Origin: Candidatus Raymondbacteria bacterium RIFOXYA2_FULL_49_16
Lineage (GTDB): Bacteria; Fibrobacterota; OXYB2-FULL-49-7; XYB2-FULL-49-35
DNA length: 64,000 nt
Reading direction: 5' to 3'
Assembly (NCBI GenBank): GCA_001789205.1
Contig: MFYT01000107.1
Location: forward strand, 1-64,000
Shown: one piece after another, positions 1 to 64,000 of the stretch
Position numbering within the stretch: position 1 is the first letter of the stretch
How the letters are laid out: every line of letters starts with the position of its first letter
Notes under the pieces: model-generated
Told to the model about the DNA's origin: nothing
Database searches by the model: none
Seen by the model: only the letters and a program-made list of their open reading frames with translations
Translations under genes and position numbers: made by a program

Positions 1-62
1 TACGTCTCGCCTCTTGTCAAGTCTTTTCTTCAAAAACCTCAATTTTTAGAGGTGCCCTAGGG

Positions 63-890
63 TTATTTTGTCCCATTTTTCCCTGCCAATATTTCAAAGG
101 CATGGTTAACTGTTGACGAATCAAGGATTGATTCTAATTTATTAGAGGTAAAATCATATGATTTTAACACTGACGGTTCAGACAAATAGTTAAACGTGCC
201 GTCATTGTTGTCATCAACGCCATATTTGATGATAAACTTATTAATATGGTGAAGATACTTAAAATCAATGATTGTACTATTGGCATTTTGAACCATAACC
301 AACGTGTCTTTCAATATATTGTAAATATAAAGTTCTTGCATATCTCTTTGAGTTAAGACACCGTCCTTGTCAGTATCAATGGATGCGCCACGCATGATTA
401 GGAGAGGGCTTGAAGGGAGGGTAAAATATTCAACACGGTTTGCGCTGACCCGGAATTGAAAAAGAAGACGAAAGTTTGAATTACAGTTCTCTGAAAAAAT
501 AAAATTGTTAAAATTGCCAAAATATATCTTTTTTGATAATGCGGCCCGTGAACCCACGCCTCCTCCTAAGGGCATTGATTCATAATAGTCAGACACGGTT
601 TCGCCCCTTTTGAATTGTTTGGGCTCATGCAATGTTTTTTGATCAATGGAAAAGAGATAATAACCTTTTGTTGAATCAAGTTCTATCGGTAAATTAAAAT
701 CCAATATCTTCTGAAATTTATTATCTGCAGAAAGTGCAGCGACTTTATCAGAAGATATCACAGCGTTTTGATTATGCGATCTCGGGATAAAATCTTTAAT
801 TAACTGGTAGATTCCAAATGATGCAAGAATGATACCCAAGGTGCCAAATATGGCAAAAATAATGTTGTTATACTTTTGAAGTTTATTCAT
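63..890 (-). CDS. Membrane-anchored hypothetical protein with EF-hand-like loops
   Basis: 275 aa, no family recognised. A single hydrophobic segment at about residues 9-31 should anchor the protein in the inner membrane with the rest outside. Two acidic loops resemble calcium-binding EF-hand or dockerin loops: DTDKDGVLTQRD (around residue 175) and DDNNDGTFN (around residue 228). Such loops often occur in secreted bacterial proteins of unknown role. The start is supported by an AAGGA element 8 bases before the ATG. It is the last gene of a minus-strand series of small accessory genes and lies 63 bp from the next one. Calcium binding is an inference from the loop pattern only. Confidence 0.6.
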   Translation of the reverse strand: MNKLQKYNNIIFAIFGTLGIILASFGIYQLIKDFIPRSHNQNAVISSDKVAALSADNKFQKILDFNLPIELDSTKGYYLFSIDQKTLHEPKQFKRGETVSDYYESMPLGGGVGSRAALSKKIYFGNFNNFIFSENCNSNFRLLFQFRVSANRVEYFTLPSSPLLIMRGASIDTDKDGVLTQRDMQELYIYNILKDTLVMVQNANSTIIDFKYLHHINKFIIKYGVDDNNDGTFNYLSEPSVLKSYDFTSNKLESILDSSTVNHAFEILAGKNGTK

Positions 891-953
891 TTTGTTATCC
901 TTTTTGGTTAAATTAAGAAGGCGCCATACCAGGTCATCGGTTCTTCCGATAGG

Positions 954-1976
954 TCATAATCCAAACCTGTATATGTTCCCCGAAGAGCTGGTCGCCCATC
1001 CATGCGTTTGATCCACGAAAAACATATCATTCAGATGGGCTGCCTCGAATTGATGCTCCCAGGTGATGCCGCCATCATATGTCTGCCAGATCCCCTGCAT
1101 AGGGTTAGGAGCCAAATTATTGGTTTCAGTAGCAGCCCAGCCAATAGTTTCGGTTACGAAATGAACTGACCATATGAATGGTATGTTCAAGTGCTGACAT
1201 GTCCAGGTTTTTCCAGAATCGGTTGTGGCTACAATAGTTCCGTTCGTAGAGTCGTCTGGGGCAACAGTTGCAATCCAACCCTTTGCATGGTTAATAAAAA
1301 ACAGGTCCATAAAGATAACCATGGCGCCATAGTCAAGCGAATTGAGATTTATGATATTCCAATTATTTCCGCCGTCGACCGTATGGAGGACGAGTCTGTT
1401 TGTGGCTGTGGCCCACCCTTCAAGAGAATCCAGGAATTGAACTGATGTGATGGCATAGATCGTATTACTCGTTTGAGGCGTCCATGTGATTCCACCGTCA
1501 GTGGTATGATGAATGCCGCCAAAATTATCCACAATCCAGCCGATTCGCTCATTAACAAAAGACAATCCCATGTAAAGCCTGCGGCTTTCGCCGGCAGGTT
1601 GCTGCCAAGCCCAGGTGTCACCGCCATCAGTCGTTTTTCCAATCCAATTACCGTGTCCGCCTATCCAACCATGCAAGGAATCAGTAAAGAATACACATCT
1701 AAGACTGCCGGATGTGCCGCTCAATTGGGGAGTCCATGAGATACCACCATCGTGTGTGTGAACGATCTTTCCAGCGTTGCCCACTATCCACCCATTGAGC
1801 TGGTCGAGAAAAAAGATTCCTTCATGACCGTAAGTAGAAGAATCGATCTGGTGGCAGATTTCCCATGCTGCCGAGGGTGGGGGAGATGATGGTTCTGGCA
1901 CTGGCTCTATGGCTTTGTTACAGGCACAGAAGAAAATTGGGATGATACATAAAAGGGTAAGAAGCATATGGGTCAT
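954..1976 (-). CDS. Ycf48/BNR-type beta-propeller lipoprotein
   Basis: 340 aa. The N-terminus is a signal peptide ending in a cysteine (FFCAC), so it is probably a lipoprotein, followed by a Pro/Ser-rich linker. The rest consists of about six repeats built on G-W-I-V-G and T-x-D-G-G-x-x-W motifs (for example HTHDGGISW, KTTDGGDTW, HTVDGGNNW, QTYDGGITW). This is the blade pattern of Ycf48/HCF136-like and sialidase-type (BNR) propellers. In non-photosynthetic bacteria these are secreted or surface proteins of mostly unknown function; nothing here indicates catalysis. It lies downstream of an attC-like hairpin on its own strand, suggesting it may be mobile. Confidence 0.75.
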   Translation of the reverse strand: MTHMLLTLLCIIPIFFCACNKAIEPVPEPSSPPPSAAWEICHQIDSSTYGHEGIFFLDQLNGWIVGNAGKIVHTHDGGISWTPQLSGTSGSLRCVFFTDSLHGWIGGHGNWIGKTTDGGDTWAWQQPAGESRRLYMGLSFVNERIGWIVDNFGGIHHTTDGGITWTPQTSNTIYAITSVQFLDSLEGWATATNRLVLHTVDGGNNWNIINLNSLDYGAMVIFMDLFFINHAKGWIATVAPDDSTNGTIVATTDSGKTWTCQHLNIPFIWSVHFVTETIGWAATETNNLAPNPMQGIWQTYDGGITWEHQFEAAHLNDMFFVDQTHGWATSSSGNIYRFGL

Positions 1977-2041
1977 GACTATACCTTTTCTGTTAGAGTT
2001 GCCATGATTAGAAGGTTGATGTGATAACCGCGGTTTAATAC

Positions 2042-2145
2042 GCGCAACGTTGGGCCGCTAACCTGCGCGTGACAACCAATTCAAAAACCCTTTCTGGAAC
2101 CATGGTTCCCTATAATATGGCGCCAGGTTGAGCGGCCTTGTTGCT
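2042..2145 (-). repeat. attC-like imperfect inverted repeat (possible integron recombination site)
   Basis: Two arms can pair: GCAAC at 2044-2048 with GTTGC at 2140-2144, and GGCCGCTAACCTG at 2053-2065 with its complement at 2124-2137. An unpaired spacer of 2-4 nt lies between the two stems, and a single extra G at 2130 bulges from the inner stem. The centre carries a perfect 14-bp palindrome at 2096-2109 (GGAACCATGGTTCC). Two stem blocks, an unpaired spacer, an extrahelical base and a variable terminal hairpin form the architecture of integron attC sites. The minus-strand end GTTGCGC fits GTTRRRY with one mismatch. No integrase is visible, so this is a structural resemblance, not proof. Confidence 0.35.
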
Positions 2146-2177
2146 TTGTGTCTTTCGCATATTCGTAGTTGTTTGAT

Positions 2178-2190
2178 TATGCTGGCTGAT
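2178..2190 (+). repeat. Left copy of a 13-bp perfect inverted repeat flanking the small lipoprotein gene
   Basis: TATGCTGGCTGAT here is the exact reverse complement of 2588-2600. The two copies lie 2 and 5 bp outside the coding region 2193-2582, so they bracket exactly one gene. No target-site duplication is visible outside them. Confidence 0.6.
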
Positions 2191-2192
2191 CA

Positions 2193-2582
2193 TTATTGTT
2201 TTAATTCTAAGTATATGTTGGTGTCAATTTTGATGTTCTCCTTAATCATAATATCAATAATATCATAACTTTGATGTCGAAATTGAATTTTATAGGAATT
2301 TACTCCACTATATTTCTCCGGAACTGTATAGTTAATGTTATAAATCCCGGTGGAATCAGTCTTTTCATCATACATAGAATAAAATACTTCTCCATCCCAA
2401 CTAAATAAATTATTACAAAATAAAGTTATTTGAACGCTATCTAATGTACGCTTGTTTGAATTATCAAAAATAGTTCCAGAAATAATAATTTCGTCTGGTT
2501 CTTTTTTATCGTCATCAAGTAGCCTTGAACAGCTCAGGAAACACATACTTAATGTAATAGTCAGTACAACTTTATTAACCAT
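2193..2582 (-). CDS. Small lipoprotein with a regulatory-like beta-sandwich domain
   Basis: 129 aa. The signal peptide ends in a clear lipobox (CFLSC), so it is lipidated at about Cys18. An acidic linker (DDDKKEPDE) follows. The remainder has the layout of a carboxypeptidase-regulatory/transthyretin-like beta sandwich: an early I-S-G-T-I-F-D strand, a DSVQITL strand, a D-S-T-G-I-Y-N-I hairpin and a final I-D-T-N-I-Y-L-E-L strand. Such domains are common as surface or adhesive modules in FCB bacteria. The gene is exactly enclosed by 13-bp perfect inverted repeats. AT-rich compared with the core genes, suggesting horizontal origin. Confidence 0.65.
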   Translation of the reverse strand: MVNKVVLTITLSMCFLSCSRLLDDDKKEPDEIIISGTIFDNSNKRTLDSVQITLFCNNLFSWDGEVFYSMYDEKTDSTGIYNINYTVPEKYSGVNSYKIQFRHQSYDIIDIMIKENIKIDTNIYLELKQ

Positions 2583-2587
2583 ATTTA

Positions 2588-2600
2588 ATCAGCCAGCATA
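2588..2600 (-). repeat. Right copy of the 13-bp perfect inverted repeat
   Basis: ATCAGCCAGCATA, reverse complement of 2178-2190. It lies 5 bp upstream of the start codon of the small lipoprotein gene, so it also covers the position where a ribosome-binding site would be expected. Confidence 0.6.
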
Positions 2601-2635
2601 TTTACACATTTTCAGGCTATGCGAAGACCATCAAA

Positions 2636-2710
2636 ACCGGGTAGGGCAGGGCCCTTGCGGGCCCTTTCCCCCCTAAGAACCGTACTTGATAGTTTCCCAT
2701 CATACGGCTA
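2636..2710 (-). ncRNA. Group II intron 3' end: domains V and VI
   Basis: Read on the minus strand, 2710-2676 folds as a canonical domain V. It has the AGC triad in AGCCGTA pairing with the GTACGGTT side, and an upper stem TGATGG/CTATCA closed by a GAAA tetraloop. A G-rich linker leads to a second hairpin (GGGCCC, GCAA loop, GGGCCC) and then CCCTACCC, matching domain VI with its branch-site A. The sequence style resembles bacterial class C introns. The exact 3' splice boundary (about 2636) is estimated. Confidence 0.75.
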
Positions 2711-2719
2711 AAGCATTCC

Positions 2720-3407
2720 TTAAGACCGCCCTTGTGGAACAGTCCGGTGATTGTACCTCAGAATCGCACGGGCCGACAACTCTTTCCACAGACGCGCCTC
2801 CTTCTTCTCCCGCCTGTACGAGAAATATCCCGCATACGCAGGATCATACGGGTTTGCGTCCGCCTTTATCTTGAGATGCCGCCTGATGCCTATGGAGCTG
2901 ACGCGAACCACGCAATACAGTTGTACCCCTTTCTTGCGTTTACGCCTTACCGAGAATATCCATTTCTGCCCAGCCGCTTGCCAATACTGTTGTATCAACC
3001 AGCCTTTGGACTTTCCAGGATGGTTCCGGCGTATCATTCTCCATAGCTGCCCGTAGACATACTGGTCAACCCGGTTAAACGCCCCTGACGCCACAACATG
3101 ACGGTGGTAATTGGCCCATCCACGAAGCGTTTCATTCAGCTTCCCAATGAGCTTTTCCATCAGGTCGTTCCTATACGTACGGATGATGGTTCCCGCCTTT
3201 TCAATGATTGTCCGGACCGCCTCTATCGAGGGCGTTATGCGAAGCACACTGCCGAACTTGCGAAAAGACTGGCCGAGGAACTTGAAACCATCCCTGATAT
3301 AGGTTATCCTACTTTTCTCCTCTGAGATTGTAAGGCCGCGTTTTGCAAGGAACGCTTTGACCGCGGGGATGATCTTCATCACCAGCAGTCTTCTCGACTT
3401 GGCCGTG
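2720..3407 (-). pseudogene. ltrA: 5'-truncated group II intron maturase/reverse transcriptase
   Basis: Only the C-terminal part of an intron-encoded protein remains. From residues GTAKSRRLL onwards the frame (open from at least 3407, first ATG at 3382) matches the end of the RT domain (FLAKRGLTISEEKSRIT), then the maturase domain X (FKFLGQSFRKFG, GWANYHRHVV) and a basic C-terminus. The catalytic YADD palm motif and everything before it are missing. Reading upstream of about 3407 the similarity stops, so a deletion or recombination removed the intron 5' end. No HNH endonuclease motif follows the ANPYDPAYAGYF segment. The product cannot be an active reverse transcriptase. Confidence 0.8.
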
Positions 3408-3602
3408 CCTTGCGCTGGAGTTCTTCGGAGCTATTCCATTCCAGCGTCAAGATATTTCATAGTATTTCTATGGCGCCTGATAGCCACCCCTATATCAGTA
3501 AGATAGTGCTTATTCTGTGCAAATATCAAGTACTTGGTCTGGACAGATCGCGTGCTGTGGTGTTTGGTATGGGCGACTGTTTTGCCCGACTTTTTATCGG
3601 AA

Positions 3603-3770
3603 TTATGCCGCTTTGTGCCTGCGCAAACGACGAGGTTTAAAAAATACCAGACGGTCCTTCAGCGGCTCTTGTATCGCCTGAATATGAAAAAGCCTTTCCG
3701 CTCTCGTCTGCAATTTATCATCCAGTTTGCGACGGATATTCCGTATTTCAGCTACAATTGGATCGCTCAT
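3603..3770 (-). CDS. Small protein paired with a PIN-domain toxin (putative antitoxin)
   Basis: 55 aa starting MSDPIVAEIRNIRRKLDD. This opening resembles small proteins with SDPI-x-E-I-R-x-I-R starts that are commonly encoded directly downstream of MNRVYIE-type PIN proteins. The start at 3770 is preferred over an in-frame upstream start because GGAGG lies 8 bases before it and the toxin gene stops only 2 bp upstream. The C-terminus is strongly basic (KPRRLRRHK). An antitoxin role is inferred from gene order; the order toxin then antitoxin is reversed relative to most type II modules. Confidence 0.6.
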   Translation of the reverse strand: MSDPIVAEIRNIRRKLDDKLQTRAERLFHIQAIQEPLKDRLVFFKPRRLRRHKAA

Positions 3771-3772
3771 AA

Positions 3773-4243
3773 CTAAACCTCCACTAATTCTTCTGGAGTA
3801 CAAATGACAGGAGTCTCAAGATCTCGTGATGCGTTGATGTCTTCAACCATATGTCGAAGATGGGCATTTGCCAGGTGGGTAAAGTTCCAAGTAACCAGGT
3901 ATTCAACCCCGTTAAGGGTTGCACATGCCAAATGAAGTGCATCGTACCATGCCTTTGAAGGTAAATTTAATTTTTTGAAATAAGTTTTGGCAAGGTTGTC
4001 CGTAACGGAATTAGCGCCAAGAATCGTAAAGGTTTTGACAGATGCAAGTCTCTTTTGGGCTGCCGCAGGGTCTCCTTTGGATATCTCAGTTAGCACAAAT
4101 GCAGAAACGCAAGGTACAAGCTTGATTATGGCTTTCTTCCACCACCGTTTTGTGATTAGCTGATGCGCCCGCACTTCTATTAGTGAGCTGGGTCTTGCGG
4201 TAAAATAACTGATCACCGTGGATTCGATATATACCCTATTCAT
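3773..4243 (-). CDS. PIN-domain protein (VapC-type ribonuclease toxin)
   Basis: 156 aa. The opening MNRVYIESTVISYFTARPS is typical of a PIN subfamily in which an early acidic residue starts the metal site (Glu here). Later features are FVLTEISKGD (second acidic site), YDALHLACATLNGVEYLVTWN (third acidic site and the conserved W-N-hydrophobic end) and the N-F-T-H-L-A-N motif. PIN proteins of TA modules cleave RNA in the cytoplasm. It is translationally close to the 55-aa gene downstream. An AAGGA lies 14 bases before the ATG. Probably an addiction or stress module within the accessory region; the RNA target cannot be read from sequence. Confidence 0.75.
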   Translation of the reverse strand: MNRVYIESTVISYFTARPSSLIEVRAHQLITKRWWKKAIIKLVPCVSAFVLTEISKGDPAAAQKRLASVKTFTILGANSVTDNLAKTYFKKLNLPSKAWYDALHLACATLNGVEYLVTWNFTHLANAHLRHMVEDINASRDLETPVICTPEELVEV

Positions 4244-4419
4244 GTCAATAAATATATCCTTTTATGAGTAACAAAGCAAATGGAACCCGAGATTTTAATG
4301 TGTGATAAAATGTCAGTTGAAATTTCTGGGACCATTGGTTCTCCTTGAAGTACGATGTTGGGGGATTACAGCTGTATTTTAGGATATTCCTATGTAATTG
4401 CATGAATGACGCCAAGGGG

Positions 4420-4448
4420 TTGACTTTGATTTGTAGGAATTGTATTTT
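4420..4448 (+). promoter_or_regulatory. Predicted sigma-70 promoter for the tetR-efflux operon
   Basis: TTGACT at 4420-4425, a 17-bp spacer and TATTTT at 4443-4448. Transcription would begin near 4455, inside the longest possible reading frame of the regulator, which argues for translation starting at 4484. Confidence 0.45.
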
Positions 4449-4483
4449 GAATGGCTGTACAGAAAAGTGACTTTGGAGTCAGA

Positions 4484-5137
4484 ATGGAAGAATTAAAAGA
4501 AACCCGGGAAAAAGCAGTGCGCGATGCCAAGCGCAACCTCATCCTCGACGCGTCAGTAAAAGTCTTTGGCGAAAAAGGCTTTCACGAAACCCGTTTGGAG
4601 GACATTGCAGCCCAGGCCGGCTTCTCTAAGGCCTCTCTCTACAACTACTACGAGGACAAAGAATCCATTTTCCTGCATCTGGCCATACGCGAACACGAAC
4701 GCCTGTGCGATAAGTTCGAAACCCTTGATTTGCCCAAGGACTCCTTCCAATCAGCATTGCGCACATTTTTGACCGTGCTGGTGCATGAAATGGGGGCGCG
4801 CTTTGCCTTTATCGCAGCAGTCTCCAATTTCCAGACAGGCGTGTTCTGCGGCCATGAAACATTCGGCAAGCACCGTGAGACCCTGATAAAACAGTTCCAG
4901 ACAGCTGTTGCGCGCATACAGGAACAGATACTGCGCCTGGTATCGCAGGCAAAAAGCAGCGGAGAAATCCGCAGCCCGCTTTCGGAACAGGCCATTACCA
5001 AATATATCAGTTCAATCATCAGGGGCATCATGTACGAATGGAAAATAAAGGGCAAAATGGGCGATATCACCGTGGAAGTGAACGAGATACTTGAGTTTGT
5101 CTGTCACGGCGCCACAGGGCCCGCTCAAACCGCATAA
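4484..5137 (+). CDS. TetR/AcrR-family transcriptional regulator
   Basis: 217 aa from the ATG at 4484 (a longer frame starts at 4451). The N-terminal helix-turn-helix is canonical: ILDASVKVFGEKGFHETRLEDIAAQAGFSKASLYNYYEDKESIF contains the KGF, T-x-x-x-I-A-x-x-A and G-x-x-x-L-Y-x-Y-F positions. The C-terminal half is all-helical and binds ligands in this family. TetR proteins usually repress adjacent pumps and release DNA when the substrate binds. The gene lies directly upstream of an RND efflux operon, 28 bp before the TolC-like gene, and is probably co-transcribed with it. The start at 4484 has TGGAG 8 bases upstream and fits the predicted promoter. Confidence 0.9.
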   Translation: MEELKETREKAVRDAKRNLILDASVKVFGEKGFHETRLEDIAAQAGFSKASLYNYYEDKESIFLHLAIREHERLCDKFETLDLPKDSFQSALRTFLTVLVHEMGARFAFIAAVSNFQTGVFCGHETFGKHRETLIKQFQTAVARIQEQILRLVSQAKSSGEIRSPLSEQAITKYISSIIRGIMYEWKIKGKMGDITVEVNEILEFVCHGATGPAQTA

Positions 5138-5165
5138 TACGCGTGGTTCAAGGAGACGATATTAT

Positions 5166-6569
5166 ATGATACGATTGATTGTCATCGCGTTTGCAGGCCT
5201 CTTTATGGCAGCGCCTTGTCTGGCAAAAACCTATTCCCTCAACGAATTGATGGAAATAGGCCTGAAGAATTCCAAGCAGATAAAGGCCGTGGAAGAGGAG
5301 CGCACCAAACTCAACGCGCAGATCCGCGAATATTATGGCAAGGCGCTTCCCAGCATTGATCTTTCAGCCAATTATCAGTACGCCTTTGCCCAATACAGCG
5401 CTTTCACCTCGGGCGGCAGCGGGGGATCGGGCGGCGCGTCATTTTCCGGCATAGTCTCGCAGTATCAGGGTACTGAACCAGGCGCATATGCGCTTGCCCA
5501 GGGCGTTGACATGGCATTTGCCCAGTTTGCTGATTTTTCCAAATACATAAAAGACCAGACTGCCACTGTCTCTCTTTCGCTCAAACAAACCCTTTTTGCC
5601 CAGGGCAAGGTTTCAATTGGTCTTAAAATTGCAAAACTCGGCCGCGAAAACCTTGAGACCAGGCGGCAGTCAGTTACGGATTCCACCAGGGCGACCATTG
5701 CAAAGATGTTTTACGCTGCTCTGCTCACCAAAAAGAGCGAGGTTGTGCTGGGTGAAAGCGTTGCGCTCAACAAAGACATCTATAAATTTTCAGTGCTCAG
5801 GTTTCAGGTTGGAAAGACCAATGAACTCGATACGCTCATGGCGTGCATGAACTATGAACGCTCGGTCATGGACCACAAAAACCTTGAGACTGCCAAAAAG
5901 GTGCAGTATCTTGTCCTTATCAAGCAGACTGAAATTCCCGAGACCTTTGAGACCTTTGATATTGAGGGTGAATTTCCCATAGAAAATTATTTTCTTTCGT
6001 TTGACCAAGCCCAGCCCAAACTTCTCGATAAAAACAGCATGCTTGTTCAGCTTAAAAGACTGGGCTCTATTCAGGACTATCTGGTAAAATTCGCGTACAC
6101 TGATTTTCTGCCCGTGGCCTTTTGCGGTGCTTCGATTGGAAAGATGTCGCAATTCAACGCTGACGACGATATTACCTGGTACGACGATAAAAAGGTCTAT
6201 GCGGGTGTGTCGTGGAACCTCTTCAACGGGTTTCAAAACTCGCAGAAGATTGTCCAGGCAAAGTCAGACCGCGATAATTTCAAGAACACACAGCGTATAG
6301 TCACTGACGGCCTTGAAATAGGCTTACGAAACGCGTGCGAAGCCCTGGCAAATTCGCGCGACAATGTGGTTTCGGCCCAGGCCATGGTCAATTTTGCGGA
6401 GCGCGCCTATACAGTGGCTAAAAAAGGCTATGAAAACGGTTTGCAGACAATGACCGAATACCAGAACGCTGAATTGGGCCTCAAAAACGCGAAACTGGGC
6501 CTGCACCGGGCGCAATTCGCCTATTACAGTGCGGTCATAGACGTTAAACTGCTTATAAACGAACTTTAA
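5166..6569 (+). CDS. TolC-family outer-membrane efflux protein
   Basis: 467 aa. A signal peptide (MIRLIVIAFAGLFMAAPCLAK) is followed by YSLNELMEIGLKNSKQIKAVEEE, the classic first helix of outer-membrane efflux proteins. Two long helical repeats then alternate with strand regions, ending in a GYENGLQTMTEYQNAELGLKNAKL helix typical of the family. A glycine/serine-rich stretch (GGSGGSGGAS) near residue 80 lies in the first extracellular loop region. It forms the trimeric outer-membrane and periplasmic exit duct for the RND pump. The start is chosen for AGGAG 11 bases upstream; a 25-residue longer frame overlaps tetR. First structural gene of the tripartite system. Confidence 0.9.
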   Translation: MIRLIVIAFAGLFMAAPCLAKTYSLNELMEIGLKNSKQIKAVEEERTKLNAQIREYYGKALPSIDLSANYQYAFAQYSAFTSGGSGGSGGASFSGIVSQYQGTEPGAYALAQGVDMAFAQFADFSKYIKDQTATVSLSLKQTLFAQGKVSIGLKIAKLGRENLETRRQSVTDSTRATIAKMFYAALLTKKSEVVLGESVALNKDIYKFSVLRFQVGKTNELDTLMACMNYERSVMDHKNLETAKKVQYLVLIKQTEIPETFETFDIEGEFPIENYFLSFDQAQPKLLDKNSMLVQLKRLGSIQDYLVKFAYTDFLPVAFCGASIGKMSQFNADDDITWYDDKKVYAGVSWNLFNGFQNSQKIVQAKSDRDNFKNTQRIVTDGLEIGLRNACEALANSRDNVVSAQAMVNFAERAYTVAKKGYENGLQTMTEYQNAELGLKNAKLGLHRAQFAYYSAVIDVKLLINEL

Positions 6570-6591
6570 TCCAAGGAACTCGGAGATATAT

Positions 6592-7623
6592 ATGAAACAC
6601 AGCGTTATCCTGATCCCTGCCTGCCTGCTGCTTTTAGTGAACGTAGGATGTTCAAAAGGCAGCAAACAGAAACCTGAAAGCATTACCGACATCCAGAAAC
6701 GCGAAGGCGTTCCCGTGACAGTGGTCAAGGTACAGCGCACCGCGATTCAGGACTTTGAGACCGCGGGCGGCACTGTTGAAGGCATTTCCCAGACCACCAT
6801 GGTTTGTCCCACGCCCGGTGTTATTGCCGAGATATATGTTTCCGTTGGCCAGTCTGTTGCAGCAGGCGCGCAGCTCATGCGCATTGAACCCGACGGTCCT
6901 TCGTCACTCGATATTACCCAGGCACAGTACGAACAGGCGCAGAAATCGCTTGAGCGCATGACTACACTGGCTGAAGAGGGCGGGGTGTCGCAGGAGGCGC
7001 TTGATCAGGTAAAGACCGGATATGCTGCTGCAAAGGCCACCTATTCCGCTGCAAAACGGAGTGAAACGCTCTTTGCGCCCTTTGCCGGGATTGTGGCCAA
7101 TATCTACAAGCCTGTCAGAGACCGGGCTGATCGCAACATTGCGCTTCTCGAACTGGCTGTGTATTCAAAGGTCAAAGTTAAAATGCAGGTGTCAGACGCG
7201 CTGATCAACAAATTTAAAAAAGGACAGAAAGCCCGAGCTATTTTAGGCAGCGATACGCTTTCGGGAACAGTGACCCTTGTCTCGCTCGCAGGCCAGGAGA
7301 TGACCCATGTGTTTCCTGTTGAGGCGCTCTTTGCCAATCCGGATCGCATACTGAAACCCGGCATGTTTGTCACGGTCCAGGTGGCTGTTGACGAACGCGC
7401 AAACGCGCTGGTTCTTCCAATGGAAACCGTGATCTCCGAAGGAAAAAGCAACTCGGTCTTTGTGGTGAGTGCCGATAAACTCGCATCCAAACGCCAGGTG
7501 GTTCTGGGCATACGTGGAGGAAACGAATACGAGATCATAAGCGGCGTGCAGGAAGGGGAGTCCGTGGTCACCACTGGTTCCTCACTGCTAACCGAAGCAA
7601 CGCTGGTCAAGATCGTCAACTAA
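6592..7623 (+). CDS. RND efflux periplasmic adaptor (membrane fusion) lipoprotein
   Basis: 343 aa. The lipobox LVNVGC anchors the protein in the inner membrane. It contains the HlyD/AcrA layout: a first beta strand (VPVTVVKVQR), a lipoyl half-motif (PGVIAEIYVSVGQSVAAGAQLMRIEP), a short helical hairpin (YEQAQKSLERMTTLAEEGGVSQEALDQVKTGYAAA), the second lipoyl half (LFAPFAGIVANI), a beta-barrel (KVKVKMQVSDALINKFKKGQKARA) and a membrane-proximal domain (EGESVVTTGSSLL). It bridges the TolC-like channel and the RND permease. Tightly spaced genes on both sides (22 and 13 bp) indicate one operon. Confidence 0.93.
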   Translation: MKHSVILIPACLLLLVNVGCSKGSKQKPESITDIQKREGVPVTVVKVQRTAIQDFETAGGTVEGISQTTMVCPTPGVIAEIYVSVGQSVAAGAQLMRIEPDGPSSLDITQAQYEQAQKSLERMTTLAEEGGVSQEALDQVKTGYAAAKATYSAAKRSETLFAPFAGIVANIYKPVRDRADRNIALLELAVYSKVKVKMQVSDALINKFKKGQKARAILGSDTLSGTVTLVSLAGQEMTHVFPVEALFANPDRILKPGMFVTVQVAVDERANALVLPMETVISEGKSNSVFVVSADKLASKRQVVLGIRGGNEYEIISGVQEGESVVTTGSSLLTEATLVKIVN

Positions 7624-7636
7624 AAAGGAAGAGTGT

Positions 7637-10600
7637 ATGTCGCTTATCAGTCTCAGCGTGCGCCGGCCGATCTTCATGATCATGGTCATCATGGCGCTTG
7701 TCACCTTTGGCATTGTGGGATTCATAAATCTTCCTATCGACCTTATGCCTGATATTGAGTTTCCCTATGTCACGGTCCAGACCATTTATGTGGGTGCGGG
7801 TCCCGAGGAGATAGAAACCTCGGTCATGAAGCCTGTTGAAGAGCAGATGACCACTGTGAGCGGGATCAAGAACATCACCTCCTATTGCATGGAGGGCGTT
7901 GGTTTCATGCTCCTTGAATTCAACCTGGGCGTGGACCCTGACCTTGCTTCAATCGATGTGAAGGACAAAATCGACGCTATTCTGTTCAATCTGCCCAGCG
8001 ACTTGCAAAAGCCGGTCATTTCCAAGTTCGATATCAATGCCCAGCCTATCCTGAATATTGCTCTGCTGGGTCCGCAGACCCCTGAGGCGCTTCGCCACAT
8101 GGCGGACAAACTGGTCAAAGAGCGGCTGGTGCGTATCAATGGCGTGGCTTCAATTGCCATTACCGGCGGCCGCGAACGTGAAATACAGGTAAATCTGAAG
8201 CGGGAGAAGCTCGACGGACTCGGGTTGTCCGTGCTTACGGTTGCCAGCATTCTTTCCGCGCAGACGGCTGATATTCCCGGCGGCCATGTTTCCGGCGACC
8301 GCAAGGAATACACGGTGCGCGTGCAGGGCCAGTTCCAGAGTATCGATCAGATTGCCAATGTGCGCATACCCATCAGGGGCGGCACTGTGCTGCTTTCGTC
8401 CATTGCTGATATCGAGGACACGTACAAGGAAGTACGGCAGGCTGCACGTTATAATAAGCAGAATTCAGTGGGCCTGGCCATTCAGAAACGACCCGATGCC
8501 AATACTGTTCAGGTTGCTGACGCGATTTTTAATGCCCTTGACGCTATTCAGAAGGAGCTGCCCTCCGGATGTACTATTGCTATTGCGAATGACCGGTCAA
8601 AATTCATCAAGGATTCCGTGGGCGACATGTACCGGAACGTCATCATCGGCATCATGCTTACCTCTCTCATGCTTCTGTTCTTTCTGGGCGACTGGCGCGT
8701 TACCCTTATTTCAACTGTGACCATTCCCGCCTCAATTATCGTCACCTTTATGGCAATGCGCGCGCTTGGATTCACGCTCAATATCATCACCCTTATGGCC
8801 ATTGCCATTGCCGTGGGCACCCTGGTCACCAATGCCATTATTGTGCTCGAAAATATCGTGCGTCTGCGCGACACAGGCATGGGTATCATGGAGGCCTCGG
8901 AAAAGGGCGCTTCGGAAGTCGTGGTCGCGGTTGCAGCTTCGGCCATGACCAATATCGCGGTTTTTGTGCCCATTGCCACCATGGAAGGCATGACCGGCCA
9001 GTTTTTCAAACAGCTGGGCCTTACCATCACGGCCGCGACCGTGGGCTCGCTCTTTCTTTCGTTTACCCTGGCACCGCTCATGGCATCGCGTGTGCTCAGG
9101 ACCCGTACGTCACGCGCTGTGGAAACAAAAAGTCTTATTACGCGCGCTCTGGACAGCCTGCGCGTGTATTATCTGGCGGCATTGTCGTGGGGATTGGCGC
9201 ACAGAAAAAAGGTGGTTTTTGGCGTCATAGGCCTCTTTTTCGGCACGCTCATTGTCATTGGATCGCGGCTGGGCAGTGAATTTTTTCCAGTTACCGACCA
9301 GGGACTCATCGATATAGAGCTTGAAATGCCTTCAGGCACCTCCATAACCGCGACCGACAAGGCGCTCAAGACCATTGAAGAACGTGCGGCCACTGTTCCA
9401 GAGGTGCTTAGCGTCTATGCTTCGCTGGGCGGCACTGGCTCAAATACGGGCGTCAATTACGGTTCAATTACCATACGGCTGGTGGACCGTAAGGAGCGGA
9501 GCAGGACCACGCGCGATGTTGTGGGTGCAATGCGGCCAATGCTTGCTGACATCCCGGACGCTAACATTGTGCTCAAAGAGGCTTCGGCATTTGGCGGCGG
9601 CGGTAATAACGCGGACATTCAGGTTGAAATAACCGGCGATGACATGGGCACAATTCTCGCCCTTACCGATTCGGTCACGGCCAAGGCGCATGCCATTTCA
9701 GGCCTTGTTGACGTAAAAAGTTCATGGAAAGAGGCAAAGCCCGAGATAAAATTCATTCCCAACAGGCTTAAACTGGACGAATACGGCATTAGCGTGGCGC
9801 AGTTGGGTCTTTTTCTGCGCTACAGCCTTACGGGCAACGACCAGACCGTGTACCGTGAAGAGAATGACGAGTACAAAATCCGCGTCCAGTACACTGAGAG
9901 CGATCGCAGCGATATTGACGCTGTTGAAAACGTGACCATACCCACGCCCAAAGGGTTGGTCCCCATAAAGGTGTTGTGTACTGTGGTGCACCAGGGTGGC
10001 GCGGCAAACATCAACAGAAAAAACAGGCAGCGCCTGGTGACCGTGACCGCGAATGTGGCCCAGGGCGCTGTGGGAACAAAGGCCAAGGAACTCAAACAGC
10101 TGACAGATAAAATCCCTGTCGCATCGGGATACAAAATTTACTATGGAGGTCAGCAGGAGCGCACCCAGGAATCGTTCGGCAGTCTCATTCAGGCAACGCT
10201 GCTTGCCATTATTCTCACCTACATGGTGCTGGCTGCAATTCTCGAATCCTTGTTGCTGCCCATTTTTATCATGCTGACCATTCCGCTCGGTCTTATCGGC
10301 GTCATACTCGCGCTTTTTATAACGGGAAAATCGCTCTCCATGATCTCTATCATGTCCATGATCATGCTTATCGGTGTTGTGGTCAACAACGCCATATTGC
10401 TTATTGATTACGCCATGGGCAGGATAAAGGAGGGGCTCTCGGTCAGGGACGCCATTTACGAGGCGTGCGACGTCAAATTCCACGCCATTATCATGATGAA
10501 CCTTGCCATTATTCTATCAGCCCTGCCCCAGACTTTGCAGGCGGCCAGTATTCAGGCGCCCTTTGCCGTTACGGCAATTGGCGGCGTGGCTGTGTCCATG

Positions 10601-10657
10601 CTTATGACGTTGTTTTTTATTCCGGTTCTGTACGTGGCCGCGTCGAAAAAGGGATAA
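7637..10657 (+). CDS. RND efflux transporter permease (AcrB/HAE family) with atypical TM4
   Basis: 1006 aa, normal length for the family. It has the N-terminal TM1 (RPIFMIMVIMALVTFG), porter domains with PDIEFPYVTVQT and GAGPEEIE motifs, the TM2-TM6 bundle, the second half (KKVVFGVIGLFFGTLIV, GSEFFPVTDQG) and the final TM bundle ending IPVLYVAASKKG. It exports drugs, lipids or other small molecules using ion-motive force. In TM4 the aspartate pair of the proton relay (VDD or VDN in most members) is replaced by GTLVTNAIIVLEN, with neither Asp present; TM10 has VVNNAILLID, common among non-AcrB members. How ions couple here is unclear. A double hairpin follows the stop codon. Confidence 0.92.
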   Translation: MSLISLSVRRPIFMIMVIMALVTFGIVGFINLPIDLMPDIEFPYVTVQTIYVGAGPEEIETSVMKPVEEQMTTVSGIKNITSYCMEGVGFMLLEFNLGVDPDLASIDVKDKIDAILFNLPSDLQKPVISKFDINAQPILNIALLGPQTPEALRHMADKLVKERLVRINGVASIAITGGREREIQVNLKREKLDGLGLSVLTVASILSAQTADIPGGHVSGDRKEYTVRVQGQFQSIDQIANVRIPIRGGTVLLSSIADIEDTYKEVRQAARYNKQNSVGLAIQKRPDANTVQVADAIFNALDAIQKELPSGCTIAIANDRSKFIKDSVGDMYRNVIIGIMLTSLMLLFFLGDWRVTLISTVTIPASIIVTFMAMRALGFTLNIITLMAIAIAVGTLVTNAIIVLENIVRLRDTGMGIMEASEKGASEVVVAVAASAMTNIAVFVPIATMEGMTGQFFKQLGLTITAATVGSLFLSFTLAPLMASRVLRTRTSRAVETKSLITRALDSLRVYYLAALSWGLAHRKKVVFGVIGLFFGTLIVIGSRLGSEFFPVTDQGLIDIELEMPSGTSITATDKALKTIEERAATVPEVLSVYASLGGTGSNTGVNYGSITIRLVDRKERSRTTRDVVGAMRPMLADIPDANIVLKEASAFGGGGNNADIQVEITGDDMGTILALTDSVTAKAHAISGLVDVKSSWKEAKPEIKFIPNRLKLDEYGISVAQLGLFLRYSLTGNDQTVYREENDEYKIRVQYTESDRSDIDAVENVTIPTPKGLVPIKVLCTVVHQGGAANINRKNRQRLVTVTANVAQGAVGTKAKELKQLTDKIPVASGYKIYYGGQQERTQESFGSLIQATLLAIILTYMVLAAILESLLLPIFIMLTIPLGLIGVILALFITGKSLSMISIMSMIMLIGVVVNNAILLIDYAMGRIKEGLSVRDAIYEACDVKFHAIIMMNLAIILSALPQTLQAASIQAPFAVTAIGGVAVSMLMTLFFIPVLYVAASKKG

Positions 10658-10665
10658 TCGAAGAG

Positions 10666-10731
10666 CCGTGGCCTGAGCGTAGCCGAAGGCCACGGTGTTA
10701 CCCGCAGCCTTCGACGTTGCTCAGGCTGCGG
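10666..10731. repeat. Paired REP-like hairpins, probable bidirectional terminator
   Basis: Two adjacent stem-loops fill the gap between convergent genes: CCGTGGCCT (10666-10674) with AGGCCACGG (10687-10695), and CCGCAGCCT (10702-10710) with AGGCTGCGG (10723-10731). The loops GAGCGTAGCCGA and TCGACGTTGCTC are roughly each other's reverse complement, so the two hairpins are inverted copies of one element. The core CCTGAGCG-AGCCGAAGG resembles repeats common between genes in many environmental genomes. Confidence 0.75.
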
Positions 10732-10742
10732 TCGTTGTAAAC

Positions 10743-12398
10743 CTACACCCGGAACATTTTTCCCAGGTGTTTGCCCATGATGGCCGAGGCACCGGCCAGG
10801 CCAGCGGCAAGCAGAAACATGCACAATACACCCAGGGCGCTTGCAATATAATCGCCGTCGGGAATTTTTCCCAGCAGATGATAAATTTCGCGAGTAAGGG
10901 GAAAGAACTGTTCCTTTACCGCAAGGATCATACTCTCCGATACTTCGAGCAGGGCGAAAATGAAGGCCAGAATTGCGCCTGCGACTATATTTGCGCCAAT
11001 CAGCGGCACAGTAATAGTCGTAATGGTACGTACCGATCCTGCGCCCGACACCTGGGCCGCTTCTTCAAATTCAGGGCTTACCTGCTGGAGTCCGGCATAG
11101 GCTGCACGGAAACTGTAGGGCAGGCGTCGCACCGCGTATCCAATGATAAGAAGTGGGGCAGGATTCTGGAGCGGATCGAGAATTGTGCCTGAAAAAGCCG
11201 CCAAATAACCAAAGGCGAGGATAATGCCGGGCAGGGCAATGGGAAGCATGACAACTGCGTCAATGAGCCAGGCGCCCCGGACTTTTTTACGCACCAGAAA
11301 CCAGGCAAGACCCAGGCCAAAGACCACGTCAATCAGCGTGCTGCACGAACTGTATACCAGCGAGTTTTTCACTGAAAGCACAATGCCTTTGTACGAGAGC
11401 GCTGTTTCAAAGTAGTCGAGGGTATATTCCGCTGGCAATGCGGTCATAAACCAGTCTTTGGCCAAAGAGGTGAGTACCAGGCCAAAGTGCGGCAGGAGTG
11501 AGAGGCAAAGTACGAACAGGAAAAAGCCATAGATGCACGCGAGCATGGTTTTTGAAGGCTTTTGTACCAGGGCGCCCCGGCTTCCTTTAGAACCGCCCAA
11601 TACCTCTTTTGCGGAAAACCGTCTCATTATTCCCATGAAGAGCGCGGTCACCAGAATAACGCAGACCACCAGGGCCGGACCAGAGGGATCATTGTTTATT
11701 GCGGTGCTCCGGTCAAAAATTTCAACCGCCACAACCTGACGAAAACCGAGTACCAGGGGTGTCCCCAGATCAGTGAAACTCCACAGAAAGACAATGACCG
11801 CGCCCGAGAAAAAACCGGGGAGTGCAAGCGGGAGCGTAATATCCTTGAACACGGCAAAGGGTTTTGCCCCTGCTGTTTTTGCCGCCTCCTCAAGTCCCTG
11901 GTCAATGTTTGCCAGGGCAGCGGTCATATTCAGATACATTATGGGGAAAAGGTGGAGCGCCTGCAGAAAGGCAACTCCCCAGAAGCCGCTCCATGAAAAC
12001 CAGTCAAAAGGCGCAATGTCAAAAACCATATTGACAAGACCATGGCGGGCAAAAATCCTCTGAATGCCAATGGCGCCTACAAAGGGCGGAAGGATCATGG
12101 GCACCAGCACCAAGCCTGAAACCACTCTTTTCAACGTGAAGTCGTACCGGGCTATAAAAAAGGCGAGGGGCACTGCAATGCATGCGCTTAGAAGCACTGC
12201 GGCGAAACCCAATACACAACTGTTTATTAGTATCTGCTGAGTATGGCTGCCTGAAAGCGTGGCAAGAAAGAGTCCGGGTGAAAATGAGCCGGTAAAGAAA
12301 AAGGCGCGTTCAAACACACCCCACAGGGGATATGCCAGAAAGGCTGCCATAAAGAGACCAATGGTCCCGTAAAAGAGCAGGCTGGGCGTGCGTTTCAT
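10743..12398 (-). CDS. ABC transporter permease, fused two-domain (iron(III)/FbpB type)
   Basis: 551 aa with about 12 membrane segments forming two homologous halves. Each half carries the permease-ATPase coupling (EAA) loop: GLEEAAKTAGAKPFAVFKDITLPLALPG in the first and EFEEAAQVSGAGSVRTITTITVPLIGAN in the second. Fused double permeases of this length are typical of iron(III) and related importers (FbpB/SfuB group). It overlaps the ATPase gene by ATGA, so the two are translationally coupled. Substrate is inferred only from the family; ferric iron, thiamine and phosphonates are all possible. Confidence 0.88.
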   Translation of the reverse strand: MKRTPSLLFYGTIGLFMAAFLAYPLWGVFERAFFFTGSFSPGLFLATLSGSHTQQILINSCVLGFAAVLLSACIAVPLAFFIARYDFTLKRVVSGLVLVPMILPPFVGAIGIQRIFARHGLVNMVFDIAPFDWFSWSGFWGVAFLQALHLFPIMYLNMTAALANIDQGLEEAAKTAGAKPFAVFKDITLPLALPGFFSGAVIVFLWSFTDLGTPLVLGFRQVVAVEIFDRSTAINNDPSGPALVVCVILVTALFMGIMRRFSAKEVLGGSKGSRGALVQKPSKTMLACIYGFFLFVLCLSLLPHFGLVLTSLAKDWFMTALPAEYTLDYFETALSYKGIVLSVKNSLVYSSCSTLIDVVFGLGLAWFLVRKKVRGAWLIDAVVMLPIALPGIILAFGYLAAFSGTILDPLQNPAPLLIIGYAVRRLPYSFRAAYAGLQQVSPEFEEAAQVSGAGSVRTITTITVPLIGANIVAGAILAFIFALLEVSESMILAVKEQFFPLTREIYHLLGKIPDGDYIASALGVLCMFLLAAGLAGASAIMGKHLGKMFRV

Positions 12399-13261
12399 GC
12401 ACCATTCTCCAGCAGGTGGACCATTGCAGTAATGTGTGCGCCTTGCCGCAATGGTGAATTTTCGGGAATTTCCGTGGAAAAGCCGCTGGTGTTCAGGGTA
12501 ATTGTCGCGGTTTTCCCGGTTATGTTAGAAATCTTTCCCTTGAGTACCGTGGTGTTTGCAAAAAAGCTTGCGGCAAAGGCATTGATTGGTTTTGAGTAGA
12601 GTTCTTCGGGCGTGCCAATCTGGACCACTTTGCCTTCGTTCAGCAGTGCCATGCGGCTTGCCAGGGCCACTGCCTCTTCCTGGTCGTGCGTCACATAGAT
12701 CATGGTTTTTTTTGTGGCAGCGTGCAACCGCTGTATCTCGGACCGCATCTCTTTGCGCAGCTTTGCGTCAAGGTTTGAAAGCGGCTCGTCGAGGAGAATA
12801 ATGTCAGCATCGTAGGCAAGGGCGCGCGCCAGTGCAACGCGTTGCTGCTGGCCGCCCGATAGGGTCGAGGGCATGCGTGCGGCGTATTTGTCCATGGCAA
12901 CCATGGCCAGGGCCTCCTGGGTCTTGACGCGCACAGCCTCTTTGTCTTTGTTCCGTAGTTTCAGGCCATAGGCGATATTCTCCTTAACAGTCATGTGCGG
13001 CCAGAGCGAGTAGTTCTGAAAGACCATGCCTATGTTTCGTTCCTCAACGGGTTTTTTCAACAGGTCGCTGCCATTTACCATAATTGAACCAGTGTCAGCC
13101 TGGTAGAGCCCAGCGAGTATCCTGAGCAGCGTTGTTTTTCCACAGCCCGAGGGTCCTAAAAGAAAAAAGAGTTCACCCTGTCCAATATTAAGCGAAACAC
13201 TGTCCAGGGCGATTGTGTCGCCGAATTTCTTTGAAATACCTGATATTTCAATAGCGCTCAT
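12395..13261 (-). CDS. ABC transporter ATP-binding protein (FbpC/PotA type)
   Basis: 288 aa. Walker A GPSGCGKTT, Q-loop FQNYSLWPHMTV, signature LSGGQQQRVALARAL, Walker B ILLDEPLSNLDAK and switch His in YVTHDQEEA are all present. The C-terminal part from about residue 235 (KPINAFAASFFANTTVLKG) is a short regulatory TOBE-like domain, as in iron and polyamine importer ATPases. It powers the adjacent double permease in the cytoplasm. ATGA overlaps on both sides (with the binding protein upstream and the permease downstream) show strict translational coupling. Confidence 0.93.
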   Translation of the reverse strand: MSAIEISGISKKFGDTIALDSVSLNIGQGELFFLLGPSGCGKTTLLRILAGLYQADTGSIMVNGSDLLKKPVEERNIGMVFQNYSLWPHMTVKENIAYGLKLRNKDKEAVRVKTQEALAMVAMDKYAARMPSTLSGGQQQRVALARALAYDADIILLDEPLSNLDAKLRKEMRSEIQRLHAATKKTMIYVTHDQEEAVALASRMALLNEGKVVQIGTPEELYSKPINAFAASFFANTTVLKGKISNITGKTATITLNTSGFSTEIPENSPLRQGAHITAMVHLLENGA

Positions 13262-14559
13262 TGTTCTCCCTTCACAGTGCAGGGTAGGTCATACGACCGT
13301 TGTGCTTCTGTGGTCCACTGGTTCATCTGCCGTATCTTTTTTTCCGCGTGTTCAGGCTTGTTCCAGGTTGTCGCAAGATCCAGTATTTCCTCTTCGCTGA
13401 TATCCATGGTAAAGCAGACTGCTTTTTTCAGCGCAGCATGGGGATATATGATGCGTGCTGCTATAAGGTCGCCTAAAATATCCCATCGTTTGCCTGTGAG
13501 CGCGCCGTCGTAGACAAGCGCGGCCGGCATAGTAAAGGGGTTGATCATTACGGCGTGTTTTTCCTTGTGGATATTGTAGAGCGCGGAATCGACCGGCAGC
13601 CTGCACAGTGCGGCATTGACTGGCCCGCCATCAACGCCTTTTTTGTACAGCCAGAGCTTTTGTCCCTCGGAAAGCACATAGGTGACAAAGGCGTTGGCGT
13701 ATGCGGGATTGGCGCAGTTTTTCAGCACGCCAATACCGTCGGGTGTTACCACGGTTTCTTTTCCCGGAAGAATAAAACCCAGCCGGCCTGCGCCATACCG
13801 GTCAATTTCCGCGTATGCGTAGAAATCTACCGAAAGACCCAATGCGGCTTGTCCCATGGAAACGTCTTTTGCCGCCTGGCTTGCACCCTTGGTAAAGGTC
13901 TGGATGTTTGCCCCCATGCGCAGAAGAATGTCCCAGCCTTTTTCCCAGCCAAATGCCTGGAGAATGATTTCATACATCATGTGGATGGTACCGCTGTACC
14001 GGGGATCGCCAGATGCCACCCAGCCGGTGAATTCGGGCCGTGCAAGGTCGGCCCAGGAATTTGGCAGGGGCATGTGGTTGTTTTTAATGATTTTTTTGTT
14101 ATAAATAATGCCAAATCCCGAGAGTGCTGCTCCAAACCAGAGACCGCTGGTGTCCCTGATCTGTACATTGTTCAGCGACATTGGTATGCGGGCAAGGATC
14201 GAGTCTGGTACGCTGCACGGGGCGAGAAGACCCAGACCCTGCAGTTTCAGAAACGGCACCACGCCGCCGCCAAAGAAAATATCGACCCCGCCCGATGGGT
14301 TGGGTCCTGTATTGCGCGATTTTACGTATTCAATGGCTTCGCCAGTGCCGCCCACATCGAGCCAGGTGACTGAAACGGATTTCCCGGTTGTGCGGGCGTA
14401 CCATTGTTCAAAGCCGTTGCCGAATTCCTCGCGGATCTCGGGCGGGTGCGGGGAGACGATGATTAGACCGCTTTTGTCATTTTTTTTACACGAGGGAAAA
14501 ACCAGCATGCCAAGTGCGAGAACACAGACCGTGAAGGTTGTGCGAAGGCAGGGATGCAT
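13258..14559 (-). CDS. ABC transporter extracellular solute-binding lipoprotein (Fbp-like)
   Basis: 433 aa. The signal peptide ends in a lipobox (VFPSC), so the binding protein is tethered in the periplasm. The domain order is that of type 2 periplasmic binding proteins: GLIIVSPHPPEIREEFGNGFEQWY at the start, DIFFGGGVVPFLKLQGLGLLAP, GFGIIYNKKII, the hinge PNSWADLARPEFTGWVASGDPRYSG and VTPDGIGVLKNCANPAYANAFVTYVLS. These are shared with ferric-iron and related metal-binding proteins. First gene of a three-gene operon. The iron-coordinating residues cannot be assigned with confidence, so the substrate remains open. Confidence 0.85.
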   Translation of the reverse strand: MHPCLRTTFTVCVLALGMLVFPSCKKNDKSGLIIVSPHPPEIREEFGNGFEQWYARTTGKSVSVTWLDVGGTGEAIEYVKSRNTGPNPSGGVDIFFGGGVVPFLKLQGLGLLAPCSVPDSILARIPMSLNNVQIRDTSGLWFGAALSGFGIIYNKKIIKNNHMPLPNSWADLARPEFTGWVASGDPRYSGTIHMMYEIILQAFGWEKGWDILLRMGANIQTFTKGASQAAKDVSMGQAALGLSVDFYAYAEIDRYGAGRLGFILPGKETVVTPDGIGVLKNCANPAYANAFVTYVLSEGQKLWLYKKGVDGGPVNAALCRLPVDSALYNIHKEKHAVMINPFTMPAALVYDGALTGKRWDILGDLIAARIIYPHAALKKAVCFTMDISEEEILDLATTWNKPEHAEKKIRQMNQWTTEAQRSYDLPCTVKGEQ

Positions 14560-14618
14560 GGTGGGAAAAATACATAAGCCTTGCTGTGGGAAGAAATAGA
14601 TTTTATTGCGGAAGGGGG

Positions 14619-15041
14619 TCAGGCTTCAACGCATCTCAAATGTCCAGCTTTGGCATATTCCATTATTTTAGCGTCTTTGGTGATCAGTATAGCGTTCTTT
14701 TGTCTGGCGGTCGCGACAATAATTCTATCAGCAGGATCTCCATGAAAATTCTCTGGAAGTCGGGTGCTGTCCACCGCAATCTCGATCGAAATAGGTGCGA
14801 GAGAGAGGCCGGGTATAGTGACGGCCTCTTTTATCCACGTGTGACAGTCCTTTGATAGTACAATCCGGTTTTTTGCCTCGAGCATGGCCACTTCCCAGAG
14901 TGAAATGGAAGACAGATAGAGCGAGGAATGCTTTGCCGCATCTGTAATCAAAGCCTGATGTTTTTTGTTTAAATTATCATCTCCCAGCACATACCATAAC
15001 CAGGTATGTGTGTCCAGAATGACACAATGGTCTTTATTCAT
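14619..15041 (-). CDS. vapC: VapC-type PIN-domain toxin
   Basis: 140 aa from the ATG at 15041. The opening VILDTHTWLWYVLGDDNL carries the first catalytic Asp, LSSISLWEVAMLEAKNRI the second acidic residue (Glu), and DPADRIIVATARQKNAILITKDAKI the third cluster. This is the DTHTLLW-type VapC class, RNases usually neutralised by Phd/YefM antitoxins. The antitoxin gene ends 8 bp inside its start, giving translational coupling; longer in-frame starts (up to 15083) are less likely. Probably autoregulated with its partner through the palindromes upstream. Confidence 0.85.
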   Translation of the reverse strand: MNKDHCVILDTHTWLWYVLGDDNLNKKHQALITDAAKHSSLYLSSISLWEVAMLEAKNRIVLSKDCHTWIKEAVTIPGLSLAPISIEIAVDSTRLPENFHGDPADRIIVATARQKNAILITKDAKIMEYAKAGHLRCVEA

Positions 15042-15261
15042 GTGCCGCATCCCATGCTTCGGCAACAGGAGATATAATGTCACCCGTTATTTCCGCTGTT
15101 CCTTTCATCATGCCGAAAAGCTCAGCAGGCTTTTGACTGACGGGTACCAGCTTGGCTGTTGGGATGCCACGTTTTGTAATTATCAATTCTTCATGAGTTT
15201 CATTGATCTCATCAATATACCTCAAGCAGTGTGATTTAAATTTTCCTGCGGCTACTATCAT
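15034..15261 (-). CDS. Phd/YefM-family antitoxin
   Basis: 75 aa. The fold signature is clear: VAAGKFKSHCLRYIDEINETHEELIITKRGIPTAKLVPV, that is an N-terminal beta-alpha DNA-binding unit with a conserved T-K-R-G-x-P-x-A-x-L motif. The C-terminal segment after about residue 45 is the disordered arm that wraps the toxin. GGAGG stands 5 bases before the ATG. It should bind the paired 14-bp palindromes 13 bp upstream to repress the operon, with the toxin as co-repressor, as is usual for the family. Confidence 0.87.
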   Translation of the reverse strand: MIVAAGKFKSHCLRYIDEINETHEELIITKRGIPTAKLVPVSQKPAELFGMMKGTAEITGDIISPVAEAWDAAHE

Positions 15262-15273
15262 GGTATCCTCCGT

Positions 15274-15301
15274 ATGACTATAGTCATATGACCATAGTCA
15301 T
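15274..15301. promoter_or_regulatory. Tandem palindromic operator of the Phd/VapC module
   Basis: Two directly abutting 14-mers: ATGACTATAGTCAT (15274-15287, a perfect palindrome) and ATGACCATAGTCAT (15288-15301, one mismatch). The arrangement, just upstream of the antitoxin ribosome-binding site, is that expected for two dimers of a Phd-type repressor binding side by side. Confidence 0.8.
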
Positions 15302-15342
15302 AATATAGCTTTTCTTCGAGTTATAATCAAATTTTATTGGTT

Positions 15343-15558
15343 TTACTTCTCAGCGTACTTCCGGAGGAATGCTATGGCGTTGGGGACGCTGCCGGGCACA
15401 AGCGATGGTTTGGGAAAGAGAATTTCCGGTTCGGCAACCCATGGTTTGAGCTGTGCGTAATTGCTTGGGGTGAGTGCTTCGAGGAGTTCGCTGTCTTTAG
15501 CAAACACTTCCTGGGCTATGTTTTTGTCTGAGGTGGTGTCGTTGTTTTTTATACTCAA
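15343..15558 (-). CDS. Small hypothetical protein
   Basis: 71 aa beginning MSIKNNDTTSDKNIAQEVF. No domain or motif recognised, no signal peptide and no membrane segment. The sequence is acidic at first and then proline-rich (PWVAEPEILFPKPSLVPGSVP). It lies between the toxin module and the first palindrome repeat, and its start is close to the repeat edge, so it may be a remnant of a longer gene cut by repeat insertion. Confidence 0.35.
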   Translation of the reverse strand: MSIKNNDTTSDKNIAQEVFAKDSELLEALTPSNYAQLKPWVAEPEILFPKPSLVPGSVPNAIAFLRKYAEK

Positions 15559-15585
15559 TTCCAGGTCGATTACCCGGATGTAGGG

Positions 15586-15709
15586 GCGAGGTTGTTGTTA
15601 TGGTATGTAGGGGCGGGTTTCAAACCCGCCCCTACGCCAACCCCCAAAACCGATGTTTAAAAATCCCATCCGGTTCAACGAAACCTGCCCCTTCGAAGAA
15701 AATCGACAT
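15586..15709. repeat. 124-bp direct repeat, left copy, with a 29-bp perfect palindrome
   Basis: Nearly identical to 16617-16740 at a fixed offset of 1031 bp, differing at a modest number of positions concentrated near the right end. It contains the palindrome at 15607-15635, whose 14-base arms (GTAGGGGCGGGTTT and its complement) are separated by one base. It lies just upstream of the Y1 transposase gene. Confidence 0.85.
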
Positions 15710-15768
15710 TGTCTTTTCGTGCATGGTATTTGCCCTTTTCACGGTGTCAAATGTATTTTTGAACCCTT

Positions 15769-16515
15769 ATGGTTTGGCACCAATATCACGAGCATATCAG
15801 GAAATTTATCCCTGGCCTGTTTCACCGGCAATCTATCCGGTTAAAGGGATATGATTATTCCCGGCCAGGGGCATATTATTTCACGATATGTACTCTTGGC
15901 AGGGTCAAACAACTTGGCCACATTGAGAACGGGGCCATACATTTAAATAACAAAGGCGCTATTGTTAATGCATGTTGGTACGATCTGCCGAATCACTATC
16001 CGTACGTTTGCCTGGATGCGTTTTCAATTCTCCCAAACCACGTGCATGGTGTGGTGATATTATCAAATAATATGAAGAATGCAGGGAGGGGCAGGATACC
16101 TGTTATGGGGGCGCGGGGGATGCATGATGTAGGGGCGGGTGAGATGCGTGTTGTAGGGGCGGGTTTGAAACCCGCCCCTACAAAAACCAAAATTGGCCGT
16201 GCAGAAATTTCAACCACCTCTACAGAAACAACGGAAACCGAAATTGACCATGAAGAAACCTCTCCTGGTACGAAGGAAAACAAAACCACCCCTCCGGAAC
16301 GGCATGGATTCCCGGAAATAATCAGGGCATTGAAGACGTTTTCAGCCAGGCGTATTAATGAGCCACGTAATCTTTATGGTAATGCCTTTTGGCAGAGGGG
16401 ATATTTCGAACACATTATTCGGAATGATGTCGATCTACAGCGTATTCGGAAATATATTCTTGAGAATGCCCAGCAATGGGAATATGACAGAAATAATCTA
16501 GAACGGAAAGAATAA
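15769..16515 (+). CDS. Y1/HUH transposase of the REP-associated (RAYT) type
   Basis: 248 aa. Family hallmarks are IRLKGYDYSRPGAYYFTICT near the start, the HUH motif in LPNHVHGVVI, FPEIIRALKTFSARRIN and the C-terminal YFEHIIRND-DLQRIRKYILENAQQW, where the Tyr of RKYI is the likely nucleophile. RAYT proteins cut and rejoin single-stranded REP hairpins. The middle (about residues 104-180) is expanded and repetitive (MGARGM, VGAGEM, VGAGLKPAPT), because a 29-bp palindrome identical in type to the flanking ones has entered the gene in frame at 16153-16181. Long repeats lie on both sides. The start is uncertain. Confidence 0.85.
   Translation: MVWHQYHEHIRKFIPGLFHRQSIRLKGYDYSRPGAYYFTICTLGRVKQLGHIENGAIHLNNKGAIVNACWYDLPNHYPYVCLDAFSILPNHVHGVVILSNNMKNAGRGRIPVMGARGMHDVGAGEMRVVGAGLKPAPTKTKIGRAEISTTSTETTETEIDHEETSPGTKENKTTPPERHGFPEIIRALKTFSARRINEPRNLYGNAFWQRGYFEHIIRNDVDLQRIRKYILENAQQWEYDRNNLERKE
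16153..16181. repeat. 29-bp palindrome inside the transposase coding region
   Basis: Arms of 14 bases (GTAGGGGCGGGTTT and complement) around a central G. Read in frame it encodes VGAGLKPAPT. Half copies (GTAGGGGCGGGTGA, GGGGGCGCGGGGGATG) immediately upstream encode the related MGARGM and VGAGEM stretches. Confidence 0.9.
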
Positions 16516-16864
16516 TCCCCAAGGCCGGAGGGATGTACGTTGTCGGGCCGGAGGGGTGTATGTTGTCGGACCGGTGGTATGATATTGCAGGGGCGGGTGA
16601 AATATATAATGTCGGTGCGAGGTTGTTGTTATGGTATGTAGGGGCGGGTTTCAAACCCGCCCCTACGCCAACCCCCAAAATCGATGTTTAAAAACCCCAT
16701 CCGATCCAACGAAACCCGCCCCTACGAAGAAAACCGGCATCCATGGTGCGAGACATCAACCCGCCCCTATAATAAATTTCGAGACCGATGGTTTAAAAAA
16801 CCACCCGGTCCAACGAAAACGGTCTCTTATTTCCTTGTTTTAATGCTCTTGAAGGGTTATTTTC
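16516..16864. repeat. Repeat-rich spacer downstream of the transposase
   Basis: Contains the right copy of the 124-bp direct repeat (16617-16740) with its 29-bp palindrome (16638-16666), half-palindromes near 16590 and 16757, and a third degenerate copy of the repeat tail at about 16782-16822 (GACCGATGGTTTAAAAAACC followed by a CGGTCCAACGAAAA segment). Three GGCCGGAGG/GGACCGG elements lie at 16533-16575. No gene is supported here. Confidence 0.8.
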
Positions 16865-16879
16865 TTGACTAGGAGAGCT

Positions 16880-18643
16880 ATGCGATCCGTAAAAAAAACT
16901 GACCTGTCAGGCGATACGCAATCAATGGAGACGGCTGTGTTTCTTCCAACAACGCGTGAAGAAATGCGTGCGCTTTCAATCGACCAACTCGACGTCCTTC
17001 TTGTGACCGGAGACGCCTATGTCGATCATCCCGCTTTTGGCGCGGGCCTGGTAGGCCGGTATCTGCAGTCACTCGGTCTGATCGTGGGGATTATCGCAAT
17101 GCCTGATGTTAAAGATCCGGGTGCTTTTACAAAACTGGGCGCGCCGCGGTATTTTTTTGGAGTTACCTCGGGAAACGTGGATTCAATGGTGTCGCTGTTT
17201 ACTGCGCAGAAGAAAAAAAGAAGCGACGATCCCTATCTGCCTGGAGGCAAAGCCGGATCGCGTCCTGAACGGGCGATCATCGCCTATTGCAATGGATTAA
17301 AACGCGTATATAAAAATGTTCCCATTATTATTGGCGGTGTTGAGGCCTCTTTGCGACGGATTGTGCACTATGATTACTGGTCTGATTCGATAAGACAGCC
17401 TGTTCTTTTAGACGCCAAGGCCGATATGCTTGTCTACGGCATGGCGGAAAAACCCCTTGGTGCCATTGTTGCCGGGCTAAAGGCCGGCAAAATGATTGGC
17501 GCTATGACCGATATTCCCGGCACGGTCATACGGCTTGGAAAAAACGAACTGAGCGCTGTGACTTCTACGGAAAAAAACATTGTTCGTCTGCCTTCCTATG
17601 AAGAAGTGAAACAATCAAAACAGGTGTTTTCCGAAATGACCAGGATTTTTTACGAGAACATCTCCGCCAGAATGCTCCAGCAATCGGGTACCTGCGCAGT
17701 GCTGATCAATCCTGCTCCGCCTCCGTTATTGCAGAAAGAATTTGACGGCATATATGGCTTGCCTTTTTTATTCAAACCGCATCCTTCCTATAAAGACATA
17801 ATACCGGCATGTGAACAAATTAAAGATTCGGTCACTGTTGTCCGGGGATGCCTGGGAGGCTGTAACTTTTGCGGACTCGGGGTCCACCAGGGAAAAGCGA
17901 TTCAAAGCCGTTCATTCCAATCTGTGGAGATGGAAATAACCCGCCGCGCAGCGAGTACGGGTTGGAAAGGCGTTGTTTCAGACCTCGGAGGACCTACGGC
18001 CAATATGTACGGACTGTACTGCAAGCGGAGTGACGCTGACCCAGCGTGCAAGCGGAGGAGCTGCCTTTCGCCACGGCCATGCAAATTTCTTTGTACCTTA
18101 CAATCAGATTTTGCGGAATTAATTCGCCGGGTAGGGGCCTTGAAACAGGTGAAACACCTTGCAATTAATTCGGGCATACGAATGGACCTTGCCCTGCTGT
18201 GGCCCGGCATAATCGACGTTCTTGCGCGTTGCGCTGTGGGCGGGCATTTATCTGTTGCTCCTGAACACGTTTCCCCCAAGACACTTAGAAATATGGGTAA
18301 GCCCGAGAACACAGGATGGAAGGAATTTGACGAACTCTTTGCCAAAGCAAGCAAGCGTGCTGGCAAAAAACAGTATCTGTCACCATATCTTATTGCCGGC
18401 CATCCCGGAAGTACCCAGGCCGAGGCAGGAGAGTTGAGGGATTATTTGAAGCGAAACAATCTGCGTGTACGGCAGGTCCAGGAATTCATACCATTTCCTA
18501 TGACTGTTTCGGCTTCCATGTATTATACCGGTGAAGACCCTTTTACAAAAGAAAAAGTTGAGGTCTCTTATAAGCTCAGCGATACGCGCCACCAGAAAGA
18601 ATTGATTATGTGGTGGGACACGCCTAAAGGGAGGAGTAGATGA
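16880..18643 (+). CDS. ygiQ: YgiQ-family radical SAM protein
   Basis: 587 aa. The start at 16880 has AGGAG 5 bases upstream, better than the TTG at 16865. The N-terminal B12-binding-like region begins with LDVLLVTGDAYVDHPAFGAGLVGRYLQSLG. The radical SAM cluster motif is C-x3-C-x2-C in RGCLGGCNFCGLGVHQGK. A second cysteine-rich segment (LYCKRSDADPACKRRSCLSPRPCKFLC) follows the conserved DLGGPTANMYGL, as in the family. LSVAPEHVSPKTLRNMGKP and QVQEFIPFPMTVSASMYYTG are further hallmarks. A widespread family whose reaction is not established. An 11-base direct repeat (TGCAAGCGGAG) lies in the Cys-rich part. Confidence 0.9.
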   Translation: MRSVKKTDLSGDTQSMETAVFLPTTREEMRALSIDQLDVLLVTGDAYVDHPAFGAGLVGRYLQSLGLIVGIIAMPDVKDPGAFTKLGAPRYFFGVTSGNVDSMVSLFTAQKKKRSDDPYLPGGKAGSRPERAIIAYCNGLKRVYKNVPIIIGGVEASLRRIVHYDYWSDSIRQPVLLDAKADMLVYGMAEKPLGAIVAGLKAGKMIGAMTDIPGTVIRLGKNELSAVTSTEKNIVRLPSYEEVKQSKQVFSEMTRIFYENISARMLQQSGTCAVLINPAPPPLLQKEFDGIYGLPFLFKPHPSYKDIIPACEQIKDSVTVVRGCLGGCNFCGLGVHQGKAIQSRSFQSVEMEITRRAASTGWKGVVSDLGGPTANMYGLYCKRSDADPACKRRSCLSPRPCKFLCTLQSDFAELIRRVGALKQVKHLAINSGIRMDLALLWPGIIDVLARCAVGGHLSVAPEHVSPKTLRNMGKPENTGWKEFDELFAKASKRAGKKQYLSPYLIAGHPGSTQAEAGELRDYLKRNNLRVRQVQEFIPFPMTVSASMYYTGEDPFTKEKVEVSYKLSDTRHQKELIMWWDTPKGRSR

Positions 18644-18960
18644 GTGCGTCAAAAAGAAGCTATTGAGTCTGATAAGACCGCCAAAACCATTGGCCCCTAT
18701 TCGCAGGGAATTGCTGCGGGAAATTTTATTTTTACCTCAGGTCAAATCCCGATATTACCCGACGGCTCCCTTGTTGGCGGCGATATTCAGGCGCAGACCC
18801 GGCAGTGCCTTGAGAATATAAAGGCCATACTTGCCGCACGAAGTGCGGGAATGGATGCGCTTGTAAAATGCCCTGTATTTGTTATTGATATCACTGATTT
18901 TAAAGCAGTTAACAATATCTATTAAAGTTATTTTACTGGCATAGTTCCGTCTGCAAGGTC
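18644..18960 (+). pseudogene. ridA: Disrupted RidA-family (Rid/YjgF) deaminase gene
   Basis: Starts with GTG overlapping nothing but abutting the ygiQ stop. The first 93 codons match RidA well (AKTIGPYSQGI, IFTSGQIPILPDGSLVGGDIQAQTRQCLENIKAIL, GMDALVKCPVFVIDITDFKAVNNIY). A TAA at 18923-18925 then interrupts, but the same frame continues with SYFTGIVPSARS, the conserved segment with the catalytic Arg. Similarity ends at about 18955, where the convergent CheW-like gene begins. So the gene has an in-frame nonsense codon and has lost its last 25 or so residues. Intact RidA (about 125 aa) hydrolyses reactive enamine/imine intermediates. Confidence 0.75.
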
Positions 18961-19760
18961 TAATACGTGTTTTTGAAAATTTTTACAGGCTCAAGAACTA
19001 GTATCAGTTTTTCTGATTTTTCATGTTTGGCAATGCTGGTAACCAATTCTTTTTCGCGCAATTCAATCGCTATTTGCTCAATATCCTGCGTGCTTTCCTC
19101 GGCAAGCTGGCCAACGGATTCTATCGAATCCACGGCAAGGGCATACAGTTTTTCAGAACCTGTGACAACAATGGCGATCTCACGCTTTTCCTCGGCAAAG
19201 CATTTTTTCAACTCAGCGAAGAGAGCGATTAATTCAGACAGCTCCCGGTTTTTGGTGGCGCTGATGAGCGCTTGCGCCCCTGCTGTATCCCCGCTATGCT
19301 CCAAATGTTTGACCTTCTCGGCAACAGCATGGATCGCTTTATGGGGCTTGTCGAATTTCAGCAAAAGGGACGCAATGACCAGGTTTTCGTGGGTATAGGT
19401 ATCGTACCATTTACCAAAGGCGCATTTGTGCGGGTCAGTTGTCAGCTTGAATTCGGTGCCATCTCTTGCCGATTGTTCAAGCGCGCTCAGCCAGTTTCTA
19501 TGGTCCTGCTCGCGCTGGGCAAGAAGGCCGTTCATTTCATCTGCCAGGGTGGGCAAACCCAGCCTGAGTCGAAGATCGAGGACCGGAATAATCTGGCCCC
19601 GGAGATTTATCGCTCCCCGTCCATACGATGGCATGTGAGGCAGCTGGGTAACCATGGGCATTTCCACCATGGTTTGGACAGAATGGGCCGGCAGGGCGAA
19701 AAGGTTTTTCTGAAGGGAAAAAACGACCCACCGTTGGTTTTTAGCGTGATTTTTTTGCAT
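18960..19760 (-). CDS. CheW-like coupling protein with an inserted CZB zinc-sensor domain
   Basis: 266 aa from the ATG at 19760 (upstream in-frame start at 19802). Residues 9-70 are the first half of a CheW fold (RWVVFSLQKNLFALPAHSVQTMVEMP, GRGAINLRGQIIPVLDLRLRLGLP). A chemoreceptor zinc-binding domain follows: HRNWLSAL (zinc His), HKCAFGKWYDTY (the C-x-[F/L]-G-x-W motif), and LLLKFDKPHKAIHAVAE. The CheW fold then resumes with IAIVVTGSEKLYALAVDSIESVGQL to the end. CheW couples chemoreceptors to CheA; CZB domains bind zinc through three His and one Cys. The insertion between CheW subdomains suggests zinc- or oxidant-dependent coupling. No other che gene lies nearby. Confidence 0.85.
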   Translation of the reverse strand: MQKNHAKNQRWVVFSLQKNLFALPAHSVQTMVEMPMVTQLPHMPSYGRGAINLRGQIIPVLDLRLRLGLPTLADEMNGLLAQREQDHRNWLSALEQSARDGTEFKLTTDPHKCAFGKWYDTYTHENLVIASLLLKFDKPHKAIHAVAEKVKHLEHSGDTAGAQALISATKNRELSELIALFAELKKCFAEEKREIAIVVTGSEKLYALAVDSIESVGQLAEESTQDIEQIAIELREKELVTSIAKHEKSEKLILVLEPVKIFKNTY

Positions 19761-19825
19761 GGAAGTGTTATTTATAATATAGTTTTTTCCAATACTATAC
19801 AATGGTTTTTACGGGGAAAATAAAA

Positions 19826-19909
19826 TGCCGCAGGAGGGACTTGAACCCCCACGGGAGTGACCCCGCTACCACCTCAAAGTAGTGTGTCTGCCAATTCCAC
19901 CACTGCGGC
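19826..19909 (-). tRNA. tRNA-Leu (anticodon GAG)
   Basis: Read on the minus strand: acceptor GCCGCAG pairs with CTGCGGC with discriminator A; D-arm GTGGAATTGGCAGAC; anticodon stem CTACT/GGTAG around loop TTGAGGT; a long variable arm with GCGGGGTCACTCCCG as in class II tRNAs; T-arm GGGGGTTCAAGTCCC. The 84-nt length and long variable arm fit leucine. CCA is not encoded. Confidence 0.93.
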
Positions 19910-19982
19910 ATTCTTCAAGTGGGTATAAAAAGTAGTTTTTTTTTCCAGAGCAATGCAAGCATGGAATGATCAGAAACAGCGG

Positions 19983-20810
19983 TCACCAGGAAAGCGCATA
20001 GACAAATCCTGTTGTCCACGCATCCGTGCTTTCCGTTAGCCCCTTGCCAAAAAACACATTAAAGGAATGATCCTGTTCAGGGAGCGAAAGCGTGGTTTTT
20101 ACCATGCCAAAGTCGTCAAAATTTCTTGGACCATGAGACCCGTCCGCTTCAACCAGAATTTTTATTGGCCCGTACTTCCTGCCAATTCCTGCTGCAAAGG
20201 TAAACACATCAAGCTGCCGCGACAATCCAGTGGGATCTCCGATGATTAGAAAGCCGGTATTTACATGCACGTGATACGCACCAATAGCGTGCGAGGCAAG
20301 GGCTGCCAGTTCAAAATCAGTCATGTCTGTTCCCGCGCCGCTGAGTCCGCCATGATGTCTTGTCTCGACGAATTCCCAGGTATTTGGCGCATTGGGCAGT
20401 TTCGTTGTGAATCGCAATGAAAGGGCCGGCTTTTGCATTACGTGCAGCAGTGTTGCTATGCGAATATCACCTGGGTCAAATTGGCCATTGCTTCCGGGTT
20501 CAACATGATAGAGCGCTTCCCATGCTGTAAAAAAAGAGACATGCGTCCCAAAATTCTTAGCAAAGGTCATTGGCATCTGTACCAGAGACCTTTTTTCATT
20601 GTTCAGCGGCAGGTTTGGGTCTGTCCTGTAGCTGGCGCCAGCGGAAAGCGTGAGATCGCGGTCAAACGGCCCTGCCTGCCAGAGCGTACAGAAGAGGTGG
20701 AGTACCTGGTGGCCCCACGGATAGTTGTCCTGCAGGGATTGGGCGTTGGCAGGGCCAGTGCAGAAGAAGAGACTGGCAAGGGCGGCTATAAAGACATTTT
20801 TTTCCATCAT
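19983..20810 (-). CDS. Secreted or outer-membrane hypothetical protein
   Basis: 275 aa. Signal peptide MEKNVFIAALASLFFCTGPANAQS with cleavage after ANA. The body alternates short amphipathic strands with a high content of aromatic residues (LTLSAGASYRTDPN, HVSFFTAWEALYHV, LSLRFTTKLPNAPNTW, VHVNTGFLIIG, FTFAAGIGRKYGPIKILVEADGSHG) and ends in FVYALSW, a C-terminal aromatic as in outer-membrane barrels. It is probably a small beta-barrel whose substrate is unknown. The ATG at 20810 overlaps the prmA stop (ATGA), so expression follows prmA although the functions look unrelated. Confidence 0.65.
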   Translation of the reverse strand: MMEKNVFIAALASLFFCTGPANAQSLQDNYPWGHQVLHLFCTLWQAGPFDRDLTLSAGASYRTDPNLPLNNEKRSLVQMPMTFAKNFGTHVSFFTAWEALYHVEPGSNGQFDPGDIRIATLLHVMQKPALSLRFTTKLPNAPNTWEFVETRHHGGLSGAGTDMTDFELAALASHAIGAYHVHVNTGFLIIGDPTGLSRQLDVFTFAAGIGRKYGPIKILVEADGSHGPRNFDDFGMVKTTLSLPEQDHSFNVFFGKGLTESTDAWTTGFVYALSW

Positions 20811-21625
20811 GCGTGCACCGCAATGCCTCCGAACCATTCGTGCAGAGTAATTTCTTCTTTGAGTTTCATCCCCTGTTTCTCAAGGAGCGCAACGAACGTT
20901 TCCCGTTCCTCGGCAAGGATGCCTGAAAAGATAATGCCCTGTGTTGCCATGGTTTTTAAAAGCGGCAGCAGGGGCGCGGTCACTGAAAAAATAATGTTTA
21001 TTGAAACCAAGTCCGCGAAAAAACCCGCGCGTAGCGCATCAATGTCGCCAATGAAAAGTTTGATATCAGCGCAATGGTTTAGTTGAAAGTTTTCAGGAGC
21101 ATTGTCCGCGCTCAACGGGTCGGTGTCAAACGCGGTAATATCGCGCATGCCCAGTTTGTGCGCAAGGATGGGGAGAATGCCCGTGCCCGTGCCTATGTCG
21201 AGGAGACTGCGCGCCCCATGTGCGTGCCGTTCGAGGAGTGCCCCGCAAATCTGCGTGGATTCGTGCGTACCAGTGCCAAAGGTCATTTTGGGTTCAATGA
21301 TTATTTCGCGTTTGCACGAAAGGGTGTTGGGCGTCCATCCAGGCCGCACAACGGTTTCAATTGTGAAATAGAAGGGGGCAAAGCTTTTTTTCCATTCAGC
21401 GTTCCAGTCCCTGTTTTCCACGGGTTCGGCGGTGTAGCGTACGGCGCGTTCGTGTAGGAACTCCCTGACCGCGGCTATGGTCAGTTCCTCATGCGCAAAA
21501 AAGGCCTCGTATGCGCCAAGCGCGGTCTCGGTAATACCCGCGCAATCAAGGGAAAAAAGCGCGGCCGAAAGAATTTCCATCTCCTCGGGCGCGCAGGAAA
21601 ACAAGAACCTGACATACTCCTGCAT
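20807..21625 (-). CDS. prmA: Ribosomal protein L11 methyltransferase
   Basis: 272 aa, close to the family length. An N-terminal ferredoxin-like substrate domain is followed by DWNAEWKKSFAPFYF, the conserved linker, then PKMTFGTGTHESTQIC and the SAM site DIGTGTGILPILAHKLGM. FDTDPLSADNAPENFQLN binds the SAM ribose. The catalytic-loop equivalent DLVSINII replaces the usual DLVxANI. Trimethylates L11 in the cytoplasm. The N-terminal start is at 21625, 57 bp from the divergent polyprenyl synthase gene. Confidence 0.88.
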   Translation of the reverse strand: MQEYVRFLFSCAPEEMEILSAALFSLDCAGITETALGAYEAFFAHEELTIAAVREFLHERAVRYTAEPVENRDWNAEWKKSFAPFYFTIETVVRPGWTPNTLSCKREIIIEPKMTFGTGTHESTQICGALLERHAHGARSLLDIGTGTGILPILAHKLGMRDITAFDTDPLSADNAPENFQLNHCADIKLFIGDIDALRAGFFADLVSINIIFSVTAPLLPLLKTMATQGIIFSGILAEERETFVALLEKQGMKLKEEITLHEWFGGIAVHA

Positions 21626-21682
21626 GGGAGGTTAAAATACTAAGTTGTCCTGAGAGAAGGAAACTATGTATTTTATTGCACA

Positions 21683-22657
21683 ATGTTTTTATCGGAAATG
21701 AACGATTTGTTCCATGAGGAACTGGCGCGCATGCGCAGCCAAGCTGACGCGCTTGTGCGCAGCACCGTGACAGGGCTTTCCCCTGTGATGGCGGGCGCGC
21801 TCATGTCCGGGGGCAAAAACCTTCGCGGCCTCCTGCTCATCATCTTCTCACGAAGACAGAGCATGGTCCATTCCGAGGCGCCGTTCTATGCAGCCGGGAT
21901 CGAACTTCTGCATCTGGCAAGCCTTGTCCACGACGATATCATCGACAATGCGCAGCTGCGCAGACAGCGGCCGGCCATGCATCGCGCCCAGGGACGGAAG
22001 ATGGCCGTTTTGGCAGGCGATTTCATCTGCATGCGGGTGCTGTCCGGTATCAACGGCCGTGCAGTCCCGGCCATTGCTTCTGATTTTTTCACCATGACCA
22101 GCGCCATGGTCGAAGGTGAAATTGACCAGCTGCTCAACGGCTCCCGGCCCCAATGCACAGAAGAAGAGTATCTTTTGGTTGCCGGAAAAAAGACCGGGTC
22201 GCTCTTTTCCCTTGCTACTACAACCGGCGCCCGCCTGTCCGGTTCTCCGGAAAAGGGTGTTGCTTGCGCTCTGGAATGCGGACAGGTATTTGGTACGGCA
22301 TTTCAGATACTCGACGACATTCTCGATCTCACTGCCTCTGTTGACCGGACAGGGAAAGAGCCGCACCAGGACATTTATAATGGTCTTATGACTATTCCGG
22401 TCATCCACCACCTCCGCGCTGGAGGGTCGCTCAAGGAGTTACAATTGCTCGCGGAAAGCGGGGCGCACACGGGAATCGTTGCCGCCCTTATCAGCACCGG
22501 CTCAATCGAGTACGCGTGCGAGCTTGCCCGCGAACTCATGAAAAAATCGTGTGAAAAGGCGGGAGAGGCGCTGCCTGTTTTTGAAGCCGGTCTCGTGTCA
22601 TCACTCTGTTCAGAACTAATGGAAAAAACACATGAAGGAGTCATATATGGAACTTAA
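21683..22657 (+). CDS. Polyprenyl (trans-isoprenyl) diphosphate synthase
   Basis: 324 aa. The two aspartate-rich motifs that bind magnesium-diphosphate are present: LASLVHDDIIDNAQLRRQRP (first) and FQILDDILDLTA (second), together with GGKNLRG, LAGDFI and KKTGSLFSLA. Chain-elongating synthases of this class (octaprenyl or similar) make the side chain of quinones or lipid carriers. Its last 11 bp overlap the dapA start region, suggesting one transcript with dapA, dapB and the genes after. Product chain length cannot be read reliably. Confidence 0.88.
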   Translation: MFLSEMNDLFHEELARMRSQADALVRSTVTGLSPVMAGALMSGGKNLRGLLLIIFSRRQSMVHSEAPFYAAGIELLHLASLVHDDIIDNAQLRRQRPAMHRAQGRKMAVLAGDFICMRVLSGINGRAVPAIASDFFTMTSAMVEGEIDQLLNGSRPQCTEEEYLLVAGKKTGSLFSLATTTGARLSGSPEKGVACALECGQVFGTAFQILDDILDLTASVDRTGKEPHQDIYNGLMTIPVIHHLRAGGSLKELQLLAESGAHTGIVAALISTGSIEYACELARELMKKSCEKAGEALPVFEAGLVSSLCSELMEKTHEGVIYGT

Positions 22658-23534
22658 GGGTACGTACACCGCCTTGCTCACACCGTTTACGGACAAGGAC
22701 GAGATAAACGAAGACAAGCTGCGTGAAATGGTGGAATTTCAGATTGAAAAGGGGACCGCGGGCCTTGTGCCATGCGGCACAACGGGCGAATCGCCCACGC
22801 TTACCTGGGACGAGCACAAGCGGGTCATAGAGATTGTCGTCAAGGCAGCGCGCAGGCGTGTGAAAGTCATTCCCGGCACAGGGTCCAATAACACGGCTGA
22901 GGCCATCGAAGCCACCCTTTTTGCGCGCAAAGTGGGCGCTGACGCGGTCCTTATTGTCAGCCCATACTACAACAAGCCAACGCAGGAGGGGTTGTATCAG
23001 CATTTCAAGACCATTGCCACGGTGTGCAATATTCCGGTGGTGGTCTACAATATTCCCGGAAGGTGCGGGGTCAATATTGCCACTTCCACCATGCAACGGC
23101 TCAGCAGTGTCAGGAACATAGTGGGATGCAAGGAAGCGTCGGGTGATCTCAACCAGATGTCAGACCAAATCCGCACCTGTGCAAAGAGCATCAACTTTTT
23201 GTCCGGAGACGACAGTCTCACACTGCCCCTGCTTGCCGTGGGAGGCAAGGGCGTCATTTCCGTTATAGCTAATTTTATTCCAACCGAGCTCAAGATCCTG
23301 GTCGACGCCTTTTTCAAGGGAAACATGAAGAAGGCCATTGCCATGCACCAGCGGCTTTTTCCTGTGTGCCAGGCCATGTTTGTCGAGACCAACCCCATTC
23401 CCGTGCGCGAGGCCATGAACATGCTTGGATGGAAGGTTGGCGCTGCGCGCCTGCCGCTTACGCCCATTGGACGCGAAGCGAGGACAAAGCTTGTTGCTGC
23501 GCTCAAGGGCTTTGGTTTAAAGATGAAGGGGTAA
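22647..23534 (+). CDS. dapA: 4-hydroxy-tetrahydrodipicolinate synthase
   Basis: 295 aa from the ATG at 22647 (GAAGGAG 6 bases upstream; an in-frame start at 22632 is weaker). Motifs are GTTGESPTL, YYNKPTQEGLYQHF, VVYNIPGRCGVN (catalytic Tyr) and VGCKEASGDL with the Schiff-base Lys. It condenses pyruvate with aspartate semialdehyde, the first committed step to lysine and meso-diaminopimelate for peptidoglycan. dapB follows 4 bp later, so the two steps are encoded together. Confidence 0.95.
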   Translation: MELKGTYTALLTPFTDKDEINEDKLREMVEFQIEKGTAGLVPCGTTGESPTLTWDEHKRVIEIVVKAARRRVKVIPGTGSNNTAEAIEATLFARKVGADAVLIVSPYYNKPTQEGLYQHFKTIATVCNIPVVVYNIPGRCGVNIATSTMQRLSSVRNIVGCKEASGDLNQMSDQIRTCAKSINFLSGDDSLTLPLLAVGGKGVISVIANFIPTELKILVDAFFKGNMKKAIAMHQRLFPVCQAMFVETNPIPVREAMNMLGWKVGAARLPLTPIGREARTKLVAALKGFGLKMKG

Positions 23535-23538
23535 TTAT

Positions 23539-24339
23539 ATGGTCAAGGTCGCTGTTGCCGGCTGTGCTGGCCGAATGGGGCAGCGCATTGTATGCGCCGT
23601 GGACCAAAGCGCCATCGTGGGTCTTGGCGCGGGGTTCGAGAAAAAAGGCCATGGGGCTGTTGGAAAAGATATTGGTTTTGTGGCTGGTATTGAGGAGAAG
23701 AAGATTACCATAGGCGATTCAGTGAATGTTGCTACTGGATGCGGCGCTATCATTGATTTCACTGCTGCTGACGCTACTGAAGCGAATGTGGCCTTTGCCC
23801 GGAAGCAGGGGATTAACATGGTCATTGGCACCACGGGCTTTTCCGAAGCCCAGAAGCAGGCCATTTCCCAGGCTGCCCGCGACATTGCCATTGTATTTGC
23901 CCCCAATTTTGGCGTGGGCATCAATGTTCTGCTCAATGTGGTAAAACGCGTGGCCAGTGTTGTTGGCAGCTCTTTCGATATTGAAGTCATTGAAGCGCAC
24001 CACAATAAAAAAAAGGACGCTCCCAGCGGTACGGCCCTTGGCCTGGCAGAGGCAGCAGCCGCGGGTCTCAAGATCAGCCTGAAGGACCATGCGGTGTATG
24101 GAAGGCAGGGGAATGTGGGAGCGCGCAAACAGAACGAAATCGGCATTCATGCCATACGCGGAGGCGATATTATCGGAGAGCATACGGTCATGTTTGCCGG
24201 ATCTGGGGAAAAAATCGAGATATCCCATTCTGTGGTCACCCGCGATGTGCTTGCCCAGGGCGCAGTGCGGGCCGCTGAATTTCTGTGCGAAAAAAAGAGC
24301 GGCCTGTTCGATATGCAGGACGTGCTGGGGTTAAAGTAG
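23539..24339 (+). CDS. dapB: 4-hydroxy-tetrahydrodipicolinate reductase
   Basis: 266 aa. N-terminal nucleotide-binding motif VAVAGCAGRMGQ, IDFTAADAT, GTTGFSEAQ, and the signature EAHHNKKKDAPSGTAL with the catalytic His pair and Lys. HAIRGGDIIGEHTVMFAG is the conserved C-terminal segment. NAD(P)H-dependent reduction, the second step of the diaminopimelate pathway. It follows dapA directly and precedes a glycosyltransferase by 12 bp. Confidence 0.95.
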   Translation: MVKVAVAGCAGRMGQRIVCAVDQSAIVGLGAGFEKKGHGAVGKDIGFVAGIEEKKITIGDSVNVATGCGAIIDFTAADATEANVAFARKQGINMVIGTTGFSEAQKQAISQAARDIAIVFAPNFGVGINVLLNVVKRVASVVGSSFDIEVIEAHHNKKKDAPSGTALGLAEAAAAGLKISLKDHAVYGRQGNVGARKQNEIGIHAIRGGDIIGEHTVMFAGSGEKIEISHSVVTRDVLAQGAVRAAEFLCEKKSGLFDMQDVLGLK

Positions 24340-24351
24340 CCGGCAGCGGGC

Positions 24352-25221
24352 ATGCCAAAAACCATTACCGTTATTGTTCCCACCTACAATCGCGCCTCTC
24401 TTCTCGAAAGGCTGGTCGATTCTTTGCGACGGCAATCGATCGATCAGGTGCATGTCGATCTATTGTTTGTGAACGATGGGTCAATGGACAATACTGAGCG
24501 TGTTCTCAAAGACCTTGGGATTGCCTGTATCACCATTCCTCACGCAGGGCCTGCTGGCGCCCGCAATGCAGGCGCTGCGGCCGCGCAAACTCCAGTGCTT
24601 GCCTTTCTCGACGATGATGTGTATCCTGACCGCGACTGGCTTAAAATCATATATCTGGCCTATCAGGAAGGGGGGCTTCATGGGGCTATTGAAGGCGACG
24701 TGGTAAGTAAGGGAGAGCCAGTGCCTCTGTCTCATACTGTTTTGCACCAGGGCCCAGGCGGATATCTGAGCTGTAACTTTGCCATTACCAAGGAGACCTT
24801 TGAAAAAACAGGGGGTTTTGACGTTTTCTTCAAGTATCCCATGAACGAGGATTTTGATTTTTTCCTCAGGCTAAAAAAGCGCGCTCCTGTAACGTATGTG
24901 CCTGGGATGGTTGTTTTTCATCCTGTGTATCCACGGCCTTTTTTCAAAACGCTTTTATCCTCATTCGCCTTTGCCCGTCAAACCATATCAGCCGAATATC
25001 TGCTTAACAAAAACCATCCCGAAGCATACCGGATGGTAAAATTCGAGCCAAATGCCTTGGCAACAATTGCGCGGCTTTCCAGAAACTATTTTTTCCACAA
25101 TGTTCTAAAAAATCCGGGCATGTTTTTCAAACATCCAATTCGCGCGCTCATGTGGGCAAAAATTTGTTTTTTCCGGCACCTGGGGTTCATCTATTACCGG
25201 ATCAGGGCCTATTCGGGATGA
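24352..25221 (+). CDS. Family 2 glycosyltransferase
   Basis: 289 aa. GT-A fold hallmarks: TVIVPTYNRASLLERLVDSLRRQS, LLFVNDGSMDNT, AGPAGARNAGAAAAQTPVLAFLDDDVYPDRDW with the metal-binding DDD, and FDVFFKYPMNEDFDFFLRLKK for the acceptor-side E-D. No strong membrane segment is evident, so it may act at the inner face of the membrane. It opens a tightly overlapping unit with the SDR and ketosynthase genes. Donor and acceptor are unknown. Confidence 0.85.
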   Translation: MPKTITVIVPTYNRASLLERLVDSLRRQSIDQVHVDLLFVNDGSMDNTERVLKDLGIACITIPHAGPAGARNAGAAAAQTPVLAFLDDDVYPDRDWLKIIYLAYQEGGLHGAIEGDVVSKGEPVPLSHTVLHQGPGGYLSCNFAITKETFEKTGGFDVFFKYPMNEDFDFFLRLKKRAPVTYVPGMVVFHPVYPRPFFKTLLSSFAFARQTISAEYLLNKNHPEAYRMVKFEPNALATIARLSRNYFFHNVLKNPGMFFKHPIRALMWAKICFFRHLGFIYYRIRAYSG

Positions 25222-25901
25222 AGCGGGCCATTGTGACCGGCGGGTCATCGGGCCTTGGTTATGCGTGCGCTGAAGTCATTGGATCAGCCGGATATCAGGT
25301 CACTTCGTTGTCGCGCAGAAATACCTCGGCCCCGGGTGTTGCCTGTCTGCCTCTTGATCTGTCGAATTCTCGTGAAATAGACGCTATGGCCGCACGCCTA
25401 AGGTCCAAAGGCGATAAAATAGATATACTTGTCAACAATGCGGGAATATCGCCCGCGGGCCGCGTCCAGGATTTTTCAGAACAGGATTTTGACGCCACCA
25501 TGCAGGTGAATTTTTCCGCTGCTCGGTTGCTTATCGAAGGGTTGCGACCGTTGTTGCAAGGAGGCGTGGTTATCAATATTGTTTCGCGGGTGGGCTACGA
25601 AGGTAGGCATGGCCTGTGCGCCTATGGTGTTTCCAAGGGAATGCTCATTGGATATACTCAGACAATTGCGGCCGAACTTGCGCAGGACAATGTCCGAATA
25701 TATGGCGTCAACCCTGGCTTTATAATCACTGGCATGGTGACTGAAAAGGCCATTGCGAGGCAGAAGGGTGAATCGCTTTTTGGTTCTGTTTCTGATGTTC
25801 ACGCTGCAGCGCGGTTTATTCTTATGCTTGCTCAGTCAGAATGGAGTACCGGAGCAATCTACGACTTTGATTCAAGGGTATATAACGGATGGCATTTGTA
25901 A
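25218..25901 (+). CDS. Short-chain dehydrogenase/reductase (FabG-like)
   Basis: 227 aa from the ATG at 25218, which overlaps the upstream stop (ATGA). TGGSSGLGYACAEVIG binds NAD(P), NNAGISP is the second motif, INIVSRVGYEGRH contains the catalytic Ser, and YGVSKGML is the Tyr-x-x-x-Lys pair. Together with the following ketosynthase it could reduce a beta-ketoacyl intermediate. Its end overlaps the ketosynthase gene by 13 bp. An acyl chain or pigment pathway is inferred from neighbours, not from the sequence itself. Confidence 0.85.
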   Translation: MKRAIVTGGSSGLGYACAEVIGSAGYQVTSLSRRNTSAPGVACLPLDLSNSREIDAMAARLRSKGDKIDILVNNAGISPAGRVQDFSEQDFDATMQVNFSAARLLIEGLRPLLQGGVVINIVSRVGYEGRHGLCAYGVSKGMLIGYTQTIAAELAQDNVRIYGVNPGFIITGMVTEKAIARQKGESLFGSVSDVHAAARFILMLAQSEWSTGAIYDFDSRVYNGWHL

Positions 25902-27010
25902 TAAGCGGTTTTGGAACCATAACCTCCCTGGCGCATGACCCAGACCTGCTCTGGCGCAATCTTATGGCAGGCAAAAGCGGCGTCAAGTGGCGCGAATCGC
26001 GGACAGCGCCATATACTGCGCCGGTGAATCTGCCATTGCCCAGCACCTATGACCGCTCCATTGAATTGGCGCTTGCCTGTACTGGTTTGGCATTGGAAAA
26101 CGCGGGCAAGGGTTTTGCCTTGGATGCGGAAACCGGGATTTTTATCAGTTCAACCAAAGGGGGCATGAATTCCGTGGGCATACCGAGTGGAGCGGGTTTT
26201 ATAGAGAATGTTCCAGCTGACGCTGCTGGCCGCGCCATTGCCCGCGACTTGGACATTACTGGTCCTGTTTTCAATGTTGTGGCAGCCTGCGCCACGGGGA
26301 TCTTTGCGTTGCAATCGGCCATGAGGTCTATACAGGCGGGTGAATGTCAACGTGCGCTTGTTGGTGCGTCCGAGTCCGCGCTTACAGACCTGGTGCTTTC
26401 GGGATTCAGCAATATGGGTGTGCTGGCAAAATGCCCTCCGCGGCCTTTTACCAGGGAACGCGATGGTTTTGCGCCAGCCGAAGGTGCGGCTGTTTTTGCC
26501 ATTGAAACAAAAGAGGCGGCGCTTCAGCGCAATGCCAGAATATGGGGAAAAATCGCGGGCATTGCCACGGTTTCAGACAATGAGCATGCGGTGCGTTTTG
26601 ATCCCACAGGCGCGGCCATTACCCGCGCCATCCTTCAGTTGTTTGAAAAAACCGGACTTGCGGCAAGCGATATAGACGCTATTTGTGTGCATGGCACTGG
26701 CACAAGAAACAATGATGTGTGCGAAACAAACGGCATCCTGGCTGCATTTGGCAAGCGGGGAAGGGAGGTCCCCTGTTTTGGCGTCAAACCCTCGATCGGT
26801 CATGTATTGGGCGCTTCAGCTGCTGTTGAAATGGCTGTGTGCCTGCTTGCGCTCCAGCACAATGCATTGCCGCCCACGCTAGGCAATGGAACGCCTGATC
26901 CTGCATGCGCACTGAATGTTTTTTCAGGGAACATTGCATTAAACCAGATCCTGTCATTGAACTTTGGTTTTGGCGGCCATGTGGGCGCTGTGTGCGTGGA
27001 GAAATACTAA
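25889..27010 (+). CDS. Beta-ketoacyl-ACP synthase (FabF-like, KAS II type)
   Basis: 373 aa, shorter than typical FabF (about 410). The active-site triad is present: Cys in NVVAACATGIFALQSA, His in CVHGTGTRNNDVCETN and His in KPSIGHVLGASAAVEMAVCLL. The family closing motif is NFGFGGHVGAV. It condenses malonyl-ACP with an acyl chain. It is encoded in an overlapping unit with a glycosyltransferase and an SDR rather than in a fab operon, so a specialised lipid is likelier than housekeeping fatty-acid synthesis. No acyl carrier protein is seen nearby. Confidence 0.88.
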   Translation: MAFVISGFGTITSLAHDPDLLWRNLMAGKSGVKWRESRTAPYTAPVNLPLPSTYDRSIELALACTGLALENAGKGFALDAETGIFISSTKGGMNSVGIPSGAGFIENVPADAAGRAIARDLDITGPVFNVVAACATGIFALQSAMRSIQAGECQRALVGASESALTDLVLSGFSNMGVLAKCPPRPFTRERDGFAPAEGAAVFAIETKEAALQRNARIWGKIAGIATVSDNEHAVRFDPTGAAITRAILQLFEKTGLAASDIDAICVHGTGTRNNDVCETNGILAAFGKRGREVPCFGVKPSIGHVLGASAAVEMAVCLLALQHNALPPTLGNGTPDPACALNVFSGNIALNQILSLNFGFGGHVGAVCVEKY

Positions 27011-27037
27011 AAGGCATCTTATCTCGCGCAGGGAGTT

Positions 27038-29197
27038 CTATCGCAGAAGGATGGCTTTGCTGGTTGATACGCGATCCAAGGATTTTAGGCGAATGAAATA
27101 AACACCGTTTGATACTATATTGCAGTTATTGTCTCTCCCGTCCCATTGCACTGAATTCTGGGAATCACCAGTTTTTGAAAGCTTCAGGTGTTTCACCGTC
27201 CGGCCGTGTGTATCCAGAATTTCGAGGGTTGCCTGTTCCTTTGGCTTAATGGAGTATTTGATAGTTACTATTGGGTTAAATGGATTCGGATATACAACAA
27301 GCTCAGGGGTGGCAGGGGCTATCGCTGTTTCAACCGCAAGGTTGCTGTCAGCGGCGCGGATGATTGCAAGTCCATTCGAGGTTCCAAGCCATTTGTTGCC
27401 ATGACGGTCTATTACGATATCATTCATCCGTGAGCTTGGAAGCCAGGAATTTGTATCGTTGAGACTGGTCCATGATGTCCCGTCATACATGCAGAGTCCT
27501 TTGGTTTTAGTCCCAAACCAAAGCTGGTGCTGTTCATCAAATACCATTGATGTTGCCGTGTAGTCAGGCATGCCTGAAGACCCTGGGGAAAATACTACCG
27601 AAGAACCAGATTGCTCATATTTTCCGATTCCATGGGATTTTCTCCCTGTTGAGCTTATCCATTTGGTCCCGGAGCTATCTATAAGGATGTCCCTGATATC
27701 CTCGATCATATCAGGATTGTAGCAGTGTACGATGCCGGTATCGTTACTATGGTAGAGACCATAGTAATCGCTGCCGATCCACAATCCGTGGTCTTTGGGA
27801 TCAAATATCATGGTGTTTACCGGGGATGCGAATCCTGGAAGGCGATAGTGCGACCAGTATCCATTGTATTTGCAGAAACCGTTTGATGTGCCAAACCAAT
27901 AAACTCCTCCGGTATCAAAGGTAACAGACCTGAAGGCAAGATGGGTATCGGGGGACGGGCGGCAGTATATTTGCCGCCATGCGGAGTTATCGTATTCGGC
28001 GGCAAAGGAATCGCAAAGCATCCAGACATGAGAATCAGGCGCCACGACAACCGTGTGGGGCCTGGTATTCCAGTTTAAAAGATCTTCAGCCTGAGCGGTC
28101 CAGGAATAGCCGTTATACATATACAGATAGTTATGGGATTTATTTTCAAACAGAATCCATGCGTTGTCAAACGAATCGATGGCTATAGAGAGAATCGTGT
28201 TGTACGGGATTCCGGACTGTGTAGTTGTATACCTAGTTCTGCCATGTTGGCCTAGTACCAAAAAACCAGAGTCAGTGCCCATGAAAAGCCTGTTTTTGCT
28301 GCCGAGGAATAAATAGTCTAAATTGCCATCAAAATTGATCGAATTGGTGGAATCGAAGATGGTTAGACCCTGGTTATTATACAGAAGAAGATCGCCCGAA
28401 TTGATCCATTTGTTTCCTTTGGAATCAACGACCACATCGCAGTAATAATAGCGTGAATTAATCTCCTGCCAGACTGAACCGTCGAATGTACCCAAACCTC
28501 CACCCGTGGAGTTGTAATCCATCCCAGTCGGAAATGATGTGACCCAAAGGAGATTGTCTTTATCAACAGCTATGCCCGTGTTGTATTGGACCGGAATACC
28601 GTGTTCCTGGCTATATTCGGTCCATACAGTATCATTGTAGCAGAGAAGACTGTACCACGAACCAAACCACTTCCGGTTGAGGCTGTCAATGGCCATTGAG
28701 AAAAAGTTGTCGCTTGTAATGCCGATATTCTTATAATTGTACCATTTCCAGGTTTTTCCGTCGAAACTGACAACTCCTTCCAAGGACTGGCATATCCAAA
28801 TGACGTTGTTCCGGTCCGCAAGGATGTGCTCACATAATGCGCCATCCACCAAGCCTGAATTGGCGGATGTATATACGATCCAATTTTGCCCGTCGAATTT
28901 TACCAGGCCTTTTCCGGTGCCTGCCCATATATTGCCGGATTTGTCCTTTTCCAAACAAAAGATATGGTTCGATGGTAATGGAGAATTATACCTTGTAAAA
29001 TGTTGCTGTTTTCCGGTGCGCATGTTGTGTTTAACCAGGCCGTCGTTAGTTCCGATCCACATGTAATTGCCGTCTTCTTCAAAGGCCCTGACACTGTTTC
29101 CATTTGTATGAATGATCCAATCATTATCCGATATTGTCTGGGCAATGCATGGGATGCAAAGCATAAAAATGTATAAAATATGCTTGGAATAGTTCAT
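27038..29197 (-). CDS. Secreted regulator-type beta-propeller protein with C-terminal sorting domain
   Basis: 719 aa. Signal peptide (KHILYIFMLCIPCIAQ), then a large propeller of repeated I-W-x-G-T-x-x-G-L motifs (MWIGTNDGLVKHN, IWAGTGKGLVKFDG, WFGTSNGFCKYN, LWIGSDYYGLYH, WLGTSNGLAII), the two-component-regulator propeller type. Unlike hybrid sensors it has no transmembrane kinase part. The last 85 residues are a FlgD-Ig/T9SS-type domain (VYPNPFNPIVTIKYSI, NGVYFIRLKSLD, SKAILLR). Probably exported and surface-attached; ligand unknown. Confidence 0.8.
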   Translation of the reverse strand: MNYSKHILYIFMLCIPCIAQTISDNDWIIHTNGNSVRAFEEDGNYMWIGTNDGLVKHNMRTGKQQHFTRYNSPLPSNHIFCLEKDKSGNIWAGTGKGLVKFDGQNWIVYTSANSGLVDGALCEHILADRNNVIWICQSLEGVVSFDGKTWKWYNYKNIGITSDNFFSMAIDSLNRKWFGSWYSLLCYNDTVWTEYSQEHGIPVQYNTGIAVDKDNLLWVTSFPTGMDYNSTGGGLGTFDGSVWQEINSRYYYCDVVVDSKGNKWINSGDLLLYNNQGLTIFDSTNSINFDGNLDYLFLGSKNRLFMGTDSGFLVLGQHGRTRYTTTQSGIPYNTILSIAIDSFDNAWILFENKSHNYLYMYNGYSWTAQAEDLLNWNTRPHTVVVAPDSHVWMLCDSFAAEYDNSAWRQIYCRPSPDTHLAFRSVTFDTGGVYWFGTSNGFCKYNGYWSHYRLPGFASPVNTMIFDPKDHGLWIGSDYYGLYHSNDTGIVHCYNPDMIEDIRDILIDSSGTKWISSTGRKSHGIGKYEQSGSSVVFSPGSSGMPDYTATSMVFDEQHQLWFGTKTKGLCMYDGTSWTSLNDTNSWLPSSRMNDIVIDRHGNKWLGTSNGLAIIRAADSNLAVETAIAPATPELVVYPNPFNPIVTIKYSIKPKEQATLEILDTHGRTVKHLKLSKTGDSQNSVQWDGRDNNCNIVSNGVYFIRLKSLDRVSTSKAILLR

Positions 29198-29549
29198 GGG
29201 AGTATAATAATAATATAGTTCTGGAAAGTCAGAAAGTCAAAATGTATTTAGGCTTGCCGGGTTTGGCTGGGAGCCGTAATTCTTGATTCTTCCGGTGTAA
29301 AAATGCATTTTATCCATAACAAAAAGGAAATCAATGATTTGGGTCGCACCTACTGAAAAAACCACCACAAACAGGAAGGAATGGCAACCACAAATTTTGC
29401 GCGTATGCTGCCAGCTGCACAATCCGATCTAGCACGGGAAATCCTATAGACCCCGATATGTTTTTCATGCTCTGCAACTCGATGAATCGGCCAGTATACG
29501 TGGAAGAAGTTTGACTGGCTTCATGCCATATTGACTATATTTTTTATCC
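29198..29549. other. Intergenic region with a possible TM2-like gene remnant
   Basis: Between divergent genes. On the minus strand a 61-codon frame at 29237-29422 encodes FFLFVVV-type hydrophobic sequence ending in GATQIIDFLFVMDKMHFYTGRI, reminiscent of the C-terminal half of TM2-domain proteins, but no good start or upstream half is visible. The rest holds the likely leaders of the propeller gene and bioF; TTGACT at 29532 precedes bioF. Confidence 0.3.
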
Positions 29550-30701
29550 ATGATCGAATCCATTATTCAGGAAATTCAGGAATTAAAGGCGCTGGGCCTC
29601 TACCGGTCGCTCCGTCAGGGGAGTTTCCTGCCTGGAAGAAGACTTCTGGTCAATGGCATAGAGGCGATTGATTTTGCCAGCAACGATTACCTTGGCCTTC
29701 GCAACCATTCAGAAATAATCGCAGCTTCCAGGACAGCCCTTGAAACCCATGGCACAGGAGCTGGCGCGTCGCGCCTTATTTCCGGAAATTATGAATTGTA
29801 CCAGGAACTTGAGTCTTCTGTTGCCCGTTTCAAGGAGACAGAGGCAGGGCTTGTTTTTACCAGCGGCTACGCGCTCAATGTTTCTGTCATTCCTGCGCTG
29901 GTAAAACAGGGTGATTGTGTTATCGTGGACAAACTCAACCATGCAAGCATAATCGACGGCGCCAGACTTTCGGGAGCAAAACTGATGGTCTATGCCCATT
30001 GCGATATGAACCGGCTTGAAGAAGCGCTGAAAAAGGCGCATGGCTTCAAACGGTGCCTTGTGGTCACGGATACGGTTTTCAGCATGGATGGAGACATTGC
30101 ACCGCTCAAGGATATCTGCGCGCTGTGCGAACGCTATGACGCGCTTCTGATGGTCGATGAAGCGCATGCTACCGGCGTATTCGGCAAAGAGGGCAGGGGC
30201 ATGGTCAACGCGCTTGGCCTTACGCAAAGAGTGCCCCTTGTCATGGGAACATTCTCAAAGGCATTGGGAAGCATGGGCGCCTTTCTTGCCTGCAGTACGG
30301 TCATGCGCGATTATATCATCAACAAAGCTCGCGGGTTTATTTTTACCACTGGTTTGCCGCCGGCAGTGCTTGCGGCAAACATCAAAGCGCTGGACCTGGC
30401 CGCTCAGGCCGATACACAGCGCCTACGGCTGGTTGCGCACTCACAACAGGTACGCGAAGCCCTCCAAAACCAGGGCAAGGCCTTTGGAAAAAGTGAAACA
30501 CAGATAATTCCTGTAATTATCGGCAACGAGAAAAAAGTTGTGGATATAAGTACGCGGCTTCTTGCGGCAGGGCTTTTTGTGCCTGCCATACGCTATCCTG
30601 CGGTAAAAAAAGGGAGCGCGCGACTTCGTATAGCGCTTTCGTCAGACCACACGGATGAACATGTTGCGCACTTATGTGAGGAATTGGCCCATGCGCGCTA
30701 A
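29550..30701 (+). CDS. bioF: 8-amino-7-oxononanoate synthase
   Basis: 383 aa. PLP-dependent alpha-oxoamine synthase motifs: DFASNDYLGLRNH, HGTGAGASRLISGN, HASIIDGARLSGA, VTDTVFSMDGDIAPL, VDEAHATGVFGKEGRG and the Schiff-base Lys in MGTFSKALGSMGAFLA. It condenses pimeloyl-CoA/ACP with alanine, the first step of biotin ring assembly. The related Kbl reaction (glycine and acetyl-CoA) cannot be fully excluded, but bioD overlapping its end supports BioF. Confidence 0.9.
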   Translation: MIESIIQEIQELKALGLYRSLRQGSFLPGRRLLVNGIEAIDFASNDYLGLRNHSEIIAASRTALETHGTGAGASRLISGNYELYQELESSVARFKETEAGLVFTSGYALNVSVIPALVKQGDCVIVDKLNHASIIDGARLSGAKLMVYAHCDMNRLEEALKKAHGFKRCLVVTDTVFSMDGDIAPLKDICALCERYDALLMVDEAHATGVFGKEGRGMVNALGLTQRVPLVMGTFSKALGSMGAFLACSTVMRDYIINKARGFIFTTGLPPAVLAANIKALDLAAQADTQRLRLVAHSQQVREALQNQGKAFGKSETQIIPVIIGNEKKVVDISTRLLAAGLFVPAIRYPAVKKGSARLRIALSSDHTDEHVAHLCEELAHAR

Positions 30702-31392
30702 AGGACTTTTTATCACAGGAACGCATACTGGCGTGGGCAAAACGCGTGTCACAGCAATAATCGGCGCTCTCCTGCGCAAGCAGGGAATCGATTTTGGCGT
30801 GAGCAAACCAGTGCATACAGGCGTTAAAGGAAGAACATGTCCTGACTTGGAAGAGTACAAACGTTTTTTTTCGCTCTCTGATCCAGACGCGCTTGTCTGT
30901 CCTGTGCGGCTCAAGGCCCCCCAAGCGCCCACTATTGCGTCTGCCCTTGAAAAGAGCCCTGTTATGATTGAAACTATTGATACATCTTTGTATATTTTGA
31001 GACAGCAACACGTTAATGTGCTCGTTGAAGGTATTGGCGGCGTGCTGGTTCCGCTGACTCAAAAGGTCACTGTTGCTGACCTGATCAAGAGAACCGGACT
31101 TTTTGCCGTGGTTGTGGCATCTCCCCAATTGGGGACCATCAACCACACCTGCCTTACCATCGAGGCGCTCAGGAATAGAAAGGTTCCCATAGCTGGAGTG
31201 GTCTTTAACAAGGTCGCGGTGACAAGCGTTGTATTTGATATGATAGTACAAGAAATCACCCGAATGACCCGGGTTCCCTGTCTGGGATATCTCGGGACGC
31301 ACCAGAAACGGATGAGTACGTCCGGAGCAATTGTCCGTGCGGCATTGCATACTTTGCAGGTAAAACAAATCATTTCCTTTTTTAAGAAGTGA
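30691..31392 (+). CDS. bioD: Dethiobiotin synthase
   Basis: 233 aa from the ATG at 30691, overlapping bioF by 11 bp. P-loop GTHTGVGKTRVTAI (Walker A), the substrate Lys in VSKPVHTGVKG, VLVEGIGGVLVPLTQK for Mg and ATP binding, and LGTINHTCLTIEAL. It forms the ureido ring of dethiobiotin from 7,8-diaminononanoate with CO2 and ATP. bioA and bioB are not in the window. Translational coupling to bioF is likely from the overlap. Confidence 0.92.
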   Translation: MRAKGLFITGTHTGVGKTRVTAIIGALLRKQGIDFGVSKPVHTGVKGRTCPDLEEYKRFFSLSDPDALVCPVRLKAPQAPTIASALEKSPVMIETIDTSLYILRQQHVNVLVEGIGGVLVPLTQKVTVADLIKRTGLFAVVVASPQLGTINHTCLTIEALRNRKVPIAGVVFNKVAVTSVVFDMIVQEITRMTRVPCLGYLGTHQKRMSTSGAIVRAALHTLQVKQIISFFKK

Positions 31393-31397
31393 CGCAT

Positions 31398-32492
31398 ATG
31401 ATAAAACAAATCGTATTCACCGCCTTTATTTGCGCGATTATTTCATTTGGATCAGCGCAACAACCCGACACCAACAGCGCCATGCCAGCGCCCGAGCCAA
31501 TGCTTGCCGAATCGTCCGTGGTCCAGGAAGCCGCGCCTCCGGCAGCGGACTCATCCTTGGTGCCAAAACGCCGGCAGACGCGCTCCTACGAGCAGGAGGA
31601 GAAGAGCGTCACCCTTGAAAAAGAGGTTGATATCATTCAGACATACAAAGGTGATGTCAATGTGCTCAAGTCGCCGAAAAAGGCCTTTTTTCTTTCATTT
31701 ATTATCCCGGGTTTGGGTGAGTTTTACGCAAAGGCCCCATGGTATCGCATAGGTGCGCCTTTTTTAGTTGAACTGGGGAGCTATGCGACCATTTTTTATT
31801 TCCGCAGCGAATATGTCAATCTGACCGATGCCTACGAGGCGTTTGCCGATAGGAATTACAGCCACGACCGGTTTTGGTCATGGTATCAGTTCATCATCGA
31901 TTCGACCAACAGCGACCTGATCCATTGGCCAAGCAATCCCTTTACCCACGATAGCGCGTATATTGAGGATTACAAGAATAAATCAAGCGATTATTATGAA
32001 ATGATCGGTAAATACGACATGTTTGTCCAAGGCTGGAAAGACGTGAGCCCTGACATGGTAAAAGACAGCTTTGCTTACATTATTGCCCAGAATTGGGGCA
32101 CGGGCATCGATGAACGGTATCGGGGATACGCCCTTGAATCAATGGATGGCGTACGGATAGAGGGTGATGATACCACGCTGGTCTATATGTATTATCATGA
32201 CGCGGAGAAAAAGCGGCCCCGGTATTTCGGGTATTCAGCAAATCAGGTAAAGTATATGTCTATGCGCGATGACGCGAATCTTATGGCTTCGAACGCGAAA
32301 TACGCGCTGTATGCCATGCTCATCAACCGGATCGTGAGCGCGGTTGACGCGGCCCTTGCCGCGACCTCTTTTAATAAAAACCTGACAGGAAGCAACCTTG
32401 CCGCGCTCCAGCGCCTGCATTTGCGGCCAGCAAAGGTTGGTTCTTCGCGGCTTTTCACCAATGGCGTTGCAGTGTGCTACCGGTTTAAGTAA
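31398..32492 (+). CDS. DUF5683-type exported membrane protein
   Basis: 364 aa. A signal peptide ends at SAQQ, then a Pro/Ala/Ser-rich linker. The core begins SPKKAFFLSFIIPGLGEFYAKAPWYRIGAPFLVELGSYATIFYF, a hydrophobic hairpin characteristic of DUF5683, followed by a long charged region (residues 140-290) and a second hydrophobic segment near KYALYAMLINRIVSAVDAALAA. Function of the family is unknown; members are common in FCB bacteria. The stop of bioD lies 5 bp upstream and a related protein follows, so the pair rides on the biotin operon. Confidence 0.7.
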   Translation: MIKQIVFTAFICAIISFGSAQQPDTNSAMPAPEPMLAESSVVQEAAPPAADSSLVPKRRQTRSYEQEEKSVTLEKEVDIIQTYKGDVNVLKSPKKAFFLSFIIPGLGEFYAKAPWYRIGAPFLVELGSYATIFYFRSEYVNLTDAYEAFADRNYSHDRFWSWYQFIIDSTNSDLIHWPSNPFTHDSAYIEDYKNKSSDYYEMIGKYDMFVQGWKDVSPDMVKDSFAYIIAQNWGTGIDERYRGYALESMDGVRIEGDDTTLVYMYYHDAEKKRPRYFGYSANQVKYMSMRDDANLMASNAKYALYAMLINRIVSAVDAALAATSFNKNLTGSNLAALQRLHLRPAKVGSSRLFTNGVAVCYRFK

Positions 32493-32503
32493 ATGGATTA
32501 CCT

Positions 32504-33298
32504 GTGATCCCGATTGTTTTTATCGCCTCTATCGTATGTACCCAGGTATGTCTTGCACAGCCAAATTATGTGGACACTGCGGCCGCGTCTGAATACGAGG
32601 TTGACAGACCCGAGAACGAAGAAAGTGAAGAGGGCCCGAGTGTTAGTCCGGGCGTTGCGCACGAAACACTGGTATTCAAGAGCGGCGATGAGATCAAACG
32701 CACGCGCAATCTGAACGCGGCTTTTCTTTCTGTTCTTGTTCCTGGCTGGGGAGAATATGCGGCAGGCAGCCAAAAGCTGGGCAAATCCCTCATGGTCCTT
32801 GACGGTCTTTTCTGGATTGGACTCGGGAGCGCGCTGTTTTCGCGCTATCTTACCCAGCAGGACCTAAAGGCGTATCTCTATGCGTACGCAGGCTGCGACG
32901 GCCGCCATGGAGAGAGCAGGCGCACGGCATGGGATCTCAATGAATGGGAGCTCGAATTGCCGTTATATATCGACTCCTCGTTTATTTACGATGAGCGAAT
33001 ATTCAAACCGAGCAGAGACGAATCCATGTCAAAGATCGACTTCTACTGGCAGTGGGAGTCAGAAGAGGCGCACCAGGAATATTACGATCTGTGGAAAAAC
33101 GCGAGCCAGGCAAAGGTGATTGGTTACTATTTTCTCGCCGGAGCGCTGGTGTCACGGGCTGTTAGTTTTATACATGCGCGCTACCTCTTGAAAAAATCGA
33201 ATATTGAAGAGACGCAGATCGTCTCTGAATTATTTCATCCCCGTTTCTCTTTTGACCGCGGCGGTGCGCCGGTTGTCTCATTTTTACTTCATTTCTAA
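32504..33298 (+). CDS. Second DUF5683-like exported protein
   Basis: 264 aa, shorter paralogue of the preceding protein. Signal peptide (IPIVFIASIVCTQVCLAQ), acidic linker (DRPENEESEEG), then RTRNLNAAFLSVLVPGWGEYAAGSQKLGKSLMVLDGLFWIGLGSALFSRY, matching the PG-x-G-E-x-Y-A hairpin of the first protein (PGLGEFYA), and a final hydrophobic stretch IGYYFLAGALVSRAVSFIHARY. The two may form a heteromeric envelope complex. Only 11 bp separate the genes. Function unknown. Confidence 0.65.
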   Translation: MIPIVFIASIVCTQVCLAQPNYVDTAAASEYEVDRPENEESEEGPSVSPGVAHETLVFKSGDEIKRTRNLNAAFLSVLVPGWGEYAAGSQKLGKSLMVLDGLFWIGLGSALFSRYLTQQDLKAYLYAYAGCDGRHGESRRTAWDLNEWELELPLYIDSSFIYDERIFKPSRDESMSKIDFYWQWESEEAHQEYYDLWKNASQAKVIGYYFLAGALVSRAVSFIHARYLLKKSNIEETQIVSELFHPRFSFDRGGAPVVSFLLHF

Positions 33299-33312
33299 CG
33301 TTTTGATTTTCT

Positions 33313-33342
33313 TTGACTTGCCCTGTTCTTACAGGCTATTTT
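33313..33342 (+). promoter_or_regulatory. Predicted sigma-70 promoter for nrdR
   Basis: TTGACT at 33313-33318, an 18-bp spacer and TATTTT at 33337-33342, followed by GGAGA 7 bases before the nrdR ATG. It also serves the genes downstream if they are co-transcribed. Confidence 0.45.
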
Positions 33343-33369
33343 TATTAGCAAAGGCAAAAGGAGAAGATC

Positions 33370-33822
33370 ATGAAGTGTCCTTTCTGCGGATTTGAAGAAG
33401 ACAAAGTCATTGATTCCCGTTCGAGCAAAGAAGGCCGCGCCATCAGACGCCGCAGGGAATGCTTGAAATGCGAGAAACGATACACTACCTACGAATATAT
33501 TGAGAATGTCGCCCTCTCGGTGATTAAGCGGGACAGCAGGGTCGAGGAATACGACCGTCAGAAATTGCGCAATGGCATCATCACTGCCTGCAAAAAACGT
33601 CCGGTTTCCATGAAAAAGATCGATTCCATTGTCGATAAAATTGAGAACGAAATCCAGAACCTATCGCAGACAGAGGTGAAGAGCGAAGTGGTTGGCGAGA
33701 AGGTCATGACTGAATTGAAAAAACTCGATGAAGTGGCCTATGTGCGCTTTGCGTCAGTCTACCGCCATTTTAAAAGCAAAGAGGAATTTTTGCAAGAACT
33801 CAAGGAAATGGAGAACCGGTAG
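33370..33822 (+). CDS. nrdR: Transcriptional repressor NrdR
   Basis: 150 aa, family length. N-terminal zinc ribbon: MKCPFCGFEEDKVIDSRSSKEGRAIRRRRECLKCEKRYTTYEYIE with two C-x2-C pairs. The remainder is an ATP-cone (LSVIKRDSRVEEYDRQKLRNGIITACKKRPV) that senses ATP/dATP. It represses ribonucleotide reductase genes when dATP is high. No nrd gene and no NrdR box is visible in this window. It is followed after 2 bp by the MlaE-type permease. Confidence 0.95.
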   Translation: MKCPFCGFEEDKVIDSRSSKEGRAIRRRRECLKCEKRYTTYEYIENVALSVIKRDSRVEEYDRQKLRNGIITACKKRPVSMKKIDSIVDKIENEIQNLSQTEVKSEVVGEKVMTELKKLDEVAYVRFASVYRHFKSKEEFLQELKEMENR

Positions 33823-33824
33823 CC

Positions 33825-34643
33825 ATGGAACAGGCGCAGGCCCGGCCCAATGCCGCCGGCGAAACGACCCGGTTAGACCAGCTTGCAGGATGGGTAGGAG
33901 AGGGTGTTGTTTCAGCTTTTTCGCTTATTGGCAACGTTATTATTTTTATTTGGAATATGACAGTGGAGATTCCGAAGTTTTTCAAGGATTCGCGGGCCAC
34001 GGTGGAGCAGATGGCCAAAATCGGCATCACCTCTCTGCCGCTTGTTTTTCTCACCTCAATTTTCACCGGCGCGGTCACCGCTTATCAGGCAGCCTACCAG
34101 TTTTCCGATTATATTCCCCTGACCTACCTGGGTACAGCTGTGGGAAAATCGATCATGTTATCGCTTGGTCCGGTACTTACCGCCCTGGTGGTGGCGGGCC
34201 GGGTAGGGGCTGCCATGGCCGCTGAAATAGGCACCATGCGTGTTACCGAACAGATCGACGCCATGGAATGCCTGTCGCTCAATCCTTTTAGATACCTTTT
34301 TATGCCGCGCTTTGTCGCCTCTCTGGTCATGCTTCCGGTACTGGTCATTTTTTCCTCGTTTGTCGGCATTATGGGAGCGCTCATCGTTGCGGCGGGTTTT
34401 TTTGATCTCGATTCCAAAATATTCTTCAGCGGAGTAAAGCTCTTTTTCTCGCTCAAGGATGTTTTTATCGGCATGTTCAAGGCCTTTATCTTTGGCGGAA
34501 TCATCGCGACCATTGGGTGCTATTACGGATATTTTACCAGCGGCGGGGCCGTGGGCGTGGGTGAATCCACGAAAAAGTCAGTGGTGGCTTCGTCAGTGCT
34601 CATACTTATCGGGTGCTATCTGGTCGACGGTGTCTTCCTTTAA
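33825..34643 (+). CDS. mlaE: MlaE-family lipid ABC transporter permease, orphan
   Basis: 272 aa, about five membrane segments. Family motifs are clear: FTGAVTAYQAAYQF, SLGPVLTALVVAGRVGAAMAAEIGTMRVTEQIDAMECLSLNPFRYLFMPRF (the E-G-T-M-x-x-x-E-Q-I-D-A motif) and VGESTKKSVVASSVLI at the end. MlaE-type permeases work with an ATPase (MlaF) and an MCE substrate-binding protein to move phospholipids between membranes. Neither partner is in the downstream genes, which are a receiver protein and secDF. Partners must lie elsewhere. Confidence 0.9.
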   Translation: MEQAQARPNAAGETTRLDQLAGWVGEGVVSAFSLIGNVIIFIWNMTVEIPKFFKDSRATVEQMAKIGITSLPLVFLTSIFTGAVTAYQAAYQFSDYIPLTYLGTAVGKSIMLSLGPVLTALVVAGRVGAAMAAEIGTMRVTEQIDAMECLSLNPFRYLFMPRFVASLVMLPVLVIFSSFVGIMGALIVAAGFFDLDSKIFFSGVKLFFSLKDVFIGMFKAFIFGGIIATIGCYYGYFTSGGAVGVGESTKKSVVASSVLILIGCYLVDGVFL

Positions 34644-34657
34644 TCACTATTTTATAT

Positions 34658-35035
34658 ATGGACCTTTCCGGTAAAAAAGCGCTTATTGCTGACCAGGACG
34701 CGAACATGCGGCGGATACTGCGTGTTTTTCTGGAACAAGAGGACATTGTTGTGTGCGAAGCAGCGACCGCGGTCGAGGCTCAGGCGGTCCTTGCCAGCGA
34801 GAACCCCCATATAATTATTCTGGATCTTCTGCTCGATGGCCGGGAGGGAGTAGTTCTCTGCGAACGGATAAAAAAAGATCCCGCAACCCGGAAAATCGTT
34901 GTTGTTTTTTTTACCGAAGTTTCAGCCCAGGGCGATATTAAAGCGGCAGAACAGGCCGGGGCCGACCTCTATCTTATTAAACCGGTTGGTTTGAACGACA
35001 TTCTGGTCAAAATCAGGGAGATCAACCCCGTGTAA
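34658..35035 (+). CDS. Single-domain response regulator (CheY-like receiver)
   Basis: 125 aa from the ATG at 34658 (longer frame at 34613 overlaps mlaE). All receiver residues are present: the acidic patch in LIADQDANMRRIL, phospho-acceptor Asp in IIILDLLLDG, Thr in VVFFTEVS and the switch Lys in YLIKPVG. There is no output domain, so it acts by protein interaction. It is only 14 bp after an orphan lipid-transport permease, an unusual position. The cognate kinase is not in the window. Confidence 0.85.
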   Translation: MDLSGKKALIADQDANMRRILRVFLEQEDIVVCEAATAVEAQAVLASENPHIIILDLLLDGREGVVLCERIKKDPATRKIVVVFFTEVSAQGDIKAAEQAGADLYLIKPVGLNDILVKIREINPV

Positions 35036-35064
35036 CCCGCGGTGGAGAAACGTGCACATTCGGA

Positions 35065-35093
35065 TTGACACTATATCGGACAATCGTTTATCT
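35065..35093 (+). promoter_or_regulatory. Predicted sigma-70 promoter for secD-secF
   Basis: TTGACA at 35065-35070, exactly 17 bp, then TTATCT at 35088-35093. The secD ATG follows 52 bases later with AAGGA upstream. Confidence 0.65.
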
Positions 35094-35145
35094 TTTTTGA
35101 CTGTCCCAAAGATATATTTATTCTGGAAATTAAGGAACCAATCGT

Positions 35146-36852
35146 ATGATGAAAAACACCAATCTCAAGCTTCTCTTCGTGTTGCTGCTTGTATTTTTCG
35201 CCCTGTATAAACTGTATCCCACAATCAAGTTTTACACCACTGAGCAGCAACAGATAAAAGCCTTGGAACTCGATAATCCCGAGGCGTTCAAGGGGGCCAT
35301 CAAGCTTGGCCTTGATCTCAAAGGCGGCATTCGTCTGGTGCTGGAGATCGACAGATCGAAACTAACCGACAACGAGAAGAAGGATGCCATTAACCGGGCG
35401 CTTGAAGTCATTCGCAACCGCGTTGACCAGTTCGGCGTTGCTGAACCCAGCATCCAGAAGCAGGGCGACGACCGCATTATTGTTGAAATGCCCGGATTTT
35501 TCGATGTGGAACGCGCTAAAAACCTTATTGGTTCCACCGCCTTGCTCGAGTTCCGCATGGTCCGTGAGGCCGATGAGGTAGGACCCGCGCTCGAAGTCCT
35601 CGATAGGTACACGAAGAAGAAAAGGGCCGGCGCTGATACGTCGGCCGCAAGCCAATCAGAGGCTGCCGCTGCTCCGGCCAAAAGCGATACGGCCACGGTT
35701 GATTCAGCACTCGACGTATTTGCCCAGGCAGGCCAGGCCGCTGATTCAGGACTCACGGAGGAGCAGAAAACAGCACAGCAGATGGAAGCTGATATTTTCC
35801 GCGACAAACCTTTTACCTCCTTGCTGGTAAAGGCCGCGTACGACATCGCGGTGCCCAAGAAAAACGAGGCAAAGGTGCGGGCCATTCTCGATGATCCAGG
35901 CGCCCAGCAAGCCCTGTCGAATTCGATAGAATTTGCCTGGTCTGCTGAGCTCGAAGGCGAACCGGGAAACGAATTCCGCAGACTCTATCTTCTCAAGAAA
36001 AAGCCTGAACTTACGGGTTCGTATCTCGAAGACGCGCGGGCATCCACCTCTTCCGGCGGTATGAGCGCTGGACAGGCTGTTGTCAATATGGAGCTTTCAA
36101 GCGAAGGCGCTGGCCGCTTTTCCCGGCTCACCGGCGCAAACATCGACAAGCGTCTGGCTATTGTGCTCGACAGCCGTGTGTATTCAGCGCCGGTCATAAG
36201 GTCAAAAATACCCAATGGAAAAGCTGAAATCACGGGCATGAAGGACCTTGCCGAAGCGCGGGACCTTTCCATTGTACTCAGGGCTGGTGCGTTACCAGCT
36301 CCCATGGAAATCATCGAGGAACGCACCGTGGGACCCACGCTTGGCCAGGATTCCATTACGCAGAGCAAAAAGGCGACAGTAATCGCCATGCTGTTTATTC
36401 TCCTTTTCATGGTACTTTATTATCGATGGAGCGGCTTAATCGCCATTACCGCTCTTGTCCTCAACGTCATCTACCTGCTCGCCTCGCTTGCCGGACTCGG
36501 TTTTACCCTAACACTTCCCGGTATCGCGGGCATGATCCTCACCGTGGGCATGGCTGTTGACGCCAACGTGCTCATCAACGAACGCATCAGGGAAGAGATG
36601 GCGCTGGGAAAAACCATCAGGGCGGCCATTGACGCGGGTTATTCCCGTGCATTCAGGGCTATCTTCGATTCCAATATCACCACCATCATCACCGGCGTCA
36701 TTTTATATTACTATGGTACTGGTCCCATCAAGGGGTTTGCGGTTACCCTTACCATTGGCCTCATGATCTCCATGTTCACTGCGATCTGGGTCACCCGCCA
36801 AATATTCAATTACGCGGTACTGAAATTTAACATGCAAAAGTTGTCCATTTAA
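35146..36852 (+). CDS. secD: Protein translocase subunit SecD
   Basis: 568 aa. TM1 (LKLLFVLLLVFFALYKLYPTI) is followed by the periplasmic P1 domain with GLDLKGGIRLVLEID, ALEVIRNRVDQFGVAEPSIQKQGDDRIIVEMPG, then the C-terminal bundle with LPAPMEIIEERTVGPTLGQDSI, GMILTVGMAVDANVLINERIREE and the RAF-F-DSNITTIITGVILYYYG segment. An Ala/Ser/Gln-rich, low-complexity insertion (about residues 165-225) extends P1. It assists SecYEG and pulls exported proteins using proton motive force. secF follows 18 bp later. Confidence 0.95.
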   Translation: MMKNTNLKLLFVLLLVFFALYKLYPTIKFYTTEQQQIKALELDNPEAFKGAIKLGLDLKGGIRLVLEIDRSKLTDNEKKDAINRALEVIRNRVDQFGVAEPSIQKQGDDRIIVEMPGFFDVERAKNLIGSTALLEFRMVREADEVGPALEVLDRYTKKKRAGADTSAASQSEAAAAPAKSDTATVDSALDVFAQAGQAADSGLTEEQKTAQQMEADIFRDKPFTSLLVKAAYDIAVPKKNEAKVRAILDDPGAQQALSNSIEFAWSAELEGEPGNEFRRLYLLKKKPELTGSYLEDARASTSSGGMSAGQAVVNMELSSEGAGRFSRLTGANIDKRLAIVLDSRVYSAPVIRSKIPNGKAEITGMKDLAEARDLSIVLRAGALPAPMEIIEERTVGPTLGQDSITQSKKATVIAMLFILLFMVLYYRWSGLIAITALVLNVIYLLASLAGLGFTLTLPGIAGMILTVGMAVDANVLINERIREEMALGKTIRAAIDAGYSRAFRAIFDSNITTIITGVILYYYGTGPIKGFAVTLTIGLMISMFTAIWVTRQIFNYAVLKFNMQKLSI

Positions 36853-36870
36853 GGCAAAGGAACACGCCAT

Positions 36871-37782
36871 ATGAGAATCTTCGCAAACGCTAATTTTCGG
36901 TTTGTTCACCACCGGAAAATATACTTCACGTTCTCGGTCCTGTTTATTTTGGCGGGCTTGGTGTCCCTTGTCGCCAAGGGGGGGCCCAAATATGGCATCG
37001 ATTTCAAGGGTGGCACCCTGCTTCAGGTAAAATTCCAGGCCATGCCTGAAATCTCTGACCTCCGTGATGTTTTCAACAAATATCGCGACATTGGTACCGT
37101 TGAGATAAAACGGTATGGTCAAAAGGAGGACAACGAGATCATTATCGGCGTTGAGACCAAGATTGAGGCGGCCTCGGTTGTTGTGAAGGTGACCGAGATA
37201 CTCAACGCTGAATTTCCCGGTAATTTCGAGATACGGAGAGAAGAGGTGGTGGGGCCGCGTATTGGCAATGAATTAAAATGGAAGGCGCTTTTTTCCATCA
37301 TGCTTTCTTGGGTTGCCATTATCATATATCTCTGGGTGCGTTTCCAGCTCAAATTCAGCCTTGCCGCCATTGTTGGCCTCATTCACGATATTCTCATCGT
37401 GTTTGGCGCGTGTTCCATTTTTAATATCGAACTTTCCATGCCCGTTGTTGCCGCATTCCTCACTATTGTTGGCTATTCGCTCAACGATACCATCGTTGTG
37501 TTCGACCGGATCCGCGAAAATCTTTTTGTAGAGCAACGGATGCATATCCTCGACCTTTTCAACCGCAGCATAAACCAGACACTGGGCCGTACAATCATCA
37601 CCTCATGCACAACGCTGGTGGCGGTTACCACCCTCTATTTTATTGGCGTCAGCAGTATCCGTGATTTCGCCTTTGCCATGATCATCGGCGTTATCATCGG
37701 CACCTACTCCTCCTTTGGCATTAGCGCCAGCCTTGTGGCCGTCTGGAACCCTGAAACGCTTCGGAAGGCCAAAAAGGCCTGA
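36871..37782 (+). CDS. secF: Protein translocase subunit SecF
   Basis: 303 aa. The six-segment SecF fold: TM1 YFTFSVLFILAGLVSLVAKG, then YGIDFKGGTLLQVKF, FEIRREEVVGPRIGNELKWKAL, VGLIHDILIVFGACSIF, FLTIVGYSLNDTIVVFDRIREN and TLGRTIITSCTTLVAVTTLYFIG. It forms the SecDF pair with the upstream gene in the inner membrane. Its stop is 27 bp before the deacetylase start, and the run continues on the plus strand. Confidence 0.95.
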   Translation: MRIFANANFRFVHHRKIYFTFSVLFILAGLVSLVAKGGPKYGIDFKGGTLLQVKFQAMPEISDLRDVFNKYRDIGTVEIKRYGQKEDNEIIIGVETKIEAASVVVKVTEILNAEFPGNFEIRREEVVGPRIGNELKWKALFSIMLSWVAIIIYLWVRFQLKFSLAAIVGLIHDILIVFGACSIFNIELSMPVVAAFLTIVGYSLNDTIVVFDRIRENLFVEQRMHILDLFNRSINQTLGRTIITSCTTLVAVTTLYFIGVSSIRDFAFAMIIGVIIGTYSSFGISASLVAVWNPETLRKAKKA

Positions 37783-37809
37783 GTGTGGCATAGGGTCTTA
37801 GCCTTTCCC

Positions 37810-39471
37810 ATGGCAAAAGGGAAAAAGAGCGCCAAAAAGACAGGCCGGCAGGGCCTTTTCAGGCAATGCTCCTGGTGCAAGAAACACCTCATTAAAGCCG
37901 GCGACGGCATCAAACACGAGCGCGAATACTTCTGCGGCCAAACCTGTCTTTCCGAATGGCAAACACGCAATACCATTGTTCGCAAGGAACTTGAAGGGCA
38001 AAAGAGCGTTGTCCAGGGGAGCGGCATTACCGTTGTCGCAATTGGCCCTGCGACTATTGAGGAGCGGCCGCAGCCAGTCTCCCGGGTCGACCTTGTCAAA
38101 GGCCTTACCGTCGCGGAATTTCTGAATGGCCGCAGCGATGCGGAAATCGAACAACTTGCTTTGCAGCTTGGGACTGTGCGCACGCAGCGCCGGATGCAAA
38201 GGGTATATTTTGCGGCTTTGGGTGCGCTTTCGGTTTTGCTGGTCCTGTTCGCGGTCCTGAACGTGCGGCAAACCAGGCGCTTTAACGCGGCGGTTAAAAC
38301 AAAGAGTGTCCAGGTCAAAACGCTTGCCCAGAGGCATGCCACCCAGATCGATTCCCTCAAGTCCCGGACCGTTGAACTCGACACCAGCCAGCTCGCTGTT
38401 GGCTATCCTGGTGACAGGACAACCCAGGCAACGCCTTTTCTTTCGGTCCTTGGTACGGGCAGGGACGGACTTGAACTTACCCTTGTTGTCAATAATACGG
38501 TCGCCGCGCACAAGAAGGTGCGGGCGAGCAAGTTTTTTTTCCACAATATCCGGCTCGATACGGGCGAAAATCTGATACTGCTTAAGGGCGTTGACGAAGA
38601 GAATAAAATATACGAAAAGAAACTGACTGTTTATTATTATCGTGACAAACAGCGGCGGCGCGCTGCTGATTTCGTAGAAGGCACGCCCGTGCTTTTGGGC
38701 AAGGCGATTGACTACGAAAAACCGCAGAACTTTGTTCCCAACGACTATCCACGGGGCCTGAATTTTACCCGCGGTTCCGAGACCAGGAAATGGGCGGCCC
38801 TCACCTTTGATGGCGGTGCGCATGCGGTCGAGGCGGCATATATTCTCGATACATTGAAAAACCGTGGAGTGCTGGCTACTTTTTTTCTTGCCGGGACTTT
38901 TATCGACAAGTTCCCTGCTTTGGTCCATCGCATTGCCGCTGAAGGCCATGTGCTGGGAAACCATACAGATAGGCACTCTCACCTGACAACCCTTGAGACC
39001 GATGGCCTGCAAAACACGCTGCCTCAGGTGACCAGGGAGTTCCTTGTTGGCCAACTGCATGCGGTAGAACAAAAATATAAAAGGCTGGGGATCGATATTC
39101 CCCGGCTCTGGCGCGCGCCCTATGGCGAACAAAACAGGACCATTAACGCGTGGGCCGAGAGCGCGGGATACCGGCATATTGGCTGGACAATGGGGACTTC
39201 GTGGCGCACCAACCTGGACACAAACGATTGGATTGTGCATCCGGGAGATCGCGGGTATTTTTCCCCGGACCAGGTTATTGAGAAAATAACCCATTTTGGC
39301 GTTGGGACAGCGTATGGGCTCAATGGCGGCATCATTCTCATGCATATTGGCACTATCAGACAAGGACAGAAAATGTATACACGGCTGGGTGCGCTTATCG
39401 ATACGCTGCGCGCTTCGGGATACGAACTTGTTACTATAAACGATATGACCAAAGATTATACCTGGGAGTAA
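37810..39471 (+). CDS. Zinc-finger/membrane/NodB-type polysaccharide deacetylase fusion
   Basis: 553 aa from the ATG at 37810. Residues about 18-50 carry C-x2-C and C-x3-C pairs (QCSWCKKHLI, EYFCGQTCLSEW), a cytoplasmic zinc-ribbon type. A membrane segment (VYFAALGALSVLLVLFAVL) near residue 145 is followed by a short coiled stretch, a beta domain (residues 200-270) and a NodB domain from about 325: ALTFDGGAHA (first motif), GNHTDRHSHL (zinc His pair) and RAPYGEQN. It should remove acetyl groups from peptidoglycan or another polysaccharide outside the cell. The cytosolic zinc finger on a periplasmic deacetylase is unusual. Confidence 0.85.
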   Translation: MAKGKKSAKKTGRQGLFRQCSWCKKHLIKAGDGIKHEREYFCGQTCLSEWQTRNTIVRKELEGQKSVVQGSGITVVAIGPATIEERPQPVSRVDLVKGLTVAEFLNGRSDAEIEQLALQLGTVRTQRRMQRVYFAALGALSVLLVLFAVLNVRQTRRFNAAVKTKSVQVKTLAQRHATQIDSLKSRTVELDTSQLAVGYPGDRTTQATPFLSVLGTGRDGLELTLVVNNTVAAHKKVRASKFFFHNIRLDTGENLILLKGVDEENKIYEKKLTVYYYRDKQRRRAADFVEGTPVLLGKAIDYEKPQNFVPNDYPRGLNFTRGSETRKWAALTFDGGAHAVEAAYILDTLKNRGVLATFFLAGTFIDKFPALVHRIAAEGHVLGNHTDRHSHLTTLETDGLQNTLPQVTREFLVGQLHAVEQKYKRLGIDIPRLWRAPYGEQNRTINAWAESAGYRHIGWTMGTSWRTNLDTNDWIVHPGDRGYFSPDQVIEKITHFGVGTAYGLNGGIILMHIGTIRQGQKMYTRLGALIDTLRASGYELVTINDMTKDYTWE

Positions 39472-39478
39472 ATTTGCC

Positions 39479-40126
39479 ATGGATTTTATTTCTCTTTTCT
39501 TTTTCAAGGTCCCAGCGATCATAATCGCCCTGGTCGTCCATGAACTTGCCCATGGATGGACAGCGCGGCAGCTTGGCGACCACACGGCGGAGCGCATGGG
39601 GCGGCTGTCGTTCAACCCGCTGGCGCATCTCGATCTTCTGGGTACGGTCATGCTTTTTTTCGGCCCCTTTGGCTGGGCAAAACCGGTCCCTGTCAACCCG
39701 GTGAATCTGCGCAATCCGAAAAAAGATATGATATGGGTCGCGCTTGCAGGCCCGCTCTCCAATGTTGTTCTTGGGTTCCTGGTCGCGTTTCTCTACACGC
39801 ATTTTTTTGCCGGATATATCGCGGGACGTTCCAGGCTGCTTTTTCTGTACCTGATATATTTTAACGTGGGCATTTCTTTTTTCAACCTGCTTCCCATATA
39901 CCCGCTCGATGGATCAAATATTGTCCGGGGTTTTATGAAACATGCGACTGAAGTGCGGTACATGCATGCCATGCGTTTTGTCCCTTTCATCTTCATTGTC
40001 ATGATATCAGCCGAATGGTTGCTTAATGTGCCGGTTCTCTCGTTTGTTTTGGAACCCCTCTGGACCCCCTATCGCAATTTCCTGCTGGATATCTATGGGG
40101 TAAAGGCGCTATTTTTAGGGTTATAG
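39479..40126 (+). CDS. Site-2-protease-type (M50) membrane metalloprotease
   Basis: 215 aa, short M50 form. HELAH in the first segment (IIIALVVHELAHGWTARQLGD) supplies the zinc His pair and Glu; NLLPIYPLDGSNIVRGF supplies the conserved NxxPxxPLDG. Membrane-embedded protease that typically cleaves transmembrane substrates. The start lies 7 bp after the deacetylase stop, and the heptose kinase follows after 21 bp, so the genes are probably co-transcribed. No PDZ domain is present. Confidence 0.9.
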   Translation: MDFISLFFFKVPAIIIALVVHELAHGWTARQLGDHTAERMGRLSFNPLAHLDLLGTVMLFFGPFGWAKPVPVNPVNLRNPKKDMIWVALAGPLSNVVLGFLVAFLYTHFFAGYIAGRSRLLFLYLIYFNVGISFFNLLPIYPLDGSNIVRGFMKHATEVRYMHAMRFVPFIFIVMISAEWLLNVPVLSFVLEPLWTPYRNFLLDIYGVKALFLGL

Positions 40127-40147
40127 AAACAATAATCAGGAGCTGCC

Positions 40148-41131
40148 ATGAAACTGACCCCAAAACGATTTGACGCAATTTTTAACAAAATACAGGGCGC
40201 AAAGATTGTCGTGGCCGGTGATATTATCGTTGACCGCTATGTATGGGGAGACGTTGATCGTATTTCCCAGGAAGCTCCTGTCCCGGTTGTGGGGGTCAGG
40301 AAAGAGACGCTCCGTCCGGGCGGCGGTTCAAATGTCGCCAACAACCTGCGCGCCCTTGGCGCACGGCCTGTGTGCGTTGGCGTGGTAGGAAACGACCATG
40401 CGGGCAGGGAATTCAAGCTGTTGCTCAAGAAACAGGATATCGATATCCGGGGAATCGCGGTTGATCGGTCCCGCCCCACAACGGTAAAAACCCGTATTAT
40501 CGCCCACAACCAACAGATGATCCGGATAGACAGTGAAGCGACCCGGGAACTCTCCTTGACAATGGAAAACATCCTGACGCGCATGGTGATAAAAAACCTT
40601 GCAGGCGCGCGCGGTCTTATCATTTCCGATTATGCAAAAGGAGTGGTGACCAGGGGATTTATACGCGCCATAGTATCCTATGCCAGGAAAAAGGGGCTTT
40701 TTATAGCCGTTGATCCCAAGGAAAAGCACATTGACGCCTATGCGGGGGTCTCAATTATCACGCCGAACCACAAGGAGGCGGGAAACGCAACCGGCATTCC
40801 GATTATTGACGATGCAACACTGCGCAGGGCCGGGGCAAAGCTTGTAAAGGACCTCTCATTGCCTGCCTGCCTTATCACCCTTGGCGAAAATGGCATGGCG
40901 CTCTTCTCGGAAAAAGACCCGCTGGTAAAAATACCCACGGTTGCGCGCGAAGTATTCGATGTCACGGGCGCGGGCGACACGGTCATCAGCGTTTTTACAG
41001 CCGCGGTTGCCGGAGGCGCCACGCTCCACGAGGCCGCGGTCATTGCCAACCATGCTGCGGGCATTGTGATACGGGAAGTGGGCACTGCGATCGCCCTTCC
41101 AGCCCAGATACGCGCCGCAATGTTCGGCTGA
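40148..41131 (+). CDS. rfaE1: D-glycero-beta-D-manno-heptose-7-phosphate kinase (RfaE1 type)
   Basis: 327 aa, the kinase domain alone of HldE. PfkB/ribokinase fold: VVAGDIIVDRYVWGDVDRISQEAPVPVVGVRKETLRPGGGSNVANNLRALGA, VDPKEKHIDAYAGVSIITPNHKEA and the C-terminal catalytic motif DVTGAGDTVISVF. The ADP-heptose pathway uses it to phosphorylate heptose-7-phosphate for the lipopolysaccharide core. The adenylyltransferase half is not attached and not nearby, so this organism uses separate enzymes. Confidence 0.88.
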   Translation: MKLTPKRFDAIFNKIQGAKIVVAGDIIVDRYVWGDVDRISQEAPVPVVGVRKETLRPGGGSNVANNLRALGARPVCVGVVGNDHAGREFKLLLKKQDIDIRGIAVDRSRPTTVKTRIIAHNQQMIRIDSEATRELSLTMENILTRMVIKNLAGARGLIISDYAKGVVTRGFIRAIVSYARKKGLFIAVDPKEKHIDAYAGVSIITPNHKEAGNATGIPIIDDATLRRAGAKLVKDLSLPACLITLGENGMALFSEKDPLVKIPTVAREVFDVTGAGDTVISVFTAAVAGGATLHEAAVIANHAAGIVIREVGTAIALPAQIRAAMFG

Positions 41132-41141
41132 CCTACGCCTC

Positions 41142-42647
41142 TTAATCTTTCTTCTTTTCCCTGATTTTGATCCCAACAAAGAAATTGTCTTTTCCCCGTT
41201 TCACATACATGAGAAGCGACTGTCCAACAGAGGCTTTTTTAACAGCTGAGTGGTAATCAGAAGCGTTTTTAATGTCAGCATTGTTAATTTTTTGGATTAG
41301 GTCCCCAACGCGCAGGTCGGTGTTGCCGGCGGAGCTCTTCATTGAGATGCCGGTTATAAGCGCGCCTTTGTCGTCCCCTTCAAGGCCATATTGCTGGGCA
41401 AGGTCAGGGGTCATGTCGCGCACAGCCAGACCAATGAGGTCCTCTGCGCCTGCCTCATCCGATACTGCGCCTTGTTCCGCGCCGGATGGCAGTTCGGCAA
41501 GGACCACCTTCAGGTGTTTTTCCTTTTTTTCACGTACAACGGTGACGTCTATTTTAGTATTGGGCGCTGTGTTTCCAATCAGGTCTTTCAGATGGTCTTT
41601 GTCCTGGATTTTTGTTCCATCCACGGCAATAAGGGCGTCGCCGTTTTTGATCCCTGCTTTGTCAGCCGGAGAACCCGCGAGCACTTTCTGTACAAGAATA
41701 CCAGAGTTATCTTTTAGTCCAAGGGCCTCGGCCATGGTATTGTCAATGGGCTGCATGACAACACCCAGCCAGCCGCGCGATACCTTGCCGACATAGATGA
41801 GGTCTTCCATGACCTTGCGGGCCATGTTTATGGGAATGGCGAATCCAATGCCCACATTGCCTCCCGAACGGGACATAATGGCCGTATTGATGCCGATGAC
41901 TTCGCCTTTCAGGTTCACTAATGCGCCGCCGCTGTTGCCTGGGTTTATTGAGGCGTCGGTCTGAATGAAATTTTCGTACCGATTAATGCCTGCGTTCCGG
42001 CCTTTTGCCGAGACAATGCCCGCGGTCACGGTCTGCGAAAGCTGTTTGGAAAAAGGGTTGCCAATGGCCAGGACCCATTCGCCAACTTCCACTGAATCGG
42101 AATTTCCCAAGGCAGCTACGGGAAGGTCCTTGACGCTCTCTTTCAATTTTAGAACAGCCACATCAGCAAGGGTATCGGTACCAATTATGTCCGCTTCAAT
42201 GTCCTTGTTGCCGGGCAAGGAAATGGTTATTTCATCCGCGCCTTCAACAACATGGTTGTTGGTGAGGATATAGCCATCTTTGCTGACGATGACGCCTGAG
42301 CCAAGTCCTTGCTGCTTGAATTCCTGTTCAGGCGCCTGCTGCTGGGGACGGCGACCGGGATTTTGCTGGTCAAAGGGAGTGCCGAAGAAGAAGTCGAATG
42401 GATTGCCGTACATATTCGGGTACGCCTGGCGCTTAAGTATCTTCTGGCTGGTTACGCTGACCACGGACGATTTCACGAATTTCGCCACCTCGACAAACGC
42501 GATACTTGCGGCCTTGGCATTGGGCGCCTGCGTGGAGAGCGTCTTGGACGAACCAAAGGTAATGCTTCCTTTGGCCGGCCGTTCCGTTGACAATGCGTTT
42601 CCGGCAAGCAGGCAAGCAACGATACAAGCACAGAGGATACTGTTCAT
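41142..42647 (-). CDS. degP: Periplasmic serine protease, Do/HtrA family
   Basis: 501 aa. Signal peptide (CACIVACLLAGNALS). Trypsin-like domain with His in ILTNNHVVEGAD, Asp in DTLADVAVLKLKES and Ser in GNPGNSGGALVN. Two PDZ domains follow: the first around SRGWLGVVMQPIDNTMAEALGL, the second around GLAVRDMTPDLAQQYGLEGDD. It degrades or refolds damaged envelope proteins. AGGAGG stands 8 bases before the ATG. It converges with the heptose kinase gene and diverges from the FlgD-like gene. Confidence 0.93.
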   Translation of the reverse strand: MNSILCACIVACLLAGNALSTERPAKGSITFGSSKTLSTQAPNAKAASIAFVEVAKFVKSSVVSVTSQKILKRQAYPNMYGNPFDFFFGTPFDQQNPGRRPQQQAPEQEFKQQGLGSGVIVSKDGYILTNNHVVEGADEITISLPGNKDIEADIIGTDTLADVAVLKLKESVKDLPVAALGNSDSVEVGEWVLAIGNPFSKQLSQTVTAGIVSAKGRNAGINRYENFIQTDASINPGNSGGALVNLKGEVIGINTAIMSRSGGNVGIGFAIPINMARKVMEDLIYVGKVSRGWLGVVMQPIDNTMAEALGLKDNSGILVQKVLAGSPADKAGIKNGDALIAVDGTKIQDKDHLKDLIGNTAPNTKIDVTVVREKKEKHLKVVLAELPSGAEQGAVSDEAGAEDLIGLAVRDMTPDLAQQYGLEGDDKGALITGISMKSSAGNTDLRVGDLIQKINNADIKNASDYHSAVKKASVGQSLLMYVKRGKDNFFVGIKIREKKKD

Positions 42648-42767
42648 TGTTGAACCTCCTGTTGAAGGGAAATGTTATATTTGGCTTTAATTAAACTATT
42701 TTTAATACAAGAAGGTCGCATAAGTGTCCGATATATATGCATGCACTATAAAGATAGTAATTTATTT

Positions 42768-43418
42768 ATGAAACATATGATTTACACGCTATTGGTGATG
42801 TGCATTGCCGGGGCGGTGTGTTTCACCTGCGCCCAGGATGGAGATACCCAGCAACAGGAAGACCTCAGGATTCTTCTTGATATGCAGGACGGAAAAAAAA
42901 GCGCTCCCGCGACCGTGCAAAGGGACACTGCGCGCAAGGATACCGCCCGGGCAAAGCGCGCCATTGCGCCTGCCGCAGGATTCAAGGACGGTCCGGCCAA
43001 TACCATGATCTATTCGGTCGATTCCACCGCGGGTATGCGCATGAAGGTTCTGGGAGAGGGGTTTATACAGAAGGAAAAAAAGGATTCTTCCATGAGCCCC
43101 GTGTTCGGCCTCAATACCATCAACATCAGGGAAATGAAGTTTCCGCCCAAGCCAAATTGCGGGACCTTGCCGCCGGTCTGGTCGGAACGGTATTTCATGA
43201 AATACGAGGGCCGTGTTTCGGTGACTATTGTCGCGGGCGACAGTGCCGTGCGGAAACTTACCGAGGAAACCCAGCGTCCAGGATCGTACGGAGTCTATTG
43301 GGACGGCGTTGACGAACGGGGCGCCAAGGTATTCGGTGAATTTGAATGCAGGATAACCACGATGCTGTCGAACCAGAACGAGAAGGTCCAGGCTTTCAAG
43401 ATAAAAGTTGAAAAATAG
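42768..43418 (+). CDS. Exported protein with a FlgD-Ig-like C-terminal domain
   Basis: 216 aa from the ATG at 42768. Signal peptide (IYTLLVMCIAGAVCFTCAQD). A charged alanine/lysine-rich linker occupies residues 35-75. The C-terminus has the FlgD-Ig-like layout YEGRVSVTIVAGDSAVRKLTEETQRPGSYGVYWDGVDERGAKVFGEFECRITT, where the W-D-G-x-D-x-x-G core is typical. Stop and next start are 14 bp apart, so it is co-transcribed with the SUMF1-like gene. Role unknown; possibly an assembly partner of the neighbour. Confidence 0.7.
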   Translation: MKHMIYTLLVMCIAGAVCFTCAQDGDTQQQEDLRILLDMQDGKKSAPATVQRDTARKDTARAKRAIAPAAGFKDGPANTMIYSVDSTAGMRMKVLGEGFIQKEKKDSSMSPVFGLNTINIREMKFPPKPNCGTLPPVWSERYFMKYEGRVSVTIVAGDSAVRKLTEETQRPGSYGVYWDGVDERGAKVFGEFECRITTMLSNQNEKVQAFKIKVEK

Positions 43419-43432
43419 CGGGTTGAAAAACC

Positions 43433-44383
43433 ATGACTCTGTTGTCAGTATTGCCGTTGATTATATGCGGTTTGCTCGCCGGGGGCGCGGCCGCCTCCCA
43501 GCCCCCTGAAATCAGCAATGTCAAGGCTGAACAGCGCAGGTTGCAGGAGGTCGTGGATATCTACTTTGACGTCATTGATCCTGACAGCAGGATCGTGCAT
43601 GTAACCTTTCTGGGGTCGTCAGATAACGGCGTTTCCTGGAACATACCCATTGTCTCGGTCGAAGGTGATACGGGGATTATAACCACCGGCCGGAAAAAAC
43701 ACGTCTTGTGGCGCGTTGGAAAAGACTGGCCCAATCAATACAGTACGGCTTTCAGGGTGAAAGTGCAGGCCCGTGACCGCATTTGCCCCCCCACGGGCGA
43801 TGAGGGAATGGCGTATATTCCCGAAGGAACTTATATGGTCAATGGCAAGGAGGTGCGTCTGCGGGAGTTTTGCATCGATAAATGGGAATATCCCAATATC
43901 CGCGGCGCATACCCCGAGGTCTTTGTCACGTACGACGAGGCGGTTGACTCGTGCCGGGCGCTGGGAAAGATTTTGTGCAGCGAAGCGCAGTGGGAGGCCG
44001 CATGCGCGGGACTGCGCAGGAGCGTCTATCCCTATGGCAGGGATTATTCTGTGACTAAATGCAATACCATGGGAGATTCCATCAATCTGATAGGCGATGA
44101 TATTACGTGCATCAGTCAATATGCCGTGTACGATCTGTCGGGCAATGTGTTTGAATGGGTGGCGGACTGGTATGAAGAAGACGCTTTTGCCGAAAAGAAG
44201 AACGATGAAGAGAAGAAGCGGGTTGCGTCAATCAGATACCGTTCTATGCGCGGCGGAAATTACCATTTGGGCGAGGTCTATTCATCCTGCTCACACCGCC
44301 AATGGGAATTGCCCGGCAACGCGAACGGTAATACCGGGTTCAGGTGTTGTTTCAATTTTGACGCCTATTTCAAACGCCGATAG
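43433..44383 (+). CDS. SUMF1/formylglycine-generating-enzyme-like secreted protein
   Basis: 316 aa. Signal peptide (LLSVLPLIICGLLAGGAAAS) and an N-terminal beta-rich domain (residues 30-115) precede the SUMF1 domain: GMAYIPEGTYMVNGKEVRLREFCIDKWEYPN, VTYDEAVDSCRALGKILCSEAQWEAACAG, YDLSGNVFEWVADWYEED and SMRGGNYHLGEVYSSCSHRQWELPGNANGNTGFRCCFN. In true formylglycine-generating enzymes two nearby catalytic Cys (C-x4-C) bind copper; here only the first (SSCSHRQW) is present, with Trp where the second would be. So catalysis is doubtful and a structural or binding role is possible. Confidence 0.85.
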   Translation: MTLLSVLPLIICGLLAGGAAASQPPEISNVKAEQRRLQEVVDIYFDVIDPDSRIVHVTFLGSSDNGVSWNIPIVSVEGDTGIITTGRKKHVLWRVGKDWPNQYSTAFRVKVQARDRICPPTGDEGMAYIPEGTYMVNGKEVRLREFCIDKWEYPNIRGAYPEVFVTYDEAVDSCRALGKILCSEAQWEAACAGLRRSVYPYGRDYSVTKCNTMGDSINLIGDDITCISQYAVYDLSGNVFEWVADWYEEDAFAEKKNDEEKKRVASIRYRSMRGGNYHLGEVYSSCSHRQWELPGNANGNTGFRCCFNFDAYFKRR

Positions 44384-44393
44384 CCAACGGCCA

Positions 44394-45035
44394 TCAGGCC
44401 GCGATGTCTATTGCCGGCTGAACGCTTTGCTGGGTATTCTGCGCCGCCAGGTCCTGTTCATATTTGTCCAGTTTCTGCATAGTGAGATCATAGGTCTTCT
44501 GGATGAGTTTTCCCACAGGACCGGGAAGATTGCCCAGTATGTCCTTTGCCTGTTTGAAACCCTCTTCAATCGCGCCTTTAATGGTCTTAAAGAACTCGGA
44601 GTTCTCTCCGGAAAAAGAGGAGAGAAAAGATGTTGCGAAGTCAACGATACGCTGGGACGTATTGTCGGCGTTCCAGTATTCGGGCATTTTTGCCTCGAGT
44701 GCCGCCACTTCAGGATCTTCTTCAGGCGTAACCTCGCCACCCTGGGACTTAATAAACGCCCGGATGATCTGTTCTTTGTAATCCATTAATTCCTGGTTAA
44801 GAGATGTGCGAAGTTTTTCCGCTTCATCGGGCGAGAGGATCATGGTCTTTTTTTCCGCATTCGGTTCGGCCGCAGCGGCCAGCGTCATTTCGCTTTTGGA
44901 ATAGCTGATTTCCAAAGAGTCCCCCTCTTTGGTAGTTACGTTCAATGTCGCTGATTCGTTTTTGTAATTCATTGTTTTATAATAAGATACGGAAGGTGAG
45001 ATTGAAGAGGAATTCTGTACAAGGGCGGTTTCCAT
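44394..45035 (-). CDS. DUF5610-like conserved hypothetical protein
   Basis: 213 aa, no signal peptide. The C-terminal half has the signature PEYWNADNTSQRIVDFATSFLSSF, EFFKTIKGAIEEGFKQAKDILGNLPGPVGKLIQKTYDLTMQKLDKYE, a helical domain (DUF5610) widespread in spirochaetes and proteobacteria with flagella. The N-terminal half is Ser/Thr-rich. Encoded opposite to the neighbouring genes, with AAGGAGA upstream. Occurrence beside FliW/CsrA fits a flagellum-linked role, which is inference only. Confidence 0.7.
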   Translation of the reverse strand: METALVQNSSSISPSVSYYKTMNYKNESATLNVTTKEGDSLEISYSKSEMTLAAAAEPNAEKKTMILSPDEAEKLRTSLNQELMDYKEQIIRAFIKSQGGEVTPEEDPEVAALEAKMPEYWNADNTSQRIVDFATSFLSSFSGENSEFFKTIKGAIEEGFKQAKDILGNLPGPVGKLIQKTYDLTMQKLDKYEQDLAAQNTQQSVQPAIDIAA

Positions 45036-45207
45036 GGTAATCTCCTTTTTTCTTTTGTTTCAGTAAAGACTATCGGTAATATTAAAAAATTCCTTTAGGC
45101 TTTTCTTTAAGTTTGTATTTTTAAGTATGGGAAATGGACATGGTATCAGGGCGCTTTTTTCGTAACTAAAGATAATGTAACGAGTTGCCGATAAAGTAGG
45201 TATAGCT

Positions 45208-46458
45208 ATGGATGAAAAAATAGTTTCCGCTATCAAGAATGTACCTGGGGCAAGGATCATTGCCCTGGTGCTCTTTCTTTCGCTACTTGGTTCTGGTATT
45301 GGTTTGTATCTATATAACAAGCATGCGCGCGAAAAAGAGAAGATGAATTATATCGAATACATGAATAGGCAATCTCGTGAACCTGCGGCACCCGCTGCCG
45401 TGGAAGAGCGTATGAACGAGGCGGTCTTTAATCTTGATACTCACCGTCGCATGGCCCTCTCGTTTTTTGACCAGAAACAGTACGCCCAGGCAATCCGCCA
45501 TTTTGAGCTGGTTGTAGATCCCAAGGACGTCATTTTTGTTGAAGAGAACAAAGACCTTTGTTTCATGCTTGCTGATTGTTATATAGAAACCCGTCAGACC
45601 GATAAAGCCATTGCGTACCTTAATCAGCTGGAAGAAGTGCTGAAGGAGTCGCCTGATGTACTTTCCCGGCTCGGCAAGGCATGGTATTATGCCGGAGATA
45701 AGCCCAAGGCAGCGGAAATTTTCAGGAAAGGGCTGAAGATAAACCCACACCACGTGGCGTGCCTTGTTTTGCTTGCGCGGGTCTATTCCGATATTGATCA
45801 TACCCGTCCTGACATACCCCAGCTGTTCCACAAGGCGATTGCGGCGGATTCTGGTTCCATCCCAGCGTACTATTATTTTGGCGTGTATCAGAGTAACCGG
45901 GGCGACTATGCGCACGCCATTGAAAACTTTTCCCGGGCGCTCAAGATAAACCCCTTTCATTCCCCCTCGATCGCGCACATGGGTATCGTATACTACTACT
46001 TGCACGAATATGCCAAAGCCAAGGAACGGTACGAACTGGCGCTTTCGATAAATCCCTCCGACTATAACACCATGTACAATCTAGGCGAGCTCTATTTTTC
46101 CGCCATGAACGACCCGGCCAACGCCTATATTTGCTTCAACAGGACCCAGGAACTCTCTCCCAACCATTTTCTCGCTGTTAAGAAGATGGGGGTCATAGCC
46201 CTGAACAACAGGAATTACAAAGAGGCGTGCAGGTTGTTGGACCGCGCCGCGAATATCCGTGATCGGGAGCGCGTTTTCCAACCTGATTCACTTTCTTTCG
46301 ATACCGAGCTTGTTGATGTTCTTATCTTGAACGCCACCGCGCTTGAGGCGCTGGGACGGATCGATGACGCAAAGGAAAAACTGCGCGCAGCGATCAAGGA
46401 GGACCCCCTCAATCAGATTGCCCGCCACAAGCTGCAGCTTCTCTCCAGAAACGGGTAA
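45208..46458 (+). CDS. TPR-repeat protein with an N-terminal membrane anchor
   Basis: 416 aa. One membrane segment (IIALVLFLSLLGSGIGLYLY) near residue 20, then at least eight TPR-type helix pairs (for example AQAIRHFELVV, DKAIAYLNQLEEVLKES, DKPKAAEIFRKGLKINPHH, GDYAHAIENFSRALKINPFH, HEYAKAKERYELALSINPSDY, DPANAYICFNRTQELSPNH, IDDAKEKLRAAIKEDPLN). It is a scaffold exposed on one side of the membrane. It stands immediately upstream of HU, FliW and CsrA. Partners are unknown. Confidence 0.85.
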   Translation: MDEKIVSAIKNVPGARIIALVLFLSLLGSGIGLYLYNKHAREKEKMNYIEYMNRQSREPAAPAAVEERMNEAVFNLDTHRRMALSFFDQKQYAQAIRHFELVVDPKDVIFVEENKDLCFMLADCYIETRQTDKAIAYLNQLEEVLKESPDVLSRLGKAWYYAGDKPKAAEIFRKGLKINPHHVACLVLLARVYSDIDHTRPDIPQLFHKAIAADSGSIPAYYYFGVYQSNRGDYAHAIENFSRALKINPFHSPSIAHMGIVYYYLHEYAKAKERYELALSINPSDYNTMYNLGELYFSAMNDPANAYICFNRTQELSPNHFLAVKKMGVIALNNRNYKEACRLLDRAANIRDRERVFQPDSLSFDTELVDVLILNATALEALGRIDDAKEKLRAAIKEDPLNQIARHKLQLLSRNG

Positions 46459-46492
46459 TTGCAGGTCTAGGCCTATTTCTTGAAAAAATTCC

Positions 46493-46521
46493 TTGATTTC
46501 GGCTCGTTATTTGTATATAAT
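46493..46521 (+). promoter_or_regulatory. Strong sigma-70 promoter for the HU-fliW-csrA operon
   Basis: TTGATT at 46493-46498, exactly 17 bp and a perfect TATAAT at 46516-46521. The HU start codon follows 48 bases later, preceded by AAGGA. Confidence 0.75.
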
Positions 46522-46569
46522 TTAATAAGTTAGAACGTTTTAAGACGGGCTGTCACAAAGGAATAGACA

Positions 46570-46935
46570 ATGGCAAACGTAACAAAAAAAGATCTGGTTG
46601 AACTGATTGCCGGGAAAACCGGGCTCACGCAGGTTGACACAAAGGTTATAGTCGAGACCCTGTTCGAGTCGGTCGCCCGTTCCCTTCAAGAGGGTAATAA
46701 TATTGAAATCAGGGGCTTTGGCCGGTTCAAGATAAAAAAGAAGAAGGAGCGTGTGGCCCGCAATCCGCGTACCGGCGCTTCGGTCAACGTCAAGGAAGGG
46801 CTCAAACCTATTTTCGAGGCGAGCAAGGAACTCAAGATCAAGATCAACGAGAAACGCCGCAGTTCGCAGTCCCGCGTCACCGGCGGCGATGACGTGAAGT
46901 CTTCGGGCGACAAACCCTCGGAACCCATCTATTGA
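46570..46935 (+). CDS. HU-family DNA-binding protein
   Basis: 121 aa. Typical HU/IHF fold: NVTKKDLVELIAGKTGLTQVDTKVIVETLFESVARSLQEGNNIEIRGFGRFKIKKKKERVARNPRTGASVNVKEGLKPIFEASKELK, with the G-F-G-x-F and arm motif R-x-x-R-N-P-x-T-G. The C-terminal 25 residues beyond the core (a Ser/Lys/Asp-rich tail) are longer than standard HU (about 90 aa). Bends DNA and shapes the nucleoid. Overlap of its stop with the fliW start region (2 bp spacing) shows one operon. Confidence 0.92.
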   Translation: MANVTKKDLVELIAGKTGLTQVDTKVIVETLFESVARSLQEGNNIEIRGFGRFKIKKKKERVARNPRTGASVNVKEGLKPIFEASKELKIKINEKRRSSQSRVTGGDDVKSSGDKPSEPIY

Positions 46936-46937
46936 TT

Positions 46938-47360
46938 ATGGCCGACATGTTTGAAAAACTTGTTTTTAAACAAGAAGACATCATCTCTTTTAAAGATGGC
47001 ATTCCCGGGTTCGAGAAATTCCATTCATTTGTCGTTGTCACCCTTACCGAACACGCGCCATTTGAATGGCTCGTATGCACCGAGGACACCTCGCTCAGGT
47101 TTGTCATCATCAACCCCCTGGCTATCGACCCTGGTTATAATCCCGACATCACCAAGACACAGCTCGAAGGACTTGGTTTCAACAGCGCCGATGACGTCCT
47201 TATCTACGTTATCGTGACGCTGCGGACCAACCTGCTCGAATCCACGGCGAATTTTGTCGGTCCCTTGTTTATCAACAAGAAAAAGATGGTGGGCAGGCAG
47301 ATCGTGGTCGATTCGGAAAAATACTCGGTGCAGGAACCGGTCATAAAAAATTCGAGGTAA
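46938..47360 (+). CDS. fliW: Flagellar assembly factor FliW
   Basis: 140 aa from the ATG at 46938 (alternative at 46932). Family features: [23 protein letters not shown] near the start, [26 protein letters not shown] and the closing [29 protein letters not shown]. FliW binds flagellin and sequesters CsrA, so flagellin translation is coupled to assembly. csrA follows after 2 bp, the usual partner arrangement. Flagellin itself is not in this window. Confidence 0.93.
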
Positions 47361-47362
47361 CA

Positions 47363-47602
47363 ATGCTGGTACTAACACGGAAGTTAGGCGAATCCATACG
47401 CATCGGCGACGATATAAAAATAACGGTCGTTGAACTAGACGGCAGGCACGCAAAACTGGGGGTTGAAGCGCCAAAGCAGGTCATTGTGCACCGCGAGGAA
47501 GTATACGAGCGCATCCAGGCCGAGAACAAGGCGGCCGCTTTGGTGCAGAAGGTCGATCTGCACGACATCGCCGAGATGTGGAAACAGAGGAAAACGAAAT
47601 AG
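47363..47602 (+). CDS. csrA: Carbon storage regulator CsrA
   Basis: 79 aa, slightly longer than the usual 61-70. The beta-core [55 protein letters not shown] is canonical, with the R-E-E-V-Y-x-R-I RNA-binding end. A Lys/Arg-rich extension ([14 protein letters not shown]) follows. Represses translation by binding GGA motifs in leader mRNAs, antagonised by FliW. Last gene before a bidirectional terminator. Confidence 0.95.
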
Positions 47603-47628
47603 ACCGTCCTATCAACCTACAATAAAAA

Positions 47629-47664
47629 AGCCCTGCGGGGAAAAACCTCCGCAGGGCTTTGTAT
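47629..47664. terminator. Bidirectional rho-independent terminator
   Basis: Stem AGCCCTGCGG (47629-47638) and CCGCAGGGCT (47649-47658). A T-rich tail follows on the plus strand (TTTGTATTT) and an A-tract precedes it (AAAAAAG), serving csrA and, on the minus strand, the SGNH hydrolase gene. Confidence 0.85.
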
Positions 47665-47676
47665 TTATGCGCATGC

Positions 47677-48849
47677 TTATTTTTGCAAAATAATTTTCCT
47701 GAAATACTGTTTGCCGCCTATTTTGACCCTGGCAATATAGACCCCCGATGGCAGTCCAGCGCCATTAAAAACAAAGCTGTAGTACGCGTTATCCCGGCGG
47801 CCATTCACTGTATGTAAAAGATTTCCCTTTAAACTATATAGCTCAGCAGCAACAACGCTCTGATCATCAACAGTCCCATACACCGTTATCATGGTACTGG
47901 GATTGAACGGGTTTGGGCGTACGTGTATTCCACTCTGTTCAGCCCGCATCCGGTCCTGCAGCCCCGATTCGAGCGGCTCTCCCCATACCACATAGCGGAA
48001 AATATCATTGATTGCGATGAGCATCATATAGTTCCACGCGTTATAGAAAGATCCTCCCTCACCTCCCTGCAGGCAGGAATCAGAAAAAACCGCGCCGTTT
48101 GCTCCGCAGTTGTTGGAATGGGCCCAGTCAGAGAGCAGTCCTGTTCCGCCATGGTTCATGCACCATGTGTAGAGGTCAATAAAAGGGAGTCCCCGTTGTT
48201 CCGCGAGGATTTTGAGCTTGTTATTAAAGGGGATAAGTATCGTGTCCGCGTCATGGCCCGCTGTCCATGAAGGGTCGTCATCGTTGATGGGCGGTATGGA
48301 TAAGATGATGGGCATGACACCTACCGCGAGGAGTTTATTCAGAATGACGTTTATCTCCATTGTATCGGGCCAAGCGCACCATCCGCCGCAAACATTCACG
48401 TTGTTAGTGCCCGCCATGAGGGTTGCCACCATTGGCTTGTCCGCGGCCAGCATAGGATAAACCCATCCGTTAATCTCAAAGATTTTTGCGCCACCCTGAT
48501 TGCCATGCGCGCTGCCTTTGCAATTCTCCGGTGCAACCCAGTTGTTTTTTGCAAAGGTTGAATCTTTAAAAAACCGTATCGCCGCCTGGTTGGAAACCCC
48601 GGTTGGCGTGTGGGAAAAGGGCTCCCAGGTCCTGTTACCATAGGTATTGCTGTTACCGAGCAATGCGACCCGGTAGGTATTCCACCCCGGATTGAGCTGC
48701 CACTTTGCGTAGAGTCCTTTAAGAGTATCAATAATTGTCTGGTTAAAGACCGCGCAATAATCATCAATGTCTGTGCTGGAACCGCCGCGCAGGCCCTGTG
48801 CGTTTATTAAAATAGTGAAACACAAGAAGAAGAGGACGATACGTTTCAT
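47677..48849 (-). CDS. Secreted SGNH-type hydrolase with T9SS-type C-terminal domain
   Basis: 390 aa. Signal peptide (IVLFFLCFTILINAQ). SGNH motifs: block I-like VALLGNSNTYGN, block III MAGTNNVN and a DxxH near LLSDWAHSNNC, so a serine esterase (sugar deacetylase) is likely, although the Ser/Gly in block I is shifted (GNSN rather than GDS). The C-terminal 80 residues are FlgD/T9SS-like (HVRPNPFNPSTMITVYGTV, SGVYIARVKIGGKQYFRKIILQK). Last gene of a three-gene secreted-protein operon; probably removes acyl groups from polysaccharide. Confidence 0.8.
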   Translation of the reverse strand: MKRIVLFFLCFTILINAQGLRGGSSTDIDDYCAVFNQTIIDTLKGLYAKWQLNPGWNTYRVALLGNSNTYGNRTWEPFSHTPTGVSNQAAIRFFKDSTFAKNNWVAPENCKGSAHGNQGGAKIFEINGWVYPMLAADKPMVATLMAGTNNVNVCGGWCAWPDTMEINVILNKLLAVGVMPIILSIPPINDDDPSWTAGHDADTILIPFNNKLKILAEQRGLPFIDLYTWCMNHGGTGLLSDWAHSNNCGANGAVFSDSCLQGGEGGSFYNAWNYMMLIAINDIFRYVVWGEPLESGLQDRMRAEQSGIHVRPNPFNPSTMITVYGTVDDQSVVAAELYSLKGNLLHTVNGRRDNAYYSFVFNGAGLPSGVYIARVKIGGKQYFRKIILQK

Positions 48850-48863
48850 ACACTGTCTCCTTT

Positions 48864-50447
48864 TTATTTCATGAAGACCACGCGTGTGGACATGCTCTTT
48901 TCGCCCACAGAGAGGCGGACGGCATAGGCGCCCGACGAGACTATTTTACCAGTATTGTCCCTGGCGTCCCACGCAACCGCATAACTTCCGGGAAAGGCCG
49001 TTCCAGCCTTTAGAGTACGCACTGTTGAACCGTCCGCTGAAATCACCGTAATGGTGAATCTTTTTCCCCAGTCGCTGTTTGCAACGCCGTACCTGACCAC
49101 AGTGGAGGGATTGAAGGGATTGGGCGTGGCCGGGGAGAGGTAGCCCTGCTTAATAGGTCCGGTCTCACTTGGAAGATAGCTGATAGCGCTTGTATTGCCG
49201 AATTCATCGGCCCCTATGTCTATTGTCCCGGTCCGGGCGGTGTTGTCCCAATCATCGGTTACCTGGGGAAGAGAAACACCTCTGTTTACCGGTCTGCATG
49301 TATCTGACGAGAGGTGCAAATTGCCGGTCGCATTGTTCGGGAACCACCGGGAAACAACAGTGGCCAACGATCTGGTTAGAATGATGTTGTTCGACGTGTC
49401 GGGGGGGGTGGAATTGGTATTCGAGATTGTGCCGCTAAACAGGATGTTGTTGCGTATGTCCCCATCCGCATTGTTTCCCGTCGGCGTTGTTCCGTAGATT
49501 ATCGACCCATTGTTGTACGGGCTGTAGAGCGTATTGTTAAAGACGCGCACTTTTCTTGTCCAATAGAGCTCAACGGCATTGCCCACTCCTGGCACAATAA
49601 AATTGTTCAGGATATACGACGTATCGTGCGAAACGCTTGAGCTGGAATAGTTGCCAAAAGCAATGCTGCGATCGCAATTAATGAATGTATTGCGCATGGC
49701 CCATACATTCCGGCAGCCGTTCCACATGAAGATACCGGCCCGTCCTCCACCCGAAACACCCAGGATGTTTTTAAAATAGCTGTCGTGAATAACCCAGCTG
49801 TCCGCGCTCATGATATCAATACCGGCAATATAGTTTCCCATGTCGTCCTGCCCGTCGCAGGGCGTGCCGACACAGCGTGTCGCCTCTGGTATTTTAGTGT
49901 TTTCCAGATGGCAATATCTGAGGGTGCAATTCGGCGCATCGACAGTGACCGGGCCTTTGATGTCGCGTTCGCCGCAGTTTATGAATCTGACGTTGTGAAA
50001 GACGGTCCCGGCATTGCCAGCACCATTGTATTTTACACCATGGCAGCGCGATTCGGCGATGGTGATGTTCGCAAAGACCACATGATGGGCGCCGCCCTGC
50101 AGCCGGATAAGGTCAAAATCGACACTATTATTGTTTTCAAAGCCATTGCCCTTAATAATGCAGTTTGTGGGGTCGCCTGATGCGCCGATGATCTTAATAC
50201 CCGGTGAGTCGATGGATATTGTCGCTGTGTTGAAGTTGTAGAGGGTGTCTTTAGTAATCAGATAGGTCCGATTCGATGCCTGGCTCCGCAATGCCAGATA
50301 GAGACTCACAAAACTGGAACACCTGACCACGTTTGTCGTTGGAATGGGGTAGGGGGGCACTTCTTTTCCATCAGCCGTGGTATATGCCTGGGTGAAGAGA
50401 AAGGAACCAAGCACGCAGGCGACACTTAGAATTGTTTTCACACGCAA
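48864..50447 (-). CDS. Secreted right-handed beta-helix protein with T9SS-type sorting domain (paralogue 1)
   Basis: 527 aa. Signal peptide ends near TQAYT. The body has the recurrent N-x-V/I-x-N and C-x-I/V motifs of a parallel beta-helix (HHVVFANITIAESRCHGVKYNGAGNAGTVFHNVRFINCGERDIKGPV, APNCTLRYCHLENTKIP), found in pectate lyases and other polysaccharide-active proteins. No catalytic set is recognised, so it might bind or cleave. The C-terminus has IDIGADEF then LSPATPNPFNPSTVVRYGV and a WDARDNTGKIVSSGAYAVRLS strand pair. Strongly related to the next gene. Confidence 0.8.
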   Translation of the reverse strand: MRVKTILSVACVLGSFLFTQAYTTADGKEVPPYPIPTTNVVRCSSFVSLYLALRSQASNRTYLITKDTLYNFNTATISIDSPGIKIIGASGDPTNCIIKGNGFENNNSVDFDLIRLQGGAHHVVFANITIAESRCHGVKYNGAGNAGTVFHNVRFINCGERDIKGPVTVDAPNCTLRYCHLENTKIPEATRCVGTPCDGQDDMGNYIAGIDIMSADSWVIHDSYFKNILGVSGGGRAGIFMWNGCRNVWAMRNTFINCDRSIAFGNYSSSSVSHDTSYILNNFIVPGVGNAVELYWTRKVRVFNNTLYSPYNNGSIIYGTTPTGNNADGDIRNNILFSGTISNTNSTPPDTSNNIILTRSLATVVSRWFPNNATGNLHLSSDTCRPVNRGVSLPQVTDDWDNTARTGTIDIGADEFGNTSAISYLPSETGPIKQGYLSPATPNPFNPSTVVRYGVANSDWGKRFTITVISADGSTVRTLKAGTAFPGSYAVAWDARDNTGKIVSSGAYAVRLSVGEKSMSTRVVFMK

Positions 50448-50458
50448 CTCCTTTGCTG

Positions 50459-52003
50459 TTATTTCGCTAAAATTGCTTTAACCGTTTTATGATATTCGCC
50501 GGCATTAAGGTTGAACAGATAGGTTCCGCTCGAGGCTTTTTTTCCCGTATTGGTTGTACCATCCCAGACGGCTGAGTGGGTTCCAGCAGAAGTCTGGCCC
50601 TGTTTCAGCGTTTTCACAAGTTTACCGTCAGGCGTGGTGACCGTGAGCAGCAGTTCTTTGCCAATGCCCCGTGTGGGAATGCCATACCATACCGTTGTTG
50701 ATGGGTTGAAGGGATTGGGCTGCGGGACCGCGAGAAATGGTTCGCCATTGGCAATGGCAGCGAAGTTCACTGCCGTAGCATTGTTCGATAATTCATCGGC
50801 GCCAATGTCCGTGTGCCCGTCGCTACGGGGCAGGTTGTCCCAGTCTGAAGTGATCTCAGCCAAGGCAAGCCCGGTGTTTACCGCTGAGGCCGTGTCCGTC
50901 TTTAGATGGAGTTTACCCTGGGCTTCATCGGCGAACCAGCGCGACACCACTGTTTTCAATGTCCGGGTAACCGCGATATTTCTTGAGGTGTCTGGCGTGG
51001 GCCCTTCAAGGAAAGCAAAACCCCCGAAAATGATGTTGTTTTTTATCTCGCACCCTTGTGTGCGTGCGCAGATAATGGGGCCATTACCCAGCGTCAGCGC
51101 GGTGAACGAAGTGTTGTTATAGGCCTTGATATTGACCGCGTCAATCAATTCTATACCGCACGCAGTGCCGGGAATGATGAAATTGTTGCGTATAATACCG
51201 CCGGTGACCGATGCTGTGGCGCCTGAAAGGTTGCCATACGAGATACTTTTATCACAACCGATGAACGTATTTCTTTCAGTGACCATGTTTACGTTCCCGT
51301 TCCAGAGAAATACAGCGGCGCGGCCTTGGCCATTTGGCCCCTTGATGTTCAGAAAGACATTGTCATGAATAACCCAGGAGTCGGCTGCCATAATGTCCAT
51401 TGCCGCGATATAGTCGCCGCTGCTGTCTGTGGCACTGCTGCCGCACCTGATTGAGGGCGGAATAATGGTGTCCTCGAAGAGACAATACCGCACAGTGCAG
51501 CCGGGCGCGTTGAGCGTTGCCGGACCTTTTATCATGCGTTCACCTATGTTCAGGAAGTGGACATTGTGGAAGACCGTATGCGATGTGGCGCCGCTTTGGA
51601 ATTTGACCCCATGGCAGCGTGATTCGGTGATAGTCAGGTTAGCAAACGTAACATTGCTGCCGCCTACCATGCGGAACATGTCCTCCTCAACATCGACGCA
51701 GTTGTTCATGCCCTTTCCCACGATGACCGCGCCATTCGGGTCGTCGGTAATGCCACGTATTGAAAGGCCGCTCGCTGAAATGGACAATGGTTCGTAATTC
51801 GCGACATTATAGACGCCATTCATGAGTACTATGGACCTGTTGGCGGTTTGTGTGAGGAGCGCCATACGGAATTGGATGGCTGTGGTGCAATAGACAACGT
51901 TTGATGGCGTTGGAAGCGGCGGAACGGTTTTACCATCGTAGTTTGCATAACCTTGGACGCAACAGGCGCAGCAGAGCATCGTGATAATGAGAATATGATA
52001 CAC
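50459..52003 (-). CDS. Secreted right-handed beta-helix protein with T9SS-type sorting domain (paralogue 2)
   Basis: 514 aa, GTG start with a strong AAGGAGGT 7-8 bases upstream. Signal peptide (HILIITMLCCACCVQGYA). The core is nearly the same plan as paralogue 1: VTFANLTITESRCHGVKFQSGATSHTVFHNVHFLNIGERMIKGPATLNAPGCTVRYCLFEDTIIP, and ADSWVIHDNVFLNIKG. The C-terminus has HTDIGADEL, VPQPNPFNPSTTVWYGI and WDGTTNTGKKASSGTYLFNLN. Tandem duplication of an ancestral gene is obvious. Probably the first gene of the operon; 11 bp separates it from paralogue 1. Confidence 0.82.
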   Translation of the reverse strand: MYHILIITMLCCACCVQGYANYDGKTVPPLPTPSNVVYCTTAIQFRMALLTQTANRSIVLMNGVYNVANYEPLSISASGLSIRGITDDPNGAVIVGKGMNNCVDVEEDMFRMVGGSNVTFANLTITESRCHGVKFQSGATSHTVFHNVHFLNIGERMIKGPATLNAPGCTVRYCLFEDTIIPPSIRCGSSATDSSGDYIAAMDIMAADSWVIHDNVFLNIKGPNGQGRAAVFLWNGNVNMVTERNTFIGCDKSISYGNLSGATASVTGGIIRNNFIIPGTACGIELIDAVNIKAYNNTSFTALTLGNGPIICARTQGCEIKNNIIFGGFAFLEGPTPDTSRNIAVTRTLKTVVSRWFADEAQGKLHLKTDTASAVNTGLALAEITSDWDNLPRSDGHTDIGADELSNNATAVNFAAIANGEPFLAVPQPNPFNPSTTVWYGIPTRGIGKELLLTVTTPDGKLVKTLKQGQTSAGTHSAVWDGTTNTGKKASSGTYLFNLNAGEYHKTVKAILAK

Positions 52004-52323
52004 GAAATACCTCCTTCTCGGTGAATGCTTATTTAATAAGAGTCATGTTTAGCTGTTTCATCATATATTTCTGCACTATAAAAAGCCGCGTAAGAAAACG
52101 AAGAAAACAGGTAGGTTATGATAATGAAAATAAAAAAAAATACCGCAGTGAATCTTTTTACTAAACACATCCCCCCCCTATACGCATTAAGCGTTTATAT
52201 CCACCCCTAACATGTAAAATTATATTATAAAGCAGATAATATCAAGCCTTAGTTTTAATCCGAAAATAAAAAAGCCGTGAAAATTTCACGGCTTTTTATA
52301 AAAACTTGTTGGCTACAACAATA
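52004..52323. other. Intergenic region with a C-run, leader and terminator
   Basis: 320 bp between two minus-strand genes. Contains the leader of the second beta-helix gene (ribosome-binding site at 52011-52018), an AT-rich stretch with a run of eight or so C residues near 52171, and the terminator of the upstream gene at 52270-52296. No reading frame is supported. Confidence 0.6.
52270..52296. terminator. Rho-independent terminator after the CBM9-like gene
   Basis: Perfect 27-nt palindrome: arms AAAAGCCGTGAAA and TTTCACGGCTTTT around one base, flanked by an A-tract and a T-tract, so it works in both directions. It lies 27 bp downstream of the minus-strand stop at 52324. Confidence 0.85.
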
Positions 52324-53328
52324 TTACTTGGTATACGCCAATTTTGTATTGAATACGTTGCCTTTGGAGACAAGCTGGGCAATGTAGATGCCAGCGGCAA
52401 CCGTGTTTCCACAAGCATCGGTGCCATTCCAGGCAACAGCGCCGCTGTTGTTGAGTCCTGTGAACGACTTGATCAGTTTCCCTTCGGAGGTATAGATATT
52501 GATGGAACCCGTGCTTTTCATTGTGTAGCTGATGGTGGTTGCGGGATTAAAAGGATTTGGAGAAGCGGCAATGGCAGCTTCGGCCTGTGCAACCGCGGCA
52601 TTTTCCACCTTGGTGGGATTCTCGGGACGGATTTGAACAATGGGATAGTAGGCGGAATTGTCCCAGGGGTTGGTGACAGCGTCGTGCTTATCGCCAGTAT
52701 AGGTTGCGCCAAGGCCCCAATAAACATGACCACCATCAGTGAGATCCTGGTCTTCTGTACCAACGCTCATGAGCGCGAAGGGAGGATTGGTGGGGTAAAA
52801 GCGGGGAATGGAAAGTAGGGGAATCTTGACCTCGTAAATGGGCAGGTCCTGGACCGTGACCGCTACAAGAGCGCCATCGGTAAGATAATCATAAGCCAGG
52901 GTGCGCGGATTTGAGTCAGCCAGAATGGGGGCGTTATAAATGTACATCCAGTCGTCTTTTGCGCCGAAACTTATTCTCATATTATCAACGTTTTGCCATC
53001 CATAGGCGTTTGAAAGCGGGTAATCGTCCGCGAGTACCTGCCAGCCTATATAAAGGTTATCCTGGTCGTGAGACATATACACTTTTGCATCGTAGTCCAC
53101 GCCAATGCCGGAGAAGGCGCTCATGTCTGTTCCTGAAATATAGTAAATCTGGTTCTCAGAGGTGAACGCGTTGGCTCGAACAACATAGGCTTCGTCCCAG
53201 TCCGCAAGACTGCCGTCGATAGTGGGAGCGTTTGCATTGTCAATGGCATACACCTTGACCGTGTCTTTCTGTCCGAATGCGAGAAAAACCACGCACAAGA
53301 CAAATACCGTACTCAGAATCTTTTTCAT
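52324..53328 (-). CDS. Secreted CBM9-like protein with T9SS-type sorting domain
   Basis: 334 aa. Signal peptide (ILSTVFVLCVVFLAFGQ). Then TIDGSLADWDEAYVVRANAF, DAKVYMSHDQDNLYIGWQVLADDYPL, DNMRISFGAKDDWMYIYN and YEVKIPLLSIPRFYP, the pattern of a carbohydrate-binding family 9-like beta-sandwich. C-terminal 90 residues are the sorting domain (ASPNPFNPATTISYTM, SEGKLIKSFTGL, GNTVAAGIYIAQLVS, NTKLAYTK). Likely binds sugars at the cell surface or in the medium. Separate transcription unit with its own terminator. Confidence 0.82.
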   Translation of the reverse strand: MKKILSTVFVLCVVFLAFGQKDTVKVYAIDNANAPTIDGSLADWDEAYVVRANAFTSENQIYYISGTDMSAFSGIGVDYDAKVYMSHDQDNLYIGWQVLADDYPLSNAYGWQNVDNMRISFGAKDDWMYIYNAPILADSNPRTLAYDYLTDGALVAVTVQDLPIYEVKIPLLSIPRFYPTNPPFALMSVGTEDQDLTDGGHVYWGLGATYTGDKHDAVTNPWDNSAYYPIVQIRPENPTKVENAAVAQAEAAIAASPNPFNPATTISYTMKSTGSINIYTSEGKLIKSFTGLNNSGAVAWNGTDACGNTVAAGIYIAQLVSKGNVFNTKLAYTK

Positions 53329-53507
53329 ACCTATCCCTCCTTTTTAAATGTTTTGGTATGGTTTATGATAATTTTTTCAAATTATATTTATTTAATATAT
53401 ATAAAGGTCGAAGTAAAGTCAAATAATTTGTTTAATCGATAAATAAGGGTTTTTTTAGGGGCAATTCTTTACTTGTTTGGTTTATAATAATTATTTTTTT
53501 TACAATT

Positions 53508-54608
53508 ATGAAAGTACCTTTGCTCGATCTGAAGGCCCAGTACAACTCCATTAAAACGGACCTTGATAGGGCTCTCTTGGCTGTTGTTGAATCGCAGGTG
53601 TTTATCAATGGACCGGTTGTCGAGGAGTTTGAACGGGCCATTGCCCAATACTTGAACGCAAAGTACGCGGTAGGCCTCTCCAGCGGCACTGATGCGCTTG
53701 TTATCGCGCTCATGGCCCTTGATATCAAGCCTGGTGACGAAGTTATTACCACCACGTATACATTTTTTGCGACAGCGGGTTCCATTGCGCGGCTTGGCGC
53801 AAAACCGGTATTTGTCGATATTTGCCATGATACTTTTAATATCGACCCAACTCAGATTGAGGCAAAGATTTCCCCAAAGACAAAAGCCATTATCCCGGTC
53901 CATCTTTTTGGGCAGCCGGCGGACATGGATCCCATACTCGCATTGGCGAAAAAACACGGGCTTGCGGTCATTGAAGACGGCGCCCAGGCCATAGGCGCCA
54001 AGTACAAGGGGCAATGCGCCTGCACTTTTGGCCAGATAGGCACATTGTCGTTTTTTCCATCAAAAAACCTCGGCGGATTGGGTGATGGCGGCATGGCGAC
54101 CACCAATTCAGACGAACTATACAACAAACTGAAAATGCTCCGCAACCACGGCGCGCATCCGAAATATTATCATAAGATAATCGGCGGCAATTTCCGTCTC
54201 GATGCGCTGCAGGCCGCGGGGCTCAAGGTCAAACTTCCCTATCTTGATAGATGGAGCGAGGCGCGGCGGAACAATGCGCGCTTCTACGACCGGGCTTTTT
54301 CCGGCTCGCTTGTTGTCACACCGGTCATCCATGCCTCTAATACCTCAATTTACAACCAGTACTGCGTCCGTGTCGAAAAGCGCGATGAGCTCCTGGCCTT
54401 TCTCAAGGAAAAGGGCGTTGGGTCAGAGGTGTATTACCCGGTGCCCATGCACCTGCAGGAGTGTTTCGCCTATCTGGGACACGGGAAAGGTGATTTTCCC
54501 ATTGCTGAAGAAGCGGCGGACCATACATGCGCGCTGCCCATCTATCCCGAGCTCTCCCAGGAGCAGAAGGAATATGTTGCCGCCACTATCCTTTCATTTT
54601 ATAAATAG
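53508..54608 (+). CDS. DegT/DnrJ/EryC1-family sugar aminotransferase
   Basis: 366 aa. PLP enzyme with VPLLDLKAQYNSIK at the start, FINGPVVEEFERAIAQYLNAKYAVGLSSGTDALVIALMAL, EVITTTYTFFATAGSIARLGAKPVFVDI, IPVHLFGQPADMDPI, VIEDGAQAIGA and Schiff-base Lys in LSFFPSKNLGGLGDGGM. It transfers an amino group onto a nucleotide-activated keto-sugar. TATAAT occurs at 53483-53488 upstream. It opens the surface-polysaccharide locus; with the Gfo/Idh and acyltransferase genes near the end of the window it fits a UDP-aminosugar pathway (WlbABC-like). Confidence 0.9.
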   Translation: MKVPLLDLKAQYNSIKTDLDRALLAVVESQVFINGPVVEEFERAIAQYLNAKYAVGLSSGTDALVIALMALDIKPGDEVITTTYTFFATAGSIARLGAKPVFVDICHDTFNIDPTQIEAKISPKTKAIIPVHLFGQPADMDPILALAKKHGLAVIEDGAQAIGAKYKGQCACTFGQIGTLSFFPSKNLGGLGDGGMATTNSDELYNKLKMLRNHGAHPKYYHKIIGGNFRLDALQAAGLKVKLPYLDRWSEARRNNARFYDRAFSGSLVVTPVIHASNTSIYNQYCVRVEKRDELLAFLKEKGVGSEVYYPVPMHLQECFAYLGHGKGDFPIAEEAADHTCALPIYPELSQEQKEYVAATILSFYK

Positions 54609-55499
54609 ATGAAATCTATCCGCAGCCTCTTAGCATCTTTTCGCATTGACCAGTGGCTCAAGAACGTCTTTGTACTGGCGCCGCTCGCTTTTTCAAAGCA
54701 TCTTTTCAATCCCGGGTATGCGGTTCCCGCGGTTGTGTACGCCCTTCTGTTCTGTTTTGTGTCGTCCGCGATCTATGTTTTCAACGATTTTATAGACAGG
54801 GAGCGGGACAGGCTGCATCCTGGCAAGAAGGACAGGCCCCTCGCCGCGGGAGACCTGCCTGTCGTCCTGGCGCTATTCACGGCTTTTGTCATGGGCGCGG
54901 GCGGACTTGCGGCAAGCTTTCTGCTTTCTAGATCAGCGGGGTTTGTTCTCGTGCTGTATATTGTAAACAATATACTCTATTCACTTTTCCTGAAAAGGGT
55001 CGCAATACTCGATGTCATGCTCATTGCGGCCGGTTTTGTACTCCGTGTTCTTGGCGGCGCGTATGTCATTGAGGTAGAAGCGTCGGTCTGGCTCATGCTG
55101 TGCACCTTCCTGGTCTCTCTGTACCTTGGTTTCTGTAAAAGGAGGCAGGAACTTGTGGTGCTTGCGGGCAACGAGACAGAGCACCGGATATCCCTTAGCA
55201 GTTATACCGTTGATTTTTGCGACCATATGATCGCTGTTGTGTCCGCGTGCACGGTCATGTCTTACGCGCTGTACACGGTCGCGGATGAGACCGTGCTTAA
55301 ATTTGGCACCAGCAACCTTGTTTTTTCATTACCGTTCGTCTTATACGGCGTGTTCAGGTACAAATACCATATAACGGTGTTTTCGATACACAAAAATACG
55401 TCGCAGATTTTCCTGTCCGATAAATCACTTATAGTCAATGTTTTTCTTTGGCTGCTCACCGTGCTGGCCCTCATTTATCGGGCCCAGGGGACCTTGTGA
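54609..55499 (+). CDS. UbiA-family prenyltransferase (decaprenyl-phosphate phosphoribosyltransferase-like)
   Basis: 296 aa, about eight membrane segments. It begins RIDQWLKNVFVLAPLAFSKHLF and contains VFNDFIDRERDRLHPGKKDRPLAAGDLP, where N-D-x-x-D and K-D-R-P are the metal and diphosphate sites. This is the profile of decaprenyl-phosphate phosphoribosyltransferases (DPPR synthases), which put phosphoribose onto a polyprenyl phosphate in arabinan-like lipid-linked sugar formation. Distinct from quinone UbiA proteins by the KDRP segment. It ends in a 4-bp overlap with the DUF362 gene. Confidence 0.78.
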   Translation: MKSIRSLLASFRIDQWLKNVFVLAPLAFSKHLFNPGYAVPAVVYALLFCFVSSAIYVFNDFIDRERDRLHPGKKDRPLAAGDLPVVLALFTAFVMGAGGLAASFLLSRSAGFVLVLYIVNNILYSLFLKRVAILDVMLIAAGFVLRVLGGAYVIEVEASVWLMLCTFLVSLYLGFCKRRQELVVLAGNETEHRISLSSYTVDFCDHMIAVVSACTVMSYALYTVADETVLKFGTSNLVFSLPFVLYGVFRYKYHITVFSIHKNTSQIFLSDKSLIVNVFLWLLTVLALIYRAQGTL

Positions 55500-56584
55500 T
55501 CGAGAAACCGATTGTCGCGGTCCTCAAGACAAGGCCGGAAACTGTCATTGACGATTATAAGAGACTTATGCAGATGGCTGGTCTCGAGAAAGCGCTTGAC
55601 CGTTCATCTCCTGTCATACTGAAAAACAACATATCGTGGCACCTGTTCTATCCTGCTGCAAACACCACCCCTTGGCAGCTTGAGGCGGTTATTCAATACC
55701 TTTTTGACCTTGGCTTTCATGATGTTTCGGTCGTGCAAAACGAGACTGTAGTCACTAACGCGTTTATTGGCGAGAAATTGAACAGGTATACGGGCTTGTA
55801 CCAGAAATACGGGGTCAAGGTATTGTACAATTTCCGTGAAAGCGACATGCGGTGGGAAACCTATACGCCCAAGGCCGATATGCTCGCGCTCAACCGGATA
55901 TTTCCCAGCGGGATCAAAGTGCCGGGATATTTTTTCGGGAAAAACATTGTCCACCTTCCCACAATGAAGTGCCATATTTACACGGAAATGACGGGTGCGA
56001 TGAAGAACGCTTTTGGCGGTTTACTCGACCGCAGGCGTCATTATTGCCATTCGCGCATTCACGAAGTGTTAACCGACCTTCTGGCGATACAGAAGGAGAT
56101 TCATACCGGCATTTTCGCGGTTGTCGACGGCACCACCGCCGGTGATGGACCAGGACCCAGGACTATGCGGCCTGTTGTAAAGAATTACATTCTGGCGGGC
56201 GCGGACCAGGTCGCGGTTGACGCGGTCAGTGCCCGCATGCTTGGTTTCGATCCTCTGGAACAAATCAAATGCATCAGGCTCGCCCACGAGGAAGGGTTGG
56301 GGTGCGGTGATTTCGCCGCTATTGATGTCCGGGGGGAACAGATCGATAACGTTAATTTCGGTTTCAAGAGCGGTGACAATATGGCGAGCAGGGCGGGCGA
56401 CCTTTTCTGGTTTGGACCGCTTGCGTATCTCCAGCGCCTTGTTTTTCATACGCCCATCGTATATGCATTCATAATGGCCTCGGCCTTGTACCACGATCGT
56501 TTCTGGTACCCTATCATAGGAAAAAGAACGGTCAAGGCATGGCTGACCGGTACCGAGTGGGGAAAACTGTTTCAAACGTATTGA
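55496..56584 (+). CDS. DUF362 domain-containing protein
   Basis: 362 aa starting with GTG that overlaps the stop of the upstream gene (GTGA). The region [122 protein letters not shown] is the DUF362 signature (K-x-H-x-x-x-x-T-x-x-x-K-N-x-F-G; D-G-x-x-A-x-x-G-P). The usual C-terminal ferredoxin clusters are absent. Biochemical role unknown. Conserved position beside the prenyl-phosphoribosyl gene suggests a shared step. Confidence 0.8.
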
Positions 56585-56594
56585 AGGAGAACAT

Positions 56595-57521
56595 ATGAGG
56601 ATTCTTGTCACAGGCGGGGCCGGGTTCATCGGCTCGCACCTTTGCCGCAGGCTGACAAACGAAAACCACGATGTTATCTGCCTGGATAATTTTTTTACCG
56701 GCCGCAAGGCAAACATCGTCGATTTGCTTGATTACAAGAATTTCGAGCTGATCCGCCACGATGTTACCCAGCCCGTGTTGCTTGAAGTGGACCAGATTTA
56801 TAACCTGGCCTGTCCCGCCTCTCCCGTGCATTATCAATACAACCCTGTCAAGACCGTTAAGACCAATGTCATGGGCGCCATTAATATGCTGGGCCTTGCA
56901 AAACGGGTCAAGGCGCGCATTCTGCAGGCCTCCACATCGGAAGTGTACGGCGATCCTAAAATTCATCCTCAGACCGAGGGCTATTGGGGTCATGTGAACC
57001 CTATCGGCATCAGGAGCTGCTATGATGAGGGCAAGCGCGTGGCAGAGACCCTCTTTTTCGATTACCTTCGGCAGAACAAGGTCGATGTCCGTGTTGTCCG
57101 GATTTTCAACACGTATGGGCCGTATATGCTTCCAGACGACGGCAGGGTTGTGTCTAATTTTATCGTACAGGCGCTCAAGGGAAAACCTCTCACCGTATAC
57201 GGCAAAGGCCAGCAGACGCGTTCTTTTTGCTATGTCGACGACTTGGTTGAGGGCCTGGTGCGTATGATGAATACAGCCGGTTTTCACGGCCCGGTAAACC
57301 TGGGCAATCCTGATGAATTCACTATCATGGAATTGGCAAAACTGGTGCTCGAACGGGTCGCAACACAATCAAAGATCAGCTACAAACCCATGCCTGCTGA
57401 CGATCCGCGCCAGCGCAAACCCGATATTTCCCTTGCCTCAAAAAAGCTGAAATGGAAACCAGCGGTCAACCTCCGTGAAGGGTTGCAGCGGACCATTGAC
57501 TATTTTGAAAAGATCGTGTAG
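56595..57521 (+). CDS. NAD-dependent UDP-glucuronate decarboxylase (UXS type)
   Basis: 308 aa. Extended [83 protein letters not shown] (the A-C-P-A-S-P motif of UXS), [11 protein letters not shown], catalytic [12 protein letters not shown] and [19 protein letters not shown] converts UDP-glucuronate into UDP-xylose. dTDP-glucose-type dehydratases share parts, but ACPASP and the HxVTQP context favour UXS. It is 10 bp after DUF362 and 16 bp before galE, forming a sugar-nucleotide operon. Confidence 0.85.
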
Positions 57522-57537
57522 ATTTTAGGTCCTGCTC

Positions 57538-58515
57538 ATGCAAAAAACAATTCTTGTAACCGGCGGCGCAGGATATATCGGGTCCCATTGCGCCAAATTG
57601 CTCTCGAAGAAAAGGTTCCGGGTGGTCGTGTACGACAGTCTGGTGCGCGGATACCGTGATGCGGTCAAGTACGGTGAGTTTTTTCAGGGTGATATCGGCG
57701 ACCGTGCGTCACTCGACGCGCTTTTTACATCGTATCCAATAGACGCGGTGATGCATTTTGCCGCATTCATTGCCGTGGGCGAATCAGTCGAGAAACCAGA
57801 CCTGTATCTCACCAATAATTATGAAAAAACGCTTGTGCTATTAGACGCCATGGCCGCCCATGGGGTAGGGAAGTTCATTTTTTCATCAACAAGCGCCCTC
57901 TATGGCGATCCCCAGTATGTACCCATAGACGAGAACCATCCTCTCAATCCAGTAAACCCATATTCACGGAGCAAAGCGCAGGTTGAGCAGACGTTGCGCG
58001 AACGGGAGGCTTCCCAGGGGCTGCAATCGGTCGTTTTCAGGTATTTCAATGCCGCGGGGGCCGATTCTGAGGGTGAATTGGGCGAGCGGCACGACCCGGA
58101 GACGCATCTGGCGCCTTTGGTCATTCGCGCTGCGCTGGGTGCGGGCAAACCGCTTTCAATCTTTGGGACCGATTATGATACGCCTGACGGCACGTGCGTC
58201 AGGGATTATATCCATGTGAACGATCTCTGTTCAGCACATATTCTTGGACTCGAGCATCTTTTTGCCGGGCGTCCGAGCGATGTGTTTAATCTGGGCAATG
58301 GCAATGGATTTTCGGTAAAGGAGATCGTCGCAACGGTTGAAAAAATTACTGGGAAAAAGGTCCCCTGCAAGTACGAGGCGCGTCGGGCCGGGGATGTGTC
58401 GCGTCTTATTGCCAATGCTGAGAAGGCAAAGCGGGTCCTTGGGTGGAAGACTGATTATCCGGACATCCGGGACATTATTGGATCGGCCTTAGCGTTTCAA
58501 AAGGGTCGTAGCTGA
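57538..58515 (+). CDS. galE: UDP-glucose 4-epimerase
   Basis: 325 aa. TGGAGYIGSHCAKLL, VVYDSLVRGYRDAVKYG, MHFAAFIAVGESVEKPDLYLTNNYEKTLVLLDAM, FSSTSALYGDPQYVPIDENHPLNPVNPYSRSKAQVEQTL (catalytic Tyr-x-x-x-Lys) and FRYFNAAGADSEGELGERHDPETHLAPLVIRAALG are textbook GalE segments. Interconverts UDP-glucose and UDP-galactose. Last gene of this sugar-nucleotide block; a 392-bp gap follows. Confidence 0.93.
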   Translation: MQKTILVTGGAGYIGSHCAKLLSKKRFRVVVYDSLVRGYRDAVKYGEFFQGDIGDRASLDALFTSYPIDAVMHFAAFIAVGESVEKPDLYLTNNYEKTLVLLDAMAAHGVGKFIFSSTSALYGDPQYVPIDENHPLNPVNPYSRSKAQVEQTLREREASQGLQSVVFRYFNAAGADSEGELGERHDPETHLAPLVIRAALGAGKPLSIFGTDYDTPDGTCVRDYIHVNDLCSAHILGLEHLFAGRPSDVFNLGNGNGFSVKEIVATVEKITGKKVPCKYEARRAGDVSRLIANAEKAKRVLGWKTDYPDIRDIIGSALAFQKGRS

Positions 58516-58907
58516 AGAAATATAAGAAGCCTGTCGTTGCTTCTTTCTAATTCGACCTGTAGTAGCTGTTATAAAATAGTCTGCATTCATTTTTTAACAG
58601 ACCCAGACCTCGAAAAGCCAGGTCTATTGCCGTTGCCCACAACATTTTTACCATATGTCATCATCCTTTTTTATGGTCCGGAATAGAATTAAAGCAAACG
58701 ATATGCCATATAGTTAAAACACTCAGATCACCTTGGTTTTTTTAGAAATTCGTCAAATTTTAATCTAAATTCTCAGCATTGAGAATGTTTTATTCGCGTT
58801 TTTAGTGGCCTGGTGTCTCATATTCTGTCAAATTAAGGAATTAAATAAACAGGCCCTCTTTTTGCGGGTTCCTTCAAACAAAGACATCTTTTTAGAGCGG
58901 ATGAAGT
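58516..58907. other. Intergenic region with two hairpins
   Basis: 392 bp AT-rich, no reading frame. AGACCT and AGGTCT around 58606-58627 can pair near the end of galE (no T-run, so weak as terminator). ATTCTCA at 58769-58775 and TGAGAAT at 58780-58786 form a 7-bp inverted repeat with 4-nt loop, about 120 bp before the next gene, a possible operator. Confidence 0.4.
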
Positions 58908-59897
58908 ATGAACATAATGCTCATCAGTGATTCGCCTGAGCTGGGTGCGCAGCTTCAGGACCTTTTAAAAGGTGCGGCGACACACGTGCTCAGGACCGTG
59001 AAATCCGTGGCCGAGGCAATCAATCTGCTTGGCGTGGATTTTCCGGCAGAGTCAGCACCCGCAATAGATCTCTTTCTCGCTGATGATCAGGCCTCTGGTG
59101 TGAACGGAATTCAGGTTTGTTTGCGGTTAAAATCTGTGCCCCGGCTCCGAGCCATCCCGGTCATTCTATTAACTGCAAACCGCCATGCTGGAAAACTGCA
59201 GGAGGCCTTTGACGCCGGGGTCGCGGATTTCATCACCCAGCCGTTCAATACGACAGAACTACTGGTGCGCGTACGGTCTGTCCTGAGACTTAAACAGGAG
59301 ATGGACGCGCGGGTGAAGCGTGAAAAAGAACTCCTGAAACTCTCCAGCAACCTCTCCGAGATCAACTATACCCTTAGCAGGCTTTCTTCGACCGACGTAC
59401 TTACTGGGATCGCCAACCGCTCCAGGTTGGACCAATTCCTGGACCGTGAATGGAAATGCGCAATTCGTGAATCAACGCCGATTTCTTTTTTACTTATCGA
59501 TATCGATCGTTTTACTGTTTTCAACAGCAAGCTGGGACACGAACAAGGGGATGAGTGCTTCATAACAGTGGCCGGGGTCCTGGATCTGAGTTTGAAAAGA
59601 CCGGGAGACCTGGCGGCGCGATTCAACGGCGGCATGTTAGCCGCAGCGCTTACGCACACTGATTCAAAGGGGGCGGCCACTATGGCCGAATTGTTGCGTC
59701 TGGCGGTTTTAATGCTGGCTATTAAGCATCCGGAATCCTCCCTCAGCCAATTCGTGACAGTAACCATTGGGGCTGCCACGGCCAATCCGGGGAAGGACGA
59801 TTCCCATCTTTCGTTGATTGTTGCCGCGGAACAGGCGCTGTACGATGCCAAACAAGAGGGACGCAACTGTTCTCGCCACAAATTGATAGCACGCTGA
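58908..59897 (+). CDS. Response regulator with degenerate GGDEF domain
   Basis: 329 aa. Receiver domain (1-125): MLISDSPELGAQLQDLL, phospho-site region LFLADDQASGVNG, VILLTANRHAG and ITQPFNTTELL; the acidic pocket is weaker than usual (SDSP) and the switch Lys is replaced by Gln in TQP. A coiled linker leads into a GGDEF-type domain: STDVLTGIANRSRLDQFLDREW, FLLIDIDRFTVFNSKLGHEQGDECF, and where GGDEF is expected, FNGGMLAAALTHTDS. The active-site loop is therefore degenerate (N-G-G-M-L), so cyclic-di-GMP synthesis is unlikely; nucleotide sensing or dimerisation is possible. Confidence 0.85.
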   Translation: MNIMLISDSPELGAQLQDLLKGAATHVLRTVKSVAEAINLLGVDFPAESAPAIDLFLADDQASGVNGIQVCLRLKSVPRLRAIPVILLTANRHAGKLQEAFDAGVADFITQPFNTTELLVRVRSVLRLKQEMDARVKREKELLKLSSNLSEINYTLSRLSSTDVLTGIANRSRLDQFLDREWKCAIRESTPISFLLIDIDRFTVFNSKLGHEQGDECFITVAGVLDLSLKRPGDLAARFNGGMLAAALTHTDSKGAATMAELLRLAVLMLAIKHPESSLSQFVTVTIGAATANPGKDDSHLSLIVAAEQALYDAKQEGRNCSRHKLIAR

Positions 59898-59983
59898 GTG
59901 CCGGGGTTTCTGATGCATTCCTTGAGGCGGGAGTTTGGAACGGTTTTTGCTTTTCGAGCGATACTTTACCATAGGAGAGAACT

Positions 59984-60094
59984 ATGTCAGACACCATGTC
60001 CAGAGTGATCGATTGCAATCCAAACCTTATGGGGGGAATGGTTTGGGCCGAAGGCGAAAAGCACAGGGGCGCCACGTTTTATTTTTGTTTTTAA
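59984..60094 (+). CDS. 36-aa micro-ORF resembling a histidine-kinase C-terminus
   Basis: Too short for most gene finders. TAGGAGAG stands 5 bases before ATG; the product MSDTMSRVIDCNPNLM continues as GGMVWAEGEKHRGATFYFCF and stops. The G-G-x-V-W-A-E-x-x-x-x-x-x-G-A-T-F-Y-F pattern is the last ATP-lid/G2-box strand of HATPase domains in histidine kinases. It is either the relic of a kinase gene that once followed the response regulator, or a small expressed peptide given the good ribosome-binding site. It could not bind ATP by itself. Confidence 0.4.
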   Translation: MSDTMSRVIDCNPNLMGGMVWAEGEKHRGATFYFCF

Positions 60095-60124
60095 AATCGC
60101 AATAGACCGGTTTCCAGACGCCCA

Positions 60125-60505
60125 TTAGGCCGCGAATGACTCCCTTTTTTCATAGAGAGCGTCAATCTTTGCCGCCATGATAAAGTCGTTTTCCGAGAGC
60201 CCGAGGATCGCGCTGGTGTGAAATTCCACGACTACCTTTTTATAATAGACATGGATGTCGGGATGGTGGTTTTCCTTGTCCGAGAGCTGGGCGATTGGTA
60301 AAATAAAAAGGACCCCTTCCAGGTATGTTTTGAAGGCGAATTGCCTTTGTATCCGATGGATGCCGTCGCGCCTCAGTTCCCACAACGGCGCTTCATTTAT
60401 GTACACATCCTCTTGCGCGGCCGTTAACGGCGGCAGATCACCTTTGCACGGAACGCTGTGTTTTGTTCCAATATCCATGACCGTCTCTGGCTGAAGAGAA
60501 TGCAT
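60125..60505 (-). CDS. phhB: Pterin-4-alpha-carbinolamine dehydratase-like protein
   Basis: 126 aa from the ATG at 60505, which overlaps the stop region of the STAS gene. Family motif: RIQRQFAFKTYLEGVLFILPIAQLSDKENHHPDIHVYYKKVVVEFHTSAILGLSENDFIMAAKID, where H-H-P-x(6)-Y and the later His and Asp fit the dehydratase signature. Known members regenerate dihydropterin after aromatic hydroxylases or act as co-activators (DCoH). An extra 25-residue N-terminal part is present. No aromatic hydroxylase is nearby, and its coupling to a STAS gene hints at a regulatory use. Confidence 0.8.
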   Translation of the reverse strand: MHSLQPETVMDIGTKHSVPCKGDLPPLTAAQEDVYINEAPLWELRRDGIHRIQRQFAFKTYLEGVLFILPIAQLSDKENHHPDIHVYYKKVVVEFHTSAILGLSENDFIMAAKIDALYEKRESFAA

Positions 60506-60506
60506 A

Positions 60507-60920
60507 TTACTCTCCGGTAAGCGCAAGCATGCGCATGTTGTTGTTCTGATACAGCGACACATTGCGTGCTGATTTATTGGGGCTGATAATTTTCAATCCG
60601 GCCTTGCCAGCAAGGCCCAGATGGTAGAATTTAGCGTTTATGCCGGCGTTTGCCACTATGTGCAGCTTGCGGCCGCTTTCCTTCACGATTTTCCAGAGAT
60701 AGGCAATGATACCGAAGCTATAACTGTTTATGTACGTCACCTTGGTCAGGTCGAGGAGCGGCTGGAGGGACTTTTTCTTCAGAGACGCCTCGTCGATGAG
60801 GTTAATGAGACGTTCGGCGGAATTACCGATGATTTCTCCGGCCAGATCCATTATATAGTATCCGTCCCTCTCATCCGTTTTAATTGTGATTGAATCATCG
60901 CTTACGATATGCTGTGACAT
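60507..60920 (-). CDS. STAS-domain protein (anti-anti-sigma factor type)
   Basis: 137 aa. STAS fold: GYYIMDLAGEIIGNSAERLINLIDEASLKKKSLQPLLDLTKVTYINSYSFGIIAYLWKIVKESGRKLHIV. At the phosphorylation site the usual D-S-S-G is N-S-Y-S, but the first Ser, normally phosphorylated, is kept. The last 30 residues (NKSARNVSLYQNNNMRMLALTGE) extend beyond the fold. It would bind and release a partner kinase or sigma regulator, no such partner being visible here. ATG preceded by GGGAGAACC. The dehydratase gene overlaps its end. Confidence 0.8.
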   Translation of the reverse strand: MSQHIVSDDSITIKTDERDGYYIMDLAGEIIGNSAERLINLIDEASLKKKSLQPLLDLTKVTYINSYSFGIIAYLWKIVKESGRKLHIVANAGINAKFYHLGLAGKAGLKIISPNKSARNVSLYQNNNMRMLALTGE

Positions 60921-61303
60921 ATGGTTCTCCCGAATAGTGGTATAATGGTTCTTTGCCTGTCTGTCGGTTTATTAATGCAAAAACGATGCCATGCCCCAGT
61001 GTCTGGGAATCGCTTGTTGGTACTAGGGTTTGCATCCCGGTCAAGGCAACACGTTCTTATTATTGAAGTTTTGTGTTCAAATCATAAGAATGACGCTTAA
61101 GGCGCCGTGGATACTGCCATTCCACGGGCATTGTTCGAAATTTACACTATTGAGACTCAATTGCTGGAAATGCAAATTATTGGCGCATGGTGCGCCGGAT
61201 CATTCACTTTAGAGGGTATTTTCCCCCTTTGGTTTTTGGCATACCTTTTGCGGTAGGGGTAGTTGATAGATACACGACACCTTCCATTATCGCAGAGGAG
61301 ACC
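60921..61303. other. Intergenic region between divergent STAS and sugar transferase genes
   Basis: 383 bp. Contains a TATAAT at 60941-60946 (plus strand, no good -35) and no convincing reading frame apart from a 39-codon in-frame extension of the sugar transferase from 61187. GGAGACC lies before the preferred start at 61304. No RNA gene recognised. Confidence 0.5.
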
Positions 61304-62422
61304 ATGATACCTGCACTGAGAGGATTGTTTTCAAAACCCGCTGAAAACGTGCCGGACAAATCAGAATTGTTTCCGGAGGAATTATTTCGCGAACTACTGA
61401 CCATTGAACGGAAGCGGAGCGAACGGTCCAAGAGGCCTTTTCTCCTGATGCTTATCGATATTTCCGCGCTTTTCCCTAAAAATGGACAGAAGAGCAGGAT
61501 CATGAACGTGTTTTACGCCGTTCAATCGTCGACACGGGAAATCGACATCAAGGGATGGTATCATGAAGCAAGGGTGTTCGGGATAATCTTTACGGAACTT
61601 GATGCCGCGGGCCAGGAGTCCGTCCTCAGCAAAATCAATGCGAACCTTGAAAAGTACTTGGAACCAAGCGAAGTGAAACTGGTCCGTATCATACTTTCCT
61701 GCTTTCCGGACGCCGGCGGCGGCCAGGCGGACATCGGGGACACGGGAGAATTATTTTATTCCAGATCCGAGAATAAAAAAAAAACAGCTGATCTCTTTTC
61801 ACTGAGACGGGCGATGGATGTTTCCGGCAGCCTTTTTATCCTGACTGCGCTCTCGGTGCTTCTGGGGGTCATCGCGGTCTTGATCAAAATATCATCGAAA
61901 GGGCCGGTGATCCATAAGCAGATCCGGCTTGGGCAAGGTGGCAGAAAATTTACGTTTTATAAATTCCGGTCCATGCACGCGGACGCTGATAGTTCCCTGC
62001 ATGAGCGGTATGTGCGGTTTCTGATTCAACGCGAGAACCACGGGGCGGACGAGAATAAACAGGTCTGGAAAAAACTGAAGGACGATTCCCGGGTCACGCC
62101 GTTTGGCAGGTTTTTACGAAAGACGAGTCTGGACGAACTCCCGCAATTTTTCAACGTGCTTAAGGGTGACATGACCCTCGTGGGTCCGCGGCCACCGATT
62201 CCGTATGAATTTGACCACTACGAGTCCTGGCACAAGCGCCGTGTGCTTGAATGCAAACCGGGAATCACCGGGTATTGGCAGGTGGAATGCCGCGGTGAAA
62301 CGACGTTCGATAATATGGTCCGTATGGATATTCACTATTGTCAGGAGCGGTCATTCTGGCTTGACCTCAAACTGCTGGTAAAGACGCCCTGGGCCATTCT
62401 TACAACGCGCGGCGCGGGCTGA
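61304..62422 (+). CDS. Polyprenyl-phosphate sugar transferase fused to a GGDEF-like N-terminal domain
   Basis: 372 aa from the ATG at 61304 (AGAGGAG upstream); the longer frame from 61187 is less likely. Residues about 30-150 look like a degenerate GGDEF/cyclase-like domain: [28 protein letters not shown], then [23 protein letters not shown]. The rest is the bacterial sugar transferase: one membrane hairpin ([15 protein letters not shown]), [40 protein letters not shown] and [16 protein letters not shown]. It transfers the first hexose-1-phosphate onto undecaprenyl phosphate to start chain assembly. Key regulatory point of the locus. Confidence 0.88.
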
Positions 62423-62439
62423 GCGCGGGGAGAAAACAA

Positions 62440-63450
62440 TTGATTAACATCGGCGTTATTGGGTACGGTTACTGGGGTCCAAATGTTGTACGGAACTTCA
62501 ACAACGCGGAAGGCGCCCGGGTTGTCGCGGTGTGCGACAAGGATCAGGAAATTTTAAAAAAGGTGATGAAGGCAAACCCCGGGGTCCTTGCCGTGGCTTC
62601 GGTCGATGATATTACGGCGTCCAAGAACATTGATGTGGTGGCGATAGTGACATCGGTCTCTTCGCACTATGAACTGGCCCGGAAGGCGCTGGAGAACGGG
62701 AAGCACGTTTTTATCGAAAAGCCCTTTACTGCCACGGCCGCGGAGGCGGCGTCGCTCATTGAGCTTGCGGAGAACCGCAAGCTCAAGATAATGGTTGACC
62801 ATACCTTCCTGTTCACCGGGGCGGTACGGACCATCAAGGAATTGATAGACAATAAGACCCTCGGCGACATTTTTTATTATGATTCGGTGCGGGTCAACCT
62901 CGGACTCTTCCAGCACGACGTGAACGTGGTGTGGGACCTAGCGCCCCACGATTTTGCGATAATGAATTACCTGATTAATGAAAAGCCCATGTACATCGCG
63001 GCATGCGGCAAGTCGCATATCAACCATCTCGAGGACATCGCCTATATCACGGCCCATTTCAACAGCAACATCCTCGCCCATTTCAGCGTTAATTGGATGT
63101 CGCCGGTCAAAATCCGGCACGTACTTATTGGCGGGGAAAAGAAGATGCTGGTTTGGGACGATATTAACCCGGATGAAAAAATAAAAGTGTATGACAAAGG
63201 CGTGGTGGTCACCACTAAGCAAGGGATATACGATATGCTTGTCAGCTACCATACCGGCGACGTGCTGGCGCCCCATGTAAGCCAGATAGAGGCGTTGAAA
63301 TTGGAATGCGAGCATTTCGTGGACTGTATCGTGAACGACAAAAAACCTATCAACGACGGATATTCAGGCCTCGAAGTGGTGCGCATGCTTGAAGCGTGCG
63401 ATAGGTCCATGCGGGACCGCGGCAGGATGGTCCGGGTGCACAGCGGATAA
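62440..63450 (+). CDS. Gfo/Idh/MocA-family sugar oxidoreductase
   Basis: 336 aa from a TTG start with GGGGAGA upstream. Rossmann motif IGVIGYGYWGPNVVRNF, VAVCDKDQE, the E-K-P motif in VFIEKPFTATA, and catalytic WDLAPHDFAIMNYL (D-x-x-x-H). Together with the DegT aminotransferase and the following acyltransferase it matches the WlbA (UDP-GlcNAcA 3-dehydrogenase) step of aminosugar synthesis. It lies 17 bp after the sugar transferase. Confidence 0.88.
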   Translation: MINIGVIGYGYWGPNVVRNFNNAEGARVVAVCDKDQEILKKVMKANPGVLAVASVDDITASKNIDVVAIVTSVSSHYELARKALENGKHVFIEKPFTATAAEAASLIELAENRKLKIMVDHTFLFTGAVRTIKELIDNKTLGDIFYYDSVRVNLGLFQHDVNVVWDLAPHDFAIMNYLINEKPMYIAACGKSHINHLEDIAYITAHFNSNILAHFSVNWMSPVKIRHVLIGGEKKMLVWDDINPDEKIKVYDKGVVVTTKQGIYDMLVSYHTGDVLAPHVSQIEALKLECEHFVDCIVNDKKPINDGYSGLEVVRMLEACDRSMRDRGRMVRVHSG

Positions 63451-63475
63451 GTACAAATAAAATGGAGGCGGTTTT

Positions 63476-64000
63476 ATGGAAATGAATCGATACGGCGGCG
63501 CTGCGACTGACGCACCCGATGAAACTGACGGACATCTGCGTTCCATTGGAGCCAATGTTGTCCTAGGCGAGGGTGTGTATCTTGGAACATTCATTAATTT
63601 GTACGGGTGTATAATAGGCGATGGGACCAGGATCGGGGCGTTTGTGGAAATCCAGAAAAACGCGACCATCGGCAGGCATTGCAAGATTTCGAGCCACACC
63701 TTCATTTGCGAGGGCGTCACAATCGAGGACGATGTTTTTATCGGACACAGCGTGGTCTTCATAAATGACAAATATCCCCGGGCCACAACCGGCGCGGGTG
63801 AACCGCAGACAGAGGCGGATTGGAACGTGTGCCAAACCCTGGTCAAAAAAGGGGCTTCCATAGGTTCCAATGCCACCATTCTGTGCGGTCTGACCATTGG
63901 CGAGAAGGCCGTTGTCGGCGCTGGAAGCGTTGTTACCAGGGACGTGCCCGCCAATACCGTGGTCGCGGGGAATCCGGCACGGACCATCAGGAGGATCTCA
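63476..64000 (+). CDS. Left-handed beta-helix acyltransferase (WlbB/WbbJ-like), partial
   Basis: 175 codons visible, open at the window end. GGAGG stands 7 bases before the ATG. Hexapeptide repeats are regular: SIGANVVLGEGVYLGTFINLYGCIIGDGTRIGAFVEIQKNATIGRHCKISSHTFICEGVTIEDDVFIGHSVVFIND, and GASIGSNATILCGLTIGEKAVVGAGSVVTRDVPANTVVAGNPARTI. The order and the FINDKYPRA motif fit WlbB-type N-acetyltransferases acting on UDP-3-amino sugars. It completes the oxidation, transamination and acetylation set of this locus. Confidence 0.9.
   Translation, partial: MEMNRYGGAATDAPDETDGHLRSIGANVVLGEGVYLGTFINLYGCIIGDGTRIGAFVEIQKNATIGRHCKISSHTFICEGVTIEDDVFIGHSVVFINDKYPRATTGAGEPQTEADWNVCQTLVKKGASIGSNATILCGLTIGEKAVVGAGSVVTRDVPANTVVAGNPARTIRRIS

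Follow-up and report, generated by a model that had tools for sequence, protein, structure and literature searches.

Cleavage beside a GTAG-footed hairpin has been demonstrated for the TnpA-REP enzyme of E. coli and for others of its kind, and the cleaving and joining of single-stranded REP has likewise been demonstrated for other TnpA-REP enzymes (PMC8266576). The closest described arrangement to the one presented here is that of Quentin et al. 2018 (PMC6006769). The available text of that paper reports tnpA-REP genes of subclass 2.4 into which REPs have been inserted, generally between HuH and Y, with the reading frame unbroken, and it gives double-foot GTAG...CTAC REPs as characteristic of this subclass. 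Di Nocera et al. 2013 (PMC3733652) described REPs residing inside other genes and noted that deletion may explain why some REPtrons are missing. The GTAG/CGTC intragenic REPs and Rickettsia RPEs covered there are, like the element examined here, short palindromes read in frame within protein-coding genes. However, the host genes in those cases are other genes, whereas in the present case the host gene encodes the RAYT itself.

The window (the entire 64,000-nucleotide stretch that was analysed) carries a RAYT, a small domesticated transposase gene. The locus is very probably a REPtron of the type designated TnpA-REP subclass 2.4, in which a RAYT is flanked on either side by its cognate double-foot REPs and carries a further REP in frame within the linker of the enzyme. 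Its features are as follows.

15578 to 15709, plus strand: upstream 132-bp direct repeat with a REP, identical to its downstream partner at 122/132 positions
15607 to 15635, strand not applicable: upstream double-foot REP, a perfect palindrome
15769 to 16515, plus strand: RAYT / TnpA-REP, Y1 HUH transposase, 248 amino acids plus stop, with PF01797, profile and fold matches
16036 to 16047, plus strand: HUH motif NHVH, residues 90-93, invariant columns in relatives
16063 to 16293 (approximate limits), plus strand: variable linker between the HUH motif and the Tyr helix, with the inner REP and half-REPs, low pLDDT
16105 to 16152, plus strand: two 24-bp half-REP units preceding the in-gene REP, read MGARGM and VGAGEM
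16151 to 16183, strand not applicable: in-gene double-foot REP, perfect 16+1+16 with a 29-nt core at 16153-16181, read in frame as VGAGLKPAPT
16390 to 16467, plus strand: WQRGYFEHIIR motif and catalytic-Tyr helix RKYILEN (Y229), near-invariant columns
16516 to 16828, plus strand: degenerate REP / half-REP array 3' of the gene (repeat families D2, D3 and D5)
16609 to 16740, plus strand: downstream 132-bp direct repeat with a REP, pairing with the upstream repeat
16638 to 16666, strand not applicable: downstream double-foot REP, a perfect palindrome

The 29-nt palindrome (14+1+14), GTAGGGGCGGGTTT[C/G]AAACCCGCCCCTAC, is present in three copies that lie upstream of, inside and downstream of the RAYT gene. 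Each ends in GTAG on one side and CTAC on the other, the inner and outer palindromes differ in the central base only, and each is predicted to fold at about -30 kcal/mol (z about -6 relative to shuffles). An earlier note on this DNA had described a RAYT-type HUH transposase between two near-identical 124-bp repeats at an offset of 1031, each with a 29-bp perfect palindrome, and our analyses bear this out: 116 of the 124 positions agree (94%), and the repeats can be followed over 132 bp at 92% identity. A third copy (72%) is found at 16758-16828 within the degenerate downstream array. The in-gene palindrome was also read correctly in that note; the peptide occupies RAYT residues 129-138, between the HUH and Tyr motifs, and the proposed degenerate neighbours, VGAGEM (residues 121-126) and MGARGM (residues 113-118), are half-palindromes with 24-bp spacing. 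Elsewhere in the window, the minus-strand ORF at 14619-15083 resembles a PIN-type toxin (by eye only), and two tandem imperfect palindromes, TATGAC[TC]ATAGTCA, at 15273-15300 near this ORF (span 14619-15302) may constitute the operator of a toxin-antitoxin pair.

The RAYT open reading frame is matched by the Y1 transposase family PF01797 (29.6 bits against a cut-off of 23). The NCBIfam model for REP-associated tyrosine transposases gives 48.9 bits, which is below its cut-off of 80, perhaps because the linker insert splits the model match. In an alignment of 54 relatives, P89, H91 and H93 are invariant columns, and W208, Q209 and Y229 are near-invariant. An AlphaFold model built with these 54 aligned sequences has a core pLDDT of about 95 and a linker, roughly residues 101-175, of about 33-62. 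Residues 99-180 separate the strand at 91-98 from the helix at 181-200, and the REP-encoded peptide falls within the low-confidence stretch. The length of this linker differs among relatives, and it is absent or short in two of them (L041 and L031). The top structural match in the PDB is 4ER8, the E. coli TnpA-REP with its REP hairpin (Z 13.1, rmsd 2.8, 128 residues), with IS200/IS605 transposases ranking behind it, and 4ER8 is also the only match when a profile of the relatives is compared with PDB sequences. A search of the PDB with the single sequence had instead returned AP-endonuclease matches, which arise through the linker and are meaningless. Since the loop that holds the inner REP is disordered and the REP is read in a frame without stops, the RAYT protein is predicted still to fold, as the model and the conserved motifs show.

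In several respects the window RAYT conforms to subclass 2.4 as set out in the available text of Quentin et al. 2018 (PMC6006769). It shares the NH[IFV]H motif (present as NHVH), the WQ motif (as WQRGY) and a variable insertion between beta3 and alphaC, it is without a long C-terminal extension, and its double-foot REPs both flank the gene and occur in frame between HUH and Y. However, its Tyr motif is YILENA rather than the YIxNNP of that description, such that Y, I and one N are kept but N is replaced by E and P by A; the consensus of the relatives is YIxNNP. Two further features distinguish the locus from the subclass as described there: its linker contains additional half-REP units of 24 bp, and the gene is flanked by direct repeats of 132 bp. 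The TnpA-REP of E. coli (REPtron Ec; subclass 2.2, group 2) resembles the window enzyme in its fold, its GTAG-footed hairpins and its flanking REPs, but lacks both a linker insert and a REP in the gene, and the stems of its REPs are bulged whereas the window palindromes are perfect. Thus, the union of enzyme, substrate and tolerated peptide linker that the earlier note put forward does have its cognate flanking REPs and its in-frame linker REP, but it is not new, because the accessible text of the 2018 study already describes this type of arrangement for subclass 2.4.

Across the 5.43-Mb genome, the palindrome occurs at 13 sites when up to 3 mismatches are allowed. Six of these are exact, and three of the exact ones are at the RAYT locus. 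The reversed pattern yields 0 matches in the same genome, and this control, together with shuffles, excludes a chance origin. With 13 sites, the palindrome is rare here by comparison with classical high-copy REPs. When the genome was searched with the whole 1.28-kb unit, neither the RAYT gene nor the 132-bp repeats were found a second time. The palindrome of ~29-33 nt alone is dispersed, and the RAYT unit is present once rather than as a multicopy insertion sequence, which for this genome rules out a 1.1-kb mobile unit with the 132-bp repeats as its ends. The genome does encode further RAYTs. One of these (L048, at G000:C15, match 59192-59791, minus strand) has, at the corresponding place in its linker, a double-foot palindrome of another sequence, GTAGGGGTTCAAAATTTTGAACCCCTAC, which is read VGVQNFEPLQT, and another (L049) has a 17-nt arm pair, GTAGGGGC, with a longer loop in its linker.

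To the RAYTs of the same phylum were added 80 named relatives from many phyla, which were the best-scoring matches of a profile search, and the frequency of linker palindromes may be biased by this choice. When palindromes with a stem of at least 11 are counted, 57 of 103 full-length relatives carry one in the linker. This is a lower figure, because many of the relatives that lack a short-loop palindrome still have paired arms separated by a longer loop: of the 46 that lack one, 33 retain an inverted arm of at least 9 nt, compared with 7 in shuffles. The 20.1 kb of linker sequence holds 59 palindromes, against about 1 in shuffles, and the N-terminal and C-terminal cores hold 6 and 3, respectively. 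Both feet are present in 42 of the 59. There are 47 distinct inner palindrome cores, and related RAYTs tend to share related ones. Inner palindromes match the flank of their own locus at 90% or better in 22 of 37 cases, whereas the rate for the flanks of other loci is 1.7%. Two relatives (L081 and L035) have linkers with a tandem 15-nt half-REP unit, (CGG GCA GGT TTG GAA)n, that encodes RAGLE repeats, and the linker of L044 (G004:C10) has long RDQ and TDM tripeptide runs around its inner REP.

The survey also clarifies why the insertion does not break the gene. The earlier note attributed this to the lack of stop codons in the frame used at this locus. The frame is indeed free of stops, but it is not special, since two of the three frames of the palindrome are open. 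The GTAG foot begins at codon offset 0 in 26 cases and at offset 1 in 20, and never at offset 2, which would place TAG in frame. Tolerance specific to one frame is thus ruled out.

The same note had proposed that the element colonised its own gene. In favour of a recent invasion of this kind, intergenic copies on contigs C29 and C58 agree with the inner REP at all 33 nt, its TT...AA extension included. However, the same site and frame are occupied in relatives from other phyla: the inner REP matches at 29/29 nt in a member of the Anaerolineales (L058) and at 27/29 nt in a proteobacterium (L059), whose proteins are about 50% identical to that of the window gene, and a degenerate version (25/29) is found in a Glassbacteria relative (L052). 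We therefore regard a recent invasion as improbable. The shared site and frame indicate that the inner REP is probably old in this lineage, present in an ancestor and inherited with the gene, as judged by sequence comparison. The nearest genomes compared with the window genome were those of the same phylum. On a RAYT tree built from the relatives found here, without typed subclass references, at least 9 switches occur between the two open frames, which implies that repeated, independent insertions also occurred; the count is approximate because the tree has few strongly supported branches.

The nucleotide sequence of the inner REP can be followed most closely in a seven-member RAYT clade (SH-aLRT 100), where the inner palindromes of all members share one codon position and one frame. 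In six of these (L074, L083, L084, L090, L106 and L110), which come from different phyla and have proteins that are 62-69% identical, the inner REP is invariant at 28/28 positions, and the best other 28-nt window reaches 20/28. All 9 third codon positions inside the REP are invariant, compared with 17/154 (11%) outside (Fisher p 1.7e-8). When only codons for invariant amino acids are considered, the figures are 8/8 inside and 10/61 outside. This pattern points to either a constraint acting at the DNA level or copying from REPs elsewhere, and it suggests that the repeat within the gene is conserved as DNA, nucleotide by nucleotide, beyond mere tolerance. The available text of Quentin et al. 2018 (PMC6006769) makes no mention of such letter-by-letter conservation.

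Three readings of the inner REP can be weighed against these data, and each falls somewhat short of an even chance. Selection might act on the inner copy at the level of DNA or RNA, for example because its hairpin controls the enzyme or its mRNA, with the peptide as a side effect. Beyond the invariance and the third-position result in the six-member clade, this possibility gains from the seventh member (L174): its palindrome differs in sequence but is still perfect, and site and frame are unchanged, so that base pairing was kept. It gains also from three of the six loci (L074, L083 and L090), where no other exact REP copy was found within 7.7-8.5 kb around the locus, so that nearby conversion need not explain the invariance. 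In the clade of the window gene, too, third bases of identical codons agree in 6-9 of 8-10 cases inside the REP, against about half outside. However, an identical pattern would arise if the inner REP were copied from REPs at other places in the genome, the inner REPs of many RAYTs are decayed or have expanded loops and some RAYTs have none, and the rigorous codon test covers a single clade, found after the fact.

Alternatively, and about as tentatively, the inner REP could be a chance, harmless insert in a flexible loop that serves no function, with its likeness to the outer copies reflecting recent spread only. The linker is a low-confidence loop in the model, REPs are read in frame in unrelated proteins as well (a PLP aminotransferase, a Fic protein and several secreted proteins), and the frame switches imply that insertion has happened repeatedly. 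Yet neutral sequence should lose its synonymous sites, which the six-member clade did not, and more than half of the relatives carry an inner REP. A third reading, about as tentative, is that the system actively maintains the inner REP, matched in nucleotide sequence to the cognate REPs across phyla and held at a fixed codon position. Gene and substrate would then travel together, and the RAYT gene or its transcript may be among the targets of the enzyme.

Insertions of the GAGLKPAPT type, which the earlier note suggested looking for in other proteins, do occur. In genome G002 (97% complete, 52 palindromes at up to 3 mismatches), a PLP aminotransferase carries an insert of ~15 residues with VGAGFKPAPT that is absent from the solved relatives PDB 3aov and 1x0m, and the palindrome is also in frame in an APH-like protein. 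Across the loci concerned in this genome (L138, L140, L141, L142, L178, L182, L183, L184 and L185), the palindrome is read in frame in unrelated proteins, and in at least six similar secreted proteins it stands at one position near the C-terminus. The proteobacterial locus L059 has a single open frame (1530-3365, plus strand) that encodes a Fic-domain protein with an in-frame REP (RGGFETRPY), followed by a second REP (VGAGLKPAPT) and then the RAYT; this frame holds three REPs, the third of which sits in the RAYT linker. A literature search for the peptides KPAPT and GGFETRPY returned nothing relevant.

The link between palindrome and enzyme is not strict. Among 167 genomes of the phylum, the palindrome (at most 1 mismatch) is present in 6 and a RAYT of this group in 56. 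The earlier note held that palindromes in a genome without any RAYT would count against its proposal, and G002 is one such assembly: neither the RAYT profile nor PF01797 matched a Y1 transposase there. Strict coupling between the palindrome and a resident RAYT is thus not supported. This case shows that REPs can exist without a resident RAYT, through loss or an assembly gap, and does not show that RAYTs fail to spread REPs.

A mechanism can be proposed that is consistent with the observed anatomy, frames, inner-outer REP association, fold and nucleotide conservation in one clade. The enzyme would recognise the folded single strand of GTAG-footed hairpins, with single-stranded GTAGGGGCGGGTTTNAAACCCGCCCCTAC as the candidate substrate, and would cut beside them; we infer that the window enzyme acts in this way on the window hairpin. 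Such cutting would spread short REP copies through the genome, where dispersed copies are observed, and those of this genome may have been spread by the window enzyme. The inner copy, probably already present in an ancestor given the site and frame shared by relatives, could owe its continued match with the flanking REPs to selection acting on the DNA or RNA hairpin, or to copying from other REPs, and it may have a function of its own.

The locus illustrates that a single gene can unite a short mobile repeat with its enzyme, and that a repeat can turn into a protein linker. Such insertions were earlier described as tolerated, and the dependence of RAYTs on an internal substrate was left open there. 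The nucleotide conservation of the inner REP makes it possible to test directly if RAYT genes need their own internal substrate or are regulated by it.
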